From the NCBI RefSeq assembly GCF_002332425.1, contig NZ_NRGS01000022.1, positions 148,187 to 212,186 of the forward strand: a stretch of DNA of 64,000 nucleotides, written 5' to 3'. The notes beneath the pieces were generated by a model. It searched no databases and was not told the origin of the DNA. It saw only the letters and a list, made by a program, of their open reading frames with translations. A program made the position numbers and the translations under genes. This DNA comes from Brachybacterium alimentarium. Its GTDB lineage: Bacteria > Actinomycetota > Actinomycetes > Actinomycetales > Dermabacteraceae. Shown one piece after another: positions 1 to 64,000 of this stretch (positions are counted from its first letter, which is position 1; each line of letters opens with the position of its first letter).

Positions 1-471
1 GTCGTGCCAGAGGTGAGGGTCGGTCGGGCCATGGTCGTGGTCATCGTCCGTCTCGTCGGCGCCGTCCTCCTCATGGGTGTGGCCGTCGGTGGGGAGCAGC
101 TCGATCACCGAGGTGACGTCCAGTGCGTTGTCGCCGTCGCCGGAGGAGATCGCGTCGTCGAGGGAGGCCTGGTAGCCGGGGATCTGCAGCACCAGGGCCG
201 CCTCCTGGACCGCGAGCACCTGACGCACGGAGAGCTCGAGGCCGTGCGCGTCGGCCCCCGGCGTCGCGAAGTCGGTCACGTCCACCCGGTTGCCGCCGAT
301 GCGGGTGACCAGGTAGGTGAGCGGATAGTTCGAGGTGGCCACCGTGAGCCCGCCGCTGCCGCTCTCGGCCCCGTTCCCGTCGTCACCGCAGGCAGCGAGC
401 ACGACAGCGCCCGCGCCGAGACCGGCGAGGGTGAACAGGGAACGGCGGGAGGTGTGCGGCAGCAACGACAT
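1..471 (-). CDS. znuA: Zinc ABC transporter substrate-binding lipoprotein (ZnuA/AdcA family), C-terminus cut off by window edge
   Basis: The 157 visible residues are the N-terminal part of a metal-binding solute receptor of the ZnuA family, which captures Zn(II) outside the membrane for an ABC importer. A signal peptide with paired arginines (SRRSLF, residues 8-13) leads to a lipobox ending at Cys28 (VLAAC), so it is probably a lipoprotein and possibly Tat-exported. Residues 32-100 have the family pattern, including GADAHG with a predicted ligand His near residue 76. A loop rich in His, Asp and Glu follows, and the visible part ends in PHLWHD, the next conserved metal-ligand region. ATG at 471 is the only sensible start ahead of the signal peptide. 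A Zur-like box overlaps that start, so zinc repression is expected. The rest of the gene lies before the window. Confidence 0.88.
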   Translation of the reverse strand, partial: MSLLPHTSRRSLFTLAGLGAGAVVLAACGDDGNGAESGSGGLTVATSNYPLTYLVTRIGGNRVDVTDFATPGADAHGLELSVRQVLAVQEAALVLQIPGYQASLDDAISSGDGDNALDVTSVIELLPTDGHTHEEDGADETDDDHDHGPTDPHLWHD

Positions 472-485
472 GACAATGATTCTCA
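471..485. promoter_or_regulatory. Zur-like operator overlapping the zinc-receptor start codon
   Basis: TGACAATGATTCTCA is an imperfect palindrome that closely resembles the actinobacterial Zur box as I remember it (TGAAAATGATTTTCA-like). Its first base is the A/T pair of the start codon of the zinc-receptor gene. That placement suits a leaderless or very short-leader transcript that the repressor would block directly. The call rests on motif resemblance plus the zinc-uptake function of the gene. Confidence 0.7.
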
Positions 486-608
486 CCAGCGCGCGGGGTG
501 CGCGCAAGTCGAACTGCTCACTCGACCCCACTTCCGTGCGCACGGTCACAGCAGTGCCGTCGCTATGCTGGGGTGGATCCGATCCATCCCGTCACCAGGA
601 GTCTCCCC

Positions 609-2000
609 GTGGCCAAGGCCCCCGCCAGCACGCTGGACAACGTCATCGCTCTCACGAAGAAGCGCGGCTTCGTGTTCCCGGCGGGAGAGATCTATGGCGG
701 TACCCGCTCCGCATGGGACTACGGACCGCTCGGAGTCGAGCTCAAGGAGAACATCAAGCGCCAGTGGTGGCGGACCTTCGTGCAGTCCCGTGCCGACATG
801 GTGGGCCTGGACTCCTCGATCATCCTGCCCAAGCGCGTCTGGGAGGCCTCCGGTCACGTCGCCACCTTCACGGACCCGCTGGTGGAGTGCAAGAGCTGCC
901 ACAACCGCTTCCGCGAGGACCACCTGATCGAGGGCTTCGAGCAGAAGAAGGGCCGCGCCCCCGAGGGCGGCCTGGCCGAGGTGCCCTGCCCCAACTGCGG
1001 CACCCGCGGCGAGTACACCGACCCCCAGCAGTTCTCCGGCCTGATCAAGACGTATCTCGGCCCGGTGGACAGCGAGGCCGGCCTGACCTACCTGCGCCCC
1101 GAGACCGCACAGGGCATCTTCGTGAACTTCCTCAACGTCGTCACCGCGACCCGCCAGAAGCCGCCCTTCGGCATCGGCCAGGTCGGCAAGGCGTTCCGCA
1201 ACGAGATCACCCCCGGCAACTTCATCTTCCGCACCCGCGAGTTCGAGCAGATGGAGATCGAGTTCTTCACGCCGCCCTCCGAGGCGGACGCCTTCTTCGC
1301 CTCGTGGGTCGAGGAGTGCTGGAACTGGTTCATCGACCTCGGCATGAACCCGGACAACCTGCGTCGCTTCGACGTGCCCGAGGACGAGCGCGCGCACTAC
1401 AGCGCCGGCACCATCGACTTCGAGTACCGCTTCGGCTTCCAGGGCAGCGAGTGGGGCGAGCTGATGGGCATCGCCAACCGCACCGACTACGACCTGGCCA
1501 GCCATACCGAGGGTTCCGGCACGAAGATGCAGTACTTCGACCAGGCCGCCAACGAGCGCTACACGCCCTATGTGATCGAGCCGAGCTTCGGCCTGACCCG
1601 CTCGATGATGGCGTTCCTGGTGGATGCGTACACCGAGGACGAAGCCCCCAACGCCAAGGGCGGCGTCGACAAGCGCACCGTGCTCAAGCTCGACCCGCGC
1701 CTCGCGCCGATCAAGGCCGCGGTGCTGCCGCTGTCCAAGAGCGAGGAGCTGATCCCGCAGGCCACCCGCCTCGCGGACCAGCTGCGCAAGCACTGGAACG
1801 TCGAGCTGGACGTCACGCAGGCCATCGGTCGCCGCTACCGCCGACAGGACGAGATCGGCACGCCGTTCTGCATCACGGTGGACTTCGACACGGTCGACGA
1901 CCTGGCCGTCACGATCCGCGAGCGCGACACCATGGCGCAGGAGCGCGTGGCCCTCGACCAGGTGGAGTCCTACCTCGCCGCTCGCCTCATCGGCGTCTGA
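609..2000 (+). CDS. glyS: Glycyl-tRNA synthetase (alpha2, class II)
   Basis: Charges tRNA-Gly with glycine in the cytoplasm. The 463-residue protein starts [19 protein letters not shown] and carries [13 protein letters not shown], typical of the dimeric bacterial/archaeal-type GlyRS rather than the alpha2beta2 enzyme. Two Cys-X2-Cys pairs (Cys94/97 and Cys127/130) form a zinc-ribbon insertion. Class II motif 3 is visible near the C-terminus ([10 protein letters not shown]). GTG at 609 is chosen because AGGAG lies 7 nt upstream at 597-601 and the family N-terminus begins there; a longer in-frame reading upstream has no family similarity. Length is normal. Confidence 0.96.
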
Positions 2001-2029
2001 GCAGGTCCCGGGCTGCGTCGGGGACGGGA

Positions 2030-2694
2030 GTCGCTCTCACGCTCCACGACGGGCTGTCCTTCACGGGGCAGTCCGTCCTCGAGGTGACTGCCGGTCCGGT
2101 GTTCTGCGATGGACCGGGAGCCCTCACCCGGATCCGGGAGTCGCTCGCCTGGTATCCCGATGCCGTGTGGCGATACGCGGTGGCCGCTGACTGGTCCCGG
2201 CTCAGGCAGGAGTTCCGCGACGTGGGCCGCGCGGGGCTGCGTGGCGACGAGGACGGCTCGGCCGTGATCGCCGCGCGTCATGTGCGCACTCTGCTCCACC
2301 TCGCCCATCTGCTGCATCGCTGCTGGCCCCGTACGGGAAGCGGCTCGCGCACTCCGCGGCCCGTCTGCCGGGCGGCACGGCGCTGCGCGTCACCGTGCTG
2401 GAGGTGCTGCGGGCGCCGGAGTGGCGGTCGCGCCAGAGCGCGCTGGCCGACGCCGTCGAACAGCTCGCTGTGGTCCAGGGCGAGCAGGGTCTGCCCACTC
2501 CGAGCCCCGCGACCGAACCGTTCTTCGACCGCCCCCACATCGGTCTGCGGGAGATGGCCGAGCTGGTCACCGCACAGATCCGGGGCCCTGCAGTCCGGGC
2601 GCTGCCGGTCGGTGCCGGCACCGCCGAGCAGATCAGCGACAACGTGAGCGTGCTCGTCGACGCCGACGCGCGGCGCCGTCTTGTGGGCGGCTGA
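2030..2694 (+). pseudogene. Decayed DUF4037-family gene (5' truncated, one frameshift)
   Basis: Only the C-terminal part of a DUF4037 protein is recognisable, in two reading frames. The first frame reads from about 2040 to 2325 and contains LAWYPDAVWRY and AARHVRTLLHLAHLLHR, matching the family blocks WYPxDVWRY and AARLVRxLMRLxFLLER. At the block that should read (A)PYGKRL the frame breaks at 2325-2330, where one G appears to be missing from tgg(g)ccccgtac. The second frame then continues with PYGKRLAHSAARLP and runs to the TGA at 2692-2694. The N-terminal nucleotidyltransferase-like part is absent because glyS ends just upstream. A sequencing error could explain the frameshift but not the missing 5' part. 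Confidence 0.75.
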
Positions 2695-2774
2695 GGCGCT
2701 CGAGCACGACCGGTGCCGCCGTCGGAGCCTCCCGGCGGAGGGGGCCGACGGCTCGGGCCCGCGCCCCGCTCTGC

Positions 2775-2795
2775 TCAGCGCTGATCAGCGCAGGA
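2775..2795. promoter_or_regulatory. Candidate operator upstream of the clpP pair
   Basis: The palindrome TCAGCGCTGA (2775-2784) is followed one base later by CAGCGCAGGA (2786-2795). An overlapping perfect 14-bp palindrome, GCGCTGATCAGCGC, spans 2778-2791. Nearly the same two elements recur upstream of the convergent HTH gene at 4595-4619, suggesting that one protein, probably that HTH regulator, binds both sites. No clear -10 was assigned. Confidence 0.55.
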
Positions 2796-2839
2796 CGGAT
2801 CCTCTCCCGTCCCTCCCTCGGGGCGCGGATGCTGGAGCC

Positions 2840-3541
2840 ATGACACGCACAGCGACACTTCCGCACCTCGAGGATTCCGCGGCCGCACCCGCAGCGGCCG
2901 GCCTCGGAGCCCTCACCGCCACCCGACTGCTCCACCACCGGGTGCTGATCCTGGACCGAGAGCTGGACCAGGACAACGGCGCCCAGCTCAGCGCGCAGCT
3001 CCTCCTGCTGGCCGCCGAGGACCCGCGCCAGGACATCACCCTGCTCATCAACTCTCCGGGCGGCCTGGTCCCCGCCATGCTCGCGATCGGCGATCTCATG
3101 GACCTGGTCCCGTGCGATGTGCGCACCGTCGCCCTCGGCATGGCGTACAGCGCCGGACAGTTCCTGCTCACGCACGGCACCCCGGGCAAACGCATGATCC
3201 TTCCCCACGGGCGGGTCCTCATGCACCAGGGGTCCGCCGGCTTCGGAGGCAGCGCCGCGGACATCGAACTGCAGGCCGAGGATCTGCGCCGCAGCCGAGA
3301 TCTCCTCATCGCTCTGACCGCGGAGCGCACCGGGCAGAGCGCGGAGACCATCGCTCAGGACTCGGACAGGGATCGGCTCTGGGATGCCGAGGGTGCTGTC
3401 GAGTACGGCTTCTGCGACCGCATCGTCACCTCCCTCGACGAGGTCCTCCCTCTCGGCATCGGGGCACGGACAGGCACCTCTCTGGGAGTGACCGGCGTGG
3501 TCGCCTCCCCCCACTCCGCACCGTCAGGAGATGCACGATGA
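2840..3541 (+). CDS. clpP: ATP-dependent Clp protease proteolytic subunit (accessory ClpP paralogue, intact triad)
   Basis: A 233-residue ClpP, the serine-peptidase barrel that degrades proteins fed by Clp ATPases. The catalytic triad is visible: Ser104 in GMAYSAGQFLL, His129 in RVLMHQG, and Asp174 in IAQDSDRDRL. NSPGG (71-75) is the usual oxyanion-region motif. The C-terminal tail from about residue 203 is longer than usual and of low complexity. ATG at 2840 fits the conserved start of the fold. The next gene overlaps it by ATGA, so the two are co-translated. The pair with an adjacent ClgR/PopR-like regulator resembles the accessory clpP3-clpP4 operons of Streptomyces, not the housekeeping clpP1P2-clpX locus. 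Confidence 0.92.
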   Translation: MTRTATLPHLEDSAAAPAAAGLGALTATRLLHHRVLILDRELDQDNGAQLSAQLLLLAAEDPRQDITLLINSPGGLVPAMLAIGDLMDLVPCDVRTVALGMAYSAGQFLLTHGTPGKRMILPHGRVLMHQGSAGFGGSAADIELQAEDLRRSRDLLIALTAERTGQSAETIAQDSDRDRLWDAEGAVEYGFCDRIVTSLDEVLPLGIGARTGTSLGVTGVVASPHSAPSGDAR

Positions 3542-4140
3542 GCACCTACACCATCCCCAGCGTCATCGAGCGCACCCGGACCGGGGTGGAACGCAGCGCA
3601 GACGTGTATTCGCGGCTGCTGTCGGATCGCATCATCTACCTCGGCACGCCGATCGACGACGGAGTCGCCAACTCGGTGATCGCGCAGATCCTGCACCTGG
3701 AGAACGAGTTCTCCGACGCCCCGATCCATCTCTACCTGAACTCCAGCGGGGGCGATGCCCAGGCCGTGCTGGCCATCTACGACACCCTGGCGTACGTGCG
3801 CAGCCGAGTCGCCGTGACCTGTGTGGGCCAGGTGGTCGCGGCGCCCGTTGTGCTGCTCGCAGCAGGCACGCCCGGGCTGCGCTCAGTGCTTCCCCACACT
3901 CGCGTGGTGCTCCATCCGCTGGAGGCGCAGGGTCGCGGCGCCGTGCCCGATCTGATCCTGGCCACGGAAGAGGTGGAACGGATCCGGCGTGCCCTCGAGC
4001 TGCTGATCGCCGAGCACTCCGGGACCTCTCTGGAACAGGTGCGCCGGGACCTCGAGCGGGAGCAGGTGCTGGACGCCGAGGCAGCCGTCGCCTACGGGCT
4101 CGCCGACGAGGTGCTGCTCAGGCGGCCGCCAGCAGCGTGA
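3538..4140 (+). CDS. ClpP-like subunit with the catalytic serine replaced by alanine
   Basis: A 200-residue ClpP-family protein encoded immediately after an intact clpP (ATGA overlap). The fold motifs NSSGGD (69-73), VLPHTRVVLH and AVAYGLADEVL are present. At the active-site strand, where ClpP reads GQAAS, this protein reads GQVVAAP, so the nucleophile position (residue 101) is Ala. His126 and Asp171 of the triad appear to be kept. It is therefore predicted to be proteolytically inactive and may act as a structural ring partner of the upstream ClpP. Its 3' end overlaps the convergent HTH gene by 23 bp. It could alternatively be a decaying paralogue, but the rest of the fold is well preserved. 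Confidence 0.85.
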   Translation: MSTYTIPSVIERTRTGVERSADVYSRLLSDRIIYLGTPIDDGVANSVIAQILHLENEFSDAPIHLYLNSSGGDAQAVLAIYDTLAYVRSRVAVTCVGQVVAAPVVLLAAGTPGLRSVLPHTRVVLHPLEAQGRGAVPDLILATEEVERIRRALELLIAEHSGTSLEQVRRDLEREQVLDAEAAVAYGLADEVLLRRPPAA

Positions 4141-4534
4141 GACCGGGCCGGGCGGCGAGGGCGACCTCGCCGCCTCCCTGCCCGGCGGCACGCGGCCTCG
4201 CCACGGGGGAGGACACGGAACGGTACGGGCGGGACGGCCGCGGCGAGGAGGCCAGCTCCAGGGAGAGCGGATAGTCGCCGAGGGTGTCCGGGAGCAGCGC
4301 GGGTTCGGCGGCTCGGAGCAGCAGCTGGGAGACGCTCACACCGAGGGCCCCGGTGATCGCGGCCAGCAGCTCGGAGGACGGATCCTTGCGGCCCCGTTCG
4401 ACATCGGAGAGGTGCTGCATGCTGATGCCCGCCGCTTCCGCGACCTGGGCGAGCGTGCGGGCCTGGCGCCGCCGCTCGTCACGGAGCACGGCGCCGACGA
4501 GCTCGCGCAGCAACGGATCCAGATGCCCACTCAT
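4118..4534 (-). CDS. ClgR/PopR-like HTH transcriptional regulator with C-terminal Ala-rich tail
   Basis: A 138-residue XRE-type DNA-binding protein. The helix-turn-helix covers about residues 13-72 (RTLAQVAEAAGISMQHLSDV followed by ERGRKDPSSELLAAI), the pattern of the ClgR/PopR family that controls clp genes in actinobacteria. The rest is probably disordered and the protein ends LLAAA. In Streptomyces PopR, two C-terminal alanines are needed for degradation by ClpP, so this tail may be a degron that ties repressor level to protease capacity. It converges on and overlaps the clpP-like gene. Near-identical DNA elements lie upstream of this gene and of the clpP pair. The family call is firm; the specific target is inferred. 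Confidence 0.85.
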   Translation of the reverse strand: MSGHLDPLLRELVGAVLRDERRRQARTLAQVAEAAGISMQHLSDVERGRKDPSSELLAAITGALGVSVSQLLLRAAEPALLPDTLGDYPLSLELASSPRPSRPYRSVSSPVARPRAAGQGGGEVALAARPGLTLLAAA

Positions 4535-4592
4535 GACCCGAGGCTACGCCGGCTCCTCCCGCTCGTCGGGTGCCTCCGCTGTGAGCAGAACA

Positions 4593-4619
4593 CGTCAGAG
4601 CTGACGTCGCAGCGCAGGA
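4593..4619. promoter_or_regulatory. Candidate operator upstream of the ClgR/PopR-like gene
   Basis: CGTCAG-AG-CTGACG (4593-4606) is an inverted repeat whose core TCAGAGCTGA differs by one base from the TCAGCGCTGA element upstream of clpP. It is followed at 4610-4619 by CAGCGCAGGA, identical to the second clpP element; the gap is 5 nt here and 1 nt there. The site lies about 60-85 bp upstream of the minus-strand HTH gene and would suit autoregulation. Confidence 0.5.
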
Positions 4620-4803
4620 GTCCCCAGGCCTGCGCGCGACGTGGGGCGCGGTCACCCCGGTCCGGAGCAGTCGGGAGGGCGGGAGCAGGCCGGCCGGTGC
4701 AGTGGCTGCTGGATGTCGTGAACCTTCCTCCCCAGCGTCATCCGATGCACATCACCCTCGTCACCCCTCCCGAGCGACGGGGCGAGGTGGGACAATCACG
4801 GTG

Positions 4804-6015
4804 ATGACCACCCTCGATGCTCCCACTACCCCGCCCCTCCAGGCTGCCGGGGGCACTCGGCGATCCCTGAGGATCGGCCCGCACACGATCGACACGCCTG
4901 TGGTGCTCGCCCCGATGGCCGGGATCACCAATATGGCGTTCCGCCTGCTGTGCCGTGAGTTCGGCGCGCTCCACAGCGAGGACGACGGCGGTCTGTACGT
5001 CTCCGAGATGGTCACCACGCGTGCCCTCGTGGAGGACCACGGGGAGTCCTGGCGCCTGGTGACGATGGGGGAGCGGGAGACGCCGCGCTCCGTCCAGCTG
5101 TACGGGGTGGACCCCTCGACGGTGCGCCGAGCCGTCGAGATGATCCGCGAGCGCGATCTCGCCGACCACATCGACCTCAACTTCGGCTGCCCGGTCCCCA
5201 AGGTGACGCGACGTGGGGGCGGCGGTGTGCTGCCCTGGAAGACGGAGCTGTTCACGAGGATCGTGCGCGCCGCGGTCGAGGCCGCGGGACCCGAGGTGCC
5301 CGTCACCGTCAAGACGCGCATCGGCATCGACGACGACCACCAGACCTTCCAGGACGCCGGCCTGATCGCCCAGGAGGTCGGCGCCGCCGCGATCGCCCTG
5401 CACGGCCGCACCGTCGTGCAGCACTACTCGGGCACCGCCCGCTGGCAGGCGATCACCGAGCTCAAGGAGCGGGTCACCGACATCCCCGTGCTCGGCAACG
5501 GCGACATCTGGTCCGCGGAGGATGCGCTGTCGATGATGGATCAGACGGGCTGTGACGGCGTCGTGGTGGGGCGCGGATGCCAGGGGCGGCCGTGGCTCTT
5601 CGCGGACCTCGCCGCCGGGTTCGCCGGCAGGCCCGATCGGGTGCAGCCCTCCATGGGCGACATCGCCAGGATCATGCGCCGTCACGCGGAGCTCCTGGTG
5701 GAGTACTTCGAGGACGAGGGCCGTGCCGTGCGCGATCTGCGCAAGCACGTGGCCTGGTACTTCAAGGGGTACCCGGTCGGCGGCGAGATGCGCCACCGCC
5801 TCGCGACCATGGAATCCCTCGCCGATCTCGACGCGAAGCTCGCCGAGCTGGATCTGGACAGCCCCTACCCGGGCGACGCCGTCGAGGGTCCCCGGGGGCG
5901 GGCCGGCACCCCGAAGCGGGCCGTGGTGCCCGAGGGCTGGATGACGTCCCGTGAGCTGTCCGCCGATCACGCCGCACGCCTCCACGAGGCCGAGCTCGAC
6001 ACCTCAGGGGGCTGA
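4804..6015 (+). CDS. dusB: tRNA-dihydrouridine synthase (DusB type)
   Basis: A 403-residue FMN-dependent enzyme that reduces uridine to dihydrouridine in tRNA D-loops. The TIM-barrel start reads VVLAPMAGITNMAFR (33-47), and the catalytic Cys129 sits in LNFGCPVPKV. A basic C-terminal domain follows. ATG at 4804 directly follows a GTG at 4801; either could serve, with GAGGTGGG upstream. It is followed after 3 nt by dgt and then dnaG, a common actinobacterial order. Confidence 0.93.
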   Translation: MTTLDAPTTPPLQAAGGTRRSLRIGPHTIDTPVVLAPMAGITNMAFRLLCREFGALHSEDDGGLYVSEMVTTRALVEDHGESWRLVTMGERETPRSVQLYGVDPSTVRRAVEMIRERDLADHIDLNFGCPVPKVTRRGGGGVLPWKTELFTRIVRAAVEAAGPEVPVTVKTRIGIDDDHQTFQDAGLIAQEVGAAAIALHGRTVVQHYSGTARWQAITELKERVTDIPVLGNGDIWSAEDALSMMDQTGCDGVVVGRGCQGRPWLFADLAAGFAGRPDRVQPSMGDIARIMRRHAELLVEYFEDEGRAVRDLRKHVAWYFKGYPVGGEMRHRLATMESLADLDAKLAELDLDSPYPGDAVEGPRGRAGTPKRAVVPEGWMTSRELSADHAARLHEAELDTSGG

Positions 6016-6018
6016 GCA

Positions 6019-7377
6019 GTGACCACGTCGCACCATCCGAACGCCGACCGGGGCCAGAGCCGTCCGCAGGATCCGGTCGCGGAGCCCGCTGTCGGCTACA
6101 CGCACGCCGACGTCGAGCGCTGGGCCGACGAACCCCCGAAGTCTCAGGCCCGCACTCCGTTCCAGCGGGACCGGGCCCGGGTGCTGCACTCGTCGGCCCT
6201 GCGCCGGCTGGGCGCGAAGACCCAGGTCCTGGGCGCCGGCGCCAACGACTTCGTGCGCACCCGCCTCACGCATTCGCTCGAGGTGGCCCAGGTGGGTCGC
6301 GATATCGGCCTGGAGCTGGGATGCGACCCCGACATCGTCGACGCCGCCTGCCTCTCCCACGATCTGGGTCATCCGCCCTTCGGGCACAACGGCGAGAAGG
6401 TGCTCGACGCGATCGCCGCCGACTTCGGCGGGTTCGAGGGCAACGCCCAGACCCTGCGTCTGCTCACCCGTCTCGAGCCCAAGATCCTCGGCGAGGACCG
6501 CCCCTATGGGCTGAACCTCACCCGCGCGAGCGTGGACGCAGCGATCAAGTACCCCTGGGCCCGGGGCGAAGGTCCGGACCCCAGCTCCCCGAAGTTCGGC
6601 GCGTACGCCGATGACCTCGACGTCTACCAGTGGGCGCGCCAGGGCTCGATCCCCGGCCGGAAATGCTTCGAAGCGCAGGTCATGGACCTCGCCGACGACA
6701 TCGCCTACTCCGTCCACGACATCGAGGACGCGATCACCGGGCTCACCCTGGACCTCGGGAGGCTGCAGGACCCGATGGAGAGGTCGGCCGCCCTGTACGT
6801 GGTGCAGGACTGGTACATGCCCGATGAGTCGATCGATGAGCTCGATGCCGCTCTGCAGCGTCTCGAGGCCGAGCCGTACTGGATGCTCACCTTCACCGGC
6901 ACGGTGCGTTCCGCCGCCGGGCTGAAGGACATGGCCAGCCAGCTCATCGGCCGCTTCACCCGGTCCGCGATCTCCGCCACCCGCGCCGCCCACGGCACCG
7001 GGCCGATCTCCCGGTACGGCGGCGACGTCCTGGTGCCGGAGCAGACTCATCTGGAGATCGCGGTGCTCAAGGGTCTGGCCGCCGCCTATGTGATGTCCTC
7101 CGCCTCGCAGCAGCCCGTGTACGAAGCGCAGGAGGAGATCATCCGCGACCTCTACTCGCGTCTGTGGAACTCCGGCACGCAATATCTCAGCCCCCTGTTC
7201 GCCGAACTGTGGGAGGCTTCGGGCGACGACGACACGCGACGCCGTGTGGTCATCGATCAGATCGCCTCCTACACGGATGTCACGGCGCGACGGCTCCACG
7301 AGGTGCTGTTCGACCGCGCGATCACCCACATCACGGCAGCCGACACCCCGCTGCCAGGACTCGGATCGGAGCTGTGA
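6019..7377 (+). CDS. dgt: Deoxyguanosinetriphosphate triphosphohydrolase-like HD protein
   Basis: A 452-residue dNTP triphosphohydrolase that splits dGTP and related dNTPs to nucleoside and tripolyphosphate, helping control dNTP pools. Metal-binding HD residues are visible: His85 in RLTHSLEV and His114-Asp115 in LSHDLGHPPFGHNG. The family start region FQRDRARVLHSSALRRL is present. GTG at 6019 is 3 nt after the dusB stop, so the genes are probably co-transcribed. Length is normal for the family. Confidence 0.93.
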   Translation: MTTSHHPNADRGQSRPQDPVAEPAVGYTHADVERWADEPPKSQARTPFQRDRARVLHSSALRRLGAKTQVLGAGANDFVRTRLTHSLEVAQVGRDIGLELGCDPDIVDAACLSHDLGHPPFGHNGEKVLDAIAADFGGFEGNAQTLRLLTRLEPKILGEDRPYGLNLTRASVDAAIKYPWARGEGPDPSSPKFGAYADDLDVYQWARQGSIPGRKCFEAQVMDLADDIAYSVHDIEDAITGLTLDLGRLQDPMERSAALYVVQDWYMPDESIDELDAALQRLEAEPYWMLTFTGTVRSAAGLKDMASQLIGRFTRSAISATRAAHGTGPISRYGGDVLVPEQTHLEIAVLKGLAAAYVMSSASQQPVYEAQEEIIRDLYSRLWNSGTQYLSPLFAELWEASGDDDTRRRVVIDQIASYTDVTARRLHEVLFDRAITHITAADTPLPGLGSEL

Positions 7378-7381
7378 GGAG

Positions 7382-9352
7382 TTGGCCCAGGGACTGATCC
7401 GGCGTTCCGACGTGGAGCTGGTGCGAGAGCGCTCCCGTCTCGACGAGGTCGTGGGCGAGCACGTCACGCTGCGCACGGGCGGGATCGGCTCGATGAAGGG
7501 CCTGTGCCCCTTCCACGACGAGAAGACCCCCTCCTTCAACATCCGCCCGCAGCTGGGCCACTGGCACTGCTTCGGCTGCGGCGAGGGGGGTGACGTGATC
7601 TCGTTCGTGCAGAAGATCAACCACCTCAGCTTCGTCGAGGCCGTCGAGATGCTCGCCGGGCGCTACGGCGTGCAGCTGCACTACGAGGAATCCACCGGAG
7701 GCGGCGGCGACCGCCCGGATTTCGGCACCCGACGTCGGCTGCTGGATGCGCACGCCATCGCCGAGGAGTACTACCGCGAGCAGCTCGACACCCCGGCGGC
7801 GGAAGTGGGACGCCGTTTCCTCGCCGAGCGGGGCTTCGACCGTGCCGCGGCCGAGCGCTTCGGCGTCGGATTCGCTCCCGAGGGCTGGGACTCGATCACG
7901 TCCGTGCTGCGCAAGCGCGGCTTCACCGAGGACGAGCTGACCGCTTCGGGCATCGTCTCCCAGGGGCAGCGCGGCGTCTACGACCGTTTCCGCGGGCGGC
8001 TCATCTGGCCGATCCGCGACATCACGGGGAACACGATCGGCTTCGGTGCCCGCCGTCTGCTGGAGTCGGATCAGGGCCCGAAGTACCTCAACACCCCCGA
8101 GACCGCGATCTACCACAAGTCCCAGGTGCTCTACGGCCTGGACCTCGCGCGCAAGGACATCTCGTCCCAGCGGCGCGTGGTGGTGGTCGAGGGGTACACC
8201 GACGTGATGGCGGCTCACCTCGCAGGGGTGCCCACCGCCGTCGCATCGTGCGGCACGGCCTTCGGTGCGGAGCACGTGAAGGTCGTGCGCCGGGTGATGG
8301 GCGATTCGAACCGGAGCGCTGGTCTGCGCCTGAACACTGACGGGCGCGGACTGTCCGGAGAGGTCATCTTCACCTTCGACGGAGACGCCGCCGGCCAGAA
8401 GGCCGCCCTGCGTGCCTTCGAGGAGGATCAGAAGTTCGTCGCCCAGACCTACGTCGCCGTCGAGCCGAACGGGATGGATCCGTGCGACCTCCGCATCAGC
8501 CAGGGTGACCAGGCGGTCATGGACCTCATCGACTCCCGCAAGCCGATGTTCGAGTTCGCGATCCGTTCGGCCATATCCCAGGTGGACCTCGACACGGTCG
8601 AAGGACAGGTCACCGCATTGCGGATGGCGGCCCCCGTCGTCGCGAGCATCCGCGACCGCGCCATGCGCCCCGAGTACGCCCGTCGGCTGTCCGGCTGGCT
8701 CGGAATGGACGAGCGCACCGTGCTGCGCGCCGTGCACGACGCCGCCCGCAGCGAGGGCCGCACCGGCCGCCACGTCGAGGAGCCGCTGAGCACCCAGCGC
8801 CCCGGCACACAGACGGAGGGCGCAGACGACTCCCCGGCGATCCCGATGGCCCGCTTGGCGGACGTCGTCAGTCCGCGCGACCCCGTCGGCCAGGTCGAGA
8901 CCCAGTCGCTGGCTGTCATGCTGCAGGCACCCCAGCTGCTGTCGACCGAGACCGTCGGCGCGCTGCCGGACGATGCCTTCCACGTCCCCGCCCTGCAGGG
9001 CGTCTGGGACGTGATGCTCGCGGCCGGCACGCTGCTCGACGCGGTGATCGGCACCCTCCACCCTGCCCGCTACCTCGAGCAGGTGATGGAGATCGCGGGG
9101 GAGACCGTGCGTCCCCTCATCGTGGAGATCGCGAACCTCGATCTGCCCGCCCGGGACGAAGCAGGCCTCAAGCGCCTGGCCGAATCCCTGCTGGCACGGC
9201 TCAGCGAGCTGTCGATCACCCGTGAGTACTCGGTGCTCAAGCAGCGCCTGCAGCGCACGGACCCCTCCGACGGCGAGCGCTATCAGGAGATCCTCACTCG
9301 ACTCGCACAGGTCCAGGACAAACGGCGAGCTCTGCGCCAGGCGGACGACTGA
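7382..9352 (+). CDS. dnaG: DNA primase
   Basis: A 656-residue primase that makes RNA primers at the replication fork. The N-terminal zinc finger is CPFHDEKTPSF with HCFGC (Cys42, His45, Cys63, Cys66). The TOPRIM part shows VVVEGYTDVMAAH and FDGDAAGQKAAL. A short extra segment (about 12-15 residues) lies just before the FDGD motif. TTG at 7382 is preferred because it gives the usual N-terminus (AQGLIRRSDVELVRERS); GTG at 7412 is the alternative. The start is 5 nt after the dgt stop. Its 3' end overlaps the convergent dedA gene by 59 bp. Confidence 0.93.
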   Translation: MAQGLIRRSDVELVRERSRLDEVVGEHVTLRTGGIGSMKGLCPFHDEKTPSFNIRPQLGHWHCFGCGEGGDVISFVQKINHLSFVEAVEMLAGRYGVQLHYEESTGGGGDRPDFGTRRRLLDAHAIAEEYYREQLDTPAAEVGRRFLAERGFDRAAAERFGVGFAPEGWDSITSVLRKRGFTEDELTASGIVSQGQRGVYDRFRGRLIWPIRDITGNTIGFGARRLLESDQGPKYLNTPETAIYHKSQVLYGLDLARKDISSQRRVVVVEGYTDVMAAHLAGVPTAVASCGTAFGAEHVKVVRRVMGDSNRSAGLRLNTDGRGLSGEVIFTFDGDAAGQKAALRAFEEDQKFVAQTYVAVEPNGMDPCDLRISQGDQAVMDLIDSRKPMFEFAIRSAISQVDLDTVEGQVTALRMAAPVVASIRDRAMRPEYARRLSGWLGMDERTVLRAVHDAARSEGRTGRHVEEPLSTQRPGTQTEGADDSPAIPMARLADVVSPRDPVGQVETQSLAVMLQAPQLLSTETVGALPDDAFHVPALQGVWDVMLAAGTLLDAVIGTLHPARYLEQVMEIAGETVRPLIVEIANLDLPARDEAGLKRLAESLLARLSELSITREYSVLKQRLQRTDPSDGERYQEILTRLAQVQDKRRALRQADD

Positions 9353-10040
9353 TCCTGGGCCGACCGGCGACGCCGGCGCGAGCACCCGCCCGGGAGCGTC
9401 GGGCCGCGGTGCGTCGTCCGTCCGCACCGGAGGGACGATCGGTGCCGGGACGACGGCGGGCACGGATCGCCCGCACCGCTTCGCTGATGCCGCCGACGGC
9501 GAGCGCGAGCCCGATGCCGAGCGCGACCCCCAGCAGGGGCTGCTCATGGAAGGCGAGCCCGCCCAGCATGCCGATGCCCACGCTGTAGAGGGACCACAGA
9601 GCCGTGGAGACGGCGGCCACCGCGAGGAACCGGCTTCGCGGGTATCCGATGATCCCGGAGGCGAGGGTCGACGCGGTGCGACCGCCGGGGATGAACCGCG
9701 CGGTGATCAGCAGCGTGCCACCGCGTACCCTCATCTCCTCCTCGGCCCAGCCGAGCAGGGAGCCGCCCCAGCGCCGTCTCCGCAACCACTTCGCCACAGG
9801 CCCTGCGCGGCGTCCCAGGAGATGGGCGATGACATCGCCGAGCAGAGCGCCGCTCCACGTCGCGAGCAGCACCAGCAGCGCATCGGGCTGTCCGGTGGTG
9901 GCGTACGCCGCGGCGGTGATGACGACGGTCTCGGCCGGCAGGAGGGGCAGCACCGCGTCGACCAGCACGAGCGCCAGGATCAGCGGATAGAGCCAGGGTG
10001 AGGTGAGCAGTGAATCGGCGAGCTGCAGGACGGCGTCCAT
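9294..10040 (-). CDS. DedA-family membrane protein (VTT domain)
   Basis: A 248-residue integral membrane protein of the DedA/VTT family, linked in other bacteria to membrane homeostasis and lipid-carrier recycling. It has LLPAETVV near the first re-entrant segment, the family signature ARFIPGGRTASTLASG, and four to five hydrophobic stretches. The last 45 or so residues are Arg/Gly/Pro rich and lie partly over the 3' end of dnaG (59 bp convergent overlap). ATG at 10040 has AGGAG 7 nt upstream; longer readings have no matching ribosome site. Confidence 0.88.
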   Translation of the reverse strand: MDAVLQLADSLLTSPWLYPLILALVLVDAVLPLLPAETVVITAAAYATTGQPDALLVLLATWSGALLGDVIAHLLGRRAGPVAKWLRRRRWGGSLLGWAEEEMRVRGGTLLITARFIPGGRTASTLASGIIGYPRSRFLAVAAVSTALWSLYSVGIGMLGGLAFHEQPLLGVALGIGLALAVGGISEAVRAIRARRRPGTDRPSGADGRRTAARRSRAGARAGVAGRPRISRPPGAELAVCPGPVRVE

Positions 10041-10156
10041 CTCGGATCTCCTGGGAACGGGTGGTGAGGTGATGACGACGCTACGGAGCATCGCGGGGGC
10101 CCGAACAGCGGGTCGGCCCCGGCGACCTCGGCAGTCATCAGCGTGCCGACCCTGCA

Positions 10157-10221
10157 GGAAACCGTAGAGGTGACGAGGGGAAGCACCCTGCGAGCCGGAG
10201 GCGCCGACTTGCTAGGTTTCC
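10157..10221. promoter_or_regulatory. Candidate promoter and inverted repeat before a sensor kinase
   Basis: GGAAACC (10157-10163) and its reverse complement GGTTTCC (10215-10221) flank a 51-bp interval. A candidate extended -10, TGCTAGGTT, lies at 10211-10218. The downstream gene starts at 10262. No good -35 is visible, and the inverted repeat may be chance. Confidence 0.3.
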
Positions 10222-10261
10222 GGTGACGCCGCACAGCGTCCCCGTCCCCAGGAGCTCTTCG

Positions 10262-11434
10262 ATGCGTCTTCCCGACCTCTCGGCCATCTACCTGCCGCGC
10301 GAGCCTGCCCGCCTCCTGCGCCGGTCGCTGCGTCACATCGTGGGGACCCTGGCCGGGCTGGTCCTGGGCCCGCTGCTGGTGCTCACCTCACTGCTGATGC
10401 TGGTGCGATGGCGCGGCCCCTTCGCTCGAGTGCGAGGCTGGGAGCTGCGGCGCCTGCAGCAGGCCTATCGCCTGCAGCTCGAGGACGGGACCGGACAGTT
10501 CCTCGGCGGCCGCCGAGCACTGCTCCACGGCGTGCTCATGGCCGTGCTCGGATACCTGATGATGGATCTGCTGCTGCTCGTGTTCGCCATCGTGCTGGGC
10601 AGCTTCACGCAGTCCTTCTACGGCAGCCCGGTCACCCTCGAATTCGATCTGTGGGTGATCAGCAGGCCCGCCCCGGCCGTGCTCATCATCTTCGGCACTT
10701 CGAGCCTGCTGGCTGCTGCCCTCTATGCCGAGTTCGCGGTGTGGGTGCAGGCCCGGCTCCTGCGGCGCTGGACGGGCATCGTGCGCACCGATGCCCTGGA
10801 GAGCCGGATCAGCCGGCTCCTGATCACCCGGCGCGGAGTGGTGGTCGCCATCGACGACGAGCGTCGACGCATCGAGCGCGACCTGCACGACGGCGTCCAG
10901 CAGAACGTCGTCTCGCTCTCGGTCACCCTGGCCCGTGCCCGGCGCGCCGCGGATCCCGAGCGCGCCGCCGCGCTGCTGGATCAGGCGCACAGCCAATCGC
11001 AGGAGCTGATCGAGGAAGTGCGCCAGGTGGCCTGGAGGATCTATCCGACGGCGCTGGACGAGCACGGTCTGGCGTCGGCTCTGGATGGGGTCGCCGCCAC
11101 GAGCCCGATGCCGGTCCAGGTCGATGTCCGGCTCGAGGGGGAGGTGCCGCCCGCCGTCGAGTCCGCCGCGTACTTCGCGGCCCGCGAAGCGGTCACCAAC
11201 GTGGTCAAGCATGCCCGGGCCGACCATGTCCGGATCACCGTCGTGACCGTCACCGAACCGGACCGCCGGGTGCTGCGCCTGAACGTCGTCGACGACGGCA
11301 TCGGCGGTGCGGACCCCGAGGGAGGCGGTCTCCAGGGTCTCGCGCGCCGGGTCGCCGCGCTGGACGGTAGCGTGAGCGTGGACAGCCCCGCCGGCGGGCC
11401 GACGACCATCTCTGCGGAGGTCCCCTGTGACTGA
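10262..11434 (+). CDS. Two-component sensor histidine kinase (NarL-system type)
   Basis: A 390-residue membrane kinase. Three to four transmembrane segments lie between about residues 30 and 160. The dimerisation/phosphoacceptor block is ERRRIERDLHDGVQQNVVSL with His209, the HisKA_3 form. The HATPase domain shows AREAVTNVVKHA and DDGIGGADPEGGGLQGL. ATG at 10262 has AGGAG 7 nt upstream. The response regulator follows with an 8-bp overlap, so they form one operon. No sensory domain is recognised; the signal is unknown. Confidence 0.9.
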   Translation: MRLPDLSAIYLPREPARLLRRSLRHIVGTLAGLVLGPLLVLTSLLMLVRWRGPFARVRGWELRRLQQAYRLQLEDGTGQFLGGRRALLHGVLMAVLGYLMMDLLLLVFAIVLGSFTQSFYGSPVTLEFDLWVISRPAPAVLIIFGTSSLLAAALYAEFAVWVQARLLRRWTGIVRTDALESRISRLLITRRGVVVAIDDERRRIERDLHDGVQQNVVSLSVTLARARRAADPERAAALLDQAHSQSQELIEEVRQVAWRIYPTALDEHGLASALDGVAATSPMPVQVDVRLEGEVPPAVESAAYFAAREAVTNVVKHARADHVRITVVTVTEPDRRVLRLNVVDDGIGGADPEGGGLQGLARRVAALDGSVSVDSPAGGPTTISAEVPCD

Positions 11435-12131
11435 GCCCGACCACCGAGCCGATCCTGCGACCGACGGCCCGTTGACGGTGGTCCTCGCCGATGACGCGGT
11501 GCTGCTGCGCGAGGGGGTGCGCAGCCTCCTGGTCGACGAGGGCATCGAGGTGCTGGCCTCGGTCGGGGACGGCGAGGCGCTGCTGACAGAGGTCGACCGT
11601 CTTCGACCGCGCGTGGCCATCGTGGATGTCCGCATGCCGCCGACCCACACCAACGAGGGGCTGCTCGCCGCCCTGCGGATCAAGCGGGAGCACCCGGACG
11701 TGGGAGTGCTGGTGCTCTCCCAGTACGTCGCCCGCGAATACGCGAGCGACCTGCTGAGCACAGAGATGCCCGGCATCGGCTATCTGCTCAAGGACCGCAT
11801 CACCGAGATCGACAGCTTCCTACGCGCCGTGCACGACATCGCCACCGGCGGCACCGTGATCGATCCGGCCGTCGTGCGGGCGCTGCTGCGCAACCCGGAG
11901 CAGCAGAAGGCACTGAGTCGAGTGACCCCGCGGGAGCTGGAGGTGCTCGAGTCGATGGCCGAGGGGCTCTCCAACCGCGGGATCGCCGAGCGTCTGTTCC
12001 TCTCGCTCAGCACGGTGGAGAAGGCGATCAGCGCGATCTTCGACAAGCTCGAGCTGACGGGCGATGAGCAGACCAGCCGACGGGTGCAGGCCGTCCTGCG
12101 CTACCTCGATGACGAACGGTCCTCCAGCTAG
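11427..12131 (+). CDS. NarL/LuxR-family response regulator
   Basis: A 234-residue DNA-binding response regulator paired with the preceding kinase. The receiver domain has acidic Asp22-Asp23, phosphoacceptor Asp67 in VAIVDVRMPP, and the conserved Lys in GYLLKDR. The C-terminal LuxR-type helix-turn-helix is visible (LSRVTPRELEVLESMAEG, then STVEKAISAIFDKL). GTG at 11427 overlaps the kinase stop. The stop codon lies in a 24-bp imperfect tandem duplication (12108-12155), so the C-terminus may have been altered recently. Confidence 0.92.
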   Translation: MTEPDHRADPATDGPLTVVLADDAVLLREGVRSLLVDEGIEVLASVGDGEALLTEVDRLRPRVAIVDVRMPPTHTNEGLLAALRIKREHPDVGVLVLSQYVAREYASDLLSTEMPGIGYLLKDRITEIDSFLRAVHDIATGGTVIDPAVVRALLRNPEQQKALSRVTPRELEVLESMAEGLSNRGIAERLFLSLSTVEKAISAIFDKLELTGDEQTSRRVQAVLRYLDDERSSS

Positions 12132-12155
12132 GATGACGAACGGTTCTCGAGCGAG
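12108..12155. repeat. 24-bp imperfect tandem duplication across the regulator stop codon
   Basis: Two 24-bp units, 12108-12131 and 12132-12155, share GATGACGAACGGT exactly and differ at 3 positions after it. The TAG stop of the response regulator is in unit 1; unit 2 lacks it because of a substitution (GCGAG for GCTAG). Confidence 0.85.
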
Positions 12156-12258
12156 TTGAGGCCCCGAACCGTCCGTCCAGGCCGTCCGCAGTCATTGACG
12201 CTCGGCAGCGGCGGTGGAATGCTCGTCGTCGTCCGTGGGCCCGCACGGGACGCACAGT

Positions 12259-12277
12259 GCGCTCGATGACCGAGCGC
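12259..12277. promoter_or_regulatory. Inverted repeat just upstream of the GH76-type gene
   Basis: GCGCTCG-ATGAC-CGAGCGC (7-5-7) ends 20 nt before the start codon of the secreted glycosidase. It could be an operator or a leader hairpin. It does not match the LacI-type operator at 16019-16036. Confidence 0.35.
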
Positions 12278-12297
12278 CATGATCGGGAGTCCCATCG

Positions 12298-14187
12298 ATG
12301 ACGATGACACGCCGCACCCTTGTCGCCCTGACGGCTGCCGCCCTGCCTGCACTCGGAGCGGCCTCCGACGCCCACGCCGCTCCACCGGGAGAACCGCGTG
12401 TCCGAGGAGCAGAGGCACTCGCGCGAGCACGAGTCGCGGCGGACGTGCTGATGTCCGACTACGACGAGGACAAGGCCTGGTTCCCGTCGAGCTGGTGGAA
12501 CTCCGCCGTGGCCCTCCAGACCATCGGGGACTACATGCTGCGCAGCGGCGATCGACGCTACCTGAAGCAGCTCGACCGCACCTTCGAGCGGAACAAGGGC
12601 CCGTTCCCGGCCGGCGAGCTCTCCGGGGACGAGCTGTACGGCAACTTCACCAGCCGCGCCATCGACGACTCCGGCTGGTGGGCGCTGACCTGGATCACCG
12701 CCTATGACCTGACACAGGACCCGAAGTATCTGGACATGGCCGTGACCATAGGCGAGTTCATGAACGACTTCTGGGATCCCGCCACCTGCGACGGGGGCAT
12801 CTGGTGGGACGAGGAGCGCACCTACAAGAACGCCGTCACCAACGGCCAGTGGATCCGGATCACGGCCGAGCTGCACAATCGGATAGACGGTGACACGGTG
12901 TGGCTGGACCGCGCCCAGGTCGCTTGGGACTGGTACGCGGACAGCGGTCTGCTCAACGAGCGCGGCCTGGTCAACGACGGGCTGACCGACGCCTGCGAGA
13001 ACAACGGCGATCGTGTGTACACGTACAACCAGGGACTGGCGATCGGGGCTGCGCTGGAGTTGTGGCGGGCCACCGGGGACGCGGAACTGCTCGAGGCCGC
13101 GCGATATGTCGCCGATTCGGCACTGGTAGAGGGCGCCCTGGTCACCGACGGGATCCTCACCGAGTGGACCGACGTGCTGGGGGAGACCACCAACGACAAC
13201 CACAAGCAGTTCAAGGGCATCTTCCTGCGCTATCTGATGGATCTCGCGGACACCACGGGGGAGGACCGCTACCGGCAGGCCGTGGCCACCCAGGCCGCGA
13301 CGATCTGGGAGGACGACCGCACGATCGGCGACGAGCTCGGCGTGCGATGGGCCGGGGCGAGCACCGAGGACTCCCCGAACGTCTTCGACTGGCGCACCCA
13401 GGCCAGCGCCCTGAGCGCTCTGATCGCGGACCTCGCGGACTCCGGTGTGCGCCGCTCCCTGTCGGCCTCCCTCTCCCGACCGCCGGTGGTGATCCCTGAC
13501 GGCGAGCCCACGTCGGTGCAGCTCGACCTGGACGTCGCCCTCACCTCGACCGCCTCCAGGCCGGTCCGCGTGGGCATCGAGGGGGAGGGACCGGACGGCT
13601 GGAGGATCGAGGTCGCGGGCAGCATCGACCTGGACGTGCCGGAGGACGAGGGCACGCCGATCTCCACGACCCTCCCGGTGCAGGTGACGATCCCGGCGGA
13701 GGCCGATGACGGACACCATCTCGTCTCGGTGACGGCCACCGCCCTCGGTGGACTGGAGTTCGTCGCCCGGTCCGAGGTCCTCGTGGCCCGCGCGATCGAC
13801 TTCGACGGCGGTACCGAGGACGGGCCGTGGCTGTGGGACGTCGGCGGCTCGGGTGTCACCGACGAACCGGGCCGCTTCGCCGACGGGACGAGCTTCTTCG
13901 TCTATCGCTTCCCGTTTCCGGCGAGCACGACCGCCGCGGAGCTCACCGTGACGATCAGCAACCAGTTCCTGGTGGACGTGGGACCGGACGGGGAGACCTG
14001 GACCCGGGTGCTGGCCGAGGACGAGCCCCTGCGGGATGCCTCGAACCGGGGCGACCACACGATCGATCTGACGCCCTATCTCGGCGACGAGGACAAGGAC
14101 GTCTACCTGAAGGTCTCCGATGCCTTCCCGGAGGATGGGTGGGGCGGCCAGGTGCACCACGTGAGTGCGCAGTACAGCGGGGCGTGA
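12298..14187 (+). CDS. Secreted glycoside hydrolase, GH76-type (alpha-mannanase-like)
   Basis: A 629-residue exported protein. The signal peptide has paired arginines (TRRTLVALTAAALPA) and a likely cleavage after AHA near residue 27. The (alpha/alpha)6 catalytic domain (about 35-400) has WFPSSWWNSAVALQTIGDYM and the paired aspartates Asp123-Asp124 in AIDDSGWWALTW, the catalytic pattern of GH76 endo-alpha-1,6-mannanases. A beta-rich region (about 405-500) resembles a NEW3-like domain, and a last beta domain (about 500-629) has no clear identity. ATG at 12298 is used with GGGAG 8 nt upstream; Met3 is an alternative. Substrate (fungal or yeast mannan, or actinobacterial mannans) is inferred only. 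Confidence 0.82.
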   Translation: MTMTRRTLVALTAAALPALGAASDAHAAPPGEPRVRGAEALARARVAADVLMSDYDEDKAWFPSSWWNSAVALQTIGDYMLRSGDRRYLKQLDRTFERNKGPFPAGELSGDELYGNFTSRAIDDSGWWALTWITAYDLTQDPKYLDMAVTIGEFMNDFWDPATCDGGIWWDEERTYKNAVTNGQWIRITAELHNRIDGDTVWLDRAQVAWDWYADSGLLNERGLVNDGLTDACENNGDRVYTYNQGLAIGAALELWRATGDAELLEAARYVADSALVEGALVTDGILTEWTDVLGETTNDNHKQFKGIFLRYLMDLADTTGEDRYRQAVATQAATIWEDDRTIGDELGVRWAGASTEDSPNVFDWRTQASALSALIADLADSGVRRSLSASLSRPPVVIPDGEPTSVQLDLDVALTSTASRPVRVGIEGEGPDGWRIEVAGSIDLDVPEDEGTPISTTLPVQVTIPAEADDGHHLVSVTATALGGLEFVARSEVLVARAIDFDGGTEDGPWLWDVGGSGVTDEPGRFADGTSFFVYRFPFPASTTAAELTVTISNQFLVDVGPDGETWTRVLAEDEPLRDASNRGDHTIDLTPYLGDEDKDVYLKVSDAFPEDGWGGQVHHVSAQYSGA

Positions 14188-14200
14188 ACGAACCGCTCGA

Positions 14201-14314
14201 TCAACCGTCCCGAGACGGTTTCCGTCGGCGTCTCCTGCTCGGCGTGAAGCTCGGTATGACCACGTCGATCAGAAAGCCGACGACGAGTTCGAGGAGTACT
14301 CCGAGCAAGCCCAT
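14201..14314 (-). CDS. Possible 37-residue membrane microprotein
   Basis: A short ORF in a stretch otherwise without genes. It reads MGLLGVLLELVVGFLIDVV, one hydrophobic helix, followed by an Arg/Lys/Ser-rich tail. ATG at 14314 is directly preceded by an in-frame stop, and no good ribosome-binding site is visible. GC at third positions is lower than in neighbouring genes. The hydrophobic-then-basic layout is what a small membrane protein would show, but chance is a real alternative. Confidence 0.25.
   Translation of the reverse strand: MGLLGVLLELVVGFLIDVVIPSFTPSRRRRRKPSRDG
14203..14220 (+). terminator. Hairpin after the GH76-type gene
   Basis: AACCGTC-CCGA-GACGGTT is a perfect 7-bp stem with a 4-nt loop, starting 15 nt after the stop and followed by TCCG. 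The T-tract is weak. It overlaps the 3' end of a possible minus-strand small ORF. Confidence 0.45.
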
Positions 14315-14426
14315 TCAGAGAGAATACGGGATACCCCGCTGCTCCGCAGGCCGGGCGATGCGTCATGAGGGAACGTGTCCACTGCGTACCGAAGAGGCCG
14401 TGCAACTCCCGACTACGGCTCTGACC

Positions 14427-14503
14427 TGGTAGCCCAGGCGGGGCTTGAACCCGCGACCGACGGATTATGAGTCCGCTGCTCTGACCGGCTGAGCTACTGG
14501 GCC
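14427..14503 (-). tRNA. tRNA with CAU anticodon (elongator Met, or Ile2 if lysidine-modified)
   Basis: A 77-nt cloverleaf on the minus strand with encoded CCA at 14427-14429. The acceptor stem is GGCCCAG/CTGGGCT and the anticodon loop is CTCATAA. The T arm GCGGGTTCAAGCCCCGC is complete. CAU does not by itself separate elongator Met from Ile2. A candidate -10 (TAGATT, at 14533-14528) lies about 25 nt upstream. Confidence 0.93.
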
Positions 14504-14647
14504 ATGACCCTGCGCAGGGCCGGGAAGAATCTACCACGATCACCCATCGTGACCTGGACAGATGCATGGGCGGGCCGGACGTGGGCGGAGGTGAGTCGGC
14601 GCGACGCACTCTGCGTCCGCGGCGAACGCTGTGCCGGAGGCCTCGTG

Positions 14648-15919
14648 TCAGACCTCGGCGCGGGTCGCGACGGCGCCGCCCGTGCGGGTGTCACCGGCGA
14701 CGGCGTCGTGGGCATGCTCCCTCACCACCTGGAGCGTCGGCCGGTCGCCGGCCCGTGACGCCCTCATCCACTCCTCGAAGACGGAGCCGCCCGGTGCGGC
14801 GGCGCTGCGATGCAGAAGCGGCTGGGGACCTACGGGCAGCTCGATCGCGCGTCCGCGTGGAGCCGGGGGAGCGGCCTCCCGTGCGGCGGAGATCGCATCG
14901 CGGAAGGCTTCTCCGGCGCCTTTGATCCTGCCGTGCTCGTCGAACAGCCCCAGCGTGTGCTCGAGCGGAGGGAAGTCGGACAGTTCACGGGAGACGTCGT
15001 GGGAGCACCACCAGGTGATGCCCCAGAGCTCGGGGCACTGCAGCGAGTTCTCCACCGTGCTGCGCACGAACCAGGGGACGTCCGACTCCTCGAGGATGCT
15101 GCGGGGCGCACCGACCTCCTGCAGCCACAGGGGCCGCTGAGGGGCGGGGGAGAAGGCGCGTGCGAGCTCCAGGTAGTACTCGGTGCGATGCGCGACCTCG
15201 TAGGAGCGTGCACCGTAGCGCTGACCGGTGCCGTCGAAGATCCAGGAGTGCACGACGGTGGCATCTCCGAGCTGAGCGGACTGATCGGGGGTGAACGCGT
15301 GATCGTCCATGAACCAGGCGGCGTCATAGTTGGCGACCGTGTGCATCCCGCTCGGGGAGCCGGCGCGGGCGGCATCCAGCATCGTCGCCGTCCACACCCT
15401 CGCCTGATCGGTCGACAGCGGGTCGGGGTCGGGATGGTTGGAGGCCGAGAACTGGTTGACCTCGTTCCCGATGGTCAGGCCCAGGAGGTTCGGGGCATCG
15501 GCCAGCTGGGCGGCCAGGGCTCGTACCAGCTCTGCAGTCGCAGAGACCACCTCGGGATCGGTGAACATGTTGCGCCGGTGCCAGCTGCTGAGCCAGCTGG
15601 GCACGAAGTCGAAGCTCGAGAGATGGCCCTGCAACGCGTCGACCACCACGTCGAGGCCCACGGCCGCAGCCGCATCGACGACGGTCCTCACGTCCTCGAG
15701 GGCGCGTGGCCGGATCAGCGTGCGGTTGGGCTGGAGCAGCGGCCACAGCGGGAAGATCCGCACGTGGTCGACCCCGAGCGAGGCGACCGCGGCAAGATCC
15801 TCGGCGACCGCATCCGGGGCCAGATCCAGCCAGGAGTGGAACCATCCGATGCGTGGCGTGTAGTTGACGCCGAAGCGCGGGGTGAGGGAGCCGGCGGCAG
15901 CCGGGACGGGGCGGAGCAT
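14648..15919 (-). CDS. Clan-A (GH5-like) glycoside hydrolase, apparently cytoplasmic
   Basis: A 423-residue TIM-barrel hydrolase starting with GVNYTPRIGWFHSW. The likely acid/base is Glu153 in LTIGNEVNQF and the likely nucleophile is Glu268 in WLQEVGAP, the paired glutamates of clan A. No signal peptide is seen, so it probably acts on imported oligosaccharides. ATG at 15919 fits the fold start. It is divergent from a LacI-family gene across 166 bp containing a strong operator, so substrate-induced derepression is likely. A beta-mannosidase or beta-galactosidase role is possible; the substrate is not determined. Confidence 0.8.
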   Translation of the reverse strand: MLRPVPAAAGSLTPRFGVNYTPRIGWFHSWLDLAPDAVAEDLAAVASLGVDHVRIFPLWPLLQPNRTLIRPRALEDVRTVVDAAAAVGLDVVVDALQGHLSSFDFVPSWLSSWHRRNMFTDPEVVSATAELVRALAAQLADAPNLLGLTIGNEVNQFSASNHPDPDPLSTDQARVWTATMLDAARAGSPSGMHTVANYDAAWFMDDHAFTPDQSAQLGDATVVHSWIFDGTGQRYGARSYEVAHRTEYYLELARAFSPAPQRPLWLQEVGAPRSILEESDVPWFVRSTVENSLQCPELWGITWWCSHDVSRELSDFPPLEHTLGLFDEHGRIKGAGEAFRDAISAAREAAPPAPRGRAIELPVGPQPLLHRSAAAPGGSVFEEWMRASRAGDRPTLQVVREHAHDAVAGDTRTGGAVATRAEV

Positions 15920-16006
15920 CCTCGTCCTTCCGTCGTAGGTGGTGAGAAGGTCGGCGAATCGGCGGCGGCGCCGACTGATCGGGAGGGGAAACACCCGGTG
16001 AGAGAG

Positions 16007-16070
16007 GTTCCCGACTGTTACTATAGCGCTCAAGTACCGGCATGATGAGCTTGTTCGTACAGTTCCCGAC
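16007..16070. promoter_or_regulatory. LacI-type operator between the glycoside hydrolase and its regulator
   Basis: TACTATAGCGCTCAAGTA (16019-16036) has dyad symmetry at 14 of 18 positions with an AGCGCT centre, the usual shape of LacI-family operators. On the minus strand it contains TATAGT, a candidate -10 for the hydrolase gene. The 9-mer GTTCCCGAC occurs on either side, at 16007-16015 and 16062-16070, perhaps an accessory site. Confidence 0.6.
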
Positions 16071-16085
16071 CTGAGGGGCCGACCC

Positions 16086-17177
16086 ATGTCCACCAGTAGA
16101 GTCTCCACGCCGCGCGGAGCCGGTCGCCCCCGCCGCGTCACCATCGCCGACATCGCCGATCGCGCCGGAGTCACGGCCGCGGCCGTCTCGCTCGCGGTCA
16201 ACGGCAGGCCCGGAGTGTCCGATGCGACCCGTGCACGGATCATGGACATCGCTCGGGAGCTGGACTGGGAGCCGTCCCCGGCGGCGCGCGCCCTCACCGG
16301 CGCCCCGGTGCTCGCGGTCGGCATGGTGCTCGCCCGACCGGCCGAAGTGCTCGGCAACGAGGCGTTCTTCGGCGCCTTCGTGGCGGGGCTGCAGGAGGTG
16401 CTGAGCACCGAGGACTACTCCCTGCAGATGAAGATCGTGGAGTCCACCGAGGCCGAGATCGAGACCTATCGACGATGGTTCGGCCAGCGGCGCGTGGACG
16501 GCGTGGTGATGGTGGATCTCCGGCAGGACGATCCCCGGGTCCCCGCACTCGAGAAGCTCGGCCAGCCGGCCCTCGTGATCGGTGGTCCCGGCCACCACGG
16601 GAGCCTCCCCGCGGTCTACGTCGATGACGCGGTGGCCACGACGCTCCTGGTGGATCATATGGTGGGCCTCGGCCACCGACGCATCGCGCGGGTGGCGGGC
16701 ACGGCGGAGTTCTTCCACACCGCTCAGCGGGACCGTGCCTTCCTCGATCGCTGCGAGGAGCTCGGTGCCACCGGAGTGCTGCAGGATGCCGGCTATGGCG
16801 CTCAGGGAGCGGCCGCAGCCACCGAGGGCCTGCTCGCCGAGGAGGACGCGCCGTCGGCGATCATCTTCGACAGCGACGAGATGGCCCTCGCGGGCAGCCA
16901 GGTGCTGCTCGAGAACGGGATCCGCATCCCGCAGCAGATGGCCGTCGCCAGCTATGAGGACTCCGCCCTGGCCCGCACGCACCGACCGGCCATCACGGCG
17001 ATCGGACGCTCTGCGGTGCAGTACGGCCGCGTCGCCGCGACCCGTCTGCTCGAGATCATCGACGCGGACCGTCGCCGCCCCCTGCCCGACGCAGCGCAGG
17101 CAGCGACCGGCGAGGTGCGAGCGATCGATCCGCAGCTCATCGTCCGCGCCTCGACCGCCGGCGCCGACGCCGGTTGA
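16086..17177 (+). CDS. LacI-family transcriptional regulator
   Basis: A 363-residue regulator. The N-terminal HTH reads VTIADIADRAGVTAAAVSLA (19-38) with hinge helix residues near PSPAARAL. A periplasmic-binding-type ligand domain follows, with family blocks RVDGVVMVD, HRRIARVAGTAEFF and AIIFDSDEMA. It is divergent from the glycoside hydrolase and faces the operator at 16019-16036. The effector is probably a sugar product of that enzyme (inference). Confidence 0.9.
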   Translation: MSTSRVSTPRGAGRPRRVTIADIADRAGVTAAAVSLAVNGRPGVSDATRARIMDIARELDWEPSPAARALTGAPVLAVGMVLARPAEVLGNEAFFGAFVAGLQEVLSTEDYSLQMKIVESTEAEIETYRRWFGQRRVDGVVMVDLRQDDPRVPALEKLGQPALVIGGPGHHGSLPAVYVDDAVATTLLVDHMVGLGHRRIARVAGTAEFFHTAQRDRAFLDRCEELGATGVLQDAGYGAQGAAAATEGLLAEEDAPSAIIFDSDEMALAGSQVLLENGIRIPQQMAVASYEDSALARTHRPAITAIGRSAVQYGRVAATRLLEIIDADRRRPLPDAAQAATGEVRAIDPQLIVRASTAGADAG

Positions 17178-17349
17178 GCGGCCTCCGCGCGCCGCGCCCG
17201 ACCGGCACCGCTCCGAACCTGCCGCGCAGCCTCCCGCAGCCGCGGCGCACCACCCTCCGACTCCCTCGTTAGATAGGTCATACTCCCCGGTGGGAGCCGC
17301 AATCGAGGGTGCACCGCCGGCCGGGTACTGCTACTGTTATCCAGGTCGA

Positions 17350-17425
17350 TCCCGCATAGCTCAATCGGCAGAGCATTCGACTGTTAATCGAAGGGTTGTT
17401 GGTTCAAGTCCAACTGCGGGAGCCA
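17350..17425 (+). tRNA. tRNA-Asn (GUU)
   Basis: A 76-nt cloverleaf with encoded CCA (17423-17425). The acceptor stem is TCCCGCA/TGCGGGA and the anticodon loop CTGTTAA reads GTT. TACTGTTAT just upstream holds a plausible -10. A strong terminator follows at 17435. Confidence 0.96.
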
Positions 17426-17434
17426 CAGCAGGAA

Positions 17435-17470
17435 CGCAGCCCCGGGGATCTCCCCGGGGCTGCGTTGTTT
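17435..17470 (+). terminator. Strong intrinsic terminator after tRNA-Asn
   Basis: Two perfectly paired 14-bp arms (17435-17448 and 17451-17464, CGCAGCCCCGGGGA and its complement) with a 2-nt centre, followed by TTGTTT. Confidence 0.88.
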
Positions 17471-17500
17471 CGTCCGTCCGTGTTCTCACGAAGGAGAGCG

Positions 17501-18031
17501 ATGACCGCCGTTCCCGATGAGCGCTTCCCGATCCCGGAGCAGGCCGGCCCCGGGAGCGTCTGGGCCGATCGCACCGGCAGCCGCACCCTGAGGGGGCACA
17601 ACCGGCGCGGGGTCGAGATCCCCATCGGCAAGGGTGAGGGGGAGATCAGCCCCGGGGAGCTGCTCAAGCTCGCACTCATCGGCTGCGCGGGAATGTCCTC
17701 GGACGAGAACCTGGCACGGCGCCTCGGCGAGGACTTCGACATGCGCCTGTGGGCGCACGGAGACTCCGATGCGTCCGAGAACCGCTACACGACGCTGGCC
17801 GAAGAGGTGCAGCTGCCGCTCGAGGGACTGACCGAGGCGGAGATCGCCAGGATCGTCACGGTGTTCGAGCGAGCCGTGGCAGCTGCCTGCACCGTCGAGC
17901 GGACGATCGTCCCCGGTGCCCGAGTGACCCACACGATGCTCCGGGACGACCAGGAGTCCGAGGCCGTGGCCTCACGCTCGGACGTGACCGCGTCCGAGAG
18001 CCCGAACCAGCAGGAGACCACGCAGCGATGA
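17501..18031 (+). CDS. OsmC/Ohr-family protein
   Basis: A 176-residue OsmC-like protein. Members reduce organic hydroperoxides or act in redox stress. Two conserved cysteines are visible, one in ALIGCAGMSS and one in AAACTVERT. ATG at 17501 has AAGGAG 6 nt upstream. The last 25 or so residues are polar and low in complexity. The deformylase gene overlaps by ATGA. Direct peroxidase activity is inferred from the two cysteines only. Confidence 0.83.
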   Translation: MTAVPDERFPIPEQAGPGSVWADRTGSRTLRGHNRRGVEIPIGKGEGEISPGELLKLALIGCAGMSSDENLARRLGEDFDMRLWAHGDSDASENRYTTLAEEVQLPLEGLTEAEIARIVTVFERAVAAACTVERTIVPGARVTHTMLRDDQESEAVASRSDVTASESPNQQETTQR

Positions 18032-18516
18032 GCATCCGACCGATCCGCATCGTCGGCGACCCGGTGCTGCGCACCCCCTGCGACCCGGTCCGCACGATCA
18101 CCGACGGCACACGCCGTCTGGTCCAGGACCTCATGGACACCGTGGATGACGAGGGCCGGGCCGGCGTGGCGGCGAACCAGATCGGCGTGAGCCTGCGCGC
18201 CTTCTCCTGGAACCTCGAGGACCACGGCATCGGCTGCATCCTCAACCCCGTCATCGTCGAGCTCTCCGAGGAGCTCCAGCATGACGACGAGGGCTGTCTC
18301 TCCGTGCCGGGCCTCTTCTTCCCGCGCACCCGCTCCGTCTACGCCCGCTGCGTGGGCATCGACGTGGAGGGCCAGGAGATCGAGCTGGCAGGCGAAGGCA
18401 TCACCGCGCGACTCATCCAGCATGAGGTGTCCCACCTCGACGGCGAGCTCTACATCGACGGCCTCGAACGCTCTGTGAAGAAGAAGGCGTTGCGCCAGAT
18501 CAGGGAAACCCTCTAA
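18028..18516 (+). CDS. def: Peptide deformylase
   Basis: A 162-residue metal enzyme that removes the formyl group from nascent N-terminal methionine. All three motifs are present: GVAANQIGV (46-54), EGCLSVPG with metal ligand Cys90, and QHEVSHLDG with His132, Glu133 and His136. It overlaps the OsmC-like gene by ATGA, so expression is coupled. The first motif reads GVAANQ rather than the more common GLAAPQ. Confidence 0.95.
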   Translation: MSIRPIRIVGDPVLRTPCDPVRTITDGTRRLVQDLMDTVDDEGRAGVAANQIGVSLRAFSWNLEDHGIGCILNPVIVELSEELQHDDEGCLSVPGLFFPRTRSVYARCVGIDVEGQEIELAGEGITARLIQHEVSHLDGELYIDGLERSVKKKALRQIRETL

Positions 18517-18610
18517 GCTCGGGGGCGCATGCAGAGAAGTCCGGCATCTCACACGCTCCGGGCGGTTCCGATTCGTTGGGGAAGACGCATCGGAGACCGG
18601 AAGGAACGAG

Positions 18611-19102
18611 ATGACTCAGGGTGTTCTCTACATCCACTCCGCCCCGCGCGCCCTCGCACCGCATATCGAATGGGCCGCCAACGGAGTCCTCGGCGCGCCC
18701 GCACGGATGCGCTGGGAGGACCAGTTCGTCGCGCGCGGGCTGCTACGGGCCGAACTCACCTGGCGGGGTCGTGAAGACACCGGGGCCCGGCTCGTCAGCG
18801 CTCTGCGCGGCATGCACGAGGTGCGCTTCGAGGTGACCCAGGAGGCCACCGTCTCCAGCGACGGCACTCGCTGGAGCTGCACGCCGGAGCTCGGCATCCA
18901 CCATGCCGCCACCGACCGCGCCGGGAACATCGTGCTCACCGAGGATCACGTGCGCGGCTGCATGGAGCGCGCCGGCGACGACCCGCTCGCCCTGCGTCGA
19001 GAGCTCTCCATCGCGCTGGGGGAGCCCTGGGACGAGGAGCTGGAGATCTACCGGCATGCGGGCGACGGTGTGCCCATGCGCTGGCTGCATCGCGTCAGCT
19101 GA
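18611..19102 (+). CDS. DUF3145 family protein
   Basis: A 163-residue protein typical of actinobacteria. It starts TQGVLYIHSAPRALAPHIEW and has ELTWRGREDT, SALRGMHEVRFEVTQEA and TPELGIHHAATDRAGNI, all DUF3145 blocks. No catalytic motif or membrane segment is seen and the function is unknown. ATG at 18611 follows GGAAGGAACGAG. A bidirectional terminator separates it from fabF. Confidence 0.9.
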   Translation: MTQGVLYIHSAPRALAPHIEWAANGVLGAPARMRWEDQFVARGLLRAELTWRGREDTGARLVSALRGMHEVRFEVTQEATVSSDGTRWSCTPELGIHHAATDRAGNIVLTEDHVRGCMERAGDDPLALRRELSIALGEPWDEELEIYRHAGDGVPMRWLHRVS

Positions 19103-19138
19103 GACGGACCGCGCCCGGGACATCGCACCCGGAACAAG

Positions 19139-19173
19139 GACGCGGCTGCCGGAGCATCTCCGGCAGCCGCGTC
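19139..19173. terminator. Bidirectional terminator between DUF3145 and fabF
   Basis: Perfect 16-bp arms (19139-19154 and 19158-19173, starting GACGCGGCTGCC) with a 3-nt loop, lying between two convergent genes. Confidence 0.85.
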
Positions 19174-19188
19174 GTCTTGCGTCGAGCG

Positions 19189-20430
19189 TCAGGCGTTGGT
19201 GAAGGTCACGGCGATGTCGTGGCCTCCGAAGCCGAACGCGTTGTTCAGCACGGCGATGTCGCCCGAGGGAAGCTCCACCGGAGCGTTCTGCGCGATCCGC
19301 ATCGGGGTCTCGGGGTCGAGCTCGGCGATGTTGACGGTCGGCGGAGAGACGCGATGGTGCACGGCCAGCGTCGAGAAGATCGACTCGAGCGCACCGGCAC
19401 CGCCCATCAGGTGCCCGGTCATCGACTTGGTCGACGTCACCACGATCTGGTCGGTGGCGCCGTCCAGCGCGTCGGAGACCGCGTTCAGCTCACCGATGTC
19501 GCCGAGCGGGGTGGAGGTGCCATGCGCGTTGACGTGCACGATGTCCTTCGCGGCGAGGTCGGCGTCCTGCAGGGCCTCGCGCACCGCACGGGCCTGGCCC
19601 TCCGCTGAGGGAGCGGAGATGTGGTGCGCGTCCGAGGCCATGCCCCGACCGGCCGCATAGGCGTACACCCGGGCACCGCGCGCGGCCGCATGCTCTTCGC
19701 TCTCGAGCACCAGGATGGCCGCACCCTCGCCGAGGACGAAACCGTCACGGTCCACGTCGTAGGGACGCGAGGCATGCTCGGGATCATCGACGCGGCTCGA
19801 GAGGGCACGGATGTTCGCGAACGCCGCGAGCGTCATCGGGTGGATGCACGCCTCGGTGCCGCCCACGACCACGACGTCTGCGCGACCGTCGCGGATCATG
19901 CCCATGCCCAGCGCGACGGCCTCCGACCCGGAGGCGCACGCGGACACCGGAGTGTGGGCGCCTGCGCGGGCACCGAGCTCCATGGAGATCTGGGCGCTCG
20001 AGGAGTTGGCCATGAGCATCGGCACCGTGAAGGGATTGACCCGTCGGGCGCCGCGCTCACGCACGGCGTCCCACTGGTCCAGCGTCGTCCAGATGCCGCC
20101 GATGCCGGTGCCGACCACCACACCGAGGCGCTCGGGGGCGACGTCCGGGGCTCCGGCGTCGGCCCAGGCCTCACGGGCCGCCACCATCGAGTATTGACCC
20201 GACGGGTCGAGCTTCTTGGCCTCGGGGCGCGTCAGGGAGTCGACGGCGCCGGGAACGATCTGGCAGGCGAAGTCCACGGACAGGCCGTAGCGCTCCTTCC
20301 AGTCGTTGTCCAGGGTTCGCGCGGTCGACGTACCGGCGAGGGCGGCCTCCCACGTGGAGGCGATGTCGCCTCCGAGCGGGTTGACGGTGCCCAGGCCGGT
20401 CACGGCGACACGGGGGCGGGAAGCGGACAT
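19189..20430 (-). CDS. fabF: 3-oxoacyl-ACP synthase II
   Basis: A 413-residue condensing enzyme that extends acyl-ACP with malonyl-ACP. Catalytic residues are visible: Cys165 in VSACASGSEA, His303 in NAHGTST, and Lys335/His340 in STKSMTGHLMG. It is the last gene of the minus-strand fabD-fabH-acpP-fabF cluster. An inverted repeat in the 71-bp gap after acpP may lower its expression relative to acpP. Confidence 0.95.
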   Translation of the reverse strand: MSASRPRVAVTGLGTVNPLGGDIASTWEAALAGTSTARTLDNDWKERYGLSVDFACQIVPGAVDSLTRPEAKKLDPSGQYSMVAAREAWADAGAPDVAPERLGVVVGTGIGGIWTTLDQWDAVRERGARRVNPFTVPMLMANSSSAQISMELGARAGAHTPVSACASGSEAVALGMGMIRDGRADVVVVGGTEACIHPMTLAAFANIRALSSRVDDPEHASRPYDVDRDGFVLGEGAAILVLESEEHAAARGARVYAYAAGRGMASDAHHISAPSAEGQARAVREALQDADLAAKDIVHVNAHGTSTPLGDIGELNAVSDALDGATDQIVVTSTKSMTGHLMGGAGALESIFSTLAVHHRVSPPTVNIAELDPETPMRIAQNAPVELPSGDIAVLNNAFGFGGHDIAVTFTNA

Positions 20431-20463
20431 ACGGACCTCCGGGTCGGATGGCGGGAAGACAGC

Positions 20464-20492
20464 GACGCCCGGGACAGGCAGCCCCGGGCGTC
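20464..20492 (-). terminator. Hairpin between acpP and fabF, possible attenuator
   Basis: GACGCCCGGG and CCCGGGCGTC form a perfect 10-bp stem with a 9-nt loop just after the acpP stop. There is no T-tract, so partial termination or 3'-end protection of the acpP message is more likely than full termination. Confidence 0.5.
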
Positions 20493-20501
20493 AGGCGGAA
20501 A

Positions 20502-20750
20502 TCAGGACTGAGCGCCCTCGATGAACTTGACGGCGTCGCCGACGGTGGCGAGGTTCTTGACCTCTTCGTCGGGGATGCGCACGTCGAACTTCTCCTCCGC
20601 GTTGACGACGATGGTCATCATGGAGATCGAGTCGATGTCGAGGTCGTCGGTGAAGGACTTCGCGAGCTGGACGTCCTCGGTGGCGACACCCGTCTCCTCG
20701 TTGACGATCTCGGCCAGGCCCTCGAGGATCTCGTTCTCGGTGTGTGCCAT
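20502..20750 (-). CDS. acpP: Acyl carrier protein
   Basis: An 82-residue acidic carrier protein for fatty-acid synthesis. Ser41 in DDLDIDSISMM is the phosphopantetheine attachment site. It lies between fabH and fabF. ATG at 20750 has AAGGAGAA shortly upstream. Confidence 0.96.
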   Translation of the reverse strand: MAHTENEILEGLAEIVNEETGVATEDVQLAKSFTDDLDIDSISMMTIVVNAEEKFDVRIPDEEVKNLATVGDAVKFIEGAQS

Positions 20751-20882
20751 GGGGTTCTCCTTAGGTGAATGGGATGTGTGGCGGTGACAGACTACCTGCG
20801 CGACGGACGGTCTTCCGTCAGCCGTGGCGATGTGGTCCTTGTGGCGTGATACGGGTGACAGCCCGACCGCACGCCGCGGGGA

Positions 20883-21884
20883 TCAGGGGAGGATCAGCAC
20901 CTGGCCGGCGTACGCCAGGCCTGCGCCGAAGCCGAACTGCACGAGCACGTCACCGCTCTTCGCAGTGCCCTCCTCGAGCAGGCGATGGGTCGCCAGCGGG
21001 ATCGAGGCCGCGGAGGTGTTGCCGGTCTCGGCGATATCGCGGGCGATGACGACGCTCTCGGGGAGCTTGAGCTGCTTGGCGAGCTCGTCGACGATCCGCA
21101 TGTTCGCCTGGTGGGGGACGAACACGTCGATGTCCTCGACGGTGAGGCCCGACTGCTCGAGCATCTCGCGGATCTTCTTCGCGGTGTGCCAGACGGCCCA
21201 GCGGAACACGGTGCGGCCGTCCTGCTCGAGCGTGGGCCAGCCGCCGTCCCCGTCGCGGTAGTCCACGAGGGAGTTCGTCATGCGGATGGTGTTCCAGCTG
21301 TCACCGTCGCTGCCCCACACGGTGGGGCCGATCCTCGGCTCGTTGCTGGGCCCGACGATCGCGGCGCCCGCGCCGTCGCCCAGCAGGAAGGAGATCGAGC
21401 GGTCGGTGGGATCCACGAAGTCGGAGAGCTTCTCCGCGCCGATGACCAGCACATGGCGTGCGGCGCCGGTGCGGATCAGGGCGTCGGCCTGGCCGATGCC
21501 GTAGGCGAAGCCGGCGCAGGCGGCGGAGATGTCGTACGCGATGACGTCCGGCCGGCCCAGCTCTCCGGCGAGGAGCGTCGCGAGCGACGGCGTCGGGTAC
21601 GGGAAGGAGATCGTCGAGACGATGATCGCGTCGAGCGTCCCGATGTCGATCCCGGAGCGCTCGACGGCCTCGCGGGCGGCGGTGAGGGACAGGTCCTTGA
21701 CGCCGACGTCCCTGCTCGCGCGGGTGCGGGTGATGATGCCGGTGCGCTGCTGGATCCATTCGTCCGACGAGTTGATCGGCTCGATCAGGTCGTCGTTGGG
21801 GACGACGAGGTCGCCGCGGGCCGCGCCGTAGGCGAGGACCTGCGAACCCGGGACGATGGGCTTGGGCTGGAGGGAAACGGCCAT
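20883..21884 (-). CDS. fabH: 3-oxoacyl-ACP synthase III
   Basis: A 333-residue enzyme that starts fatty-acid synthesis by joining an acyl-CoA primer to malonyl-ACP. The triad is visible: Cys123 in ISAACAGFAYG, His258 in VPHQANMRI, and Asn289 in ETGNTSAAS. ATG at 21884 is 1 nt past the fabD stop with AGGAG 7 nt upstream, so translation is coupled to fabD. Confidence 0.95.
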   Translation of the reverse strand: MAVSLQPKPIVPGSQVLAYGAARGDLVVPNDDLIEPINSSDEWIQQRTGIITRTRASRDVGVKDLSLTAAREAVERSGIDIGTLDAIIVSTISFPYPTPSLATLLAGELGRPDVIAYDISAACAGFAYGIGQADALIRTGAARHVLVIGAEKLSDFVDPTDRSISFLLGDGAGAAIVGPSNEPRIGPTVWGSDGDSWNTIRMTNSLVDYRDGDGGWPTLEQDGRTVFRWAVWHTAKKIREMLEQSGLTVEDIDVFVPHQANMRIVDELAKQLKLPESVVIARDIAETGNTSAASIPLATHRLLEEGTAKSGDVLVQFGFGAGLAYAGQVLILP

Positions 21885-21885
21885 G

Positions 21886-22836
21886 TCAGTTCTCCTGGTC
21901 CGCGGTCGAGGGCACACCGGCGTGATCGCGCACGAGGGCGCGCGCGGCGTCGAGGTCGTCAGGGGTGTTGAGGTTCGCGAGGGCGATGCCCTTGAGCTCG
22001 CGCTTGGCGAGTCCGGTGAGGGTGCCGGCGGGTGCGACCTCGACCAGCGCCGTCACGCCGCGTTCACGCAGCGCGTCCATGCAGGCCTCCCAGTCCACCG
22101 GGGAGGCCACCTGGGTGACGATCAGGTCGAGGTAGCGCGATCCGTCGGTGACGATCTCGCCCCCGGCGTTGGACACCAGCGGAACCGTCGGAGCGGTGGG
22201 GGAGAGCTCCGGTGCGAAGGCGGCGAGCTCTTCGCGGGCAGCGGCCATGTACGGGGTGTGGAACGCGCCCGCCACCTGCAGCGGGATGACGCGGGCCTTG
22301 GCGGGACCGTCCTCGCCTAGCGCCGCGATCGCGTCGAGGGAGCCGGCGGCCACGACCTGCGCGGCGGAGTTGATGTTCGCGGGGTGCAGGCCATGGCGCT
22401 CGATGGCCGCCAGCACCTCGTCGCGCGTGCCGCCGACGACCGCCGCCATCCCGGTGGGCTCGGCCGCGGCGGACTTCGCCATCGCCTGGGAGCGCACCGC
22501 GACCAGACGCATCGCGTCCTCGTCGTTCAGCACGCCGGACAGCGCAGCGGCGGTCAGCTCTCCGACGCTGTGCCCCGCGATCACGTCCGCCACGGGGAGG
22601 TCCGTGCCCGCACCCAGCTGGGCGGCGGCGACGATACCGGCGGCGACCAGCAGGGGCTGGGCCACGGCGGTGTCGCGGAGGGTGTCCGCGTCGGACTCCG
22701 TGCCATGGCGCACCAGATCCACGCCGGCCCCCTCGGAGAGGGAGACCAGCGTCTGCTCGACGCCGGGCAGCTCACGCCACGGGTTCAGGAATCCGGGCTT
22801 CTGCGCCCCTTGGCCGGGGCAGACGATAGCGAGCAC
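21886..22836 (-). CDS. fabD: Malonyl-CoA:ACP transacylase
   Basis: A 316-residue acyltransferase that loads malonate onto ACP. The nucleophile Ser90 is in AGHSVGELTAAA, the catalytic His193 in VAGAFHTPYM, and the N-terminal PGQGAQ motif is at 8-13. GTG at 22836 has GGAGG 5 nt upstream. It heads the fab cluster, 114 bp after the aceE stop and beyond a terminator. Confidence 0.95.
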   Translation of the reverse strand: MLAIVCPGQGAQKPGFLNPWRELPGVEQTLVSLSEGAGVDLVRHGTESDADTLRDTAVAQPLLVAAGIVAAAQLGAGTDLPVADVIAGHSVGELTAAALSGVLNDEDAMRLVAVRSQAMAKSAAAEPTGMAAVVGGTRDEVLAAIERHGLHPANINSAAQVVAAGSLDAIAALGEDGPAKARVIPLQVAGAFHTPYMAAAREELAAFAPELSPTAPTVPLVSNAGGEIVTDGSRYLDLIVTQVASPVDWEACMDALRERGVTALVEVAPAGTLTGLAKRELKGIALANLNTPDDLDAARALVRDHAGVPSTADQEN

Positions 22837-22897
22837 GGGAACCTCCAGGAAGAGAGAGACGAACGGGCCCCGCCGCCGCTGAGGGCGAGGCCCGGGG

Positions 22898-22945
22898 AAA
22901 AAAGACCACCGGACCGCCCCTCCCGCAGGAGGGATGGCCCGGTGG
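22898..22945 (-). terminator. Intrinsic terminator of aceE
   Basis: On the minus strand a long stem (CCACCGG at one end pairing with CCGGTGG, with an inner CCCTCC/GGGAGG helix; 22906-22945) is followed by TCTTTTTT (22905-22898). It follows the aceE stop and precedes fabD. Confidence 0.88.
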
Positions 22946-22950
22946 GGTGA

Positions 22951-25695
22951 TCAGGACTCGCCGCCGAAGGAGCCGGACTGGCCCGCGTTGACGTTGGCGA
23001 GGTCGTACTTGTCGATGGCCTGGCGCACCACGGAGGCGTCGACCTTGCCCTCGCGGGCGAGCAGCTGCAGGGCCTTCACGACCATGGAGTGCGCGTCGAT
23101 CTTCAGATGACGACGGGCGGCCGGACGAGTGTCCGAGAAGCCCCAGCCATCCGCGCCGAGCACGCCGTACTGGCCGGGGATCCACTCACGGATCAGGTCC
23201 GGCACCAGGAAGTCGTAATCGGAGGTCGCGACGAACGGCCCCTCGACGCCCTGCAGACGCTCCGAGATCCACGGGGTGCGCGGCTCCTCGGGGTGGAGCA
23301 GGTTGTGCTTCTCCGCCTCCTGGGCGTCCTTGCGCATCTCGGCCCACGAGGTGACCGACCAGACCGTGGCGCGCACGCCCCAGTCCTCCTCCAGCAGCTC
23401 GCGGGCGTGGCGCGCCCACGGCACGCCGACGCCGGAGGCGAGCAGCTGGGCCTCGGGGCCCTCGCCCTCGGGAGCCGACTCGAGCACGTACATGCCCTTG
23501 AGAAGGCCCTCGACGTCCAGGCCTTCGGGCTCCGCCGGCTGCACGATCGGCTCGTTGTACACCGTGATGTAGTAGAAGACCTCCTGCAGACGGTCGTCCT
23601 CGCCGTACATGCGCTGCAGGCCGTCCCGGATGATGTGTCCGAGCTCGTAGCCGTACGCGGGGTCGTAGATCACGGTGCCGGGGTTCGTGTAGGCCAGGAT
23701 CGGCGAATGGCCGTCCATGTGCTGCAGGCCCTCGCCGGCGAGCGTCGTCTTGCCGGCGGTCGCGCCGATCACGAAGCCCTTGGCCATCTGATCGCCCGCG
23801 GCCCAGAAGAAGTCACCGGTGCGCTGGAACCCGAACATCGAGTAGAAGATGTAGAACGGGATCATCGGGAAGTCATGGGTGGCGTACGAGGTGCCCGCCG
23901 CGGTGAACGCCGCCGTGGAGCTGATCTCGTTGATGCCCATGTGCTTGATCTGGCCGGAGGTGGACTCCTTGTAGGCCAGGAGCAGATCGCGGTCCACGGA
24001 CAGGTAGTTCTGACCGTCCGGGTTGTAGATCTTCGCGGTCGGGAAGAGCGAGTCCATCCCGAAGGTGCGGGCCTCGTCCGGCACGATCGGGACCCAGCGC
24101 TTGCCGGTCTCCTTGTCGCGCATGAGGTCCTTGAGCAGTCGCACGAGAGCCATCGTGGTGGCGATCTCCTGCTTGCCCGAGCCGCGGCGTGCGACCTCGT
24201 AGGCCTTGTCGCCCGGCAGGTCGAGCGCCTTGTGCTCGGTGCTGCGCGAGGGGACCGGCCCGCCGAGCTCACCACGGCGGGACTTCAGGTACTGCATGAC
24301 CGGGGCATCGTCCTCGGGCATGTAGAGCGGTGCGTCGTAGACGCTGCCGGACTCCAGCTGCTCGTCGGTGACCGGGATGTGCAGCGTGTCGCGCAGCGCC
24401 TTGAGGTCCTCGAGGGTGAACTTCTTCATCTGGTGGGTCGCGTTGCGGCCCGCGAAGTTCTTGCCGAGGCGGTAGCCCTTGATCGTGTGGGCGAGGATCA
24501 CGGTGGGCTGGCCCTTGTGCTCGACCGCGGCCTGGAAGGCTGCGTAGATCTTCTTCGCGTCGTGGCCGCCGCGGTTGAGCTTCCACCAGATGTCGTCGTC
24601 CGAGAGGTCCTCGACGAGGGCCTTCGTGCGGGGATCGCGACCGAAGAAGTTGTCGCGGATGAAGCCGCCGTTCTCCGCGCGGTACGTCTGGTAATCGCCG
24701 TCGGGGGTGACGTTCATCAGGTCGATGAGGGCGCCGTCCGTGGAGGCCTCCAGCAGCGGATCCCAGCCCGCGCCCCAGATCAGCTTGATGACGTTCCAGC
24801 CCGCACCGCGGAACTGGCTCTCCAGCTCCTGGATGATCTTGCCGTTGCCGCGCACCGGGCCGTCGAGCCGCTGCAGGTTGCAGTTGACGACGAACGTGAG
24901 GTTGTCCAGGTGCTCCTTCGCCGCGATGTGCAGCGCGCCACGGGACTCGACCTCGTCCATCTCGCCGTCGCCCAGGAACGCCCAGGTGTGCTGCTCGCTG
25001 GTGTCCTTCAGATCACGGTTCTGCAGGTACTTGTCGAACGAGGCCTGCTCGATGGCGGCGACCGGGCCGATGCCCATCGACACGGTCGGGAACTCCCAGA
25101 AGTCCTGCATGGCCCGTGGGTGCGGGTAGGACGGCATGCCGTGCTCGCTGGAGAACTCCTGGCGGAAGCCGTCGAGGTCCTCCTGGCCGAGGCGGCCCAT
25201 GAGGTAGGCGCGGGCGTAGATGCCAGGGGAGGCGTGGCCCTGGAAGAAGACGTGGTCGCCGCCGCCGGGGTGGTTGCGACCGCGGAAGAAGTGGTTGAAG
25301 CCGACCTCGTACATGGTGGCGATCGAGGCGTAGCTCGAGAGGTGGCCGCCGACGGAGACGCCCGGGCGCTGGGCACGATGGACCACCATCGCCGCGTTCC
25401 AGCGGTTGATGTTGCGCAGCTCCTTCTCGAGCTCCACGTCGCCGGGATACTCGGGCTGCTCGTCCACCGCGATGGTGTTCACGTAGTCCGTGGTCAGGGA
25501 GTCCGGCAGGTGCAGGTCCTGGTTGCGGGCATGCTGGATCAGGCTCTGGACGACCTCGGAGGCGCGGTCGGAGCCACGATGCTCGACGAGGCCGTCGAAG
25601 GACTCAATCCATTCCTGCGTCTCCTCCGGGTCAGGATCCTGCGCATGGCTGGGCAGGTTGATGCCGATGGGACGAGGAGTCTCGTGCGAAGTCAC
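22951..25695 (-). CDS. aceE: Pyruvate dehydrogenase E1 component (homodimeric)
   Basis: A 914-residue thiamine-diphosphate enzyme that decarboxylates pyruvate and passes the acetyl group to lipoyl-E2. The ThDP/Mg motif is GDGEMDE (242-248) with Asn271. Family blocks GGHLSSYAS and [19 protein letters not shown] are present. GTG at 25695 gives the normal N-terminus. In actinobacteria AceE works with the shared E2 and Lpd; both genes are near 53-57 kb, with lipA and lipB. A strong inverted repeat lies 109 bp upstream. Confidence 0.96.
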
Positions 25696-25784
25696 ACTGT
25701 CCTTCTCTCTACGGGAGGCGATGGACCGGCCGTGGGAGCAACGGAGCGCCGGTGGGCACGGCTCCTGTGGCCTCGGTTCCGGTC

Positions 25785-25839
25785 AGCCTACCGTCGCTGA
25801 GGGTGTGCAGAGTCTGCACAAGTCCTCCTCACCTGTGAG
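25785..25839 (-). promoter_or_regulatory. Candidate aceE operator and -10
   Basis: TGTGCAG-AGT-CTGCACA (25804-25820) is a perfect 7-3-7 inverted repeat, 109 bp upstream of aceE. A minus-strand -10 candidate TAGGCT lies at 25790-25785, which places the repeat over the -35 position. A smaller repeat, CTCAC-CT-GTGAG, is adjacent at 25828-25839. GntR-type or similar repression is likely; the regulator is not identified. Confidence 0.55.
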
Positions 25840-26145
25840 ACGCCGGACACCCTGGGGGCCGCCGAGGTCCTGTCGGTCGTGCGGTGACCCGCTGGTGACC
25901 GGTGGCGTCCTGGCGGCCTCCCGGTTCACGCCGGGCCCCGACGACGCCCGCGAGTGTCGTGCGCGGCGGCATGGTCCGCTCGTGCATGAGCGGCGTGACC
26001 GGGTAATCTCACCCCGGCCCAGGATCGGAGTGCGTGAGGATCCCGTGTGGCATACCATTGCGCAGGCACAGGATGGCCAGTGGGCCCCAGCGGTCCCGTC
26101 CATCCTGCCGCCTGTCTACAGTCCCATCCCGTGAGGAGCCTTTTC
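25840..26145. other. Intergenic region between aceE and the DUF3052 gene
   Basis: I found no credible gene here; the open frames are arginine/serine-rich antisense-type noise. TAATCT inside GGGTAATCTCACC (near 26005) and TACCAT inside GGCATACCATTG (near 26055) are possible -10 elements for the downstream gene. GAGGAG at 26133-26138 is that gene's ribosome-binding site. Confidence 0.5.
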
Positions 26146-26565
26146 TTGTCACCGTCGGCCGACGCCACTTCGCCCAGCTCTCCTGCAGAGACGCTGGCCT
26201 TCACCGAGGGCCAGATAGTCCAGGAGTTCGGCTATGACGACGATGTCGATCTCGACCTCCGCGACGCCATCGAGGACATCCTCGGCGAGGATCTCGAGGA
26301 TGAGGACTGCCAGGAGATCGTCGATGGCGTGATCATGTGGTGGCGCGAGGGCGATGGGGATCTGACCGACGCCATGGTCGACACGCTCACCACCCTCGCC
26401 CCCGGTGCGCCGGTGTGGGTGCTGACGCCGAAGGCCGGTCGCGACGGCCATGTCGCGCCCGCCGACATCCAGGAGAGCGCCGGCATCGCCGGTCTGCGTG
26501 TCATGAGCACCGTCACCCTGGCGGCGGATTGGACGGGCACCCGCCTGGCCAGCCGCACCAACTGA
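26146..26565 (+). CDS. DUF3052 family protein
   Basis: A 139-residue actinobacterial protein with the DUF3052 blocks GQIVQEFGYDDDVDLDLRDA (about 25-44) and DGVIMWWREGDGDLTDAMVD. It is very acidic in the middle. Function is unknown; no catalytic residues are obvious. TTG at 26146 is chosen because GAGGAG lies 7 nt upstream and the reading then matches the family's short variable N-terminus. Upstream readings lack similarity. Confidence 0.87.
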   Translation: MSPSADATSPSSPAETLAFTEGQIVQEFGYDDDVDLDLRDAIEDILGEDLEDEDCQEIVDGVIMWWREGDGDLTDAMVDTLTTLAPGAPVWVLTPKAGRDGHVAPADIQESAGIAGLRVMSTVTLAADWTGTRLASRTN

Positions 26566-26581
26566 TCGTCTCCACGTTCGC

Positions 26582-26627
26582 CACCCCGTGCGCGGGGTGA
26601 ACAGCACCCCGTATGTGGGGTGAACAG
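26582..26627. repeat. Two tandem 23-bp hairpin repeats
   Basis: CACCCCGTGCGCGGGGTG and CACCCCGTATGTGGGGTG, each followed by AACAG, form two direct 23-bp units (26582-26604, 26605-26627). Each unit is itself a palindrome with varied centre. They lie between the DUF3052 gene and tRNA-Val and may be tandem operators or a double hairpin. Confidence 0.85.
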
Positions 26628-26680
26628 GATCGTTCGCGCGCGCCCGCTCGCGCGCGGGGTCACGGGGCACCGCCCCGCCC

Positions 26681-26754
26681 GGGTCGTTAGCTCAGTTGGT
26701 CAGAGCGCCTGGTTTACACCCAGGAGGTCGGGGGTTCGAGCCCCTCACGACCCA
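26681..26754 (+). tRNA. tRNA-Val (UAC)
   Basis: A 74-nt cloverleaf to the discriminator base. The acceptor stem is GGGTCGT/ACGACCC and the anticodon stem-loop is CCTGG-TTTACAC-CCAGG, giving TAC. The following bases are CCG, so the 3' CCA is not encoded. Confidence 0.95.
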
Positions 26755-26887
26755 CCGCAGGCTCCATCGCGCGTGGCCGCGCGCAATGTCGAGCGCAACG
26801 CACGCGCCGTCGGCCGCGTCGGCCGTCGCTCGCATCGAGGACCCGCGTCGGTCTGCAGGCGCCCACCGGGCCCCGGTTGCCTCGGCA

Positions 26888-26905
26888 GGGCCGTCGACTC
26901 GGCCC
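26888..26905. terminator. Hairpin between tRNA-Val and the minus-strand small membrane gene
   Basis: GGGCCG-TCGACT-CGGCCC lies 11 nt beyond the stop of the minus-strand gene and is followed by GTTTC on the plus strand. It is a weak terminator candidate in either direction. Confidence 0.35.
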
Positions 26906-26915
26906 GTTTCAGCAG

Positions 26916-29063
<2,148 letters not shown>

Positions 29064-29067
<4 letters not shown>

Positions 29068-29933
29068 CGAGCACGCACGGCACCCCGGCCCGGACCCTCG
29101 GGACCGTCGTCGAGGTCCTCGAGGAGACCTATCCGCTCTCCTGGGCGGAGGACTGGGACCGCGTCGGCCTGGTGCTCGGCGAGCGGTCCGCGCCGGTCTC
29201 GACGGTGCTGCTCGCCGTGGATCCGACGGTCGCGGTGGCCGGCGAGGCGATCGAGCGGGGCGCTGAGCTGCTCATCACCCATCATCCGCTGCTGCTGCGC
29301 GGGGCGAGCTTCCTCCCGGCGGACGACGGGAAGGGTGCCGTCGTCACGAGCCTCCTGCGGGCCGGGACGGGCCTGTGGTGCGGTCACACGAACGTCGACC
29401 GCTCCACCCGAGGCACGGTCGGTGCGTGGATCGACGCGCTCGACCTGCAGGAGCCGCGACCCCTCGTGTCCGGCCGACGCGACACCGACCAGAGCGGTGC
29501 GCACGGCTCGCAGCTCTTCGGCCTCGGCGCGGTCGGGGTCCTGCCGGCCGCCACCACCGTCGGGGAGCTCACCGCCGCCGTCGCCGACATCGTGCCGGAG
29601 ACCGCCCGCGGGATCCTGCACACCGGGGAGGCGGACCGTGCCGTGCGCACGATCGCCGTGTGCCCGGGGGCTGGGGATTCCTTCCTCGACCAGGCCGCTG
29701 CCGCGGGGGTCGACGTCTACCTCACCTCGGATCTGCGACACCATCCGGCGCTCGAGCACGTCGAAGCGTCCGCGGACCCGGCGGCGGTGCCGGCCCTGAT
29801 CGACGTGCCGCATGCCGCGAGCGAGGCGCTGTGGCTCCCTCAGGCCCGGCAGCTCCTGCAGGAGGCGCTCCCCGGTCTCGAGGTGCTGGTCAGCGGGCAC
29901 ACCACGGATCCGTGGAGCGGTCGCGCCGGCTGA
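29064..29933 (+). CDS. Nif3-like / DUF34 dinuclear metal protein
   Basis: A 289-residue member of the Nif3/YbgI (GTP cyclohydrolase 1 type 2 homologue) family. Metal-binding motifs include LLITHHPLLLRGAS with paired His, CGHTNVDRS, and VYLTSDLRHHPALE; the last conserved block is VSGHTTDPWS. Family function is unsettled; metal insertion and repair roles have been proposed. It overlaps sufU by ATGA, which hints at a link with metal or Fe-S handling. Confidence 0.9.
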
Positions 29934-29965
29934 AGGACGGCCGCGGGGCGAGGGTCGTGGTGTCG

Positions 29966-30745
29966 TCAGGCGATCCGGTCGACGATCACCAGCCGGTCGC
30001 CGTCGAGCTCGACCTGCAGCGAGGTGCCGAGGGCGGCGCGCACCACGTCGACGACCTCGTCGGCCCCGGCAGGAGTGTGCGCGGACGCGAGCAGCGCGTG
30101 GGTGACCATGCCGCGATAGCGCTTGGCATCGTGGGAGATGACCTTGCGTCGCCCGTCGCGCTCCTGCACGGGGGACACCTCGAGCACGCGGACGCCCTCT
30201 CTGCTGCGCATCGCCATCATCGAGCGGTACGAGCCGGAGCGGTTGTCCACCACGACCGGGGAATCTCCTGCTGCCAGCTGGGCGTGCAGGGACGCGGCGA
30301 CCGGGGCCAGGCGGGGACGCCACCAGGTCGCGGTCCTGCCCAGCCGGGAGACCGTCGACCCCGCCGAGAGGCGGTACGCCGGGATCCTGTCCTGCCCGGC
30401 GTCGACGAGACCGAACAGCGCGCTCTGCACGAGCACCTGACGGTCCGGTGCGGACGGGATCGCCGCGTCCAGCTGGTCGTACAGCACCCCGGAGTAGACC
30501 GTGAGCGGGGCGGCGGCCGGTTCCTCCTCGAGCTGTGCCATCCGCTCGACGAGCTCGGGGGCGGAGGCCGGGACCCCGAGCTGGGCCGCGGCGTTCGTCC
30601 CGGCGGCCGTCCGCTGCGCCGCGCGCAGCATCGTGCGGCGATCCTCGGTGAGCTCCGGGAGGGCCAGCTCCGCGAGCTCCAGCGGGACGGCGTCCGCAGC
30701 CGTCGGGCGGGTCTTGGTCTCTGAGGGCGGCAGCAGGATCAGCAC
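29966..30745 (-). CDS. yaaA: YaaA / UPF0246 family peroxide-stress protein
   Basis: A 259-residue YaaA-family protein. It starts LILLPPSETKT and has YSGVLYDQLDAA, FGLVDAGQDRIPAYRLSAG, and SHDAKRYRGMVTHAL. E. coli YaaA lowers free iron under peroxide stress and binds DNA; the same role here is inferred. GTG at 30745 is chosen because the family begins at this residue. It is convergent with the Nif3-like gene. Confidence 0.9.
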   Translation of the reverse strand: MLILLPPSETKTRPTAADAVPLELAELALPELTEDRRTMLRAAQRTAAGTNAAAQLGVPASAPELVERMAQLEEEPAAAPLTVYSGVLYDQLDAAIPSAPDRQVLVQSALFGLVDAGQDRIPAYRLSAGSTVSRLGRTATWWRPRLAPVAASLHAQLAAGDSPVVVDNRSGSYRSMMAMRSREGVRVLEVSPVQERDGRRKVISHDAKRYRGMVTHALLASAHTPAGADEVVDVVRAALGTSLQVELDGDRLVIVDRIA

Positions 30746-30869
30746 CCCTCCATTCTCCGCTCCGCACGGCGCCGAGGACGGCCCGGCACGACGCACCGCG
30801 GAGAGACGTTCCGCACGTCACGGGGCACGACGCACGATGCGCAGCGGGGCCGTGGCTCCGGCATCGGCG

Positions 30870-30875
30870 TACACT
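30870..30875 (+). promoter_or_regulatory. -10 element of the RNase P RNA gene
   Basis: TACACT ends 7 nt before the first paired base of the RNA at 30883, as expected for a -10. No clear -35 is seen. Confidence 0.6.
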
Positions 30876-30882
30876 GCTCGCT

Positions 30883-31248
30883 GGACCAGTCGGCCGGGCA
30901 GCCGCGTCCTCGGGGCTCACGCTCCGGGGCCGAGGAAAGTCCGGGCTCCATCCGGCACGGTGGTGGGTAACGCCCACCCGGAGCGATCCGCGGGACAGTG
31001 CCACAGAGAACAGACCGCCGTCCGCGCCCTGCGGGGCCGGACGGTAAGGGTGAAAGGGTGGTGTAAGAGACCACCGCGACCTCGGTGACGAGGTCGGCAC
31101 GGCAAACCCCACCGGGAGCAAGGCCAGACAGGGAACGTTCGAGGGCGCCGGCCCGAGTTTCCGGGTAGGCCGCTGGAGATCGTCGGCAACGGCGATCCGA
31201 GAGGGATGGCTGCCGATCACAGAACCCGGCTTACAGGCCGGCTGGTCC
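30883..31248 (+). ncRNA. rnpB: RNase P RNA (bacterial class A)
   Basis: The catalytic RNA that trims 5' leaders of tRNA precursors. Conserved blocks are GAGGAAAGTCCGGGCTCC near the 5' end, GGTAAGGGTGAAAGGGTG and GACAGGGAACG in the middle, and ACAGAACCCGGCTTACAGGC near the 3' end. The terminal helix pairs GGACCAG (30883-30889) with CTGGTCC (31242-31248), which sets the ends. The downstream 31249-31384 is very GC-rich with self-complementary runs but no T-tract. Confidence 0.97.
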
Positions 31249-31384
31249 GCCTACGTCCCGCCCCGGGCCTGCGCCTCATCGCGCGGGCCCGGGACGCGCG
31301 GCGTCGGCGCTCCGGGCCCCGTGGGCCCCGGCCCGGACGCAGCACTTGTCGCAGCCCTCCCGGGCTCACCCGCCCCGCCTCGGC

Positions 31385-32242
31385 TCACGCGCCGTGCTTC
31401 GTGCCCTTCGTGCTCTTCGTGTCGTGCGCGCGGTGCGTGTCCGGCTCGTCGCCGCTCGCCTCGGCCTTCTTCGCGAGCGCCTTCTGCTCCTTGCGAGCCA
31501 GGACCGCCGCGCCGATGATCCCGGCCTCGTTGCGCAGCTTCGCCGGCACGATCTCGGTCTTCAGATCCAACAGCGGGAGGAAGTTCTCGTGCTTCTTGGA
31601 GACGCCGCCGCCGACGATGATCCTCGTGGGCGAGAAGAGGAACTCGATGTGGGCGAAGTACTCCTGGAGGCGACCGGCCCAGGTCTCCCAGTCCAGGCCC
31701 TCCCTCTCCCGGATCGAGCTGGCCATGTACTTCTCGGCGTCGTCGTCGTGCAGGAGCACATGGCCCAGCTCCGAATTCGGCACCAGCTTCCCGTCCACGA
31801 ACATCGCGCTGCCCACACCGGTGCCGAGGGTGATCACGATGACCACGCCGGAGGAGTCGCGGCCTGCCCCGAACTCCATCTCGGCGATACCGGCGGCGTC
31901 CGCATCGTTGACCACGAACACGTCATGGCCGGTGCGCTCGGTCAGCAGGGAATCCACGTCGGTGCCGATCCACGACGCGTCGACGTTCGCTGCGGTGAGG
32001 GCGACGCCGTCCTGGATGACCGCGGGGAAGGTGACGCCCACGGGCATGCCGTCCGCGATGTCGAACGAGCCGATCAGCTCGGCGACGGTCTCGGCGACGG
32101 CCTCGGGTCGCGAGGGCTGAGGGGTCGCGAACCGCAGCCTGTCCGCGGTGAGCACGCCCTTCTTGAGATGCACGGGGGCACCCTTGATGCCGCTGCCGCC
32201 GATGTCGATCCCGAATGCTGTGCGGTGCTTCGCCTTGGCCAT
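31385..32242 (-). CDS. ppgK: Polyphosphate glucokinase (ROK family)
   Basis: A 285-residue kinase that phosphorylates glucose using inorganic polyphosphate (and usually ATP). Motifs are FGIDIGGSGIKGAPVHL (phosphate 1), VVNDADAAGIAEMEFGAG, ITLGTGVGSAMFVDG and LVPNSELGH. A C-terminal tail of Lys, Glu and His is of low complexity. ATG at 32242 has AGGAG 5 nt upstream; GTG at 32248 is possible. Confidence 0.93.
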   Translation of the reverse strand: MAKAKHRTAFGIDIGGSGIKGAPVHLKKGVLTADRLRFATPQPSRPEAVAETVAELIGSFDIADGMPVGVTFPAVIQDGVALTAANVDASWIGTDVDSLLTERTGHDVFVVNDADAAGIAEMEFGAGRDSSGVVIVITLGTGVGSAMFVDGKLVPNSELGHVLLHDDDAEKYMASSIREREGLDWETWAGRLQEYFAHIEFLFSPTRIIVGGGVSKKHENFLPLLDLKTEIVPAKLRNEAGIIGAAVLARKEQKALAKKAEASGDEPDTHRAHDTKSTKGTKHGA

Positions 32243-32417
32243 CGCCACTCCTGATCGTGGTGCGCCCGGCGGAGACCCGCAGGGCGGAGGGTCCGACGTC
32301 GGACCCCTTCAGTGCCGTCACGATACCGGGCACCGCGATCTCCCGGCACCGGGGTCCGCCGTCGGTTCCCGGCGCCGACGGCCGCTATCGGCCTCGGCGC
32401 CGGGCAGGGGCACAGGG

Positions 32418-33305
32418 TCAGACGACCGTGAGCAGCTCCGGACCGTCGTCGTGGATCACCATGGTGTGCTCGAACTGGGCGGTGTACCCACGGTCCTTGG
32501 TGACCACGGTCCAGCCGTCGTCCCACTGCTCCCACTCCTGCGAACCGATCGTCACCATGGGCTCGATCGTGAAGGTCATGTCCTTCTCGATGAGGTCGTC
32601 GAACAGGGGGGCGGAGTCGTAGTGGGGGATGACCAGACCGTTGTGGAAGCCCTCGGCGACGCCGTGACCGGTGTAGTCCCGCACAGACTGGTAGCCGTGG
32701 CGGGCGAGGAACTTCTCGACCACGCGGCCGATGACGTTCACCTCGCGGCCGGGCCTGGCGACCTTCACCCCGCGCATCATGGACTCGTGGGCGCGGTCGA
32801 TCAGCTGCTGGGCGCGCGGATCGATGTCGCCCACGGCGAACGTGGCATTGGTGTCGCCGTGCACGCCGTGGAGGAAGGCGGTGACATCGACGTTGAGGAT
32901 GTCACCGGCCTGCATCACGGTGGAATCCGGGATTCCGTGGCAGATGACCTCGTTCAGGCTCGTGCAGCAGGATTTCTCGAACCCGAGGTAGCCGAGCGTG
33001 GACGGGTAGGCCCCGTTCTGCACGAGCACGTCGTGCACCACCTCGTCGATGTGGTCCGTCGTCACTCCGGGTTCGGCGGCCTCACCGGCGGCCTGCAGCG
33101 CCAGAGCGGCGACGCGGCTCGCCTCCCGCACCCGCTCGATCACGTCAGGCGTCTGGACACGGGGACCGGAATCCGAGACCGCCTCGTCCTTGCCGACGTA
33201 CTCGGGGCGCTCGATGCGCGCGGGCACCGCGCGACGGGGGCCGATCGTGCCGGGAACCAAGGGCTCGCGGCCTTCTGGACGGATCCACACCTGCTCTACA
33301 GTCAT
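32418..33305 (-). CDS. map: Methionine aminopeptidase, type I
   Basis: A 295-residue metal enzyme that removes initiator methionine after deformylation. Ligand-containing blocks are NVDVTAFLHGVHGDTNATF (two Asp), DYTGHGVAEGFHN (His), FTIEPMVTIG (Glu) and YTAQFEHTMVI (Glu). An N-terminal extension of about 40 residues before the catalytic domain is typical of actinobacterial forms. ATG at 33305 is used. It is divergent from a small gene at 33343 across 37 bp. Confidence 0.94.
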   Translation of the reverse strand: MTVEQVWIRPEGREPLVPGTIGPRRAVPARIERPEYVGKDEAVSDSGPRVQTPDVIERVREASRVAALALQAAGEAAEPGVTTDHIDEVVHDVLVQNGAYPSTLGYLGFEKSCCTSLNEVICHGIPDSTVMQAGDILNVDVTAFLHGVHGDTNATFAVGDIDPRAQQLIDRAHESMMRGVKVARPGREVNVIGRVVEKFLARHGYQSVRDYTGHGVAEGFHNGLVIPHYDSAPLFDDLIEKDMTFTIEPMVTIGSQEWEQWDDGWTVVTKDRGYTAQFEHTMVIHDDGPELLTVV

Positions 33306-33342
33306 AGCCACCAGTCTCTCATCGACCCGGAAGGAGACCGAC

Positions 33343-33537
33343 GTGACCGAGGGCACGGAGTTCTATTACAACCTCAGCACCGGAGCGGTGGAGGAGGGCC
33401 GGCAGTCGCCGGTCACGGACCTGATGGGTCCGTACCCGACGAGGGAGGCGGCGCAGCGGGCGCTGTCGACCGCGAAGGCCCGGAACGAGGAATGGGAGCA
33501 GGACGACCAGGCCTGGGAGGGCGGGACCGACTCCTGA
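33343..33537 (+). CDS. Small SPOR-like protein next to map
   Basis: A 64-residue soluble protein: EFYYNLSTGAVEEGRQS, MGPYPTREAAQRALSTAKAR and EEWEQDDQAW. Similar small proteins annotated as SPOR-domain proteins occur next to map in many actinobacteria. GTG at 33343 has AAGGAG 7 nt upstream. Function is unknown; no export signal is present, so peptidoglycan binding, as in true SPOR proteins, is doubtful. Confidence 0.8.
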   Translation: MTEGTEFYYNLSTGAVEEGRQSPVTDLMGPYPTREAAQRALSTAKARNEEWEQDDQAWEGGTDS

Positions 33538-33562
33538 GAGCTCCGAACGGTCCCCATCGACA

Positions 33563-33592
33563 CCGACGACACGGCCGCGGCCGTGTCGTCGG
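33563..33592. terminator. Bidirectional terminator between the SPOR-like gene and panB
   Basis: A perfect 30-bp palindrome (14-bp arms starting CCGACGACACGGCC) between two convergent genes. There is no T-tract. Confidence 0.7.
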
Positions 33593-33618
33593 CGTGCGGG
33601 CCCGCAGGGCGCAGCGCC

Positions 33619-34446
33619 TCAGTCGAAGGAGTGCTCGGGTCCCGGGTAGGAGCGCTCGGCGACCTCGACCCGGTACTGCTCGGCCGCGTGCGTGAGGTCT
33701 CGTCGGAGATCCGCGAAGGCCTTGACGAACTTGCCGTGGAAGTCCGAGAGACCAGCCATGTCCTGCCACACCAGCACCTGGCCGTCACAGGCCGGGCCGG
33801 CACCGATGCCGATCGTCGGGATCTGCAGCACCTCGGTGATGCGTGCGGCGACCTGCGCGGGCACCAGCTCGAGCACCACGGCGGAGGCGCCGGCCTCCTG
33901 GATCGCCAGCGCATCCTCGGCGAGCTGATCGGCGCCCGCGGCGTCGCGGCCCTGCACCCGGTGGCCCGACAGCGCGTTGACGGACTGCGGGGTGAAGCCG
34001 AGGTGCCCCATGACGGGAATGCCGGCGTCGACCAGGGCTTTCACCTGCGGTGCGATCGCCCTCCCGCCCTCGAGCTTCACCATCTCGGCTCCCGCGCGGA
34101 TCAGCTCGACCCCGTGGCGCAGGGCGTCGGTGGACCCGGTCTCGTAGGTGCCGAAGGCGAGATCCGCGACCAGCAGCGGGCGGTGCACGCTGCGCGCTAC
34201 CGCCGCGGTGAAGGTGAGCATGTCCTGATGCGTGGTGGCCGTCGTCGAGGAATGGCCGAGGACCGTCGTGCCCACCGAGTCGCCGACCAGCAGCACGTCG
34301 ATCCCGGCGGCCTCGAACGCCTGCGCCGAGAACTGGTCGTACGCGGTGAGCATCGAGAACGGCCGTCCGCGATCCTTGGCGTCGTGCAGATGACGGATCC
34401 GGACCTTGGCGGGGCCGACGGATCCGGTTCCGGAGGGGGTGCTCAC
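33619..34446 (-). CDS. panB: 3-methyl-2-oxobutanoate hydroxymethyltransferase
   Basis: A 275-residue enzyme of pantothenate synthesis that makes ketopantoate from alpha-ketoisovalerate and methylene-THF. Family blocks are SMLTAYDQFSAQAFEAAGID, LLVGDSVGTTVLGHSST, VKLEGG and MGHLGFTPQSVNALSGHRVQ. GTG at 34446 has AGGAG 6 nt upstream. A possible -10, TAGGCT, lies at 34546-34541. Confidence 0.94.
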   Translation of the reverse strand: MSTPSGTGSVGPAKVRIRHLHDAKDRGRPFSMLTAYDQFSAQAFEAAGIDVLLVGDSVGTTVLGHSSTTATTHQDMLTFTAAVARSVHRPLLVADLAFGTYETGSTDALRHGVELIRAGAEMVKLEGGRAIAPQVKALVDAGIPVMGHLGFTPQSVNALSGHRVQGRDAAGADQLAEDALAIQEAGASAVVLELVPAQVAARITEVLQIPTIGIGAGPACDGQVLVWQDMAGLSDFHGKFVKAFADLRRDLTHAAEQYRVEVAERSYPGPEHSFD

Positions 34447-34625
34447 GATGTGCTCCTGGACGGGAGGGGAGAAGGGCGGACGCACTGACGCGACCCGCGC
34501 CGGCTCGAAGGCCGCTCGGGTGCGCGATGCGTGCGGACACAGCCTATCCGTGCACGCGCCCCACGGTGGAGGTGGCCGGGGGCCGATCCTCAGGGCTGAC
34601 CCCACGGGGGCGGGGAGTTCTCCCC

Positions 34626-34646
34626 ATGGCGCTGTCGGAGCGCCAT
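34626..34646. promoter_or_regulatory. Inverted repeat upstream of a lipoprotein gene
   Basis: ATGGCGCT-GTCGG-AGCGCCAT (8-5-8) is followed by GCGTCATTCTTCTTCTC. It is 57 bp upstream of the lipoprotein start and could be an operator or an early terminator/attenuator. Confidence 0.4.
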
Positions 34647-34702
34647 GCGTCATTCTTCTTCTCGTCAGCGCTCCGGCTGACCACATCAGGGAGGACAGGA
34701 TC

Positions 34703-35323
34703 TTGACTTCGATCATGCGCAGGACGGTTCGGGGAGCGGCGGCAGGCCTGGGGGCCCTCGCGGTGGTCGCGGGAGCCGCGGCATGCGGCGGGCTCACCGG
34801 CGGCGACGACGAGAAGGCCGACGGCGACGACACGGCTGTCGGGGAGGAGCAGCCCGCGGAGGGCGAGGACGCTTCGGAGGAGAAGGTCGCCGAGGAGGGC
34901 GAAGAGGCCGCGGACGAGGGCCAGGATGCGGTCGAGTCCGAGCAGGACAGCTCCGGGGAGGACGAGGAGGAGGACGGCGCTGCCGCCGGCGGTGAGGTAA
35001 GCGATGCGGATCTGGACGCCTCGAAGCAGCAGGTGCTCGCGTTCTTCGAGGCTCTCGGCGAGAAGGATGGGGAGGCCGCCTGCGGGTTCGTCCTCGATCC
35101 GACCACCGGTGAACCGGCAGCCGGCGCTGTCCTCACGGCGTGCGCGGACACGATGGACTCCAGCGGCATGATGGACATGTTCACGCCGGAGATGGTGGCC
35201 GTGATCACCGAGGACGCCCTGGAGGCCAGTGACAACGGCGACGGGACCATCAAGATCTCCGCGCAGGGTGCGGACTTCGACATGCACAAGGCCGACGACG
35301 GCAAGTGGTACATCGCGCAGTGA
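34703..35323 (+). CDS. Lipoprotein with acidic linker, function unknown
   Basis: A 206-residue exported protein. The signal peptide (RRTVRGAAAGLGALAVVAGA) ends in a lipobox with Cys28 (AGAAAC). Residues 34-100 are almost wholly Asp, Glu, Gly, Ala and Ser, a likely flexible cell-wall linker. The C-terminal domain (about 105-206) is a compact alpha+beta fold with two cysteines (GEAACGFVLDP and LTACADTMDS) and ends ADDGKWYIAQ, as in DUF4878-like NTF2-type domains. TTG at 34703 is preferred because GGAGG is 8 nt upstream; ATG at 34715 is the alternative. Confidence 0.78.
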   Translation: MTSIMRRTVRGAAAGLGALAVVAGAAACGGLTGGDDEKADGDDTAVGEEQPAEGEDASEEKVAEEGEEAADEGQDAVESEQDSSGEDEEEDGAAAGGEVSDADLDASKQQVLAFFEALGEKDGEAACGFVLDPTTGEPAAGAVLTACADTMDSSGMMDMFTPEMVAVITEDALEASDNGDGTIKISAQGADFDMHKADDGKWYIAQ

Positions 35324-35356
35324 CCCTCCGGCCGATCAGGCTGATCGGCTGCTGCT

Positions 35357-35402
35357 GGACGGACGGGCGGCCCCACGGCGACGTGGGGCCGCCCGTCCGT
35401 CC
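35357..35402 (+). terminator. Terminator after the lipoprotein gene
   Basis: Perfect 20-bp arms (35357-35376 and 35383-35402, starting GGACGGACGGGCGGCC) with a 6-nt loop, 33 nt past the stop. Confidence 0.82.
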
Positions 35403-35460
35403 GTCCGCCCCTTGCGTCGGAGGAGCGGCGGCCACGGGTCCCGTGTTGCACACTGGGCGC

Positions 35461-36798
35461 ATGGAACATCTCCACGACGACGTCATCCGCACGGTCTCCG
35501 ATAGCGATGTGCGATTCATCCGTCTGTGGTTCTGCGATATCGCGGGCACCCTGAAGTCCATCGCGATCTCCCCCTCGGACCTCGAGACCGCCTTCACCGA
35601 GGGCATCGGGATCGACGGCTCCACCATCGAGGGACTCACCCGCAGCTACGAATCGGACATGATCCTGCGCCCTGATCCGGGCACCTTCGAACTGCTGGCC
35701 TGGCGCGGCGACACCAATGCGACCGGCCGCATGATGTGCGACGTGCTGACCCCGGACGGCGAACCGGCCGCCTCCGATCCGCGCCGAGTGCTGAGGGACG
35801 CCCTCGCCCGCGCGGAGGAGAAGGGCCTGGAGTTCTACGCCCATCCCGAGATCGAGTTCTATCTCTTCGACGCGCCGTACCGGCGCGGGGAGCAGCTGAG
35901 CCCGATCGACAGCGCCGGATACTTCGACCACGTCCACCGTGGTCAGGGCCAGGACTTCCGACGGGCCGCGATCGAGCATCTCGAGGCGATGAACATCCAG
36001 GTCGAGTTCTCCCACCACGAGAACGGACCCGGCCAGAACGAGATCGACCTGCGCTACGCCGACGCGCTCACCACCGCGGACAACATCATCACCCTGCGCA
36101 CCGTGGTCAAGGAGGTCGCCCTGTCGATGGGGCAGGTGGCGACCTTCATGCCCAAGCCGATGATCGAGCACCCGGGCTCCGGCATGCACACCCACCTGTC
36201 GATGTTCCAGGGCGGCAAGAACGCCTTCCACGAGCCGGGTGCGGAGTACGGGCTCTCGCGCACAGGGAGGCAGTTCATCGCCGGGCTGCTGCGCCACGCT
36301 CCCGAATACAGCGCCGTCACCAATCAGTGGGTGAACTCCTACAAGCGCCTGTGGGGCGCGCAGGAGGCGCCGAGCTACATCTGCTGGGGGCACAACAACC
36401 GCTCCGCCCTGGTGCGCGTGCCGTTCCACAAGCCCACCAAGGGGACCAGCTCCCGCGTCGAGTTCCGCGGACTGGATTCGGCGGCGAACCCGTACCTCGC
36501 CTTCGCGGCGCTGCTGGCCGCCGGCCTGGCCGGGATCGAAGGGGAGTACGAGCTGCCCGAGGGAGCGGAGGACGCGGTGTGGGACCTCTCCGAGCGCGAA
36601 CGCCGGGCGATGGGCATCGAGCCCCTGCCCACGGACCTCTTCCGCGCGCTGGAGAGCTTCGAGAGCTCCGAGCTGATGGCCCGCACCCTGGGGGAGCAGG
36701 TCTTCGAGTTCTTCCTGCGTGACAAGAAGCAGGAGTGGGAGCGCTATCGCGAGCAGGTGACCGATCACGAGCTCGACTCGACCTTCAGCAGGGTCTGA
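35461..36798 (+). CDS. glnA2: Glutamine synthetase, GlnA2-type (non-adenylylated)
   Basis: A 445-residue type I glutamine synthetase. Active-site blocks are FYAHPEIEFYLFD, MPKPMIEHPGSGMHTHLS, NQWVNSYKRL and [19 protein letters not shown]. At the position where the adenylylation loop of GlnA1 reads LYELPPEE, this protein reads VWDLSERERR, lacking that tyrosine context. It directly precedes glnE, the conserved actinobacterial arrangement. ATG at 35461 fits the family start (EHLHDDVIRTVSDSDVRFIR). Glutamine synthesis is possible, though some GlnA2-like paralogues have other amine substrates. Confidence 0.9.
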   Translation: MEHLHDDVIRTVSDSDVRFIRLWFCDIAGTLKSIAISPSDLETAFTEGIGIDGSTIEGLTRSYESDMILRPDPGTFELLAWRGDTNATGRMMCDVLTPDGEPAASDPRRVLRDALARAEEKGLEFYAHPEIEFYLFDAPYRRGEQLSPIDSAGYFDHVHRGQGQDFRRAAIEHLEAMNIQVEFSHHENGPGQNEIDLRYADALTTADNIITLRTVVKEVALSMGQVATFMPKPMIEHPGSGMHTHLSMFQGGKNAFHEPGAEYGLSRTGRQFIAGLLRHAPEYSAVTNQWVNSYKRLWGAQEAPSYICWGHNNRSALVRVPFHKPTKGTSSRVEFRGLDSAANPYLAFAALLAAGLAGIEGEYELPEGAEDAVWDLSERERRAMGIEPLPTDLFRALESFESSELMARTLGEQVFEFFLRDKKQEWERYREQVTDHELDSTFSRV

Positions 36799-36801
36799 GC
36801 C

Positions 36802-36897
36802 GTGACCGAGCACCAGTGGGAGCAGGATCAGAATCGGGATCAGGAGCCGGAGTCGGAGCGGGACCAGGGTCGCGAGCAGACAGGAGCAGGGTCATGA
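36802..36897 (+). CDS. 31-residue leader-like ORF between glnA2 and glnE
   Basis: GTG at 36802 is 3 nt after the glnA2 stop, and the TGA at 36895-36897 overlaps the glnE ATG (36894) as ATGA. The product is polar and made mostly of Gln, Glu, Asp and Arg (EHQWEQDQNRDQEPESERDQ). The DNA is built of degenerate GGAGCAGGA-like units. It may serve to keep ribosomes moving from glnA2 into glnE rather than encode a working protein. It has a complete start-to-stop frame; function is inferred. Confidence 0.4.
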   Translation: MTEHQWEQDQNRDQEPESERDQGREQTGAGS

Positions 36898-39800
36898 CGA
36901 CGGAGCCGCCCGCCACCACCGGCGCCCTTGCCCGACTGGGGTTCAGCCGCACCGATCGGGTGCACCGCTTCCTCGCGGAGCCGGTGCTCGCAGCGCTCGG
37001 CAAGGGAGCGGCGGCACGCCTGGGGGCGACGGCCGACGGCGATGACGCGGTGCTCGGCCTGCTGCGTCTGGCGGAGGCTGCCGAGGAGGCCGGGGACTCC
37101 GCGCTGAGGGACGACTTCCTCGCCTCGGTGGGGACCGCGGGCAGCCACGGCGACCGCCTGATCCGCCTGCTGGGCACGTCAGTGGCGCTCGGGGACTTCC
37201 TGGCCCGCCATCCCGATCGGCTCGAGGCCCTGCGCGAGGGCGATGACCAGCTGGAGCTTCCGGCGACGGAGGTGCGCAGCAACCTTCTGCAGGCCGTCGG
37301 CGCCGATCCGTCGGCCGACACCCCGGTCGCCTCCGACGGCGCTCGGGAGATGCGCGACGCCCTGCGCGTGGCCTATCACGAGCGGCTCGTGCAGATCGCA
37401 GCGGCCGATGTGGTCGCCCCGGATCCCACCGCGCTGCAGCCGCGGGTCTCCGCGGCGATCAGCGACCTCGCCGACGCCGCGCTCGACGCCGCCTCCGCGA
37501 TCGCCCGTGCGGCCGTGGAGGGGCACGAGAAGGTCAGCTGGTGCGTGCTGGCGATGGGCAAGACCGGTGCTCGGGAGCTGAACTTCATCTCCGACGTGGA
37601 CGTCATGCACGTCGTCGCGCCGAGCAGCGCGGTCGCAGGGGAGGAGGTCGACGAGGAGGAGCTCGTGGTGATCGGCTCCGCCCTCGCCCGTGAGCTGGCG
37701 CGCGCCTGCTCGGACCGCACCTCCGAGGGGTCGCTGTGGCAGGTCGACGCCAACCTGCGGCCCGAGGGCAAGGACGGCCCGCTGGTGCGCACGATGGACT
37801 CCTACGAGCGGTATTACACCGAATGGGCGCACTCCTGGGAGTTCCAGGCGCTGCTGAAGACCCGCGCCGCAGCCGGTGACCTCGAGCTCGGCGCCCGGTT
37901 CGAGGAGATGGTGGGCCCCTGGGTGTGGCAGGCCTCCACCCGCGACAGCTTCGTCGAGGACACCCGGGCGATGCGCCGACGGGTGGTCGCCCACATCCCG
38001 CGAGGCGAGGCCGACCGCAACCTCAAACTCGGGCCCGGCGGGCTGCGTGACGTCGAGTTCACGGTGCAGCTGCTGCAGATGGTGCACGGTCGCGCCAACC
38101 ACCGCCTCCAGAGCAGGTCCACTCTCGAAGCGCTCGCCCGACTCGGCGAGGACGGCTACATCTCCCGTGACCATGTCATCGAGATGGACGCCGCCTACCG
38201 CTTCCTGCGCTGTGTGGAGCATCGGCTGCAGCTGCACCGGCTGCGCCGTACTCAGGTGCTGCCCACGGCCGCCACGGACCTGCGCCGGCTCGCACGCACC
38301 ATGGGGATGGGCACCGACGAGTTCCACCGCACCTACCAGCGCACCCGACGGCGCGTGCGCCAGCTCCATGAGGAGATCTTCTACCGCCCGCTGCTGGTGA
38401 CCGCCTCTCAGCTCAGCGACGGCCAGATCGCGCTGAGCCCCGAGGCCGCGACCGCCCGCCTCACCGCGATCGGCTATCGCGACGGCGCCCGCGCCCTGAC
38501 CCACATCTCCGCGCTCACCGAGGGCATCTCCCGGCGCGCGAAGATCCAGCGTCAGCTGCTCCCGGCGATGCTCGAGTGGTTCGCCGACGGGATCGACCCG
38601 GACCTCGGGCTGCTCTCGTTCCGTCGGCTCTCCGACGCCATCGGCTCGGCCCACTGGTACCTGGGCCTGCTGCGCGACTCCGGTCTCGCCGCGAAGCGCC
38701 TCACCCGCGTGCTCTCGGCCAGCCGCTTCGTGGGCGAGCAGCTCGAGCAGATCCCCGAGGCCGTGCGTTGGCTGGCTCGCGACGAGCACCTGCGGCCGCT
38801 CCCGCGCGACGTGCTGGGCCGGGAGTTCCTCGCCGTGATTTCGCGGGTGGATTCCGTGGACGTGGCCCGGGATGTCCTGCGCCGCACCCGCAGCCGGGAG
38901 CTGCTGCGGATCGCCCTCGCGCACCTCACCGGCGTGGCCTCGCCGCGTGAGGTCGCCGGGGCGCTCACCGACCTCGCTGAAGCCGTGCTCGAGGCGGGCC
39001 TGCTCGTCGCCTTCCACGTCGTGGCGCTCGAGCGGGATGCGGTCGACGACGACGCCGAGACCCTCGACGAGGTCGACGAGGTGGACGTCGACACCGCCAG
39101 ACGACTGCGCGAGCGACGCTCCGATCCGGCCCGCGCGCTGGGACTGGAGATGGCGATCCTCGCGATGGGCAGCTTCGGCGCCCGCGAGATGGGGTACTCC
39201 TCCGATGCGGACGTGCAGTTCCTCGCGATCGACCGCGGCGCCGGCGCCGCCACCGGGGAGATCGCGATCGCCGTCGCCACGCAGACCCAGCGGATCCTCA
39301 ACGCGCCCGCAGCGGGCGCCGACATGAAGGTCAGCGCTGATCTGCGGCCCGAGGGCAGGATGGGTCCGCTGGCCCGGAGCCTGGAGGCCTGGATCGACTA
39401 CTACCGACGAGATGCCCAGACCTGGGAGAAGCAGGCGCTCCTGCGCGCCCGCCCGGTCGTGGCCAGCGAGGCCGTCGCGGATATTCTGCACGAGGAGATG
39501 GGCCGCCATCGATACCCCCGCGGCGGGATCGACGAGAACGCGCGCCGCGAGATCACCCGCATGAAGGCCCGGGTCGAGTCCGAACGGCTGCCGCGCAACG
39601 CCGATCCCTCGCGGCAGGTGAAGCTGGGCCGCGGCGGCATGACCGACGTGGAGTGGAGCGCGCAGGTCATCGCCCTCGAGCATGCCTTCGAGGTCGAGGG
39701 GCTGCGCACGACCCGCACGCTGGCCCAGCTTGAGGCCGCCGCCGAGGCCGAGATCATCACCGCCCGCGAGGCGAGGGAGCTCACCGACGCCTGGACGCTG

Positions 39801-40004
39801 GCCTGGCAGGTGCGTCGCGGAACCTTCCTGTGGAAGGGCCGCGAGGGTGACGTGCTCCCCTCGGACCGGATCGACCTGCGCGCTCTCGCCTGGCTGATCG
39901 ACGGCGACGACTCCACGGCCTCCGACCTCGAGGAGCGCTATCTCCGTCGTACCCGCCGTGCCCGGAGCATCGCCGAGCGGATCATCTTCGGGGTCGAGGA
40001 ATGA
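36894..40004 (+). CDS. glnE: Glutamine synthetase adenylyltransferase / adenylyl-removing enzyme
   Basis: A 1036-residue bifunctional enzyme that adds or removes AMP on glutamine synthetase according to nitrogen status. Two nucleotidyltransferase halves are visible: GARELNFISDVDVMHV (about 225-240) and GAREMGYSSDADVQFL (about 762-777), each followed by an ADxRPEG block. GGLRDVEFTVQLLQM and GGMTDVEWSAQVIALE are also conserved. ATG at 36894 overlaps the small upstream ORF. Its probable target, GlnA1, is encoded at 46478-47908. Confidence 0.95.
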   Translation: MTTEPPATTGALARLGFSRTDRVHRFLAEPVLAALGKGAAARLGATADGDDAVLGLLRLAEAAEEAGDSALRDDFLASVGTAGSHGDRLIRLLGTSVALGDFLARHPDRLEALREGDDQLELPATEVRSNLLQAVGADPSADTPVASDGAREMRDALRVAYHERLVQIAAADVVAPDPTALQPRVSAAISDLADAALDAASAIARAAVEGHEKVSWCVLAMGKTGARELNFISDVDVMHVVAPSSAVAGEEVDEEELVVIGSALARELARACSDRTSEGSLWQVDANLRPEGKDGPLVRTMDSYERYYTEWAHSWEFQALLKTRAAAGDLELGARFEEMVGPWVWQASTRDSFVEDTRAMRRRVVAHIPRGEADRNLKLGPGGLRDVEFTVQLLQMVHGRANHRLQSRSTLEALARLGEDGYISRDHVIEMDAAYRFLRCVEHRLQLHRLRRTQVLPTAATDLRRLARTMGMGTDEFHRTYQRTRRRVRQLHEEIFYRPLLVTASQLSDGQIALSPEAATARLTAIGYRDGARALTHISALTEGISRRAKIQRQLLPAMLEWFADGIDPDLGLLSFRRLSDAIGSAHWYLGLLRDSGLAAKRLTRVLSASRFVGEQLEQIPEAVRWLARDEHLRPLPRDVLGREFLAVISRVDSVDVARDVLRRTRSRELLRIALAHLTGVASPREVAGALTDLAEAVLEAGLLVAFHVVALERDAVDDDAETLDEVDEVDVDTARRLRERRSDPARALGLEMAILAMGSFGAREMGYSSDADVQFLAIDRGAGAATGEIAIAVATQTQRILNAPAAGADMKVSADLRPEGRMGPLARSLEAWIDYYRRDAQTWEKQALLRARPVVASEAVADILHEEMGRHRYPRGGIDENARREITRMKARVESERLPRNADPSRQVKLGRGGMTDVEWSAQVIALEHAFEVEGLRTTRTLAQLEAAAEAEIITAREARELTDAWTLAWQVRRGTFLWKGREGDVLPSDRIDLRALAWLIDGDDSTASDLEERYLRRTRRARSIAERIIFGVEE

Positions 40005-40016
40005 ACGCTGCCGTCG

Positions 40017-40038
40017 GCCGGATCCGGTGTGATCCGGC
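40017..40038 (+). terminator. Hairpin after glnE
   Basis: GCCGGATC-CGGTGT-GATCCGGC (8-6-8) begins 13 nt past the glnE stop. There is no T-tract. Confidence 0.5.
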
Positions 40039-40149
40039 GGGACCCTGCGGCGCGTCCTCCGGGCGCGGCGGCACCGTGCCCGAGCGACGACGTACCGTGT
40101 AGCCCGTCCCCGCTCCCTACTCTGCGCCGTCGCGCCCTCCCGAGGAGAC

Positions 40150-41067
40150 ATGACCAGTCCGAAGCTCAGCGCCGACACCCCGCGCGGCCGCATGTACCGT
40201 CTCGAGCCCGACGGCCCGCTGCTGTACCCCTCCATCACCAACGTCGCCGGGATGCGCGCGAAGGACCACCTGCAGGGCTGGTACGCCACGATGGCCTCGA
40301 AGAGGGCGCTGGAGATGTACTCCTGGCTGGACCGCAACCCGGGTCGCGCCGCCGCGGAGATCTCCCGGGTCTCGCGGGACAAGTGGGGCACCCAGAAGCG
40401 GATCGCCGCTGCCGCTCCCGAATACACCCGCAGCGCCGCCGACTTCGGCACGCTCGTCCATGCCGCCTGCGAGCTCTGGGGCACCGGCGGCACCCGACCC
40501 ACCCCGGCGCAGGTCGGCGAGATCGCCGAGGAGATGCGCAGCTCTCAGAGTGCCTTCGCGGCCGAGAAGGACCCGCAGGCGCTGATCGCGCGGGCCGACG
40601 TCCGCCTGGACGGCTACGGCCGCTTCCTCGAGGATTACCAGCCTGAGTTTCTCGAGATCGAGCAGACGGTCGTGAACCACACCGTCGGCTATGCGGGCAC
40701 CACCGATGCCATCGTGCGGATCGGCAACACCGTGCTCAGCGCCGACATCAAGACCTCCAAGAAGGTGCGCGGGGACTACGCCCTCCAGGGCGTCGCGGTC
40801 TGCCGCGCCGAGCAGCTGCTGGACGACGACGGCAGCCTGCGGGAGATGCCCGACATCACCGGGGCGTTCATCATCCATCTGCCGGAGGCGGGCGGCTACC
40901 AGGCTGTGCCGCTGCGCACCGGCGACGCAGAATTCGAGGTCTTCCGCTCCCTGCGCAGCGCGTGGGGCTTCGTGCCCGAGGAATGCGCGCTCGGCGCATC
41001 GTCCGGACCCAAGGACCTGCTGCTGTCGCTGCTGCGGGCCAAGGGCGGGATGGACGCGCTGGGCTGA
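40150..41067 (+). CDS. Orphan PD-(D/E)XK nuclease-like protein
   Basis: A 305-residue protein with a RecB/Cas4-type nuclease core. The motifs are FGTLVHAACE (99-108, with His104), GTTDAIV with Asp186, and SADIKTSKK with Asp199 and Lys201, followed by DYALQGVAVCRAEQL like the QxxxY helix region. The N-terminal 95 residues have no recognised domain. Phage exonucleases and DUF-type nucleases share this fold. No helicase, integrase, cas or phage gene is adjacent. ATG at 40150 has GAGGAG 4 nt upstream. Biological role unknown. Confidence 0.75.
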   Translation: MTSPKLSADTPRGRMYRLEPDGPLLYPSITNVAGMRAKDHLQGWYATMASKRALEMYSWLDRNPGRAAAEISRVSRDKWGTQKRIAAAAPEYTRSAADFGTLVHAACELWGTGGTRPTPAQVGEIAEEMRSSQSAFAAEKDPQALIARADVRLDGYGRFLEDYQPEFLEIEQTVVNHTVGYAGTTDAIVRIGNTVLSADIKTSKKVRGDYALQGVAVCRAEQLLDDDGSLREMPDITGAFIIHLPEAGGYQAVPLRTGDAEFEVFRSLRSAWGFVPEECALGASSGPKDLLLSLLRAKGGMDALG

Positions 41068-41083
41068 TCCCCGCGCCTCCCGG

Positions 41084-41707
41084 TCACTCGGGGCGCAGGA
41101 TGCCCTCGGCCCGGGCACGCGCGACCGCCTCGGTGCGGCGGGTGACCCCGAGCTTGTCGAAGATGTGCACCAGGTGGGTCTTCACCGTGGCCTGGGAGAG
41201 GAACAGATCCGTCGCGACCTGAGCGTTCGTGCGGCCCTCGGCCACGGCGGAGAGCACCTCGAGCTCCCGGGCGCTCAGAGCAGTGCGCTCATCACGTCGA
41301 CGCAGGCGCTGCGAGATCCGGGCGTCGACGGTCTCCGCACCGCCGTGGGCGCGGCGCACCGCCGCCGCCAGCTCCTCGGCGGGGGAGTCCTTCAGCAGGT
41401 ATCCCGCGGCCCCGGCATCCATCGCCGCGATGACGTCCTGGTCGTTGTCGTACGTGGTCAGCACGAGGACGGAAGGCTGCGATGCCACCGCCCGCAGTGC
41501 GGGGACGACGTCCGTCCCCCGCTCCTGGCCGACTCCGAACTGCAGGTCGAGCAGCACCACGTCGGGGGAGGTGGAGCGTGCGAGCAGCACGGCCTCCTGG
41601 GGCGTGGCGGCGTCCCCGACCACCTCGAGGTCCGCCTCGGCGTTGAGCACGGCGATGAGTCCGCGGCGGACGATCGCATGGTCGTCGGCCAGCAGCACCT
41701 TGATCAT
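41084..41707 (-). CDS. NarL/LuxR-family response regulator
   Basis: A 207-residue regulator with receiver acidic pair Asp8-Asp9, phosphoacceptor Asp54 in VVLLDLQFG, and Lys in GYLLKDSPAEE. The LuxR HTH reads LSARELEVLSAVAEGRTNAQ and ATVKTHLVHIFDKLGV. It overlaps the upstream kinase gene by 4 bp and is convergent, 16 bp from the nuclease-like gene. Confidence 0.93.
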   Translation of the reverse strand: MIKVLLADDHAIVRRGLIAVLNAEADLEVVGDAATPQEAVLLARSTSPDVVLLDLQFGVGQERGTDVVPALRAVASQPSVLVLTTYDNDQDVIAAMDAGAAGYLLKDSPAEELAAAVRRAHGGAETVDARISQRLRRRDERTALSARELEVLSAVAEGRTNAQVATDLFLSQATVKTHLVHIFDKLGVTRRTEAVARARAEGILRPE

Positions 41708-42948
41708 GGGGAGTCCTCCTGGGGTAAGGGCAGCGCCACCTGGATCGCGGTGCCGCTGGCGGGTGCGGATTCGATGACGAGGCTGCCGCCCACGGAGGCC
41801 GCACGGGCCCGGGCCGAACGCAGGCCGAAGCCGGCCACCTGCTCCGGCCGGAATCCGCGCCCGTCGTCGACGACGTCCAGCAGGGCCTGGGCGCCCTCCA
41901 CCTCGAGCGTCACCATGGTGCGTGACGCCTCGGCATGCTGGGTGACATTGGCGAGCAGCGATTCGACCAGGCGCACGAGGGCTCTGCTGGTGCTGCGGGG
42001 GAGGTCCTCGAGCTCGGCGTCGTCCGCCGTGCAGCGCAGCTCCACGCGGGACCGACCCACCCGTGCGGCATCGTCCACCAGACGCTGCAGCTCGGCGCGC
42101 AGTCCGGCCCCCGAGGGCACGTCGGGTTCAGCGGCGTCCACGAAGCGGCGGGTCTGGGCGCCCGTCCGGGCGGCGGCCGCGCGAGCCTCCTGCACCAGGG
42201 AACGGGCCTCGGGGAGCTCGTCCCGGTCCAGGGCGGCGTCTGCCGCGTCCAGCAGGAGGTGGATCGACAGGTTCGACTGCGCGACCGTGTCATGGAGCTC
42301 GCGGGCGATGCGGTCCCGCTCGGCCGCGGTGGTCGCGGCCCGGGTCTGCTCGGCGATGGTGTCGCGCGCGGCGGCGAGCTCGCGGGCCAGTCGCGTGCGC
42401 TTGTCGACCTCCCGCTGCAGGGCGCGCACGGTGACCACGACGGCGAGCGCCACCAGGGCCCCGATGATCGGGCCGGCGATCTCTCCCACGGCAGGGACCT
42501 GCGACCAGGCGGTGAATCCGAGCACGGCGATCGCGGTGACCAGTGCGAGCGCCAGCAGCCCGCCGAGCAGGGGCAGCGCGTACAGGACCGCGAAGTCCAG
42601 GCCGAAGGCGATCCAGACGGTGTCGGGTCCCACCACGAACGTGAAGGCCCAGATGACGATGCTGGGCAGGAGATAGCTGAGGGTGCGCCAGGAGCCGTCG
42701 GCTCCGGCGGGCCGGCGCAGGGCCCGCCGTGCTCCGACCGAGTACACGGCCGTGAACAGCGCCAGCAGCCCGACGGTGACCCAGCCGTGGCCCGAGGCCG
42801 GCGGCGCGAGCGCGAGGCCGGCCGTCAGCATGACCAGCAGATAGACCAGCGCGTGGACCGCCCAGCGCAGGGATGCCGCGAACGGGGTGGCCGTGAGGTG
42901 GCTGTCGAGCTCCTCGGGGCGTCCCGGCAGGCGGGCCTGATCACTCAT
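41704..42948 (-). CDS. Two-component sensor histidine kinase (HisKA_3)
   Basis: A 414-residue membrane kinase with about six hydrophobic segments between residues 28 and 178. The phosphoacceptor His219 is in ERDRIARELHDTVAQ, and the ATPase domain has VDDGRGFRPEQVAGFGLRSA. ATG at 42948 is chosen; a longer reading exists upstream. It is divergent from the TetR/ABC operon across a strong inverted repeat, so the two may be co-regulated and could respond to the same envelope or antibiotic stress (inference). Confidence 0.9.
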   Translation of the reverse strand: MSDQARLPGRPEELDSHLTATPFAASLRWAVHALVYLLVMLTAGLALAPPASGHGWVTVGLLALFTAVYSVGARRALRRPAGADGSWRTLSYLLPSIVIWAFTFVVGPDTVWIAFGLDFAVLYALPLLGGLLALALVTAIAVLGFTAWSQVPAVGEIAGPIIGALVALAVVVTVRALQREVDKRTRLARELAAARDTIAEQTRAATTAAERDRIARELHDTVAQSNLSIHLLLDAADAALDRDELPEARSLVQEARAAAARTGAQTRRFVDAAEPDVPSGAGLRAELQRLVDDAARVGRSRVELRCTADDAELEDLPRSTSRALVRLVESLLANVTQHAEASRTMVTLEVEGAQALLDVVDDGRGFRPEQVAGFGLRSARARAASVGGSLVIESAPASGTAIQVALPLPQEDSP

Positions 42949-43002
42949 GGTCGTGACCCTATCCGGGATCGGCCGCATCAGGCCTCGCCGAGGCCTTGCC
43001 AA

Positions 43003-43044
43003 TGACTGAACGCATGTATAGCGTAGTGAACACGCGTTCAGTCA
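43003..43044. promoter_or_regulatory. TetR-type operator in a divergent promoter region
   Basis: TGACTGAACGC (43003-43013) and GCGTTCAGTCA (43034-43044) are perfect 11-bp inverted arms, 20 bp apart. A smaller dyad, TGAAC-ACGC-GTTCA (43027-43040), overlaps the right arm. TATAGC on the plus strand and TATACA on the minus strand lie between the arms, so a bound repressor could cover both promoters. Confidence 0.7.
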
Positions 43045-43095
43045 CCCCTCGTCCAGCACGACCCGCCCGCCCCCCGACAACACCGGAGGAACGCC

Positions 43096-43728
43096 ATGCG
43101 AGAGAATCCACCCGGCGAGGAGAGGATCCTGCGCGCCGCGCTGCAGCGGTTCGCCGTCGACGGGCTCTCCGCGCCCCTGCGGCGCGTCGCGGAGGACGCC
43201 GGCGTGAGCGCGGGCCTGATCATCCACCACTTCGGATCCCGCGAGAACCTCCTGCGCCTCTGCGATGAGCGTGCCCTCGAGGTGACCCGCCGCGAGAAGT
43301 CCACGCTGCTCACCGGCGGCTCCGGAGAGCTGCTGGTGCAGCTCGCCCAGGCGGAGGAGTACGCGCCGCTGGCCGGGTACGTGCTGCGACGGCTCCAGGA
43401 CGGGGGGCCGCTGGCCGCCCAGCTGGTCGAGGACTTCGCGAACGCGACCGAGGACTATCTGGCCGAGGGGGAGAGGGCAGGGAGCATCAGTCCCAGCCGA
43501 GATCCGCGAGCACGCGCCAGGGTCCTCACCGAGATGGCTCTGGGCGCCCTGCTCCTCCAGCTCCCCGGGCGCGGCGACACGCTCGACCTGGCGGAGCTGC
43601 CGACCTGGATGCGGCAGCACACCCAGCGGATGGTCGCGCCGCTGCTCGAGCTCTACAGCATCCCGCTGCTGACCGATCGCTCCATGCTCGACGCCTATCT
43701 CGCCTCCGATACCGAGGAGAACACATGA
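43096..43728 (+). CDS. TetR-family transcriptional repressor
   Basis: A 210-residue regulator with an N-terminal HTH (RILRAALQRFAVDGL, then LRRVAEDAGVSAGLIIHHFG). The C-terminal ligand domain is variable. It overlaps the ABC ATPase gene by ATGA, so it is the first gene of its own exporter operon. The inverted repeat at 43003-43044 is its likely operator. The inducer is probably a substrate of the exporter. Confidence 0.91.
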   Translation: MRENPPGEERILRAALQRFAVDGLSAPLRRVAEDAGVSAGLIIHHFGSRENLLRLCDERALEVTRREKSTLLTGGSGELLVQLAQAEEYAPLAGYVLRRLQDGGPLAAQLVEDFANATEDYLAEGERAGSISPSRDPRARARVLTEMALGALLLQLPGRGDTLDLAELPTWMRQHTQRMVAPLLELYSIPLLTDRSMLDAYLASDTEENT

Positions 43729-44666
43729 CCACCACCGCTGCCGTCGTCGTCGACGGCCTCTCGAAGACCTTTGGCGCCACCCGCGCGCTGGACGATTTCT
43801 CGCTCACCGTCCCCGCCGGGCAGGTGACGGGGTTCCTCGGTCCCAACGGTGCCGGCAAGTCCACCGCGATCCGCATCCTGCTCGGACTCCTCCGCCCGAC
43901 GTCAGGCCATGCCGAGGTGCTCGGGATGGACCCGTGGTCCCGGGCGGTGCAGATCCATCACAGACTCGCCTACGTCCCCGGGGACACGAACCTCTGGCCC
44001 ACGCTCACCGGGGGAGAGGCCATCGACGTGCTCACCCGCTCCGAGCGCGGGCAGGCCCATCGACGCCGCCGGGCAGAGCTGCTCGAACGCTTCGAGCTGG
44101 ACCCGACCAAACGCTGCCGCACCTACTCCAAGGGCAACCGTCAGAAGGTCTCCCTGGTCGCGGCCCTCTCCCGTGACGTGGACCTGTACGTGATGGACGA
44201 ACCCACCTCCGGCCTGGATCCGCTGATGGAGGCGATCTTCACGGAGGAGGTCGCCCGCTTGCGAGCCGACGGACGCACCGTGCTGCTGTCCAGCCACATC
44301 CTCGCCGAGGTGGAGAAGCTCTGCGACACGGTCACCATCATCCGGGCCGGCCGAGACGTGGAGAGCGGAACCCTGGCGCAGCTGCGCCACCTCACGCGCT
44401 CCACCGTCGCGGCGACGTTCGAGGGCGATCCGTCGCAGCTGGAGGGAACCGTCGGCGTGCACGACCTGGTCCGCGACGGAAGCCGGGTGCGCTTCGATGT
44501 CGACGACGCCTCGGTCCATGACGTGCTGCCCGTCCTCACCGCCCTGGAGGCGAGGAGCCTCACCATCACGCCGCCCTCCCTCGAGGACCTCTTCCTGCGC
44601 CACTACGGAGATGACCTCGAGGACGACGGTGCGGCCGTGACCGGACAGGTCGGGTCCGCGCCATGA
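43725..44666 (+). CDS. ABC exporter ATP-binding protein
   Basis: A 313-residue drug-type ABC ATPase. Walker A is GPNGAGKST, the signature is YSKGNRQKVSL in place of LSGGQ, Walker B is LYVMDEPTSGLDP, and the switch His is in LLSSHILAE. The C-terminal region (about 215-300) is the extra domain usual in such exporters. It overlaps tetR before it and the permease gene after it. Confidence 0.93.
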   Translation: MTTTAAVVVDGLSKTFGATRALDDFSLTVPAGQVTGFLGPNGAGKSTAIRILLGLLRPTSGHAEVLGMDPWSRAVQIHHRLAYVPGDTNLWPTLTGGEAIDVLTRSERGQAHRRRRAELLERFELDPTKRCRTYSKGNRQKVSLVAALSRDVDLYVMDEPTSGLDPLMEAIFTEEVARLRADGRTVLLSSHILAEVEKLCDTVTIIRAGRDVESGTLAQLRHLTRSTVAATFEGDPSQLEGTVGVHDLVRDGSRVRFDVDDASVHDVLPVLTALEARSLTITPPSLEDLFLRHYGDDLEDDGAAVTGQVGSAP

Positions 44667-46318
44667 CCACCACGACCCGCCACTCCTCCGGGCCGACCCA
44701 CGCGCTCGAGGTCGCACCCGTCTCCCCGCTGACCGGGCTGGGCGGCCTGCTGCGGCTGTACGGCCGCATCTCGCGGCGCCAGATCATCATCTGGGTCCTC
44801 GCCATCGGGCTCTCGGTGGCGGCGTCCGTCGCCGCGATGAAGGGCGTCTACCCGGACCAGCAGGCCCTGGACGCACGCGCCGCGCTGCTGGAGAACCCGT
44901 CGGCCGTGATGATGACCGGGCCGGCGTTCGCGCTGGACCACTACACGTTCTGGGCGATGGTCGCCAACGAGCTGCTGCTGTACGTGCTGGTGGCCGTCGC
45001 GATCATGAGCATCCTTCTGATGGTGCGTCATACCCGTGCGGAGGAGGAGGCCGGACGGCTGGAGCTCGTCCGCGCCCTGCCGGTGGGACGCTCCGCCCCG
45101 CCCACGGCCGCCCTGCTCCTGGTCGCCCTCGCCAACGCGGGGGTCGGCGTCTCGGTGGTGCTGGGTCTGCTCGTCACCGGCGGCCCGCTGGTCGATTCCC
45201 TGGCCGTCGGCCTCGCGACAGCCCTCACGGGAATGGTCTTCGGCGGCGTCGCCGCTCTGACCGCGCAGGTCACCGAACATGCCGGCAGCGCTTCGGGGCT
45301 CGCCCTCGGGGCGGCCGCAGTCTCCTTCATGGTGCGCGGCATCGGGGACGTGGTCGATGCCCAGGGCTCCTGGCTCTCGTGGTTCTCCCCGTTCGCCTGG
45401 GCGCAGCAGACCCGTCTCTTCGTCGACCTGCGCTGGTGGCCGCTCGCGGTGACCCTCGCAGCGATCCTGGTCCTCCTGGGGCTCGCCGCAGTACTCTCGC
45501 GGCGGCGCGATGTCGGCGCCGGGCTGCGACCGGCCGCTCACGGCCCTGCCACCGCCACCCGGAGTCTGCCCGATCCTGCGGGCCTCGCGGTCCGGCTGGT
45601 CACGCCGATGATGGTGGCCTGGGCCGTCGGGCTGTTCCTGTTCGCGATCGCCTTCGGCTCGCTCGCCAACTCGCTCCAGGACATGGTCTCGGAGATCCCG
45701 GCCGTCGGCGACATGGTGCCGCTGGATCTCGACGATCTCACGACGTCGTTCGCGGCCTACGTGCTGCAGATGCTCGCGATCGGCCCTCTCGGCCTGATCG
45801 TCGCCGGCATCCTCCGGCTGCGCACCGAGGAGCAGGAGGGCCGTCTCGCCGGGATCCTGATGGCCGGGAGCTCCCGCACGTCCACGGCCGTGCGCTGGGT
45901 GCTCGTGGTCGCGCTCAGCACCACCGTGGTCCAGCTCCTCCTCGGGCTCGGTCTGGGCATCGGGCTGCTCCAGGCGACAGGGGAGACGTCCTGGCTGGCC
46001 GTGATGCCGCTGGCCGCCCTCGCCGCGCTTCCCGCCATCGCGCTGGCCGGCGCCGTCACGGTGGCGCTGTACGGGCTGCGCCTGCGCCTGGCAGGAGTGG
46101 CGTGGCTGCTGGTGATCTGGGCCGCAATCGACACCTTCCTCGGAGATCTGCTGGATCTGCCCGACGTCGTGCGGAGCATCTCCCCGCTGCGCCATGTGCC
46201 GCTCGTGCCCGATGCCGATCTGGATGTCTCTGCGCTGGCCGGGATGAGCGTCCTCGCCGTGCTGCTCGTGCTCGTCGGGCTGTGGGGCCTGCGCCGCCGG
46301 GACCTCGCCGCGGGCTGA
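44663..46318 (+). CDS. ABC exporter permease (tetronasin/TnrB3-like)
   Basis: A 551-residue permease with about twelve predicted transmembrane segments in two similar halves. VRHTRAEEEAGRLELVRALP in the first half and LRTEEQEGRLAGILMAGSSR in the second are the family's repeated cytosolic motif. It ends the tetR-ATPase-permease operon. Polyketide or antibiotic export is typical of the family; the substrate here is unknown. Confidence 0.88.
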   Translation: MTTTTRHSSGPTHALEVAPVSPLTGLGGLLRLYGRISRRQIIIWVLAIGLSVAASVAAMKGVYPDQQALDARAALLENPSAVMMTGPAFALDHYTFWAMVANELLLYVLVAVAIMSILLMVRHTRAEEEAGRLELVRALPVGRSAPPTAALLLVALANAGVGVSVVLGLLVTGGPLVDSLAVGLATALTGMVFGGVAALTAQVTEHAGSASGLALGAAAVSFMVRGIGDVVDAQGSWLSWFSPFAWAQQTRLFVDLRWWPLAVTLAAILVLLGLAAVLSRRRDVGAGLRPAAHGPATATRSLPDPAGLAVRLVTPMMVAWAVGLFLFAIAFGSLANSLQDMVSEIPAVGDMVPLDLDDLTTSFAAYVLQMLAIGPLGLIVAGILRLRTEEQEGRLAGILMAGSSRTSTAVRWVLVVALSTTVVQLLLGLGLGIGLLQATGETSWLAVMPLAALAALPAIALAGAVTVALYGLRLRLAGVAWLLVIWAAIDTFLGDLLDLPDVVRSISPLRHVPLVPDADLDVSALAGMSVLAVLLVLVGLWGLRRRDLAAG

Positions 46319-46368
46319 GCGCCCGCAGCGGCGTCACCGCCCTCCCGTCGAGGAGGCCCGATCACCCG

Positions 46369-46419
46369 GAACGGCCGGCCCGACCCTGCCGCAGGCGGCG
46401 AAGGTCGGACCGGCCGTTC
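46369..46419. terminator. Bidirectional terminator between the exporter operon and glnA1
   Basis: GAACGGCCGG (46369-46378) pairs with CCGGCCGTTC (46410-46419), extended inward by CCGACC/GGTCGG with a small bulge and an inner GCCGC/GCGGC helix. Confidence 0.72.
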
Positions 46420-46477
46420 ACGGTGCTGAGCGCGGCCCGGAGGGCAGTGAGCTCAGGACCGTCGTGCGGTCGAGGGC

Positions 46478-47908
46478 TCAGATGTCGTAGTAGAGCTCGA
46501 ACTCGTGGGGGTGGGGTCGGAAGCGGAACGGATCGATCTCCGTGGTGCGCTTCAGCTCGACCCAGGTCGCGATGAGGTCCTCGGGGAACACATCGCCCTC
46601 GGTGAGGTAGTCGTGATCGGCCTCGAGGGCATCCAGTGCGGCCCCGAGGGATTCCGGCAGCTGCTTGATCTGCTTGTGCTCCTCGGGAGGAAGCTCGTAC
46701 AGGTCCTTGTCGATCGGCTCGGGCGGCTCGATGCGGTTGCGGATGCCGTCGATGCCGGCCATCAGCTGCGCGGCGAAGGCGAGGTACGGGTTCGCCGACG
46801 GGTCCGGCGCACGGAACTCGACGCGCTTGGCCTTCGGCGAGGCACCGGTGACCGGGATGCGGATCGCGGCCGAGCGGTTACGAGCGGAGTAGACCATGTT
46901 CACCGGTGCCTCGAAGCCGGGCACCAGACGCTTGAAGGAATTCACGGTGGGGTTGGTGAACGCGGTCAGCGACGGGGAGTGCTCGATGATGCCGCCGATG
47001 TACCAGCGGGCGATGTCCGAGAGGCCACCGTATCCGCGCTCGTCGTAGAACAGCGGCTCGCCGTCCTTCCACAGGGACTGGTGGGTGTGCATGCCCGAGC
47101 CGTTGTCGCCGAACAGGGGCTTGGGCATGAAGGTGGCGGTCTTGCCGGCATCCCACACGGTGTTCTTCACGACGTACTTGAACTTCATGACGTCGTCCGC
47201 AGCCTGCAGCAGCGTGTTGAAGCGGTAGTTGATCTCCTGCTGTCCCGCGGTCCCGACCTCGTGGTGGGCGCGCTCGACCTGGAGCCCGGTCTCCTCGAGG
47301 ACGGCGCAGATCTCGTCGCGCAGATCTGCCATCTGATCGTTCGGCGGGACCGGGAAGTAGCCGCCCTTGAGGCGCGTCTTGTATCCCTGGTTGCCGCCGT
47401 ACTCGGACTCGTCGCGGTCGGTGTTCCACACGGCCTCGTCGGAGTCGATGCTGTAGAAGCCGGAGTTCACGCCCGTCTTGAAGCGCACGTCGTCGAAGAT
47501 GTAGAACTCGGCCTCCGCCGCGAACAGCGCGGTGTCCGCGATGCCGGTGGAGCGCAGGTACTCCTCGGCCCGCGAGGCGACGGTACGGGGATCGCGGGAG
47601 TACGGCTCGTCCGTGAACGGATCCACGATCGAGAAGTTGATGATGAGGGTCTTGCGCTCGCGGAACGGATCCAGGTAGGAGGTCTCCAGATCCGGCACGA
47701 GCTTCATGTCGGATTCATGGATCGCCTGGAAGCCCCGGATGGACGAGCCGTCGAACAGCTGCCCGGTCGCGATCGCCTCCTCATCGAAGGTGCTGGCCGG
47801 CACGTTGAAGTGCTGCATGATGCCGGGAAGGTCGCAGAAACGGATGTCGATGAACTCGACACCCTCCTCTTCGATGTACTTGACGACCTCGCTGGGATTG
47901 TTGAACAC
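46478..47908 (-). CDS. glnA: Glutamine synthetase type I (adenylylatable)
   Basis: A 476-residue glutamine synthetase that makes glutamine from glutamate, ammonia and ATP. Active-site blocks are [50 protein letters not shown] and [26 protein letters not shown] contains the tyrosine modified by GlnE. GTG at 47908 is chosen for its GGAGGAG and the family start [11 protein letters not shown]; an upstream ATG gives 20 unmatched residues. Confidence 0.95.
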
Positions 47909-48031
47909 ATCTCCTCCATCCGCACCGTGAGGTGCGTGTTGTGCTGAGTGTCCCCGTAGGGCGATCACCGATCGGAGCGCCGGCGGCCAGCGATCCGGGG
48001 ACTGCTGACCCGAGCGGGACTCGTTGGGTCC

Positions 48032-48059
48032 AGCTTATGCCGTGCCGCACGTCGGCACG
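48032..48059 (-). promoter_or_regulatory. Candidate glnA promoter with overlapping inverted repeat
   Basis: On the minus strand TAAGCT (48037-48032) is a possible -10, and CGTGCC-GCACGTC-GGCACG (48041-48059) lies over the -35 position. It does not look like the GlnR box I know, so the binding protein is uncertain. Confidence 0.4.
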
Positions 48060-48089
48060 GGGCACAGGGCCCCTCCCAGTCGCACGCAC

Positions 48090-48095
48090 TAAGGT
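48090..48095 (+). promoter_or_regulatory. -10 element for a leaderless RDD gene
   Basis: TAAGGT ends 7 nt before the GTG start at 48103 and no ribosome-binding site is present, which is the layout of leaderless actinobacterial transcripts. Confidence 0.55.
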
Positions 48096-48102
48096 GCCCC
48101 CC

Positions 48103-48537
48103 GTGATCGATCGCAAGGACCTCGGCTCGTGGATGGACGGCGCCCCGAGCGCCCCGGACTACGTCAAGGGCTCCTCCCTGGGCCTGCCCGGGACGGGCCC
48201 CGGTGCGGTGGCGCCCTTCTGGCGCCGGCCCCTCTCGCTGCTGCTGGACTGGGGGCTGTGCATGGTGATCTCCGCGCTCGCCTTCCAGTCCGATGCGATG
48301 GTGAACCTCGTCCTCTTCGTGGCAGTGAACGTCCTGTTCCTGAGCCTTTTCGGGGGCACTCCCGGGCAGTTCGTGCTGCGGGTGCGGGTGCATCCGGTGC
48401 GGGGCCGCACCCCGATGATCGTGCGCGCGCTGGTCCGCACGGCGGCGATGCTCCTGATCCTTCCGGCGTGCTTCTGGACCAAGGACGGCCAGCCCCTGCA
48501 CGACACCGTCGCCGGGACGGCAGTCGTCACCGTCTGA
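48103..48537 (+). CDS. RDD-family membrane protein
   Basis: A 144-residue protein. The hydrophilic N-terminus (DRKDLGSWMDGAPSAP) is followed by the RDD domain with PFWRRPLSLLLDWGLCMVIS, FGGTPGQFVLRVRVHPV and DGQPLHDTVAGTAVV. Three transmembrane helices are predicted. It is divergent from glnA; this glnA-RDD neighbourhood is common in actinobacteria. Function unknown. GTG at 48103 follows a -10 by 7 nt, suggesting a leaderless message. Confidence 0.85.
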   Translation: MIDRKDLGSWMDGAPSAPDYVKGSSLGLPGTGPGAVAPFWRRPLSLLLDWGLCMVISALAFQSDAMVNLVLFVAVNVLFLSLFGGTPGQFVLRVRVHPVRGRTPMIVRALVRTAAMLLILPACFWTKDGQPLHDTVAGTAVVTV

Positions 48538-48635
48538 CCGGCACGCAGGCCGTGAGCGCACCGCTGGCCGCCCCTGAAGCCGTCTGCTCGTCGTACCGCC
48601 GAGCCCGCCGGGCTCCCGGATCTCGCTCCCCAAAA

Positions 48636-48770
48636 ATTCTCTGTGACCTGCATCGATGGTTAATGTCACGATGAGGTAACGTCGGTATCGAAAAGATAAC
48701 GGCCGCTCTCGGCCCGCCCCGGCCCGGGGAACGGAACGCGGGCAGCGCATGGATCAGGCGGCCCCTCGCA
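48636..48770. other. Gene-less AT-rich stretch followed by nested hairpins; possible small RNA
   Basis: No protein frame is credible in 48538-48830. From 48632 to 48700 base composition drops to AT-rich values rare in this window (CAAAAATTCT, GGTTAATGTCACG, ATCGAAAAGATAACGG). Then come small helices: GGCCG-CTCT-CGGCC (48701-48714), and CCCGC (48713-48717) with GCGGG (48738-48742) enclosing CCCC-GGCCC-GGGG. The stretch ends in the strong hairpin at 48771-48816. This looks like promoter plus structured transcript plus terminator, but no known RNA family was matched. Confidence 0.3.
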
Positions 48771-48816
48771 GCACGAAGCCCCCGAACGGTCCGTGGACCG
48801 GTCGGGGGCTTCGTGC
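48771..48816. terminator. Strong hairpin downstream of the DUF4191 gene
   Basis: GCACGAAGCCCCCGA pairs with TCGGGGGCTTCGTGC and the inner CGGTCC with GACCG (48771-48816). It ends the minus-strand DUF4191 gene (stop at 48831) and could also end a plus-strand transcript from the 48.6-48.7 kb region. Confidence 0.78.
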
Positions 48817-48830
48817 AGGGTGCTGTCGGT

Positions 48831-49571
48831 TCAGCGGCCGCGCATCGCCTTGCGGTTGGGGCGTGCCTTCATCGGGTCCACGCCCTTGGGCACGGACTGC
48901 CGGATCGAGCGGTGCAGCGCGGTCAGCCGACGGCTCACCTGAGCCGACTCGTCCTTGGTGAGCACGCGCTTCATCCGGGTCATGTGACTGGGCAGCTTGT
49001 GCAGCGGCACCTCGCCCTCACCGTCGCCGACGACGATCTGGTGGATCGGCACATTCTCGTGCTGGAGCACACGACGGATGTTGCGACGCTCCTTCTCCAG
49101 CAACTTCATCGAGACCGCAGAGGAGTCCTCGGCCACCACGGCGATCCCAGCGCGGCCGGAGGCGCGGAACAGCATCTTCTGGCTGCGCGGATCGACCTGG
49201 ACGGGCTCCTCGGCCACGTCCCAGCCCCGACGGATGGACTGCATCGCGGCCAGGGGTGCACCCGACTGGCCCTTGATGCGGCTGAAGGCTGCCCGTTCTG
49301 CCTTGCGGGCCAGGATCAGCATGGCTGCGAGCAGACCGACGGCGATGCCCAGGAAGATGCCGTACCAGGGGCTGTTGAGCACCAGCCAGCTCAGCAGGAC
49401 GCCCAGGATGATCGCGATGACCACGGCGCCGATCATCCACGGCAAGGTGGTGCGGTCGACTTCCTGGGTGTACTTGAACACCTCGAGCATCTGCTTGAGG
49501 CGGCCGGGCTTCTTCGGGCCGTCGGACTTCTTGTCGCCCTTGGCGGGCTTGCTCTCGCTCTTGCGGGCCAT
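48831..49571 (-). CDS. DUF4191 family membrane protein
   Basis: A 246-residue actinobacterial protein next to lipA, its usual location. The Lys-rich N-terminus (ARKSESKPAKGDKKS) leads to two transmembrane helices (WMIGAVVIAIILGVLLSWLV and GIFLGIAVGLLAAMLILA), then a soluble basic domain with MQSIRRGWDVAEEPVQVDP and NIRRVLQHENVPIHQIVVG. ATG at 49571 is used; upstream in-frame residues are low complexity. Function unknown. Confidence 0.87.
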   Translation of the reverse strand: MARKSESKPAKGDKKSDGPKKPGRLKQMLEVFKYTQEVDRTTLPWMIGAVVIAIILGVLLSWLVLNSPWYGIFLGIAVGLLAAMLILARKAERAAFSRIKGQSGAPLAAMQSIRRGWDVAEEPVQVDPRSQKMLFRASGRAGIAVVAEDSSAVSMKLLEKERRNIRRVLQHENVPIHQIVVGDGEGEVPLHKLPSHMTRMKRVLTKDESAQVSRRLTALHRSIRQSVPKGVDPMKARPNRKAMRGR

Positions 49572-49603
49572 ATTCGATGGGTCCTCTCGGGGGCGCGCGG
49601 GCG

Positions 49604-50626
49604 TCAGCTCGCGGCGGCCTGATTGCGGCGGGCGACGACGCTCGCGGCTTCCTGACGTGCTGGCTGGTTCTGGTCGAGGTGGCGGAGATTCTCGGGGATC
49701 TCGCGGCCGAGCTTCCTCATGGACTGCGCCCACAGCTTTCCGGCGCGGTACGAGGAGCGCACCATCGGTCCCGCCATGACCGCGAGGAATCCCATCTCCT
49801 CGGCGGTGTGGGACAGCTCGAGGAACTCCTCTGGCTTGACCCAGCGATCGATGGGGTGGTGAAGCTTCGAGGGGCGCAGGTATTGGGTGATCGTGAGGAT
49901 GTCGCAGCCCGCATCGTGCAGGCGCTGCATCGACTCGATGATCTCGTCCGTGGTCTCACCCATGCCCAGGATGAGGTTGGACTTGGTGATCATGCCGGCG
50001 TCCTTGCCCATGGTGATCACGTCGAGCGACCGCTCGTAGCGGAAGGCCGGACGGATCTGCTTGAAGATCCGCGGAACGGTCTCGAGATTGTGCGCGAACA
50101 CCTCCGGCTGGGCATCGAAGACCTGCTCGAGGGCTTCGCCGTTGCCCTTGATGTCGTCGATCAGCAGCTCGACCCCGGTCCCAGGGTTCATCGTGTGGAT
50201 CTGGCGGCAGGTCTGCGCGAACAGACCCGCGGCGCCGTCGGGGAGGTCATCGCGCGCGACACCGGTGATGGTGGAGTAGCGCAGCCCCATCTCCTTGACG
50301 CTCTGGGCGACCTTGAACGGTTCCATGGGATCGATCGCGAGCGGCTTGCCCGTGGCGATGTTGCAGAAGTCGCAGCGCCGTGTGCAGGTGTCACCGCCGA
50401 TGAGGAAGGTCGCCTCACGATCCTCCCAGCACTCGAAGATGTTCGGACAGCCTGCTTCTTCGCAGACCGTGTGCAGGCCCTGTCCATGCACGCGCTTCTT
50501 CATCGCGCTGTACTCGGGGCCCATCACGGCGCGGGTCTTGATCCACTCCGGCTTGCGCTCGATGGGGACCTCGGCGTTGCGCGCCTCGACGCGCAGCATG
50601 CGACGGCCGTCGGGAACAACGCTCAC
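49604..50626 (-). CDS. lipA: Lipoyl synthase
   Basis: A 340-residue radical-SAM enzyme that inserts two sulfurs into octanoyl groups on E2 and GcvH. The radical-SAM cluster is CTRRCDFC (Cys81, 85, 88) and the sacrificial cluster is Cys55, Cys60 and Cys66 ([12 protein letters not shown]). GTG at 50626 is preferred because GGAGG is 7 nt upstream and the family starts at this residue; the ATG at 50632 is only 1 nt from the GGAGG. It follows lipB in the same direction. Confidence 0.95.
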
Positions 50627-50688
50627 CCTCATGCCTCCTACGTTCGGTGTTCTCGGAAGTGTATCGAGCGCAGCGCGCCCGGCGCGCC

Positions 50689-51387
50689 TCAAACCGCGGG
50701 GGCTGAGGTGCGGTGCGCCACGAGGTCGGAAAGGGCCTCGGCGGCGTGGTCGACGACGTCGGCCACAGCGATACGGCGACCGGCCTCCTGGCTGAGGCTC
50801 GTCACCCCGGCATCGTCGATCCCGCAGGGGATGACGTTGTGCGCCCAGGAGAGGTCGTTCGCGCAGTTCAGCGCGAAGCCGTGCATCGTGACGCGCTTCG
50901 AGACGCGCAGCCCGATCGCACACACCTTGCGAGCGGGGGCGTTCTCGGGCGCCACCCAGACCCCGCTGCGGCCTTCGAGCGGGACGGTTCGAACCCCCAC
51001 CTCGGTGCAGACGTCGATCAGGGTCCGTTCGAGGTCCCGGACGAATCCGACGACGTCGATCGGTATCGGGAGGCGGACGATCGGATAGCCCACGAGCTGC
51101 TGCGGACCGTGCCAGGTGATCTTCCCGCCGCGGTCGATGTCGATCACCTCGGCCCCGTCACGGGGGCGTTCGTGATCCTCGGTGAGCTTTCCGGCCGTGT
51201 ACACCGGTGCATGCTCCAGCAGCAGGAGGGTATCCGGTCTGTCTCCGGCCACGACCTCCCCGTGGATCCGCCGCTGCAACGCCCATGCCGCGCGATAGTC
51301 CACAGGGCCCGCAGGCAGGGAGAACTCCTCATGGCGGTCGCCGCCGGGGAGGGGTTCACTGAAACCGAGTCGGATCACATCGAGCAC
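50689..51387 (-). CDS. lipB: Octanoyl-ACP:protein octanoyltransferase
   Basis: A 232-residue enzyme that transfers octanoate from ACP to the lipoyl lysine of E2. Catalytic residues are Lys154 in [11 protein letters not shown] and Cys188 in [30 protein letters not shown] is the substrate-tunnel block. GTG at 51387 gives the family start. The lipA gene follows after 62 bp. The E2 gene they serve is at 53309-55165. Confidence 0.94.
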
Positions 51388-51468
51388 TGCGCCAGGCTAC
51401 TCCCGCTGCGACCAGTGCGTTGTGGACGACCACGAGGGGCCTCGGCGCCGGTGGGGTTGACTCTGCCC

Positions 51469-53214
51469 ATGGACGACTTCGACGACGCACGATTCACGCG
51501 GGGACCTGCACCGCTCGGCGGTCGCGCGCGGCGTCGCGCTCTTCTCCGAGAACCCCAGGGCAGGCCCGGTCCGGCGAACGATGGGTGCAGGCAGGACGGC
51601 TCCGAGTCGCAGGATCCGGGCGAGCGGCTGCGGTGCACGGAGGACGTGCTCGAAGAGCTGGTCGACGGCGGGGACGGCCGCTCCGCGGTGGCCGTGCACG
51701 GCCTCACCCCCGCCGGGCGACTCCAGACCCGCGCGGAGATGCAGTTGCTCGCGGCCCTCGAGGAGGTGGCCGGCCTCCGGACCGTCCCCACGATCCTCAC
51801 CGTCGAGGACGACGGCTACGTCCGCGAGAGCGCTCCTGCTCTCCATCGCCGTGGTGGGCGGCGCTCGGCCGAGGCGGGGCCCCCGGCCACGGCGGAGCGC
51901 GAAGCGGTCGCTCACGTGCGCGACGAGCTCGATGCCCTGATCGACGAGGTGCACGAGCGGGGGTGGGTTCTCGGTGCAGCGCCGGGGGAGGGCCTCGGTC
52001 GCCGCGCCGACGGGAGCGTGGTGCTGCGGGACCTGCGGGGGCTGCGGCCGAGCGAGCAGCTCGCGGATCGGCACGCGGACCGCGCCTGGGTGGACTCGGT
52101 GCTCGACGATCAGGAGCGCACCCTGCGTCGTCGCGTCCACGCCTGCGAGCAGCCCCTCCCCGACACCGACGTCACGCGGGCGCGCACCGGGCCGCGGTCC
52201 GGGCCGGACGCTGCGGACCTCGCCGCGGTATCCGTTGATCCCGCGCTGTCCAGCGGGAGGTTCGGGCCGGGCGAACCGGCACGGCACGACGACCGGGATC
52301 GGTTCGGCAGAGAATCCGGCGACGGTGGCTGGGGCGGTGATGGGGACTCGGGGCGGTACGAGGAATGGGCGCCGCGCAGGGGAGAGGACGGGGACGGACC
52401 GTGGGAGGAGCCGACGACGGGGCGGTCCGGATCGCGCACGGCCATGGCGCGGCTGCGGCCTCTCGGCCCCCTTCCTCCTCATCATCCTGAGCGACGAATT
52501 CGGCCGGGGCGTCTCCTGGGCGCCGGTGTGCGGCGGCGACCCGGGGCGGGCGGTCCGCCCGAGGGATCGCGAGCGGCACGTGCTGGTCGGGGGCTGCGAC
52601 GCAGAGCGGTGCTGAGCGCCGGCGCGGTCGTCCTGGCCGGAGTGGTGATCGGCACCGGATCCTGGCTGGCGCTCGCGCCCGACGGGACCGATGCGGTCAC
52701 CGACCGGCCGGCTCCGCACGCGCCGCAGCCGCCGTCGGCTTCCGCTCCCGCGCCCCCGCCTGTCATCGAGGACCCCTGGGCACTGGCCGCAGAGCTCGCC
52801 GGTTCGCGACACGCTTATGTCACGGGTCTGTCGAGCCGGTCGGTCGCTGTGCCCGGGAGCGCAGCCTCTCGGGAGGACGACGACGTGCGGCGGGCCTACG
52901 AGAGCCTCACCATCGACGGCGGAGGTCCGGTGATCCACGAGGCGACGCTGCTCGAGGGCCCCGTGGAGGACGGCACCGCGGAGCTGCTCGTCATCACGTC
53001 CACCGAGACGTACTCGGTCCGGGAGGCCGCCAGCGGGAAGGAGGGCGCCGCGGAGACCGTGCCGGCCTCGGCCGAGGTCGAGATCCGTCTGTCGCTGCAG
53101 TGGGACGGCACTCGCTGGCTGGTGGCCAGCAGCGTGCCCGTGGGGGAGGCCGCCGGAGGAGCGTCGAGCTCGCTGCACCAGGCCGTCCTCGGGGACGAGG
53201 GAGCGGCCCGCTGA
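51469..53214 (+). CDS. Single-pass membrane protein with degenerate kinase-like N-terminal region
   Basis: A 581-residue protein of no clear family. Residues 55-230 resemble the C-lobe of a Ser/Thr kinase: DEVHERGWVLGAAPGEG followed by DGSVVLRDLRGLR mirrors the usual HxxGxxHxDLxPxN...DGxVxLxDFG. The HRD and DFG acids are altered, and no ATP-lobe Lys or Gly loop is apparent. A polar linker (235-375) precedes one transmembrane helix (about 380-402) and an exterior domain (about 430-581) with a Thr/Val-rich beta pattern. ATG at 51469 lies 82 bp from divergent lipB. A long antisense frame exists but looks like noise. A pseudokinase role is inferred. Confidence 0.65.
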   Translation: MDDFDDARFTRGPAPLGGRARRRALLREPQGRPGPANDGCRQDGSESQDPGERLRCTEDVLEELVDGGDGRSAVAVHGLTPAGRLQTRAEMQLLAALEEVAGLRTVPTILTVEDDGYVRESAPALHRRGGRRSAEAGPPATAEREAVAHVRDELDALIDEVHERGWVLGAAPGEGLGRRADGSVVLRDLRGLRPSEQLADRHADRAWVDSVLDDQERTLRRRVHACEQPLPDTDVTRARTGPRSGPDAADLAAVSVDPALSSGRFGPGEPARHDDRDRFGRESGDGGWGGDGDSGRYEEWAPRRGEDGDGPWEEPTTGRSGSRTAMARLRPLGPLPPHHPERRIRPGRLLGAGVRRRPGAGGPPEGSRAARAGRGLRRRAVLSAGAVVLAGVVIGTGSWLALAPDGTDAVTDRPAPHAPQPPSASAPAPPPVIEDPWALAAELAGSRHAYVTGLSSRSVAVPGSAASREDDDVRRAYESLTIDGGGPVIHEATLLEGPVEDGTAELLVITSTETYSVREAASGKEGAAETVPASAEVEIRLSLQWDGTRWLVASSVPVGEAAGGASSSLHQAVLGDEGAAR

Positions 53215-53239
53215 GAGGACGGGGTCGCCGTCGACGCGA

Positions 53240-53277
53240 GAAGGGCCTGCCGCCGGACTTCCGGCAGCAGGCCCTTC
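53240..53277. terminator. Terminator between the kinase-like gene and the E2 gene
   Basis: GAAGGGCCTGC (53240-53250) pairs with GCAGGCCCTTC (53267-53277), with an inner CCGG/CCGG helix. It lies between convergent genes. Confidence 0.78.
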
Positions 53278-53308
53278 GTCGACTGCCTGCGTGCGCAGGC
53301 TCAGGGAG

Positions 53309-55165
53309 TCACAGTCCCAGCTCGGCCTCGAAGGCGCCGTCCTCGAGACGCTTCTTCATGAAGGTGAGGAAACGCGCGGCGTCGCCGCCGTCGACCAGAC
53401 GGTGGTCGTAGGACAGGAACAGGTACATCATCGAACGGATCGCGATGACGTCGTCGCCCTCGGCGCTCTGCACGACGGCGGGGCGCTTCACGATGGTGCC
53501 GCAGCCGAGGATGCCGACCTGCGGGCTCGGCACGATCGGGGTGTCCCAGAGGGCACCGCCCGATCCGGTGTTCGTGATCGTGAAGGTCGCGCCCTGGAGG
53601 TCGTCCGGGGTGAGCTTGTTGCCCTTGGCGCGAGCGCCGAGGTCACCGATCTGCCGGGCCAGGCCCGCCAGGTTCAGGTCGCCGGCATTCTTGATCACGG
53701 GCACGACCAGGCCGCGCTCGGTGTCCGCCGCCATGCCGATGTTCTCGGAGGCCGCGTACTTGATCAGGTCGTCGTCGATGGACGCATTGACCTTGGGGTA
53801 GGTCTTCAGCGCCTCGACGGCGGCCTGCATGATGAACGGCAGGAAGGTGAGCTTCGCGTCCTCGCGCTGGGCGAAGGCGTCCTTGGCCCGGCCGCGCAGC
53901 TTCGCGACCCGGGTCATGTCGACCTCGACCGCGGTGGTGAGCTGCGCCTGGCCGTGCAGGGACTCCATCATCCGCTTGGCGGTCACCTTGCGGATGCGGC
54001 TCATCTTCTCCTCGGTGCCGCGCAGCGGGGAGACCTCGACCTTGGCCGGGGCCGCAGCCGGAGCGGAGGGCGCCGGGGCGTCCTGGGCCGGGGCCGGGGC
54101 CGACGCAGCGGACTTCTGCGCGTCGATCGCCTGCTGCACGTCCTGCTTGCGGATGCGACCGCCCAGGCCGGAACCGGAGACACCGGACAGGTCGATGCCG
54201 GCCTCTGCCGCCATCTTCCGCACCAGCGGGGTCACGTAGCCGGACGCCTCGGCGCCGGTCACGGAATCCGCAGCCTTCGGAGCGGCCGCCGGGGCAGAGG
54301 GCTCCTGAGACGTCTGCTCGGGAGCGCTGGGGGCCTCGGCCTTGGACGCCTCGGCCTTCGGCGTCTCCTGGGGAGCTTCCTTCTTCGGCTCGTCCTTCTT
54401 CGGCTCCTCCTTCGCGGGGGCCTCCTCGGCCTTCGGGGCCGGAGCCGAGGGCTTCTCGGACTTCGCCGACGCAGCGGAGGAGTCGCCGATGACGGCGAGG
54501 ACGGAGCCGACCTCGGCATCTTCGTCCTCATCGACCTTGATCTCGAGCACGGTGCCCGCGACGGGGGAGGGGATCTCGGTGTCGACCTTGTCGGTCGAGA
54601 CCTCGAGCAGCGGCTCGTCGACCTCGACGGTGTCGCCGACGGCCTTCAGCCAGCGGGTGACGGTGCCCTCGGTGACGGACTCGCCGAGAGCCGGCATGGT
54701 CACGTCCTCGCCGGAGGCGCTCCCGCCCTCGGAGCCCTCGTCGGAGGACTCGTCGGACTCAGGCGACTCCGCGGAGTCGGCCGGGGCGTCGGTGGACGGA
54801 GCGGTGGTCTCGTCGGAGGCGAGATCCTCGCCCTCGGACTCTCCCGCGGAGTCCGACTCAGCAGGAGCCTCTTCCTCGGAGGAGTCCTCGGCACCGGAGT
54901 CGTCGGACCCGGCATCGTCGGAGCCGGAGCCATCGCCGATGACGACGAGATCGGCGCCGACCTCGGCGTCCTCGTCCTCCTCGACCAGGATCTTCTCGAT
55001 GGTGCCCGCGACGGGCGAGGGGATCTCGGTGTCGACCTTGTCGGTCGAGACCTCGAGCAGCGGCTCGTCGACCTCGACGGTGTCGCCGACGGCCTTCAGC
55101 CAGCGGGTGACGGTGCCCTCGGTGACGGACTCGCCGAGAGCCGGCATCTTCACGGATTCAGACAT
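53309..55165 (-). CDS. sucB: Dihydrolipoamide acyltransferase (E2) with two lipoyl domains
   Basis: A 618-residue core enzyme of 2-oxoacid dehydrogenase complexes; in actinobacteria one E2 commonly serves both pyruvate and 2-oxoglutarate dehydrogenase. Two lipoyl domains (about 1-76 and 151-226) each carry [14 protein letters not shown] with the modified Lys. Acidic and Pro/Ala-rich linkers follow, then a peripheral-subunit-binding domain ([20 protein letters not shown]) and the catalytic domain ending [16 protein letters not shown] (His and Asp of HxxxDG). The two lipoyl segments share 146 of 147 bp. lpd lies 20 bp upstream in the same direction. Confidence 0.94.
54551..54697. repeat. Near-identical lipoyl-domain DNA repeat, copy 1
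   Basis: This 147-bp segment of the E2 gene matches 55001-55147 with a single mismatch (G or C in ACGGG[G/C]GAGG). It encodes the main part of the second lipoyl domain. Flanking sequence diverges. Confidence 0.95.
55001..55147. repeat. Near-identical lipoyl-domain DNA repeat, copy 2
   Basis: Partner of 54551-54697, 450 bp apart in direct orientation. It encodes the main part of the first lipoyl domain. Confidence 0.95.
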
Positions 55166-55185
55166 GGGTGTTCTCCTCTGGGGAC

Positions 55186-56589
55186 TCAGGCGTGTGCGTG
55201 CAGCGGCTTACCGGCGAGGGCGAGAGCGGCCTCGCCCATGGCCTCGTGCTGCGAGGGGTGACCGTGGATCAGCGAGGCGACGTCCTCGGGGTAGGCCTCC
55301 CAGTTGACCATCAGCAGCGCCTCGCCCATGAGCTCGGAGGTGCGTGCACCGATCATGTGGACACCGACGATGGGGCCGTCCTTCTCGCGCACCAGCTTGA
55401 TGAAGCCGGTGGTGCCGAGGATCTGGGACTTGCCGTTGCCGCCGAGGTTGTACTCGTAGGACTGGATGCCCTCGTCGCCGAACTGTTCCTTGGCCTGCTT
55501 CTCGGAGAGGCCGACCGAGCCGATCTCGGGCTCGCAGTAGGTGATGCGCTCGATGCCGGACTCGACGATCGGCGCGGGGTTCAGGCCGCCGATGCGCTCG
55601 GCGGCGAAGATGCCCTGGGCGAAGCCGCGGTGGGCGAGCTGCAGACCGGGGACGATGTCGCCGACGGCGTAGATGCCGGGGACGTTCGTCTCGAGCGTCT
55701 CCTTGTTCGCGAGCACGAAGCCGCGATCCATCTCGATGCCCTGCTCCTCGTAGCCGAGCCCCGAGGTGTTCGGCCCGCGGCCGACGGCCACCAGCAGGTA
55801 GTCGCCCTCGTGGACCGTGCCGTCGGCGAGGGTGACGGTGACGCCGGTGTCGGTCTGCTCGGCCTTCTCGGTGAACACCCCGAGCGACGAGGTGATGCCG
55901 CGCTTCTTGAACGCCCGCTCGAGCGACTTGGAGATCGACTCGTCCTCGTTCGCGACCAGACGGGGGAGGCCCTCGACGATGGTCACGGAGTCCGCACCGA
56001 GGGACTTCCACACCGAGGCGAACTCGACGCCGATGACGCCGCCGCCCAGGATGATCGGGTTCTTCGGGATCTCCGGCAGCTGCAGCGCGGTCTCGGAATC
56101 CAGGAAACGCCCACCCAGGTCGATGCCCGGGAGGGTCTTCGAGTACGAGCCGGAGGCCAGGATGATGTTCTTGGCGTTGAGCTCGCGCGTGCCGCCCTCG
56201 GTCTCCACAGAGACCGTCTTCGGCCCGGTGAGCCGGCCGAAGCCCTCGACGTACTCGACCTTGGAGGACTTCACGAGCCCCTGCAGGCCCTTGTACAGGC
56301 GCGAGACGATCTTGTCCTTGAAGCCGATGACCTTCTCGGCGTCGATGGAGTTCAGGGTGAGGTCCAGGCCCACGGACTTCGCCTCCGACGGGGCGTCTGC
56401 GAGCTCGCCGACGTGCAGCATCGCCTTGGTCGGGACGCAGCCGCGATGGAGACACGTGCCTCCGAGCTTGTCCTTCTCCACGAGCGCGATCTTCTGGCCG
56501 AGCTGGGCACCTCGCAGCGCGGCCGCGTAGCCGCCGCTGCCACCGCCCAGGATCACGACGTCGAACTGGTCAGTGGTTGTATCCGCCAC
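55186..56589 (-). CDS. lpd: Dihydrolipoamide dehydrogenase (E3)
   Basis: A 467-residue FAD enzyme that reoxidises dihydrolipoyl groups on E2 and reduces NAD. The FAD motif is [17 protein letters not shown], the redox disulfide is in [14 protein letters not shown], the NAD motif is [14 protein letters not shown], and the catalytic His-Glu pair is in [17 protein letters not shown] at 56589 is the start. Its 3' neighbour is the E2 gene. Confidence 0.96.
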
Positions 56590-56648
56590 CTGTGTGCTCC
56601 TCGGTGTAAACGTTTCTCCGCGGCACGCGCTGACCGGGATGGCCGACG

Positions 56649-56688
56649 GCGCCGCCTGCGTGACCCATGCTAGGCCACCAGGCGGCGC
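56649..56688. promoter_or_regulatory. Inverted repeat between pepA and lpd flanking a possible lpd -10
   Basis: GCGCCGCCTG (56649-56658) and CAGGCGGCGC (56679-56688) are perfect 10-bp arms with a 20-bp spacer. On the minus strand the spacer contains TAGCAT (56672-56667), a plausible -10 for lpd. The repeat may instead be the pepA terminator, though it has no T-tract. Confidence 0.45.
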
Positions 56689-56735
56689 TGACAGGCCCGC
56701 TCGACCAGATGTTCAGCCCGGTTGCGCGGCGTGGA

Positions 56736-58208
56736 TCACTTGCCGGAGCGCGCGGCGCGCTCCTCGAGCACCTGCAGCACGGTGCGGACGCTCATGCCCG
56801 TCGCCCCCTTGCTCATGTATCCCAGCGGCGCCGAGGCGAATCCGGGGCCGGCGATATCGAGGTGCGCCCACTCCGCATCGCCCACGAACTCCTGGAGGAA
56901 GATGCCGGCGGAGAGCGCGCCGCCGGGGCGGTCTCCGATGTTGCGCAGGTCCGCGACGCGACCGTTGAGGTCCGCGCGCAGCTCCGCGGGGAAGGGCAGG
57001 GGCCAGAAGGGCTCGCCCGAGACGTCGGCCGCCTCCAGGACGAGATCCCGCGCCTGCTCGGTGCCCATCACGGCGGCGGTGCGCTTGCCCAGCGCGACCA
57101 TCGCGGCACCGGTGAGGGTCGCCACGTCCATCACCAGATCGGGACCCTCGGACACGGCATCGACCAGAGCGTCGGCCATGACCATGCGGCCCTCGGCGTC
57201 GGTGTTCAGGACCTCGACGGTCTTGCCGTTGCGCATGGTGACCACGTCGCCGGGGCGCTGGGCGCCGCCGCCGGGCATGTTCTCGGCGAGCGCGAGGAAC
57301 GTGATGACCTTGACGTCCAGGCCGAGCCTGGCCGCGCCGACGGTCGCGGCCAGCACGGTGGCCGCGCCGGTCATGTCGGACGTCATGTCATCCATGCCGG
57401 GCGCGGGCTTCAGCGAGATGCCGCCGGTGTCGAAGGTGATCCCCTTGCCGACCAGGGCGACCGAGCTCGAGGCGTTCTCGGGCGAGTACTCGACTCGCAC
57501 CAGACGCGGCGGACGTGTGGATCCCTGGCCGACGCCGACGATCCCGCCGTAGCCGCCCTCGGCCAGCTGCTCCTCGTCGAGCACCGTGACCGCGAGGGGG
57601 AGGTCGGCGGCGGCCTCCTGCGCGCGGCGTGCGAACTCCTCGGGGTAGAGGAGGTTCGGCGGGGTGTTGACCAGGTCGCGGGTGAGGTCGACGATCTCGG
57701 ACAGCACCGTGGCGCGCTCGGCGGCGCTCGTGGCGGACTCCTCCCCGCTCAGTGCGGTGAGGGAGGCGAGCGCCCCCTTCGCGGAGGGCGTTCCGGCGGC
57801 GGTCTTGTGGCCGGTGAACGCATAGGCGCCCAGAGCGGCGCCCTCCAGGGCGGCGGCGAGCTGGTCGGGGGAGCCCTCGGGCAGGGCGACGGCGGCGGAC
57901 TCGATGCCGGCCAGCGCGCGGGTGGCCGCGCCGAACGCGAGACGGAGGTTCTCGGCGGAGATCTTCGCGAGATCCTCCTCACCGAGACCGACCAGCAGCA
58001 GAGAGCCCGCACCGGTCAGGTCGAAGGACGGGATGCGGTGCACGTCGCCGCGCCCGGAAGAGGGGTCCAGACCCTTGATGACCTCGGAGAACTCCGGCGC
58101 TCCGGGGACGTAGGAGGGGGCGTCTCCCGCGCCGGCGAGCAGAGGAAGGATCAGGACGTCGGCCTCGACGTCACGCAGGGATACGTCAGCAACTGAAATG
58201 GTGGGCAT
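56736..58208 (-). CDS. pepA: Leucyl aminopeptidase (M17)
   Basis: A 490-residue cytosolic dizinc peptidase that removes N-terminal residues from peptides. The signature NTDAEGR is present, with metal-binding VGKGITFDTGGISLKPA and DMTGAATVL. ATG at 58208 is immediately preceded by a palindrome and, 6 nt upstream, by TACGAT, a likely -10, so the message is probably leaderless. Some PepA proteins also bind DNA; no evidence for that here. Confidence 0.94.
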   Translation of the reverse strand: MPTISVADVSLRDVEADVLILPLLAGAGDAPSYVPGAPEFSEVIKGLDPSSGRGDVHRIPSFDLTGAGSLLLVGLGEEDLAKISAENLRLAFGAATRALAGIESAAVALPEGSPDQLAAALEGAALGAYAFTGHKTAAGTPSAKGALASLTALSGEESATSAAERATVLSEIVDLTRDLVNTPPNLLYPEEFARRAQEAAADLPLAVTVLDEEQLAEGGYGGIVGVGQGSTRPPRLVRVEYSPENASSSVALVGKGITFDTGGISLKPAPGMDDMTSDMTGAATVLAATVGAARLGLDVKVITFLALAENMPGGGAQRPGDVVTMRNGKTVEVLNTDAEGRMVMADALVDAVSEGPDLVMDVATLTGAAMVALGKRTAAVMGTEQARDLVLEAADVSGEPFWPLPFPAELRADLNGRVADLRNIGDRPGGALSAGIFLQEFVGDAEWAHLDIAGPGFASAPLGYMSKGATGMSVRTVLQVLEERAARSGK

Positions 58209-58225
58209 GCCTCTATCGTAGAGGC
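58209..58225. promoter_or_regulatory. Palindrome abutting the pepA start codon
   Basis: GCCTCTA-TCG-TAGAGGC (7-3-7) directly touches the pepA ATG and contains the putative -10 (TACGAT on the minus strand). A bound repressor would cover the transcription start. Confidence 0.55.
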
Positions 58226-58315
58226 GGCCCGGACCGGATGTCCGCGCTCCACGGTGCTCCGCCGCGCACGTCGACGGCGCATCCGGACCCTTGCACGAGC
58301 AGAACAGGTAGGGCG

Positions 58316-58678
58316 ATGACGGCGCTGAGCATCCTGGTGACCGTGGTGTGCCTCGTGACGGCGGCACTGGGCTTCTACTACGCGGCCCGCGATCTCAGTG
58401 CCGATCTGGTGCTGCTGGGCGCTGCCGGTCTCGTCGCCCTGGTCTGGGCGGTGCTCGGCGCGGTGATCGGACTGCGCGACGCCGCCGGCGGGCACCCGGC
58501 GGACCGCGTCACGCTGTACGGGTACCTCCTCACCGGCTTCGCGATGGTCATCGGCGGGAGCTGGGTGGGCGTCTGGGAGCGCAGCCGGTGGGGCTCGATG
58601 GTGATCGCCGTGGTCGCCCTCGTCGCGGTGGTGCTGCTCATGCGCCTCCATCAGATCTGGCCGGGAGGCTTCGCATGA
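58316..58678 (+). CDS. Small four-helix membrane protein
   Basis: A 120-residue protein with four hydrophobic helices (from ILVTVVCLVTAALGFYYAA to VIAVVALVAVVLLMRLHQIW). No family is recognised. ATG at 58316 follows AGGTAGGGCG. It overlaps the next membrane gene by ATGA and the two are followed by pyrD, so they may share an operon. Confidence 0.75.
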   Translation: MTALSILVTVVCLVTAALGFYYAARDLSADLVLLGAAGLVALVWAVLGAVIGLRDAAGGHPADRVTLYGYLLTGFAMVIGGSWVGVWERSRWGSMVIAVVALVAVVLLMRLHQIWPGGFA

Positions 58679-59187
58679 CAGATCCCCGTACACACCGCAG
58701 CGATGCTGCGCCGAGCGTGCCGAGCGTGCCGGAGCCGACCGGCGCGTCGGATGCTCCCGTCTCGCCGGGCGCCACGGGCGCCTCCTCTCGGGGGTTCGAG
58801 GCCGTGCTGATCGTCGTCTACGGCCTCTTCTCCCTGGCGGCGACGGCCCGCAGCAGCGTCCAGATGCTCCGGGACTTCTCCTTCGCGCCGGTCGCCTACC
58901 TGCTCTCGCTCGTCGCGGCACTGACCTACATCGCCGTGACGATCGCCCTGGTGCGCGGCGGCCGCCGTTCCACGACCGCGCTCGTGCTGTGCCTGGTCGA
59001 GCTGGTGGGTGTGCTCGCCGTCGGCACGCTGTCGGTGCTCGATCCGGCGCTCTTCCCCGACGCGACGGTGTGGTCCGTCTACGGCCAGGGCTACGGATAC
59101 GTCCCGCTGCTGCTGCCGGTCGTGGCGCTGTTCTTCCTCGTGCGCGGTCGGCGCAAGGGACCTGAGGCCTCCGTGAGCGCCCGGTGA
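58675..59187 (+). CDS. Small membrane protein with disordered N-terminus
   Basis: A 170-residue protein. The first 40 residues are Ser/Pro/Ala-rich and polar. Four hydrophobic helices follow (EAVLIVVYGLFSLAATARSS, VAYLLSLVAALTYIAVTIAL, ALVLCLVELVGVLAVGTLSV, YVPLLLPVVALFFLVRG). It may form a pair with the preceding gene. Function unknown. Confidence 0.75.
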   Translation: MTDPRTHRSDAAPSVPSVPEPTGASDAPVSPGATGASSRGFEAVLIVVYGLFSLAATARSSVQMLRDFSFAPVAYLLSLVAALTYIAVTIALVRGGRRSTTALVLCLVELVGVLAVGTLSVLDPALFPDATVWSVYGQGYGYVPLLLPVVALFFLVRGRRKGPEASVSAR

Positions 59188-59192
59188 CCGCG

Positions 59193-59198
59193 TACGGT
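59193..59198 (+). promoter_or_regulatory. -10 element for a possible leaderless pyrD transcript
   Basis: TACGGT ends 6 nt before GTG at 59205. The alternative pyrD start, GTG at 59184, overlaps the preceding gene by GTGA; both may be used. Confidence 0.45.
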
Positions 59199-59204
59199 AT
59201 CCCC

Positions 59205-60311
59205 GTGACCACGAACGACACCTCAGAACGCGGCCTCTACACGGCCGTGTTCTCTCATGCCCTCAGCCGTCTGGACGCCGAGCAGGCGCACCGGATGACC
59301 ATGCGGAGCCTGCATCTGGCGTACTCCCTGCCCGGCGGCCCCTGGCTGCTGCGCGCGCTCTTCGGCACCCCGGACCCGATGCGTGACCCGCGTCCGGCGA
59401 AGCGCGTGCTCGGGGCGGATCATCGCAGTCCTCTGGGTCTCGCGGCCGGGTTCGACAAAGACGGCGAGGTGCCGCTCGCGCTGCTCGACCTGGGCTTCGG
59501 CCACGTCGAAGTGGGCACCGTGACGGCGAAGGCGCAGCCGGGCAATCCGGCTCCGCGCTCCTTCCGGCTGATCCCCGACCGGGCGCTCATCAATCGCATG
59601 GGGTTCAACAACCACGGCGCCCACGCGCTCGCGAAGTCCCTCGCCGCCGCCCGCCGCACCGAGCGCGGTCAGCGGGCCGTGATCGGCGTGAACATCGGCA
59701 AGTCGAAGGTCACTGCGCTCGACGACGCCGCCGAGGACTATCGCTTCTCCGCGCGGATCCTCGCGCCCTATGCCAGCTACCTCGCCATCAACGTCTCCAG
59801 CCCCAACACCCCGGGGCTGCGCGATCTCCAGACGGTCGAGATGCTGCGCCCGGTCCTCGAGGCGGTGGTCGACGAGGCACGCAGGGCGGAGCGTCGCCTG
59901 CGCCGCGAGCTCCCGGTGCTGGTGAAGATCGCGCCGGACCTGCACGACGACGACGTGCGGGCCGTCGCGCACCTGGCGACGGAGGTGGGGCTCGCCGGCG
60001 TGATCGCGGCGAACACGACCATCTCCCGCCCGGAGTCGCTGCGCACCACCCGCTCCCGCATCGACTCGATCGGCAGCGGGGGTCTCTCCGGCCCGATGCT
60101 GGCCGAGCGCTCGCTGGAGATGCTGACCCTGCTGCGCCGCGAGCTCCCCGAGAGCTCCGTGATCATCAGCTGCGGGGGAGTGACCACCGCGCAGGACGTG
60201 CGCACCCGCCTCGAGGCCGGCGCGGACCTCGTCCAGGGCTATACGGCGATGATCTACGAAGGCCCGGCGTGGCCCGGTCGCCTGGCTCGTGAGGTGGGCC
60301 CCTTCTCGTGA
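59205..60311 (+). CDS. pyrD: Dihydroorotate dehydrogenase (quinone), class 2
   Basis: A 368-residue (or 375 from GTG at 59184) membrane-associated FMN enzyme of pyrimidine synthesis. The N-terminal helix pair (LYTAVFSHALSRLDAEQAHR) marks the class 2, quinone-linked form. Blocks include LGLAAGFDKDGEVPLALLDL, NRMGFNNHGA, NVSSPNTPGLRDLQ with catalytic Ser, and TGxSGP-like GSGGLSGPML. The C-terminus (REVGPFS) is set by a 19-bp tandem duplication that introduces the TGA. Confidence 0.94.
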   Translation: MTTNDTSERGLYTAVFSHALSRLDAEQAHRMTMRSLHLAYSLPGGPWLLRALFGTPDPMRDPRPAKRVLGADHRSPLGLAAGFDKDGEVPLALLDLGFGHVEVGTVTAKAQPGNPAPRSFRLIPDRALINRMGFNNHGAHALAKSLAAARRTERGQRAVIGVNIGKSKVTALDDAAEDYRFSARILAPYASYLAINVSSPNTPGLRDLQTVEMLRPVLEAVVDEARRAERRLRRELPVLVKIAPDLHDDDVRAVAHLATEVGLAGVIAANTTISRPESLRTTRSRIDSIGSGGLSGPMLAERSLEMLTLLRRELPESSVIISCGGVTTAQDVRTRLEAGADLVQGYTAMIYEGPAWPGRLAREVGPFS

Positions 60312-60324
60312 GGTGGGCCCCTTC
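60287..60324. repeat. 19-bp tandem duplication creating the pyrD stop
   Basis: TCGTGAGGTGGGCCCCTTC occurs twice in direct tandem (60287-60305, 60306-60324) with no mismatch. The 19-bp unit shifts the frame, so TCGTGA in copy 2 is read as Ser-stop. Confidence 0.92.
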
Positions 60325-60362
60325 CGTCGGGTCGGCGGTCAGGGACCGTCGGCACGGCGGCC

Positions 60363-60368
60363 TAGGCT
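60363..60368 (+). promoter_or_regulatory. -10 element of a leaderless rarA transcript
   Basis: TAGGCT ends 6 nt before the ATG of rarA and there is no ribosome-binding site. Confidence 0.6.
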
Positions 60369-60374
60369 GACGGC

Positions 60375-61748
60375 ATGGACGAGGATCTGTTCTCGCTCGG
60401 CGGGGACGCGCCGACGCCACGCACGCTGTCCGACCGCAACGTCGACCACCGTGCGCCCCTGGCCGTGCGGATGCGCCCGCGCTCCCTCGAGGAGATCGTC
60501 GGCCAGCAGTCCGCGCTCGAGGCGGGCAGTCCGCTGCGCCGGCTGGTCGCGGCCGACGACTCCCGCACCTCGCCCAGCTCGGTCATCCTGTGGGGCCCTC
60601 CCGGGACGGGGAAGACGACTCTCGCCTATGTGGTCGCCCAGTCCGGTGATCGTGAGTTCGTCGAGGTCTCTGCGGTGCTGGCCGGTGTCAAGGACATCCG
60701 AGCGGTGGTCGACCAGGCGCGCTCGCGACTGCGCACCATCGGCCGGGAGACCGTGCTCTTCATCGACGAGGTGCACCGCTTCTCGAAATCCCAGCAGGAC
60801 GCACTGCTCCCGAGCGTCGAGAACCGATGGGTGACCCTGGTGGCCGCGACCACCGAGAACCCTTACTTCTCCGTGATCTCTCCGCTGCTCTCCCGCTCGA
60901 TCGTGCTCACGCTGGAGCCGCTGGAGCGCTCGGACCTCAGCACGCTGGTCGACCGTGCCCTGAGCGACGAGCGAGGTCTCGGCGACTCCGTCACCCTCAC
61001 CGATGACGCCCGGGAGGCGCTGCTGCGACTGGGGGGAGGTGACGCCCGCAAGATCCTCACCTCGCTCGAGGCCGCAGCGGCCGCGGCCCTCCTGAAGGAC
61101 TCCCGGGAGATCGACGCTCAGACCCTCGCCCAGGCCGTGAACCGGGCCGCTCTGCGCTACGACAGGGGCGGGGACCAGCACTACGACGTCACCAGCGCAT
61201 TCATCAAGTCCATGCGGGGCAGCGACGTCGACGCCTCACTGCACTATCTCGCCCAGATGATCGAGTCGGGTGAGGATCCCCGGTTCATCGCCCGACGGGT
61301 CGTCATCGCCGCAGGCGAGGAGGTGGGCATGGCGGATCCGAGCGCGCTGCAGGTGGCGGTCGCCGCCATGCAGGCCGTGCAGATGCTCGGGATGCCCGAG
61401 GGGCGCATCCCGCTCGCGCAGGCGGTCGTGCACATCGCCACCGCCCCGAAGTCCAACGCCTCCTACCGGGCGCTGGATGCGGCGATCGCGGATGTGCGCG
61501 AGGGCAGGGGCAGCGGAGTGCCGTCCCATCTGCGCGACGCGCACTACGCGGGGGCCGAGAAGCTGGGGCACGGCACCGAGTACCGCTACGCGCACGACGC
61601 TCCCCACGGCGTCGTGGCCCAGCAGTACCCGCCGGACGACCTCGTCGGCGTGGACTACTACCACCCCAAGGGGCACGGCAACGAGGCGCAGACCAGCAGG
61701 CGGGTCGACGCGCTGCGACGGATCCTGCGCTCCGGCGACGGCACCTGA
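60375..61748 (+). CDS. rarA: Replication-associated recombination protein A (AAA+ ATPase)
   Basis: A 457-residue MgsA/RarA ATPase that acts at stalled replication forks. Walker A is GPPGTGKTT, Walker B is VLFIDEVHRF, sensor 1 is AATTENP and sensor 2 is GDARKI. The C-terminal tetramerisation part includes DVDASLHYLAQMIESGEDPR and PKSNASYRALDAA. ATG at 60375 follows a -10 by 6 nt, suggesting a leaderless mRNA. Confidence 0.95.
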   Translation: MDEDLFSLGGDAPTPRTLSDRNVDHRAPLAVRMRPRSLEEIVGQQSALEAGSPLRRLVAADDSRTSPSSVILWGPPGTGKTTLAYVVAQSGDREFVEVSAVLAGVKDIRAVVDQARSRLRTIGRETVLFIDEVHRFSKSQQDALLPSVENRWVTLVAATTENPYFSVISPLLSRSIVLTLEPLERSDLSTLVDRALSDERGLGDSVTLTDDAREALLRLGGGDARKILTSLEAAAAAALLKDSREIDAQTLAQAVNRAALRYDRGGDQHYDVTSAFIKSMRGSDVDASLHYLAQMIESGEDPRFIARRVVIAAGEEVGMADPSALQVAVAAMQAVQMLGMPEGRIPLAQAVVHIATAPKSNASYRALDAAIADVREGRGSGVPSHLRDAHYAGAEKLGHGTEYRYAHDAPHGVVAQQYPPDDLVGVDYYHPKGHGNEAQTSRRVDALRRILRSGDGT

Positions 61749-61814
61749 CCCAGGCGGCGGTCGCCGTTGTGTGCGACTCCACAGGAACTCGAGGCACTCC
61801 TGACGGCCAAGTCG

Positions 61815-61878
61815 TTGAGCCTGGTCCTCGCCTGCGGTAATCTTGGGCGTTGAATCCGCGGCTGCAAGACTGGATTCA
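61815..61878 (+). promoter_or_regulatory. rpsD promoter and leader hairpin
   Basis: TTGAGC (61815-61820) and TAATCT (61838-61843) are spaced 17 bp, the best sigma-70-type promoter in the window. The leader then has TGAATCC (61851-61857) pairing with GGATTCA (61872-61878), a 7-bp hairpin that could take part in S4 autoregulation (inference). Confidence 0.7.
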
Positions 61879-61904
61879 CCACACCCGAACAAGAGGTATA
61901 CCTC

Positions 61905-62531
61905 GTGACCAACGTCACCCGTGCGCGCCGCCAGGCGCGCCTGTCCCGAGCCCTCGGGCTCCCGCTGACCCCCAAGTCGGTCAAGTACTTCGAGAAGCGT
62001 CCGTACCCCCCGGGCGAGCACGGCCGTGCTCGCCGTCGGACCGAGTCCGACTACGCCGTGCGCCTGAAGGAGAAGCAGCGTCTCCGCGCCCAGTACGGCA
62101 TTCGCGAGAAGCAGATGCACGGCGCCTACCTGGATGCCAAGAAGGAGCCGGGCCTGACCGGTGAGAGCATGGTCGAGCTGCTGGAGATGCGCCTCGACGC
62201 CCTCGTGCTGCGCTCCGGCTTCGCCCGCACCACCCTGCAGGCCCGTCAGGCCGTCGTGCACCGCCACGTGATGGTCGACGGCAAGATCGTGGATCGTCCC
62301 TCCTTCCGCGTGAAGCCGGGCCAGACCATCCAGATCAAGCCCAAGAGCCAGGCCATGGAGTCGTTCCAGATCGCTGCCGAAGGCGGCAACTCGGACGTCC
62401 TGGCCTCCGTCCCCTCGTACCTCTCGGTCGAGCTGGGCGAGCTCAAGGCGAAGCTCGTCGCCCGTCCGAAGCGCGTCGAGGTCCCCGTGACCTGCGACGT
62501 CCAGATGGTCGTCGAGTACTACGCGCGCTGA
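61905..62531 (+). CDS. rpsD: 30S ribosomal protein S4
   Basis: A 208-residue primary 16S rRNA-binding protein needed for 30S assembly. The S4 RNA-binding domain reads MRLDALVLRSGFARTTLQAR and VVHRHVMVDGKIVDRPSFRV. There is no N-terminal zinc Cys set, so this is the zinc-independent form. GTG at 61905 follows AAGAGG. It is transcribed alone from the promoter at 61815 and is followed by a terminator. Confidence 0.97.
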   Translation: MTNVTRARRQARLSRALGLPLTPKSVKYFEKRPYPPGEHGRARRRTESDYAVRLKEKQRLRAQYGIREKQMHGAYLDAKKEPGLTGESMVELLEMRLDALVLRSGFARTTLQARQAVVHRHVMVDGKIVDRPSFRVKPGQTIQIKPKSQAMESFQIAAEGGNSDVLASVPSYLSVELGELKAKLVARPKRVEVPVTCDVQMVVEYYAR

Positions 62532-62551
62532 CTCTTCTCACTGCGGCACGC

Positions 62552-62593
62552 AAGGCCCCGGCGGGTGTACTCCGGTACCCTGACCGGGGCCTT
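62552..62593 (+). terminator. Terminator between rpsD and alaS
   Basis: AAGGCCCCGG (62552-62561) pairs with CCGGGGCCTT (62584-62593), with a 22-nt loop holding a smaller CCGGTACC element. The T-tract is short (TTCGTGT). No T-box sequence is seen upstream of alaS. Confidence 0.65.
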
Positions 62594-62664
62594 CGTGTCC
62601 GTATCTCCCTCTCGGCGCCGTCCGGCGCCCGCTTCCGGTGTCCCAGGAAGGACCTCCCCAGACC

Positions 62665-64000
62665 ATGCGCACATCCGAGATCCATCGTCGCTGGCTCGAT
62701 TTCTTCGAGAAGAAGCAGCACGAGGTCGTTCCCAGCGCCTCGCTCGTGTCGAACGATCCCTCGATCCTCTTCACGATCGCCGGCATGGTCCCGTTCATCC
62801 CGTACATCGTGGGCACCGAGAAGGCCCCGTACGACCGCGCCGTGAGCGTCCAGAAGTGCATCCGCACCAATGACATCGAGAACGTCGGGCGCACCACGCG
62901 CCACGGCACGTTCTTCCAGATGGCGGGGAACTTCTCCTTCGGGGACTACTTCAAGCAGGGCGCGATCGACTTCTCCTGGGAGCTGCTCACCAGCTCGCAG
63001 GACGACGGCGGCTTCGGTCTGGACCCGGCACGGCTGTGGATCACGCTGTGGGAGCAGGACGAGGAGTCCTATCAGCACCTGACCGAGGTCATCGGGCTGG
63101 ATCCCGCACGGATCGTGCAGCTGCCCTGGGAGGAGAGCTGCTGGGACACCGGTCAGCCCGGCCCCGCGGGCTCGACGGGGGAGTGGCACTACGACCGCGG
63201 CCCCGAGTACGGCCCGGACGCCATGGGCGGACGACAGGACGAGTGGCCGGGCAGCGCGGAGGCCGAGGACCGCTACATCGAGATCTGGAACCTGGTGTTC
63301 GACCAGTTCCTGCGCGGTGAGGGCAAGGGCAAGGACTATCCGCTGCTCGGGGAGCTCGAGCAGAAGTCCATCGATACCGGCATGGGCGTGGAGCGCCTCG
63401 CGTACATCCTGCAGGACAAGCAGAACATGTACGAGATCGACCAGGTCTTCGGGGTCATCGAGAAGGCGCAGGAGCTCTCGGGTCGCGTCTACGGCGCCGA
63501 CGGCGAGGACGACGTGCGCCTGCGGATCGTCGGTGACCACGTGCGCAGCGCGCTTATGCTCGTCGCCGACGGTGTCCGTCCGGGCAATGAAGGGCGCGGC
63601 TACGTGCTGCGCCGGCTGATCCGTCGGGCGGTGCGCTCGATGCGACTGCTCGGCTACGCGGAGCCGTCCATGCCCGCGCTGCTCCCCGTCTCGAAGGAGG
63701 CGATGGTGGAGTCCTACCCCGGCCTCGAGGCGGACTTCACCCGCATCAGCGACATCGTCTATGCGGAGGAGGAGGCCTTCCGTCGCACCCTCGTCACCGG
63801 CACCGCGATCTTCGACCAGGTCGCCGGGGCGGTCAAGCAGGAGGGCGGTCGCAGTGTCGCCGGCCCCGATGCCTTCCGTCTGCACGACACCTACGGCTTC
63901 CCCATCGATCTCACCCTCGAGATGGCGCAGGAGGTGGGCCTGACTGTCGACGAGGAGGGGTTCCGCGCGGCGATGTCCGAGCAGCGCGAACGCGCGCGGG
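62665..64000 (+). CDS. alaS: Alanyl-tRNA synthetase, 3' end beyond window
   Basis: The first 445 residues of a class IIc synthetase that charges tRNA-Ala. Motif 1 region SLVSNDPSILFTIAGMVPFI, HGTFFQMAGNFSFGDYFKQG and motif 3-like IDTGMGVERLAYILQ are present, followed by the start of the tRNA-binding part (GRGYVLRRLIRRAVR). ATG at 62665 is the family start. The editing domain lies beyond the window. Confidence 0.96.
   Translation, partial: MRTSEIHRRWLDFFEKKQHEVVPSASLVSNDPSILFTIAGMVPFIPYIVGTEKAPYDRAVSVQKCIRTNDIENVGRTTRHGTFFQMAGNFSFGDYFKQGAIDFSWELLTSSQDDGGFGLDPARLWITLWEQDEESYQHLTEVIGLDPARIVQLPWEESCWDTGQPGPAGSTGEWHYDRGPEYGPDAMGGRQDEWPGSAEAEDRYIEIWNLVFDQFLRGEGKGKDYPLLGELEQKSIDTGMGVERLAYILQDKQNMYEIDQVFGVIEKAQELSGRVYGADGEDDVRLRIVGDHVRSALMLVADGVRPGNEGRGYVLRRLIRRAVRSMRLLGYAEPSMPALLPVSKEAMVESYPGLEADFTRISDIVYAEEEAFRRTLVTGTAIFDQVAGAVKQEGGRSVAGPDAFRLHDTYGFPIDLTLEMAQEVGLTVDEEGFRAAMSEQRERAR

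Follow-up and report, generated by a model that had tools for sequence, protein, structure and literature searches.

Catalytic residues, docking positions and operators of an accessory ClpP pair in Brachybacterium alimentarium whose second subunit lacks the catalytic serine

The window analysed here, a whole stretch of 64,000 nucleotides from Brachybacterium alimentarium, carries an accessory pair of ClpP genes together with a regulator gene (Table 1). According to residue comparison, the second subunit, ClpP-B, has lost its cutting site and probably retains the part that docks the ATPase. Comparison alone yields a near-complete split between the two subunits: A keeps the catalytic triad and drops the docking aromatics, and B mostly does the reverse, dropping the triad differently in different lineages.

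The explanation that we regard as likely is that A cuts, B docks the ATPase, and an unstable activator drives expression. ClpP-A and ClpP-B would then form a mixed barrel, most likely with one heptamer of each, in which ClpP-A would cut peptides and the ring of ClpP-B, a subunit without the nucleophile, would serve as the docking site for a Clp ATPase (ClpX or ClpC) that feeds in the substrate. The residues, docking aromatics, and purifying selection described below fit such a barrel. As for expression, the HTH activator would bind its own 15-bp box and the tandem box before clpP-A, presumably activating both. Because the protein carries a C-terminal Ala-Ala, proposed to act as a degron, it would be destroyed as long as the housekeeping ClpP1P2 works, and the spare pair would stay silent. 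Once ClpP1P2 fails, the activator would accumulate and the spare pair would be made.

Table 1. Features of the accessory ClpP locus (positions in the window)
Feature	Position	Strand	Description
Upstream half of degenerate tandem PopR-type box	2770..2784	+	TCTGCTCAGCGCTGA, 2 mismatches to TCYGCYNNNRGCRGA; contains TCAGCGCTGA of the sequence-only reading
Downstream half of tandem box	2785..2799	+	TCAGCGCAGGACGGA, 3 mismatches; contains CAGCGCAGGA of the sequence-only reading
Putative -10 GATGCT	2828..2833	+	6 nt before clpP-A ATG (leaderless-type), read by eye; weak, not TANNNT
ClpP-A (ClpP3-type)	2840..3541	+	233 aa, intact Ser104-His129-Asp178; docking positions T67, L69, L89
ClpP-B (ClpP4-type)	3538..4140	+	200 aa, Ala101-His126-Glu175; docking positions H64, Y66, Y86
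ClgR/PopR-like HTH regulator	4118..4534	-	138 aa, tail LTLLAAA; convergent, overlaps clpP-B end
Putative -10 TAGCCT	4541..4546	-	6 nt before HTH ATG (leaderless-type)
Exact PopR-type box	4575..4589	-	TCTGCTCACAGCGGA, 40 nt before HTH ATG

The ClpP pair in the window and in its family

Pfam, NCBIfam, and PDB searches agree on the ClpP family and on the HTH class of the regulator, with Pfam CLP_protease matching both subunits (181.3 and 182.7 bits, E about 1e-53). The sequence-only reading had described the two ClpP proteins as co-translated, and their genes indeed form one + strand operon with a 4-bp overlap, ATGA being common to both. In the alignment with housekeeping ClpPs, Ala101 of ClpP-B (GQVVAAP) falls in the nucleophile column, as had been claimed. 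His126 is retained, and the Asp column, picked according to the ClpP residue numbers of E. coli and S. aureus, contains Glu175. ClpP-B is a ClpP homologue without a complete triad. Regarding ClpP-A, the earlier triad of Ser104, His129, and Asp174 is borne out for its Ser and His; the catalytic Asp, however, is Asp178, and Asp174 lies off the catalytic column. With an intact triad in ClpP-A and Ala101 in ClpP-B, the earlier idea of an active/inactive pair is supported.

Most of the solved ClpPs among the PDB matches listed align from residue 3-6 of ClpP-B, its N-terminal region included, and most of those listed for ClpP-A align only from residue 27-28. The AlphaFold model of ClpP-B has a mean pLDDT of 73. 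Purifying selection on ClpP-B is of similar strength to that on ClpP-A: compared with seven relatives, the window ClpP-B has dN/dS values of 0.05-0.16 (0.16-0.26 for ClpP-A), and the medians over 210 pairs are 0.26 for B and 0.33 for A, all obtained by a simple counting method of our own design in which the A rows include variable ends. A decaying pseudogene is ruled out by these values.

The accessory pair was found in 22 of the 47 family genomes searched (21/38 of the genus and 1/9 others), and Ala101 is invariant in all 22 loci, the window included. At position 126 these loci have His (17), Arg (4), or Ser (1), and at position 175 Glu (21) or Asp (1). This invariance rules out a sequencing error or one-off substitution, and the Ser-to-Ala change predates the genus sample. 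Ser is restored in none of these close relatives, which leaves the claim of the sequence-only reading standing.

The genome (3.98 Mb) contains four ClpP genes, namely the window pair and a second pair on another contig, which was taken as housekeeping and is directly followed by a ClpB_D2-small protein (presumably ClpX). No dedicated ATPase for the accessory pair stood out among the genome's three ClpB_D2-small proteins, all of which lie away from it. Within the window, the interval between glyS and the clpP pair (2001-2694) holds an apparently broken DUF4037 gene: one frame has a domain match (E 4e-21), the remainder seems to run on in another frame, in which Pfam finds no match, and by eye no ordinary start codon is evident.

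Triads and docking positions across the class

The profile search of the order covered 396 genomes, of which 123 had an accessory B as counted by eye; the 33 left unread all come from outside the family. Among the matches listed, accessory B proteins scored at least 221 bits and housekeeping ones at most 199. The family and the order together provided 94 loci, with the SHD triad in 37 B subunits (other in 57) and in 93 A subunits, the remaining one being cut off. The wider class and named genomes added 78 loci, bringing the total to 172, with SHD in 65 B subunits. In the class profile search 34 rows of at least 308 bits were left unread, 11 of the 80 named loci entered as accessory and 8 as housekeeping, and the genomes sampled were those drawn by the tool. 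Three loci (L247, L262, and L263) were dropped although their scores lie above the accessory/housekeeping gap, since they look like housekeeping ClpP2 and have neither the box (8 mismatches in each) nor an HTH gene that the search found; this leaves 169.

Subunit A has the SHD triad in 168 of the 169 loci, the Asp being cut off in the remaining one. Subunit B has it in 62 and lacks it in 107. Unlike in the family, Ser still occupies the B nucleophile position in 82/169; it is replaced in the other 87 by Ala (59), Gly (18), Trp (4), Glu (3), Phe (2), or Thr (1). The His position of B reads H 143, G 13, R 9, S 2, T 1, and Q 1, and the Asp position D 127, E 29, N 6, H 3, T 2, and S 2. As an Asp change need not abolish activity (Listeria ClpP1 has Asn), the safer count is that of B subunits with the nucleophile or His lost, 101/169. 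The five named Streptomyces ClpP4-type proteins (L148-L151, L153) keep Ser and have Gly for His, and B of Nocardioides agariphilus (L147) has Trp in place of Ser. Since 62/169 keep the triad, the system as a whole does not depend on B being inactive.

Bulky or charged residues (Phe, Trp, or Glu) stand at the B nucleophile in L104, L109, L147, L225, L232, L238, L244, L251, and L257, where they perhaps fill the active site.

In the housekeeping control, SHD was read in 70/73 proteins (37 loci taken as housekeeping, 21 of them from genomes that also have the accessory pair); of the other three, two are unreadable in the alignment and one (L191, SQD) is accessory-like. The latter, from a Streptomyces MAG, retains Ser and has Gln at the His position, unlike housekeeping ClpP2, and no partner ClpP was picked up within the same locus.

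According to a tree of the 169 pairs with the triad columns excluded, the minimum number of changes in B is 8 between Ser and non-Ser and 10 between intact and broken, of which well supported branches force 5 and 7, respectively; the trees are quick ones, and the counts carry no direction. In the tree of 94 loci all branches nearest the outgroup carry Ser, so the simple reading is that Ser was lost in B, and that across the class its cutting site went repeatedly and in different ways. Single regains are possible; L096, for example, has Ser among Ala and Gly relatives.

As for docking, in S. hawaiiensis cutting is reported to belong to ClpP1, with ClpP1 plus ClpP2 S131A being fully active, the ATPases to bind solely via the ClpP2 pocket (S94, Y96, and Y116 were mutated), and ADEP to act via the ClpP1 pocket (PMC9765437). 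The docking positions of ClpP-A and ClpP-B were taken at the same offsets from the nucleophile as these ClpP2 residues. Both docking aromatics are present in 146/169 B subunits and in only 2/169 A subunits. Intact B has both in 62/62 loci, and broken B in 84/107. The 23 B subunits without both are all broken: the second position is His in 22 of them, and the first is Ile in the remaining one. Docking may therefore be poor in some of the broken B subunits. Taken across the class, an experimental result on Streptomyces ClpP1P2 becomes an evolutionary pattern. By this pattern Streptomyces ClpP4 should lack peptidase competence, a prediction that bears on the understanding of the ClpP3P4 back-up and its ADEP insensitivity.

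Regulator, operators, and promoters

The best NCBIfam match of the HTH protein is ClgR, at 82.7 bits and so below the cut-off of 170, which makes it a candidate member of the ClgR/PopR family. A second ClgR-like gene lies elsewhere in the genome (111.6 bits). The convergent HTH protein ending in AAA, as described by the sequence-only reading, is encoded from 4534 to 4118, and its C-terminal Ala-Ala is conserved in 109 of the 118 HTH genes found. These genes were located by motifs devised for this analysis, and the 51/169 loci without one do not prove absence. A motif search of the five named Streptomyces loci found no HTH gene near the pair. PopR is reported to be an activator degraded via ClpP1P2, and the two C-terminal alanines are reported to play a part in its recognition, mutants having been examined in the case of ClgR and Lon (PMC9775585, PMC9765437).

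The PopR site reported for S. lividans reads TCTGCC-3N-GGCGAATCTGCC-3N-GGCAGA (PMC9775585). The 15-bp PopR-type box TCYGCYNNNRGCRGA is exact before the HTH gene in 68/114 loci, compared with 0/2280 shuffles, which preserve base composition only; within the family it is exact in 22/22 loci at the position of the window box. An in-frame ATG follows 39-43 nt downstream of 60 of the 68 exact boxes, and TANNNT stands directly before that ATG in 60/60, with about none at shifted positions. Given the place of TANNNT just before the ATG, the HTH transcripts look leaderless, and the box position suits an activator.

Before the A gene, the tandem box has at most 3 mismatches in 109/168 loci, a sample that still includes L247, L262, and L263 (at most 4 mismatches in 0.1% of shuffles, which again preserve base composition only). 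The window's tandem box ends 40 nt before the clpP-A ATG and is a weak copy with 5 mismatches (at most 5 in 0.4% of shuffles). The putative -10 of clpP-A begins 28 nt after it, and the spacing from box to putative -10 is 28 nt in both window promoters. Among the named Streptomyces loci, the published tandem PopR site form is matched exactly before the A gene in L149 and L150 and is one and two positions off in L148 and L151, respectively; the 40-nt spacing is absent at the named Streptomyces clpP3-type starts as predicted here.

The sequence-only reading had taken the HTH protein for a repressor acting through two shared elements, TCAG(C/A)GCTGA and CAGCGCAGGA. Both 10-mers do occur before both genes, and in the window they have 5 and 3 matches where 0.50 and 0.36 would be expected, with the patterns picked post hoc and palindromic places counted on both strands. 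On the HTH side, however, they are exact in the window only: in the 21 other family loci the best copies have 1 mismatch (first) and 2 mismatches (second), none being exact, whereas all 22 loci have an exact copy of the neighbouring box (4575-4589). The elements at 4595-4619 are thereby ruled out as operators, and the clpP-side 10-mers turn out to be pieces of the degenerate 30-bp tandem box at 2770-2799. The conserved box matches the PopR activator site in form (PMC9775585), its position suits activation, and ClgR and PopR of Streptomyces are reported as activators (PMC9765437). A repressor is thus very improbable, and activation remains the preferred reading. Further single copies of the two 10-mers lie far from the pair (window 39331-39340 and 38203-38212).

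A wider PopR regulon is unsupported, with 7 exact places of TCYGCYNNNRGCRGA in the genome against 25 for the reversed control pattern, the box being the rarer of the two. Among the four of these seven places that were read (L285-L288), only the HTH gene's own has, by eye, both the 40-nt spacing and TANNNT. Around position 1501 of L287 an exact box lies 47 nt before a gene that resembles a cyclophilin-type peptidyl-prolyl isomerase, as named by reading the protein; it has no clear -10 at the usual distance.

Competing explanations and known systems

How ClpP-B came to lose its nucleophile can be read in more than one way. Neutral decay, with the barrel working as described and the loss serving no purpose, falls a little short of an even call. 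The B site would drift in a rarely used spare because cutting by the docking ring is dispensable, and the ClpP2 nucleophile of Streptomyces is reported to be so (PMC9765437); the varied replacements and the persistence of intact B in 62/169 loci also point this way. However, the housekeeping proteins keep SHD in 70/73 cases even though Streptomyces can do without the site of one ring, and Ala in 22/22 family loci indicates that a new state can be fixed. Selection for inactivation is a more tentative reading: a one-sided barrel might give different products, suffer less self-damage or drug capture, or fix the ring for the ATPase. It is favoured by the repeated loss in B (at least 5 Ser/non-Ser and 7 intact/broken changes forced) with none seen in A, and by the complementary loss of docking aromatics in A; relaxed constraint, however, also predicts repeated loss, and the change counts are without direction.

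It is improbable that ClpP-B instead acts as a dominant negative, entering housekeeping ClpP barrels and reducing or redirecting their activity. The genome does have four ClpP genes, and engineered Ser-to-Ala ClpPs can assemble without cutting. The A gene, however, lies upstream of B in 172/172 loci, with an overlap of mostly 1 or 4 bp. A broader proposal, which we consider unlikely, is that the actinobacterial spare ClpP evolved as a 'drug-proof' protease, switched on when the housekeeping enzyme is poisoned: A would be without the aromatic pocket that ADEP antibiotics use on ClpP1 and B repeatedly without the nucleophile needed by covalent inhibitors, beta-lactones among them, with one cutting and one docking ring remaining. 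Streptomyces ClpP3P4 is reported to be ADEP-insensitive (PMC12607617), and S. coelicolor without clpP3 and clpP4 is reportedly killed by beta-lactones (PMC9775585), both of which are consistent with the proposal and no proof of it.

The system for which we favour a cutting A, a docking B, and an unstable activator is, as a whole, already known: judged by sequence, the window locus corresponds to clpP3-clpP4/popR of Streptomyces. In the parts of the open-licence PMC literature at hand, no statement was found of recurrent ClpP4-type inactivation opposite to the partner's loss of docking aromatics. According to the tree, ClpP-B shares one clade with the Streptomyces ClpP4-type proteins (21 rows, support 80) and ClpP-A one with the ClpP3-type proteins (20/21 rows, support 96, the 21st, L116_A, being badly trimmed), with the Streptomyces labels given from context and not from annotation. 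Both systems have a second ClpP pair beside ClpP1P2 and a regulator that ends in Ala-Ala; the window regulator is a probable member of the ClgR family, and the degenerate tandem before clpP-A is a putative operator of the TCTGCC-3N-GGCAGA type. In the window, however, the regulator gene lies next to the pair in convergent orientation and has a single box of its own, and ClpP-B has Ala for Ser; the ClpP4-type proteins of the five named Streptomyces retain Ser and have Gly for His.

In comparison with the housekeeping ClpP1P2 of Streptomyces and mycobacteria, the accessory pair likewise appears to consist of two different rings; the SHD triad, kept by 70/73 proteins of the housekeeping pairs read here, is, however, often missing from accessory B. 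The Listeria ClpP1/ClpP2 complex is reported as a mixed barrel with Asn for Asp in the triad of one subunit (PMC9765437); its change is at the Asp and that triad is active in the complex, whereas the window ClpP-B is without the nucleophile. ClpR of cyanobacteria, plastids, and apicoplasts is reported as a ClpP homologue that is without the catalytic triad and works with active subunits (PMC7966870). ClpP-B resembles it in having no complete triad and differs in lineage and regulation; its co-encoded partner is a ClpP1-type subunit, and in our tree, which was built without ClpR sequences, ClpP-B stands beside actinobacterial ClpP2.
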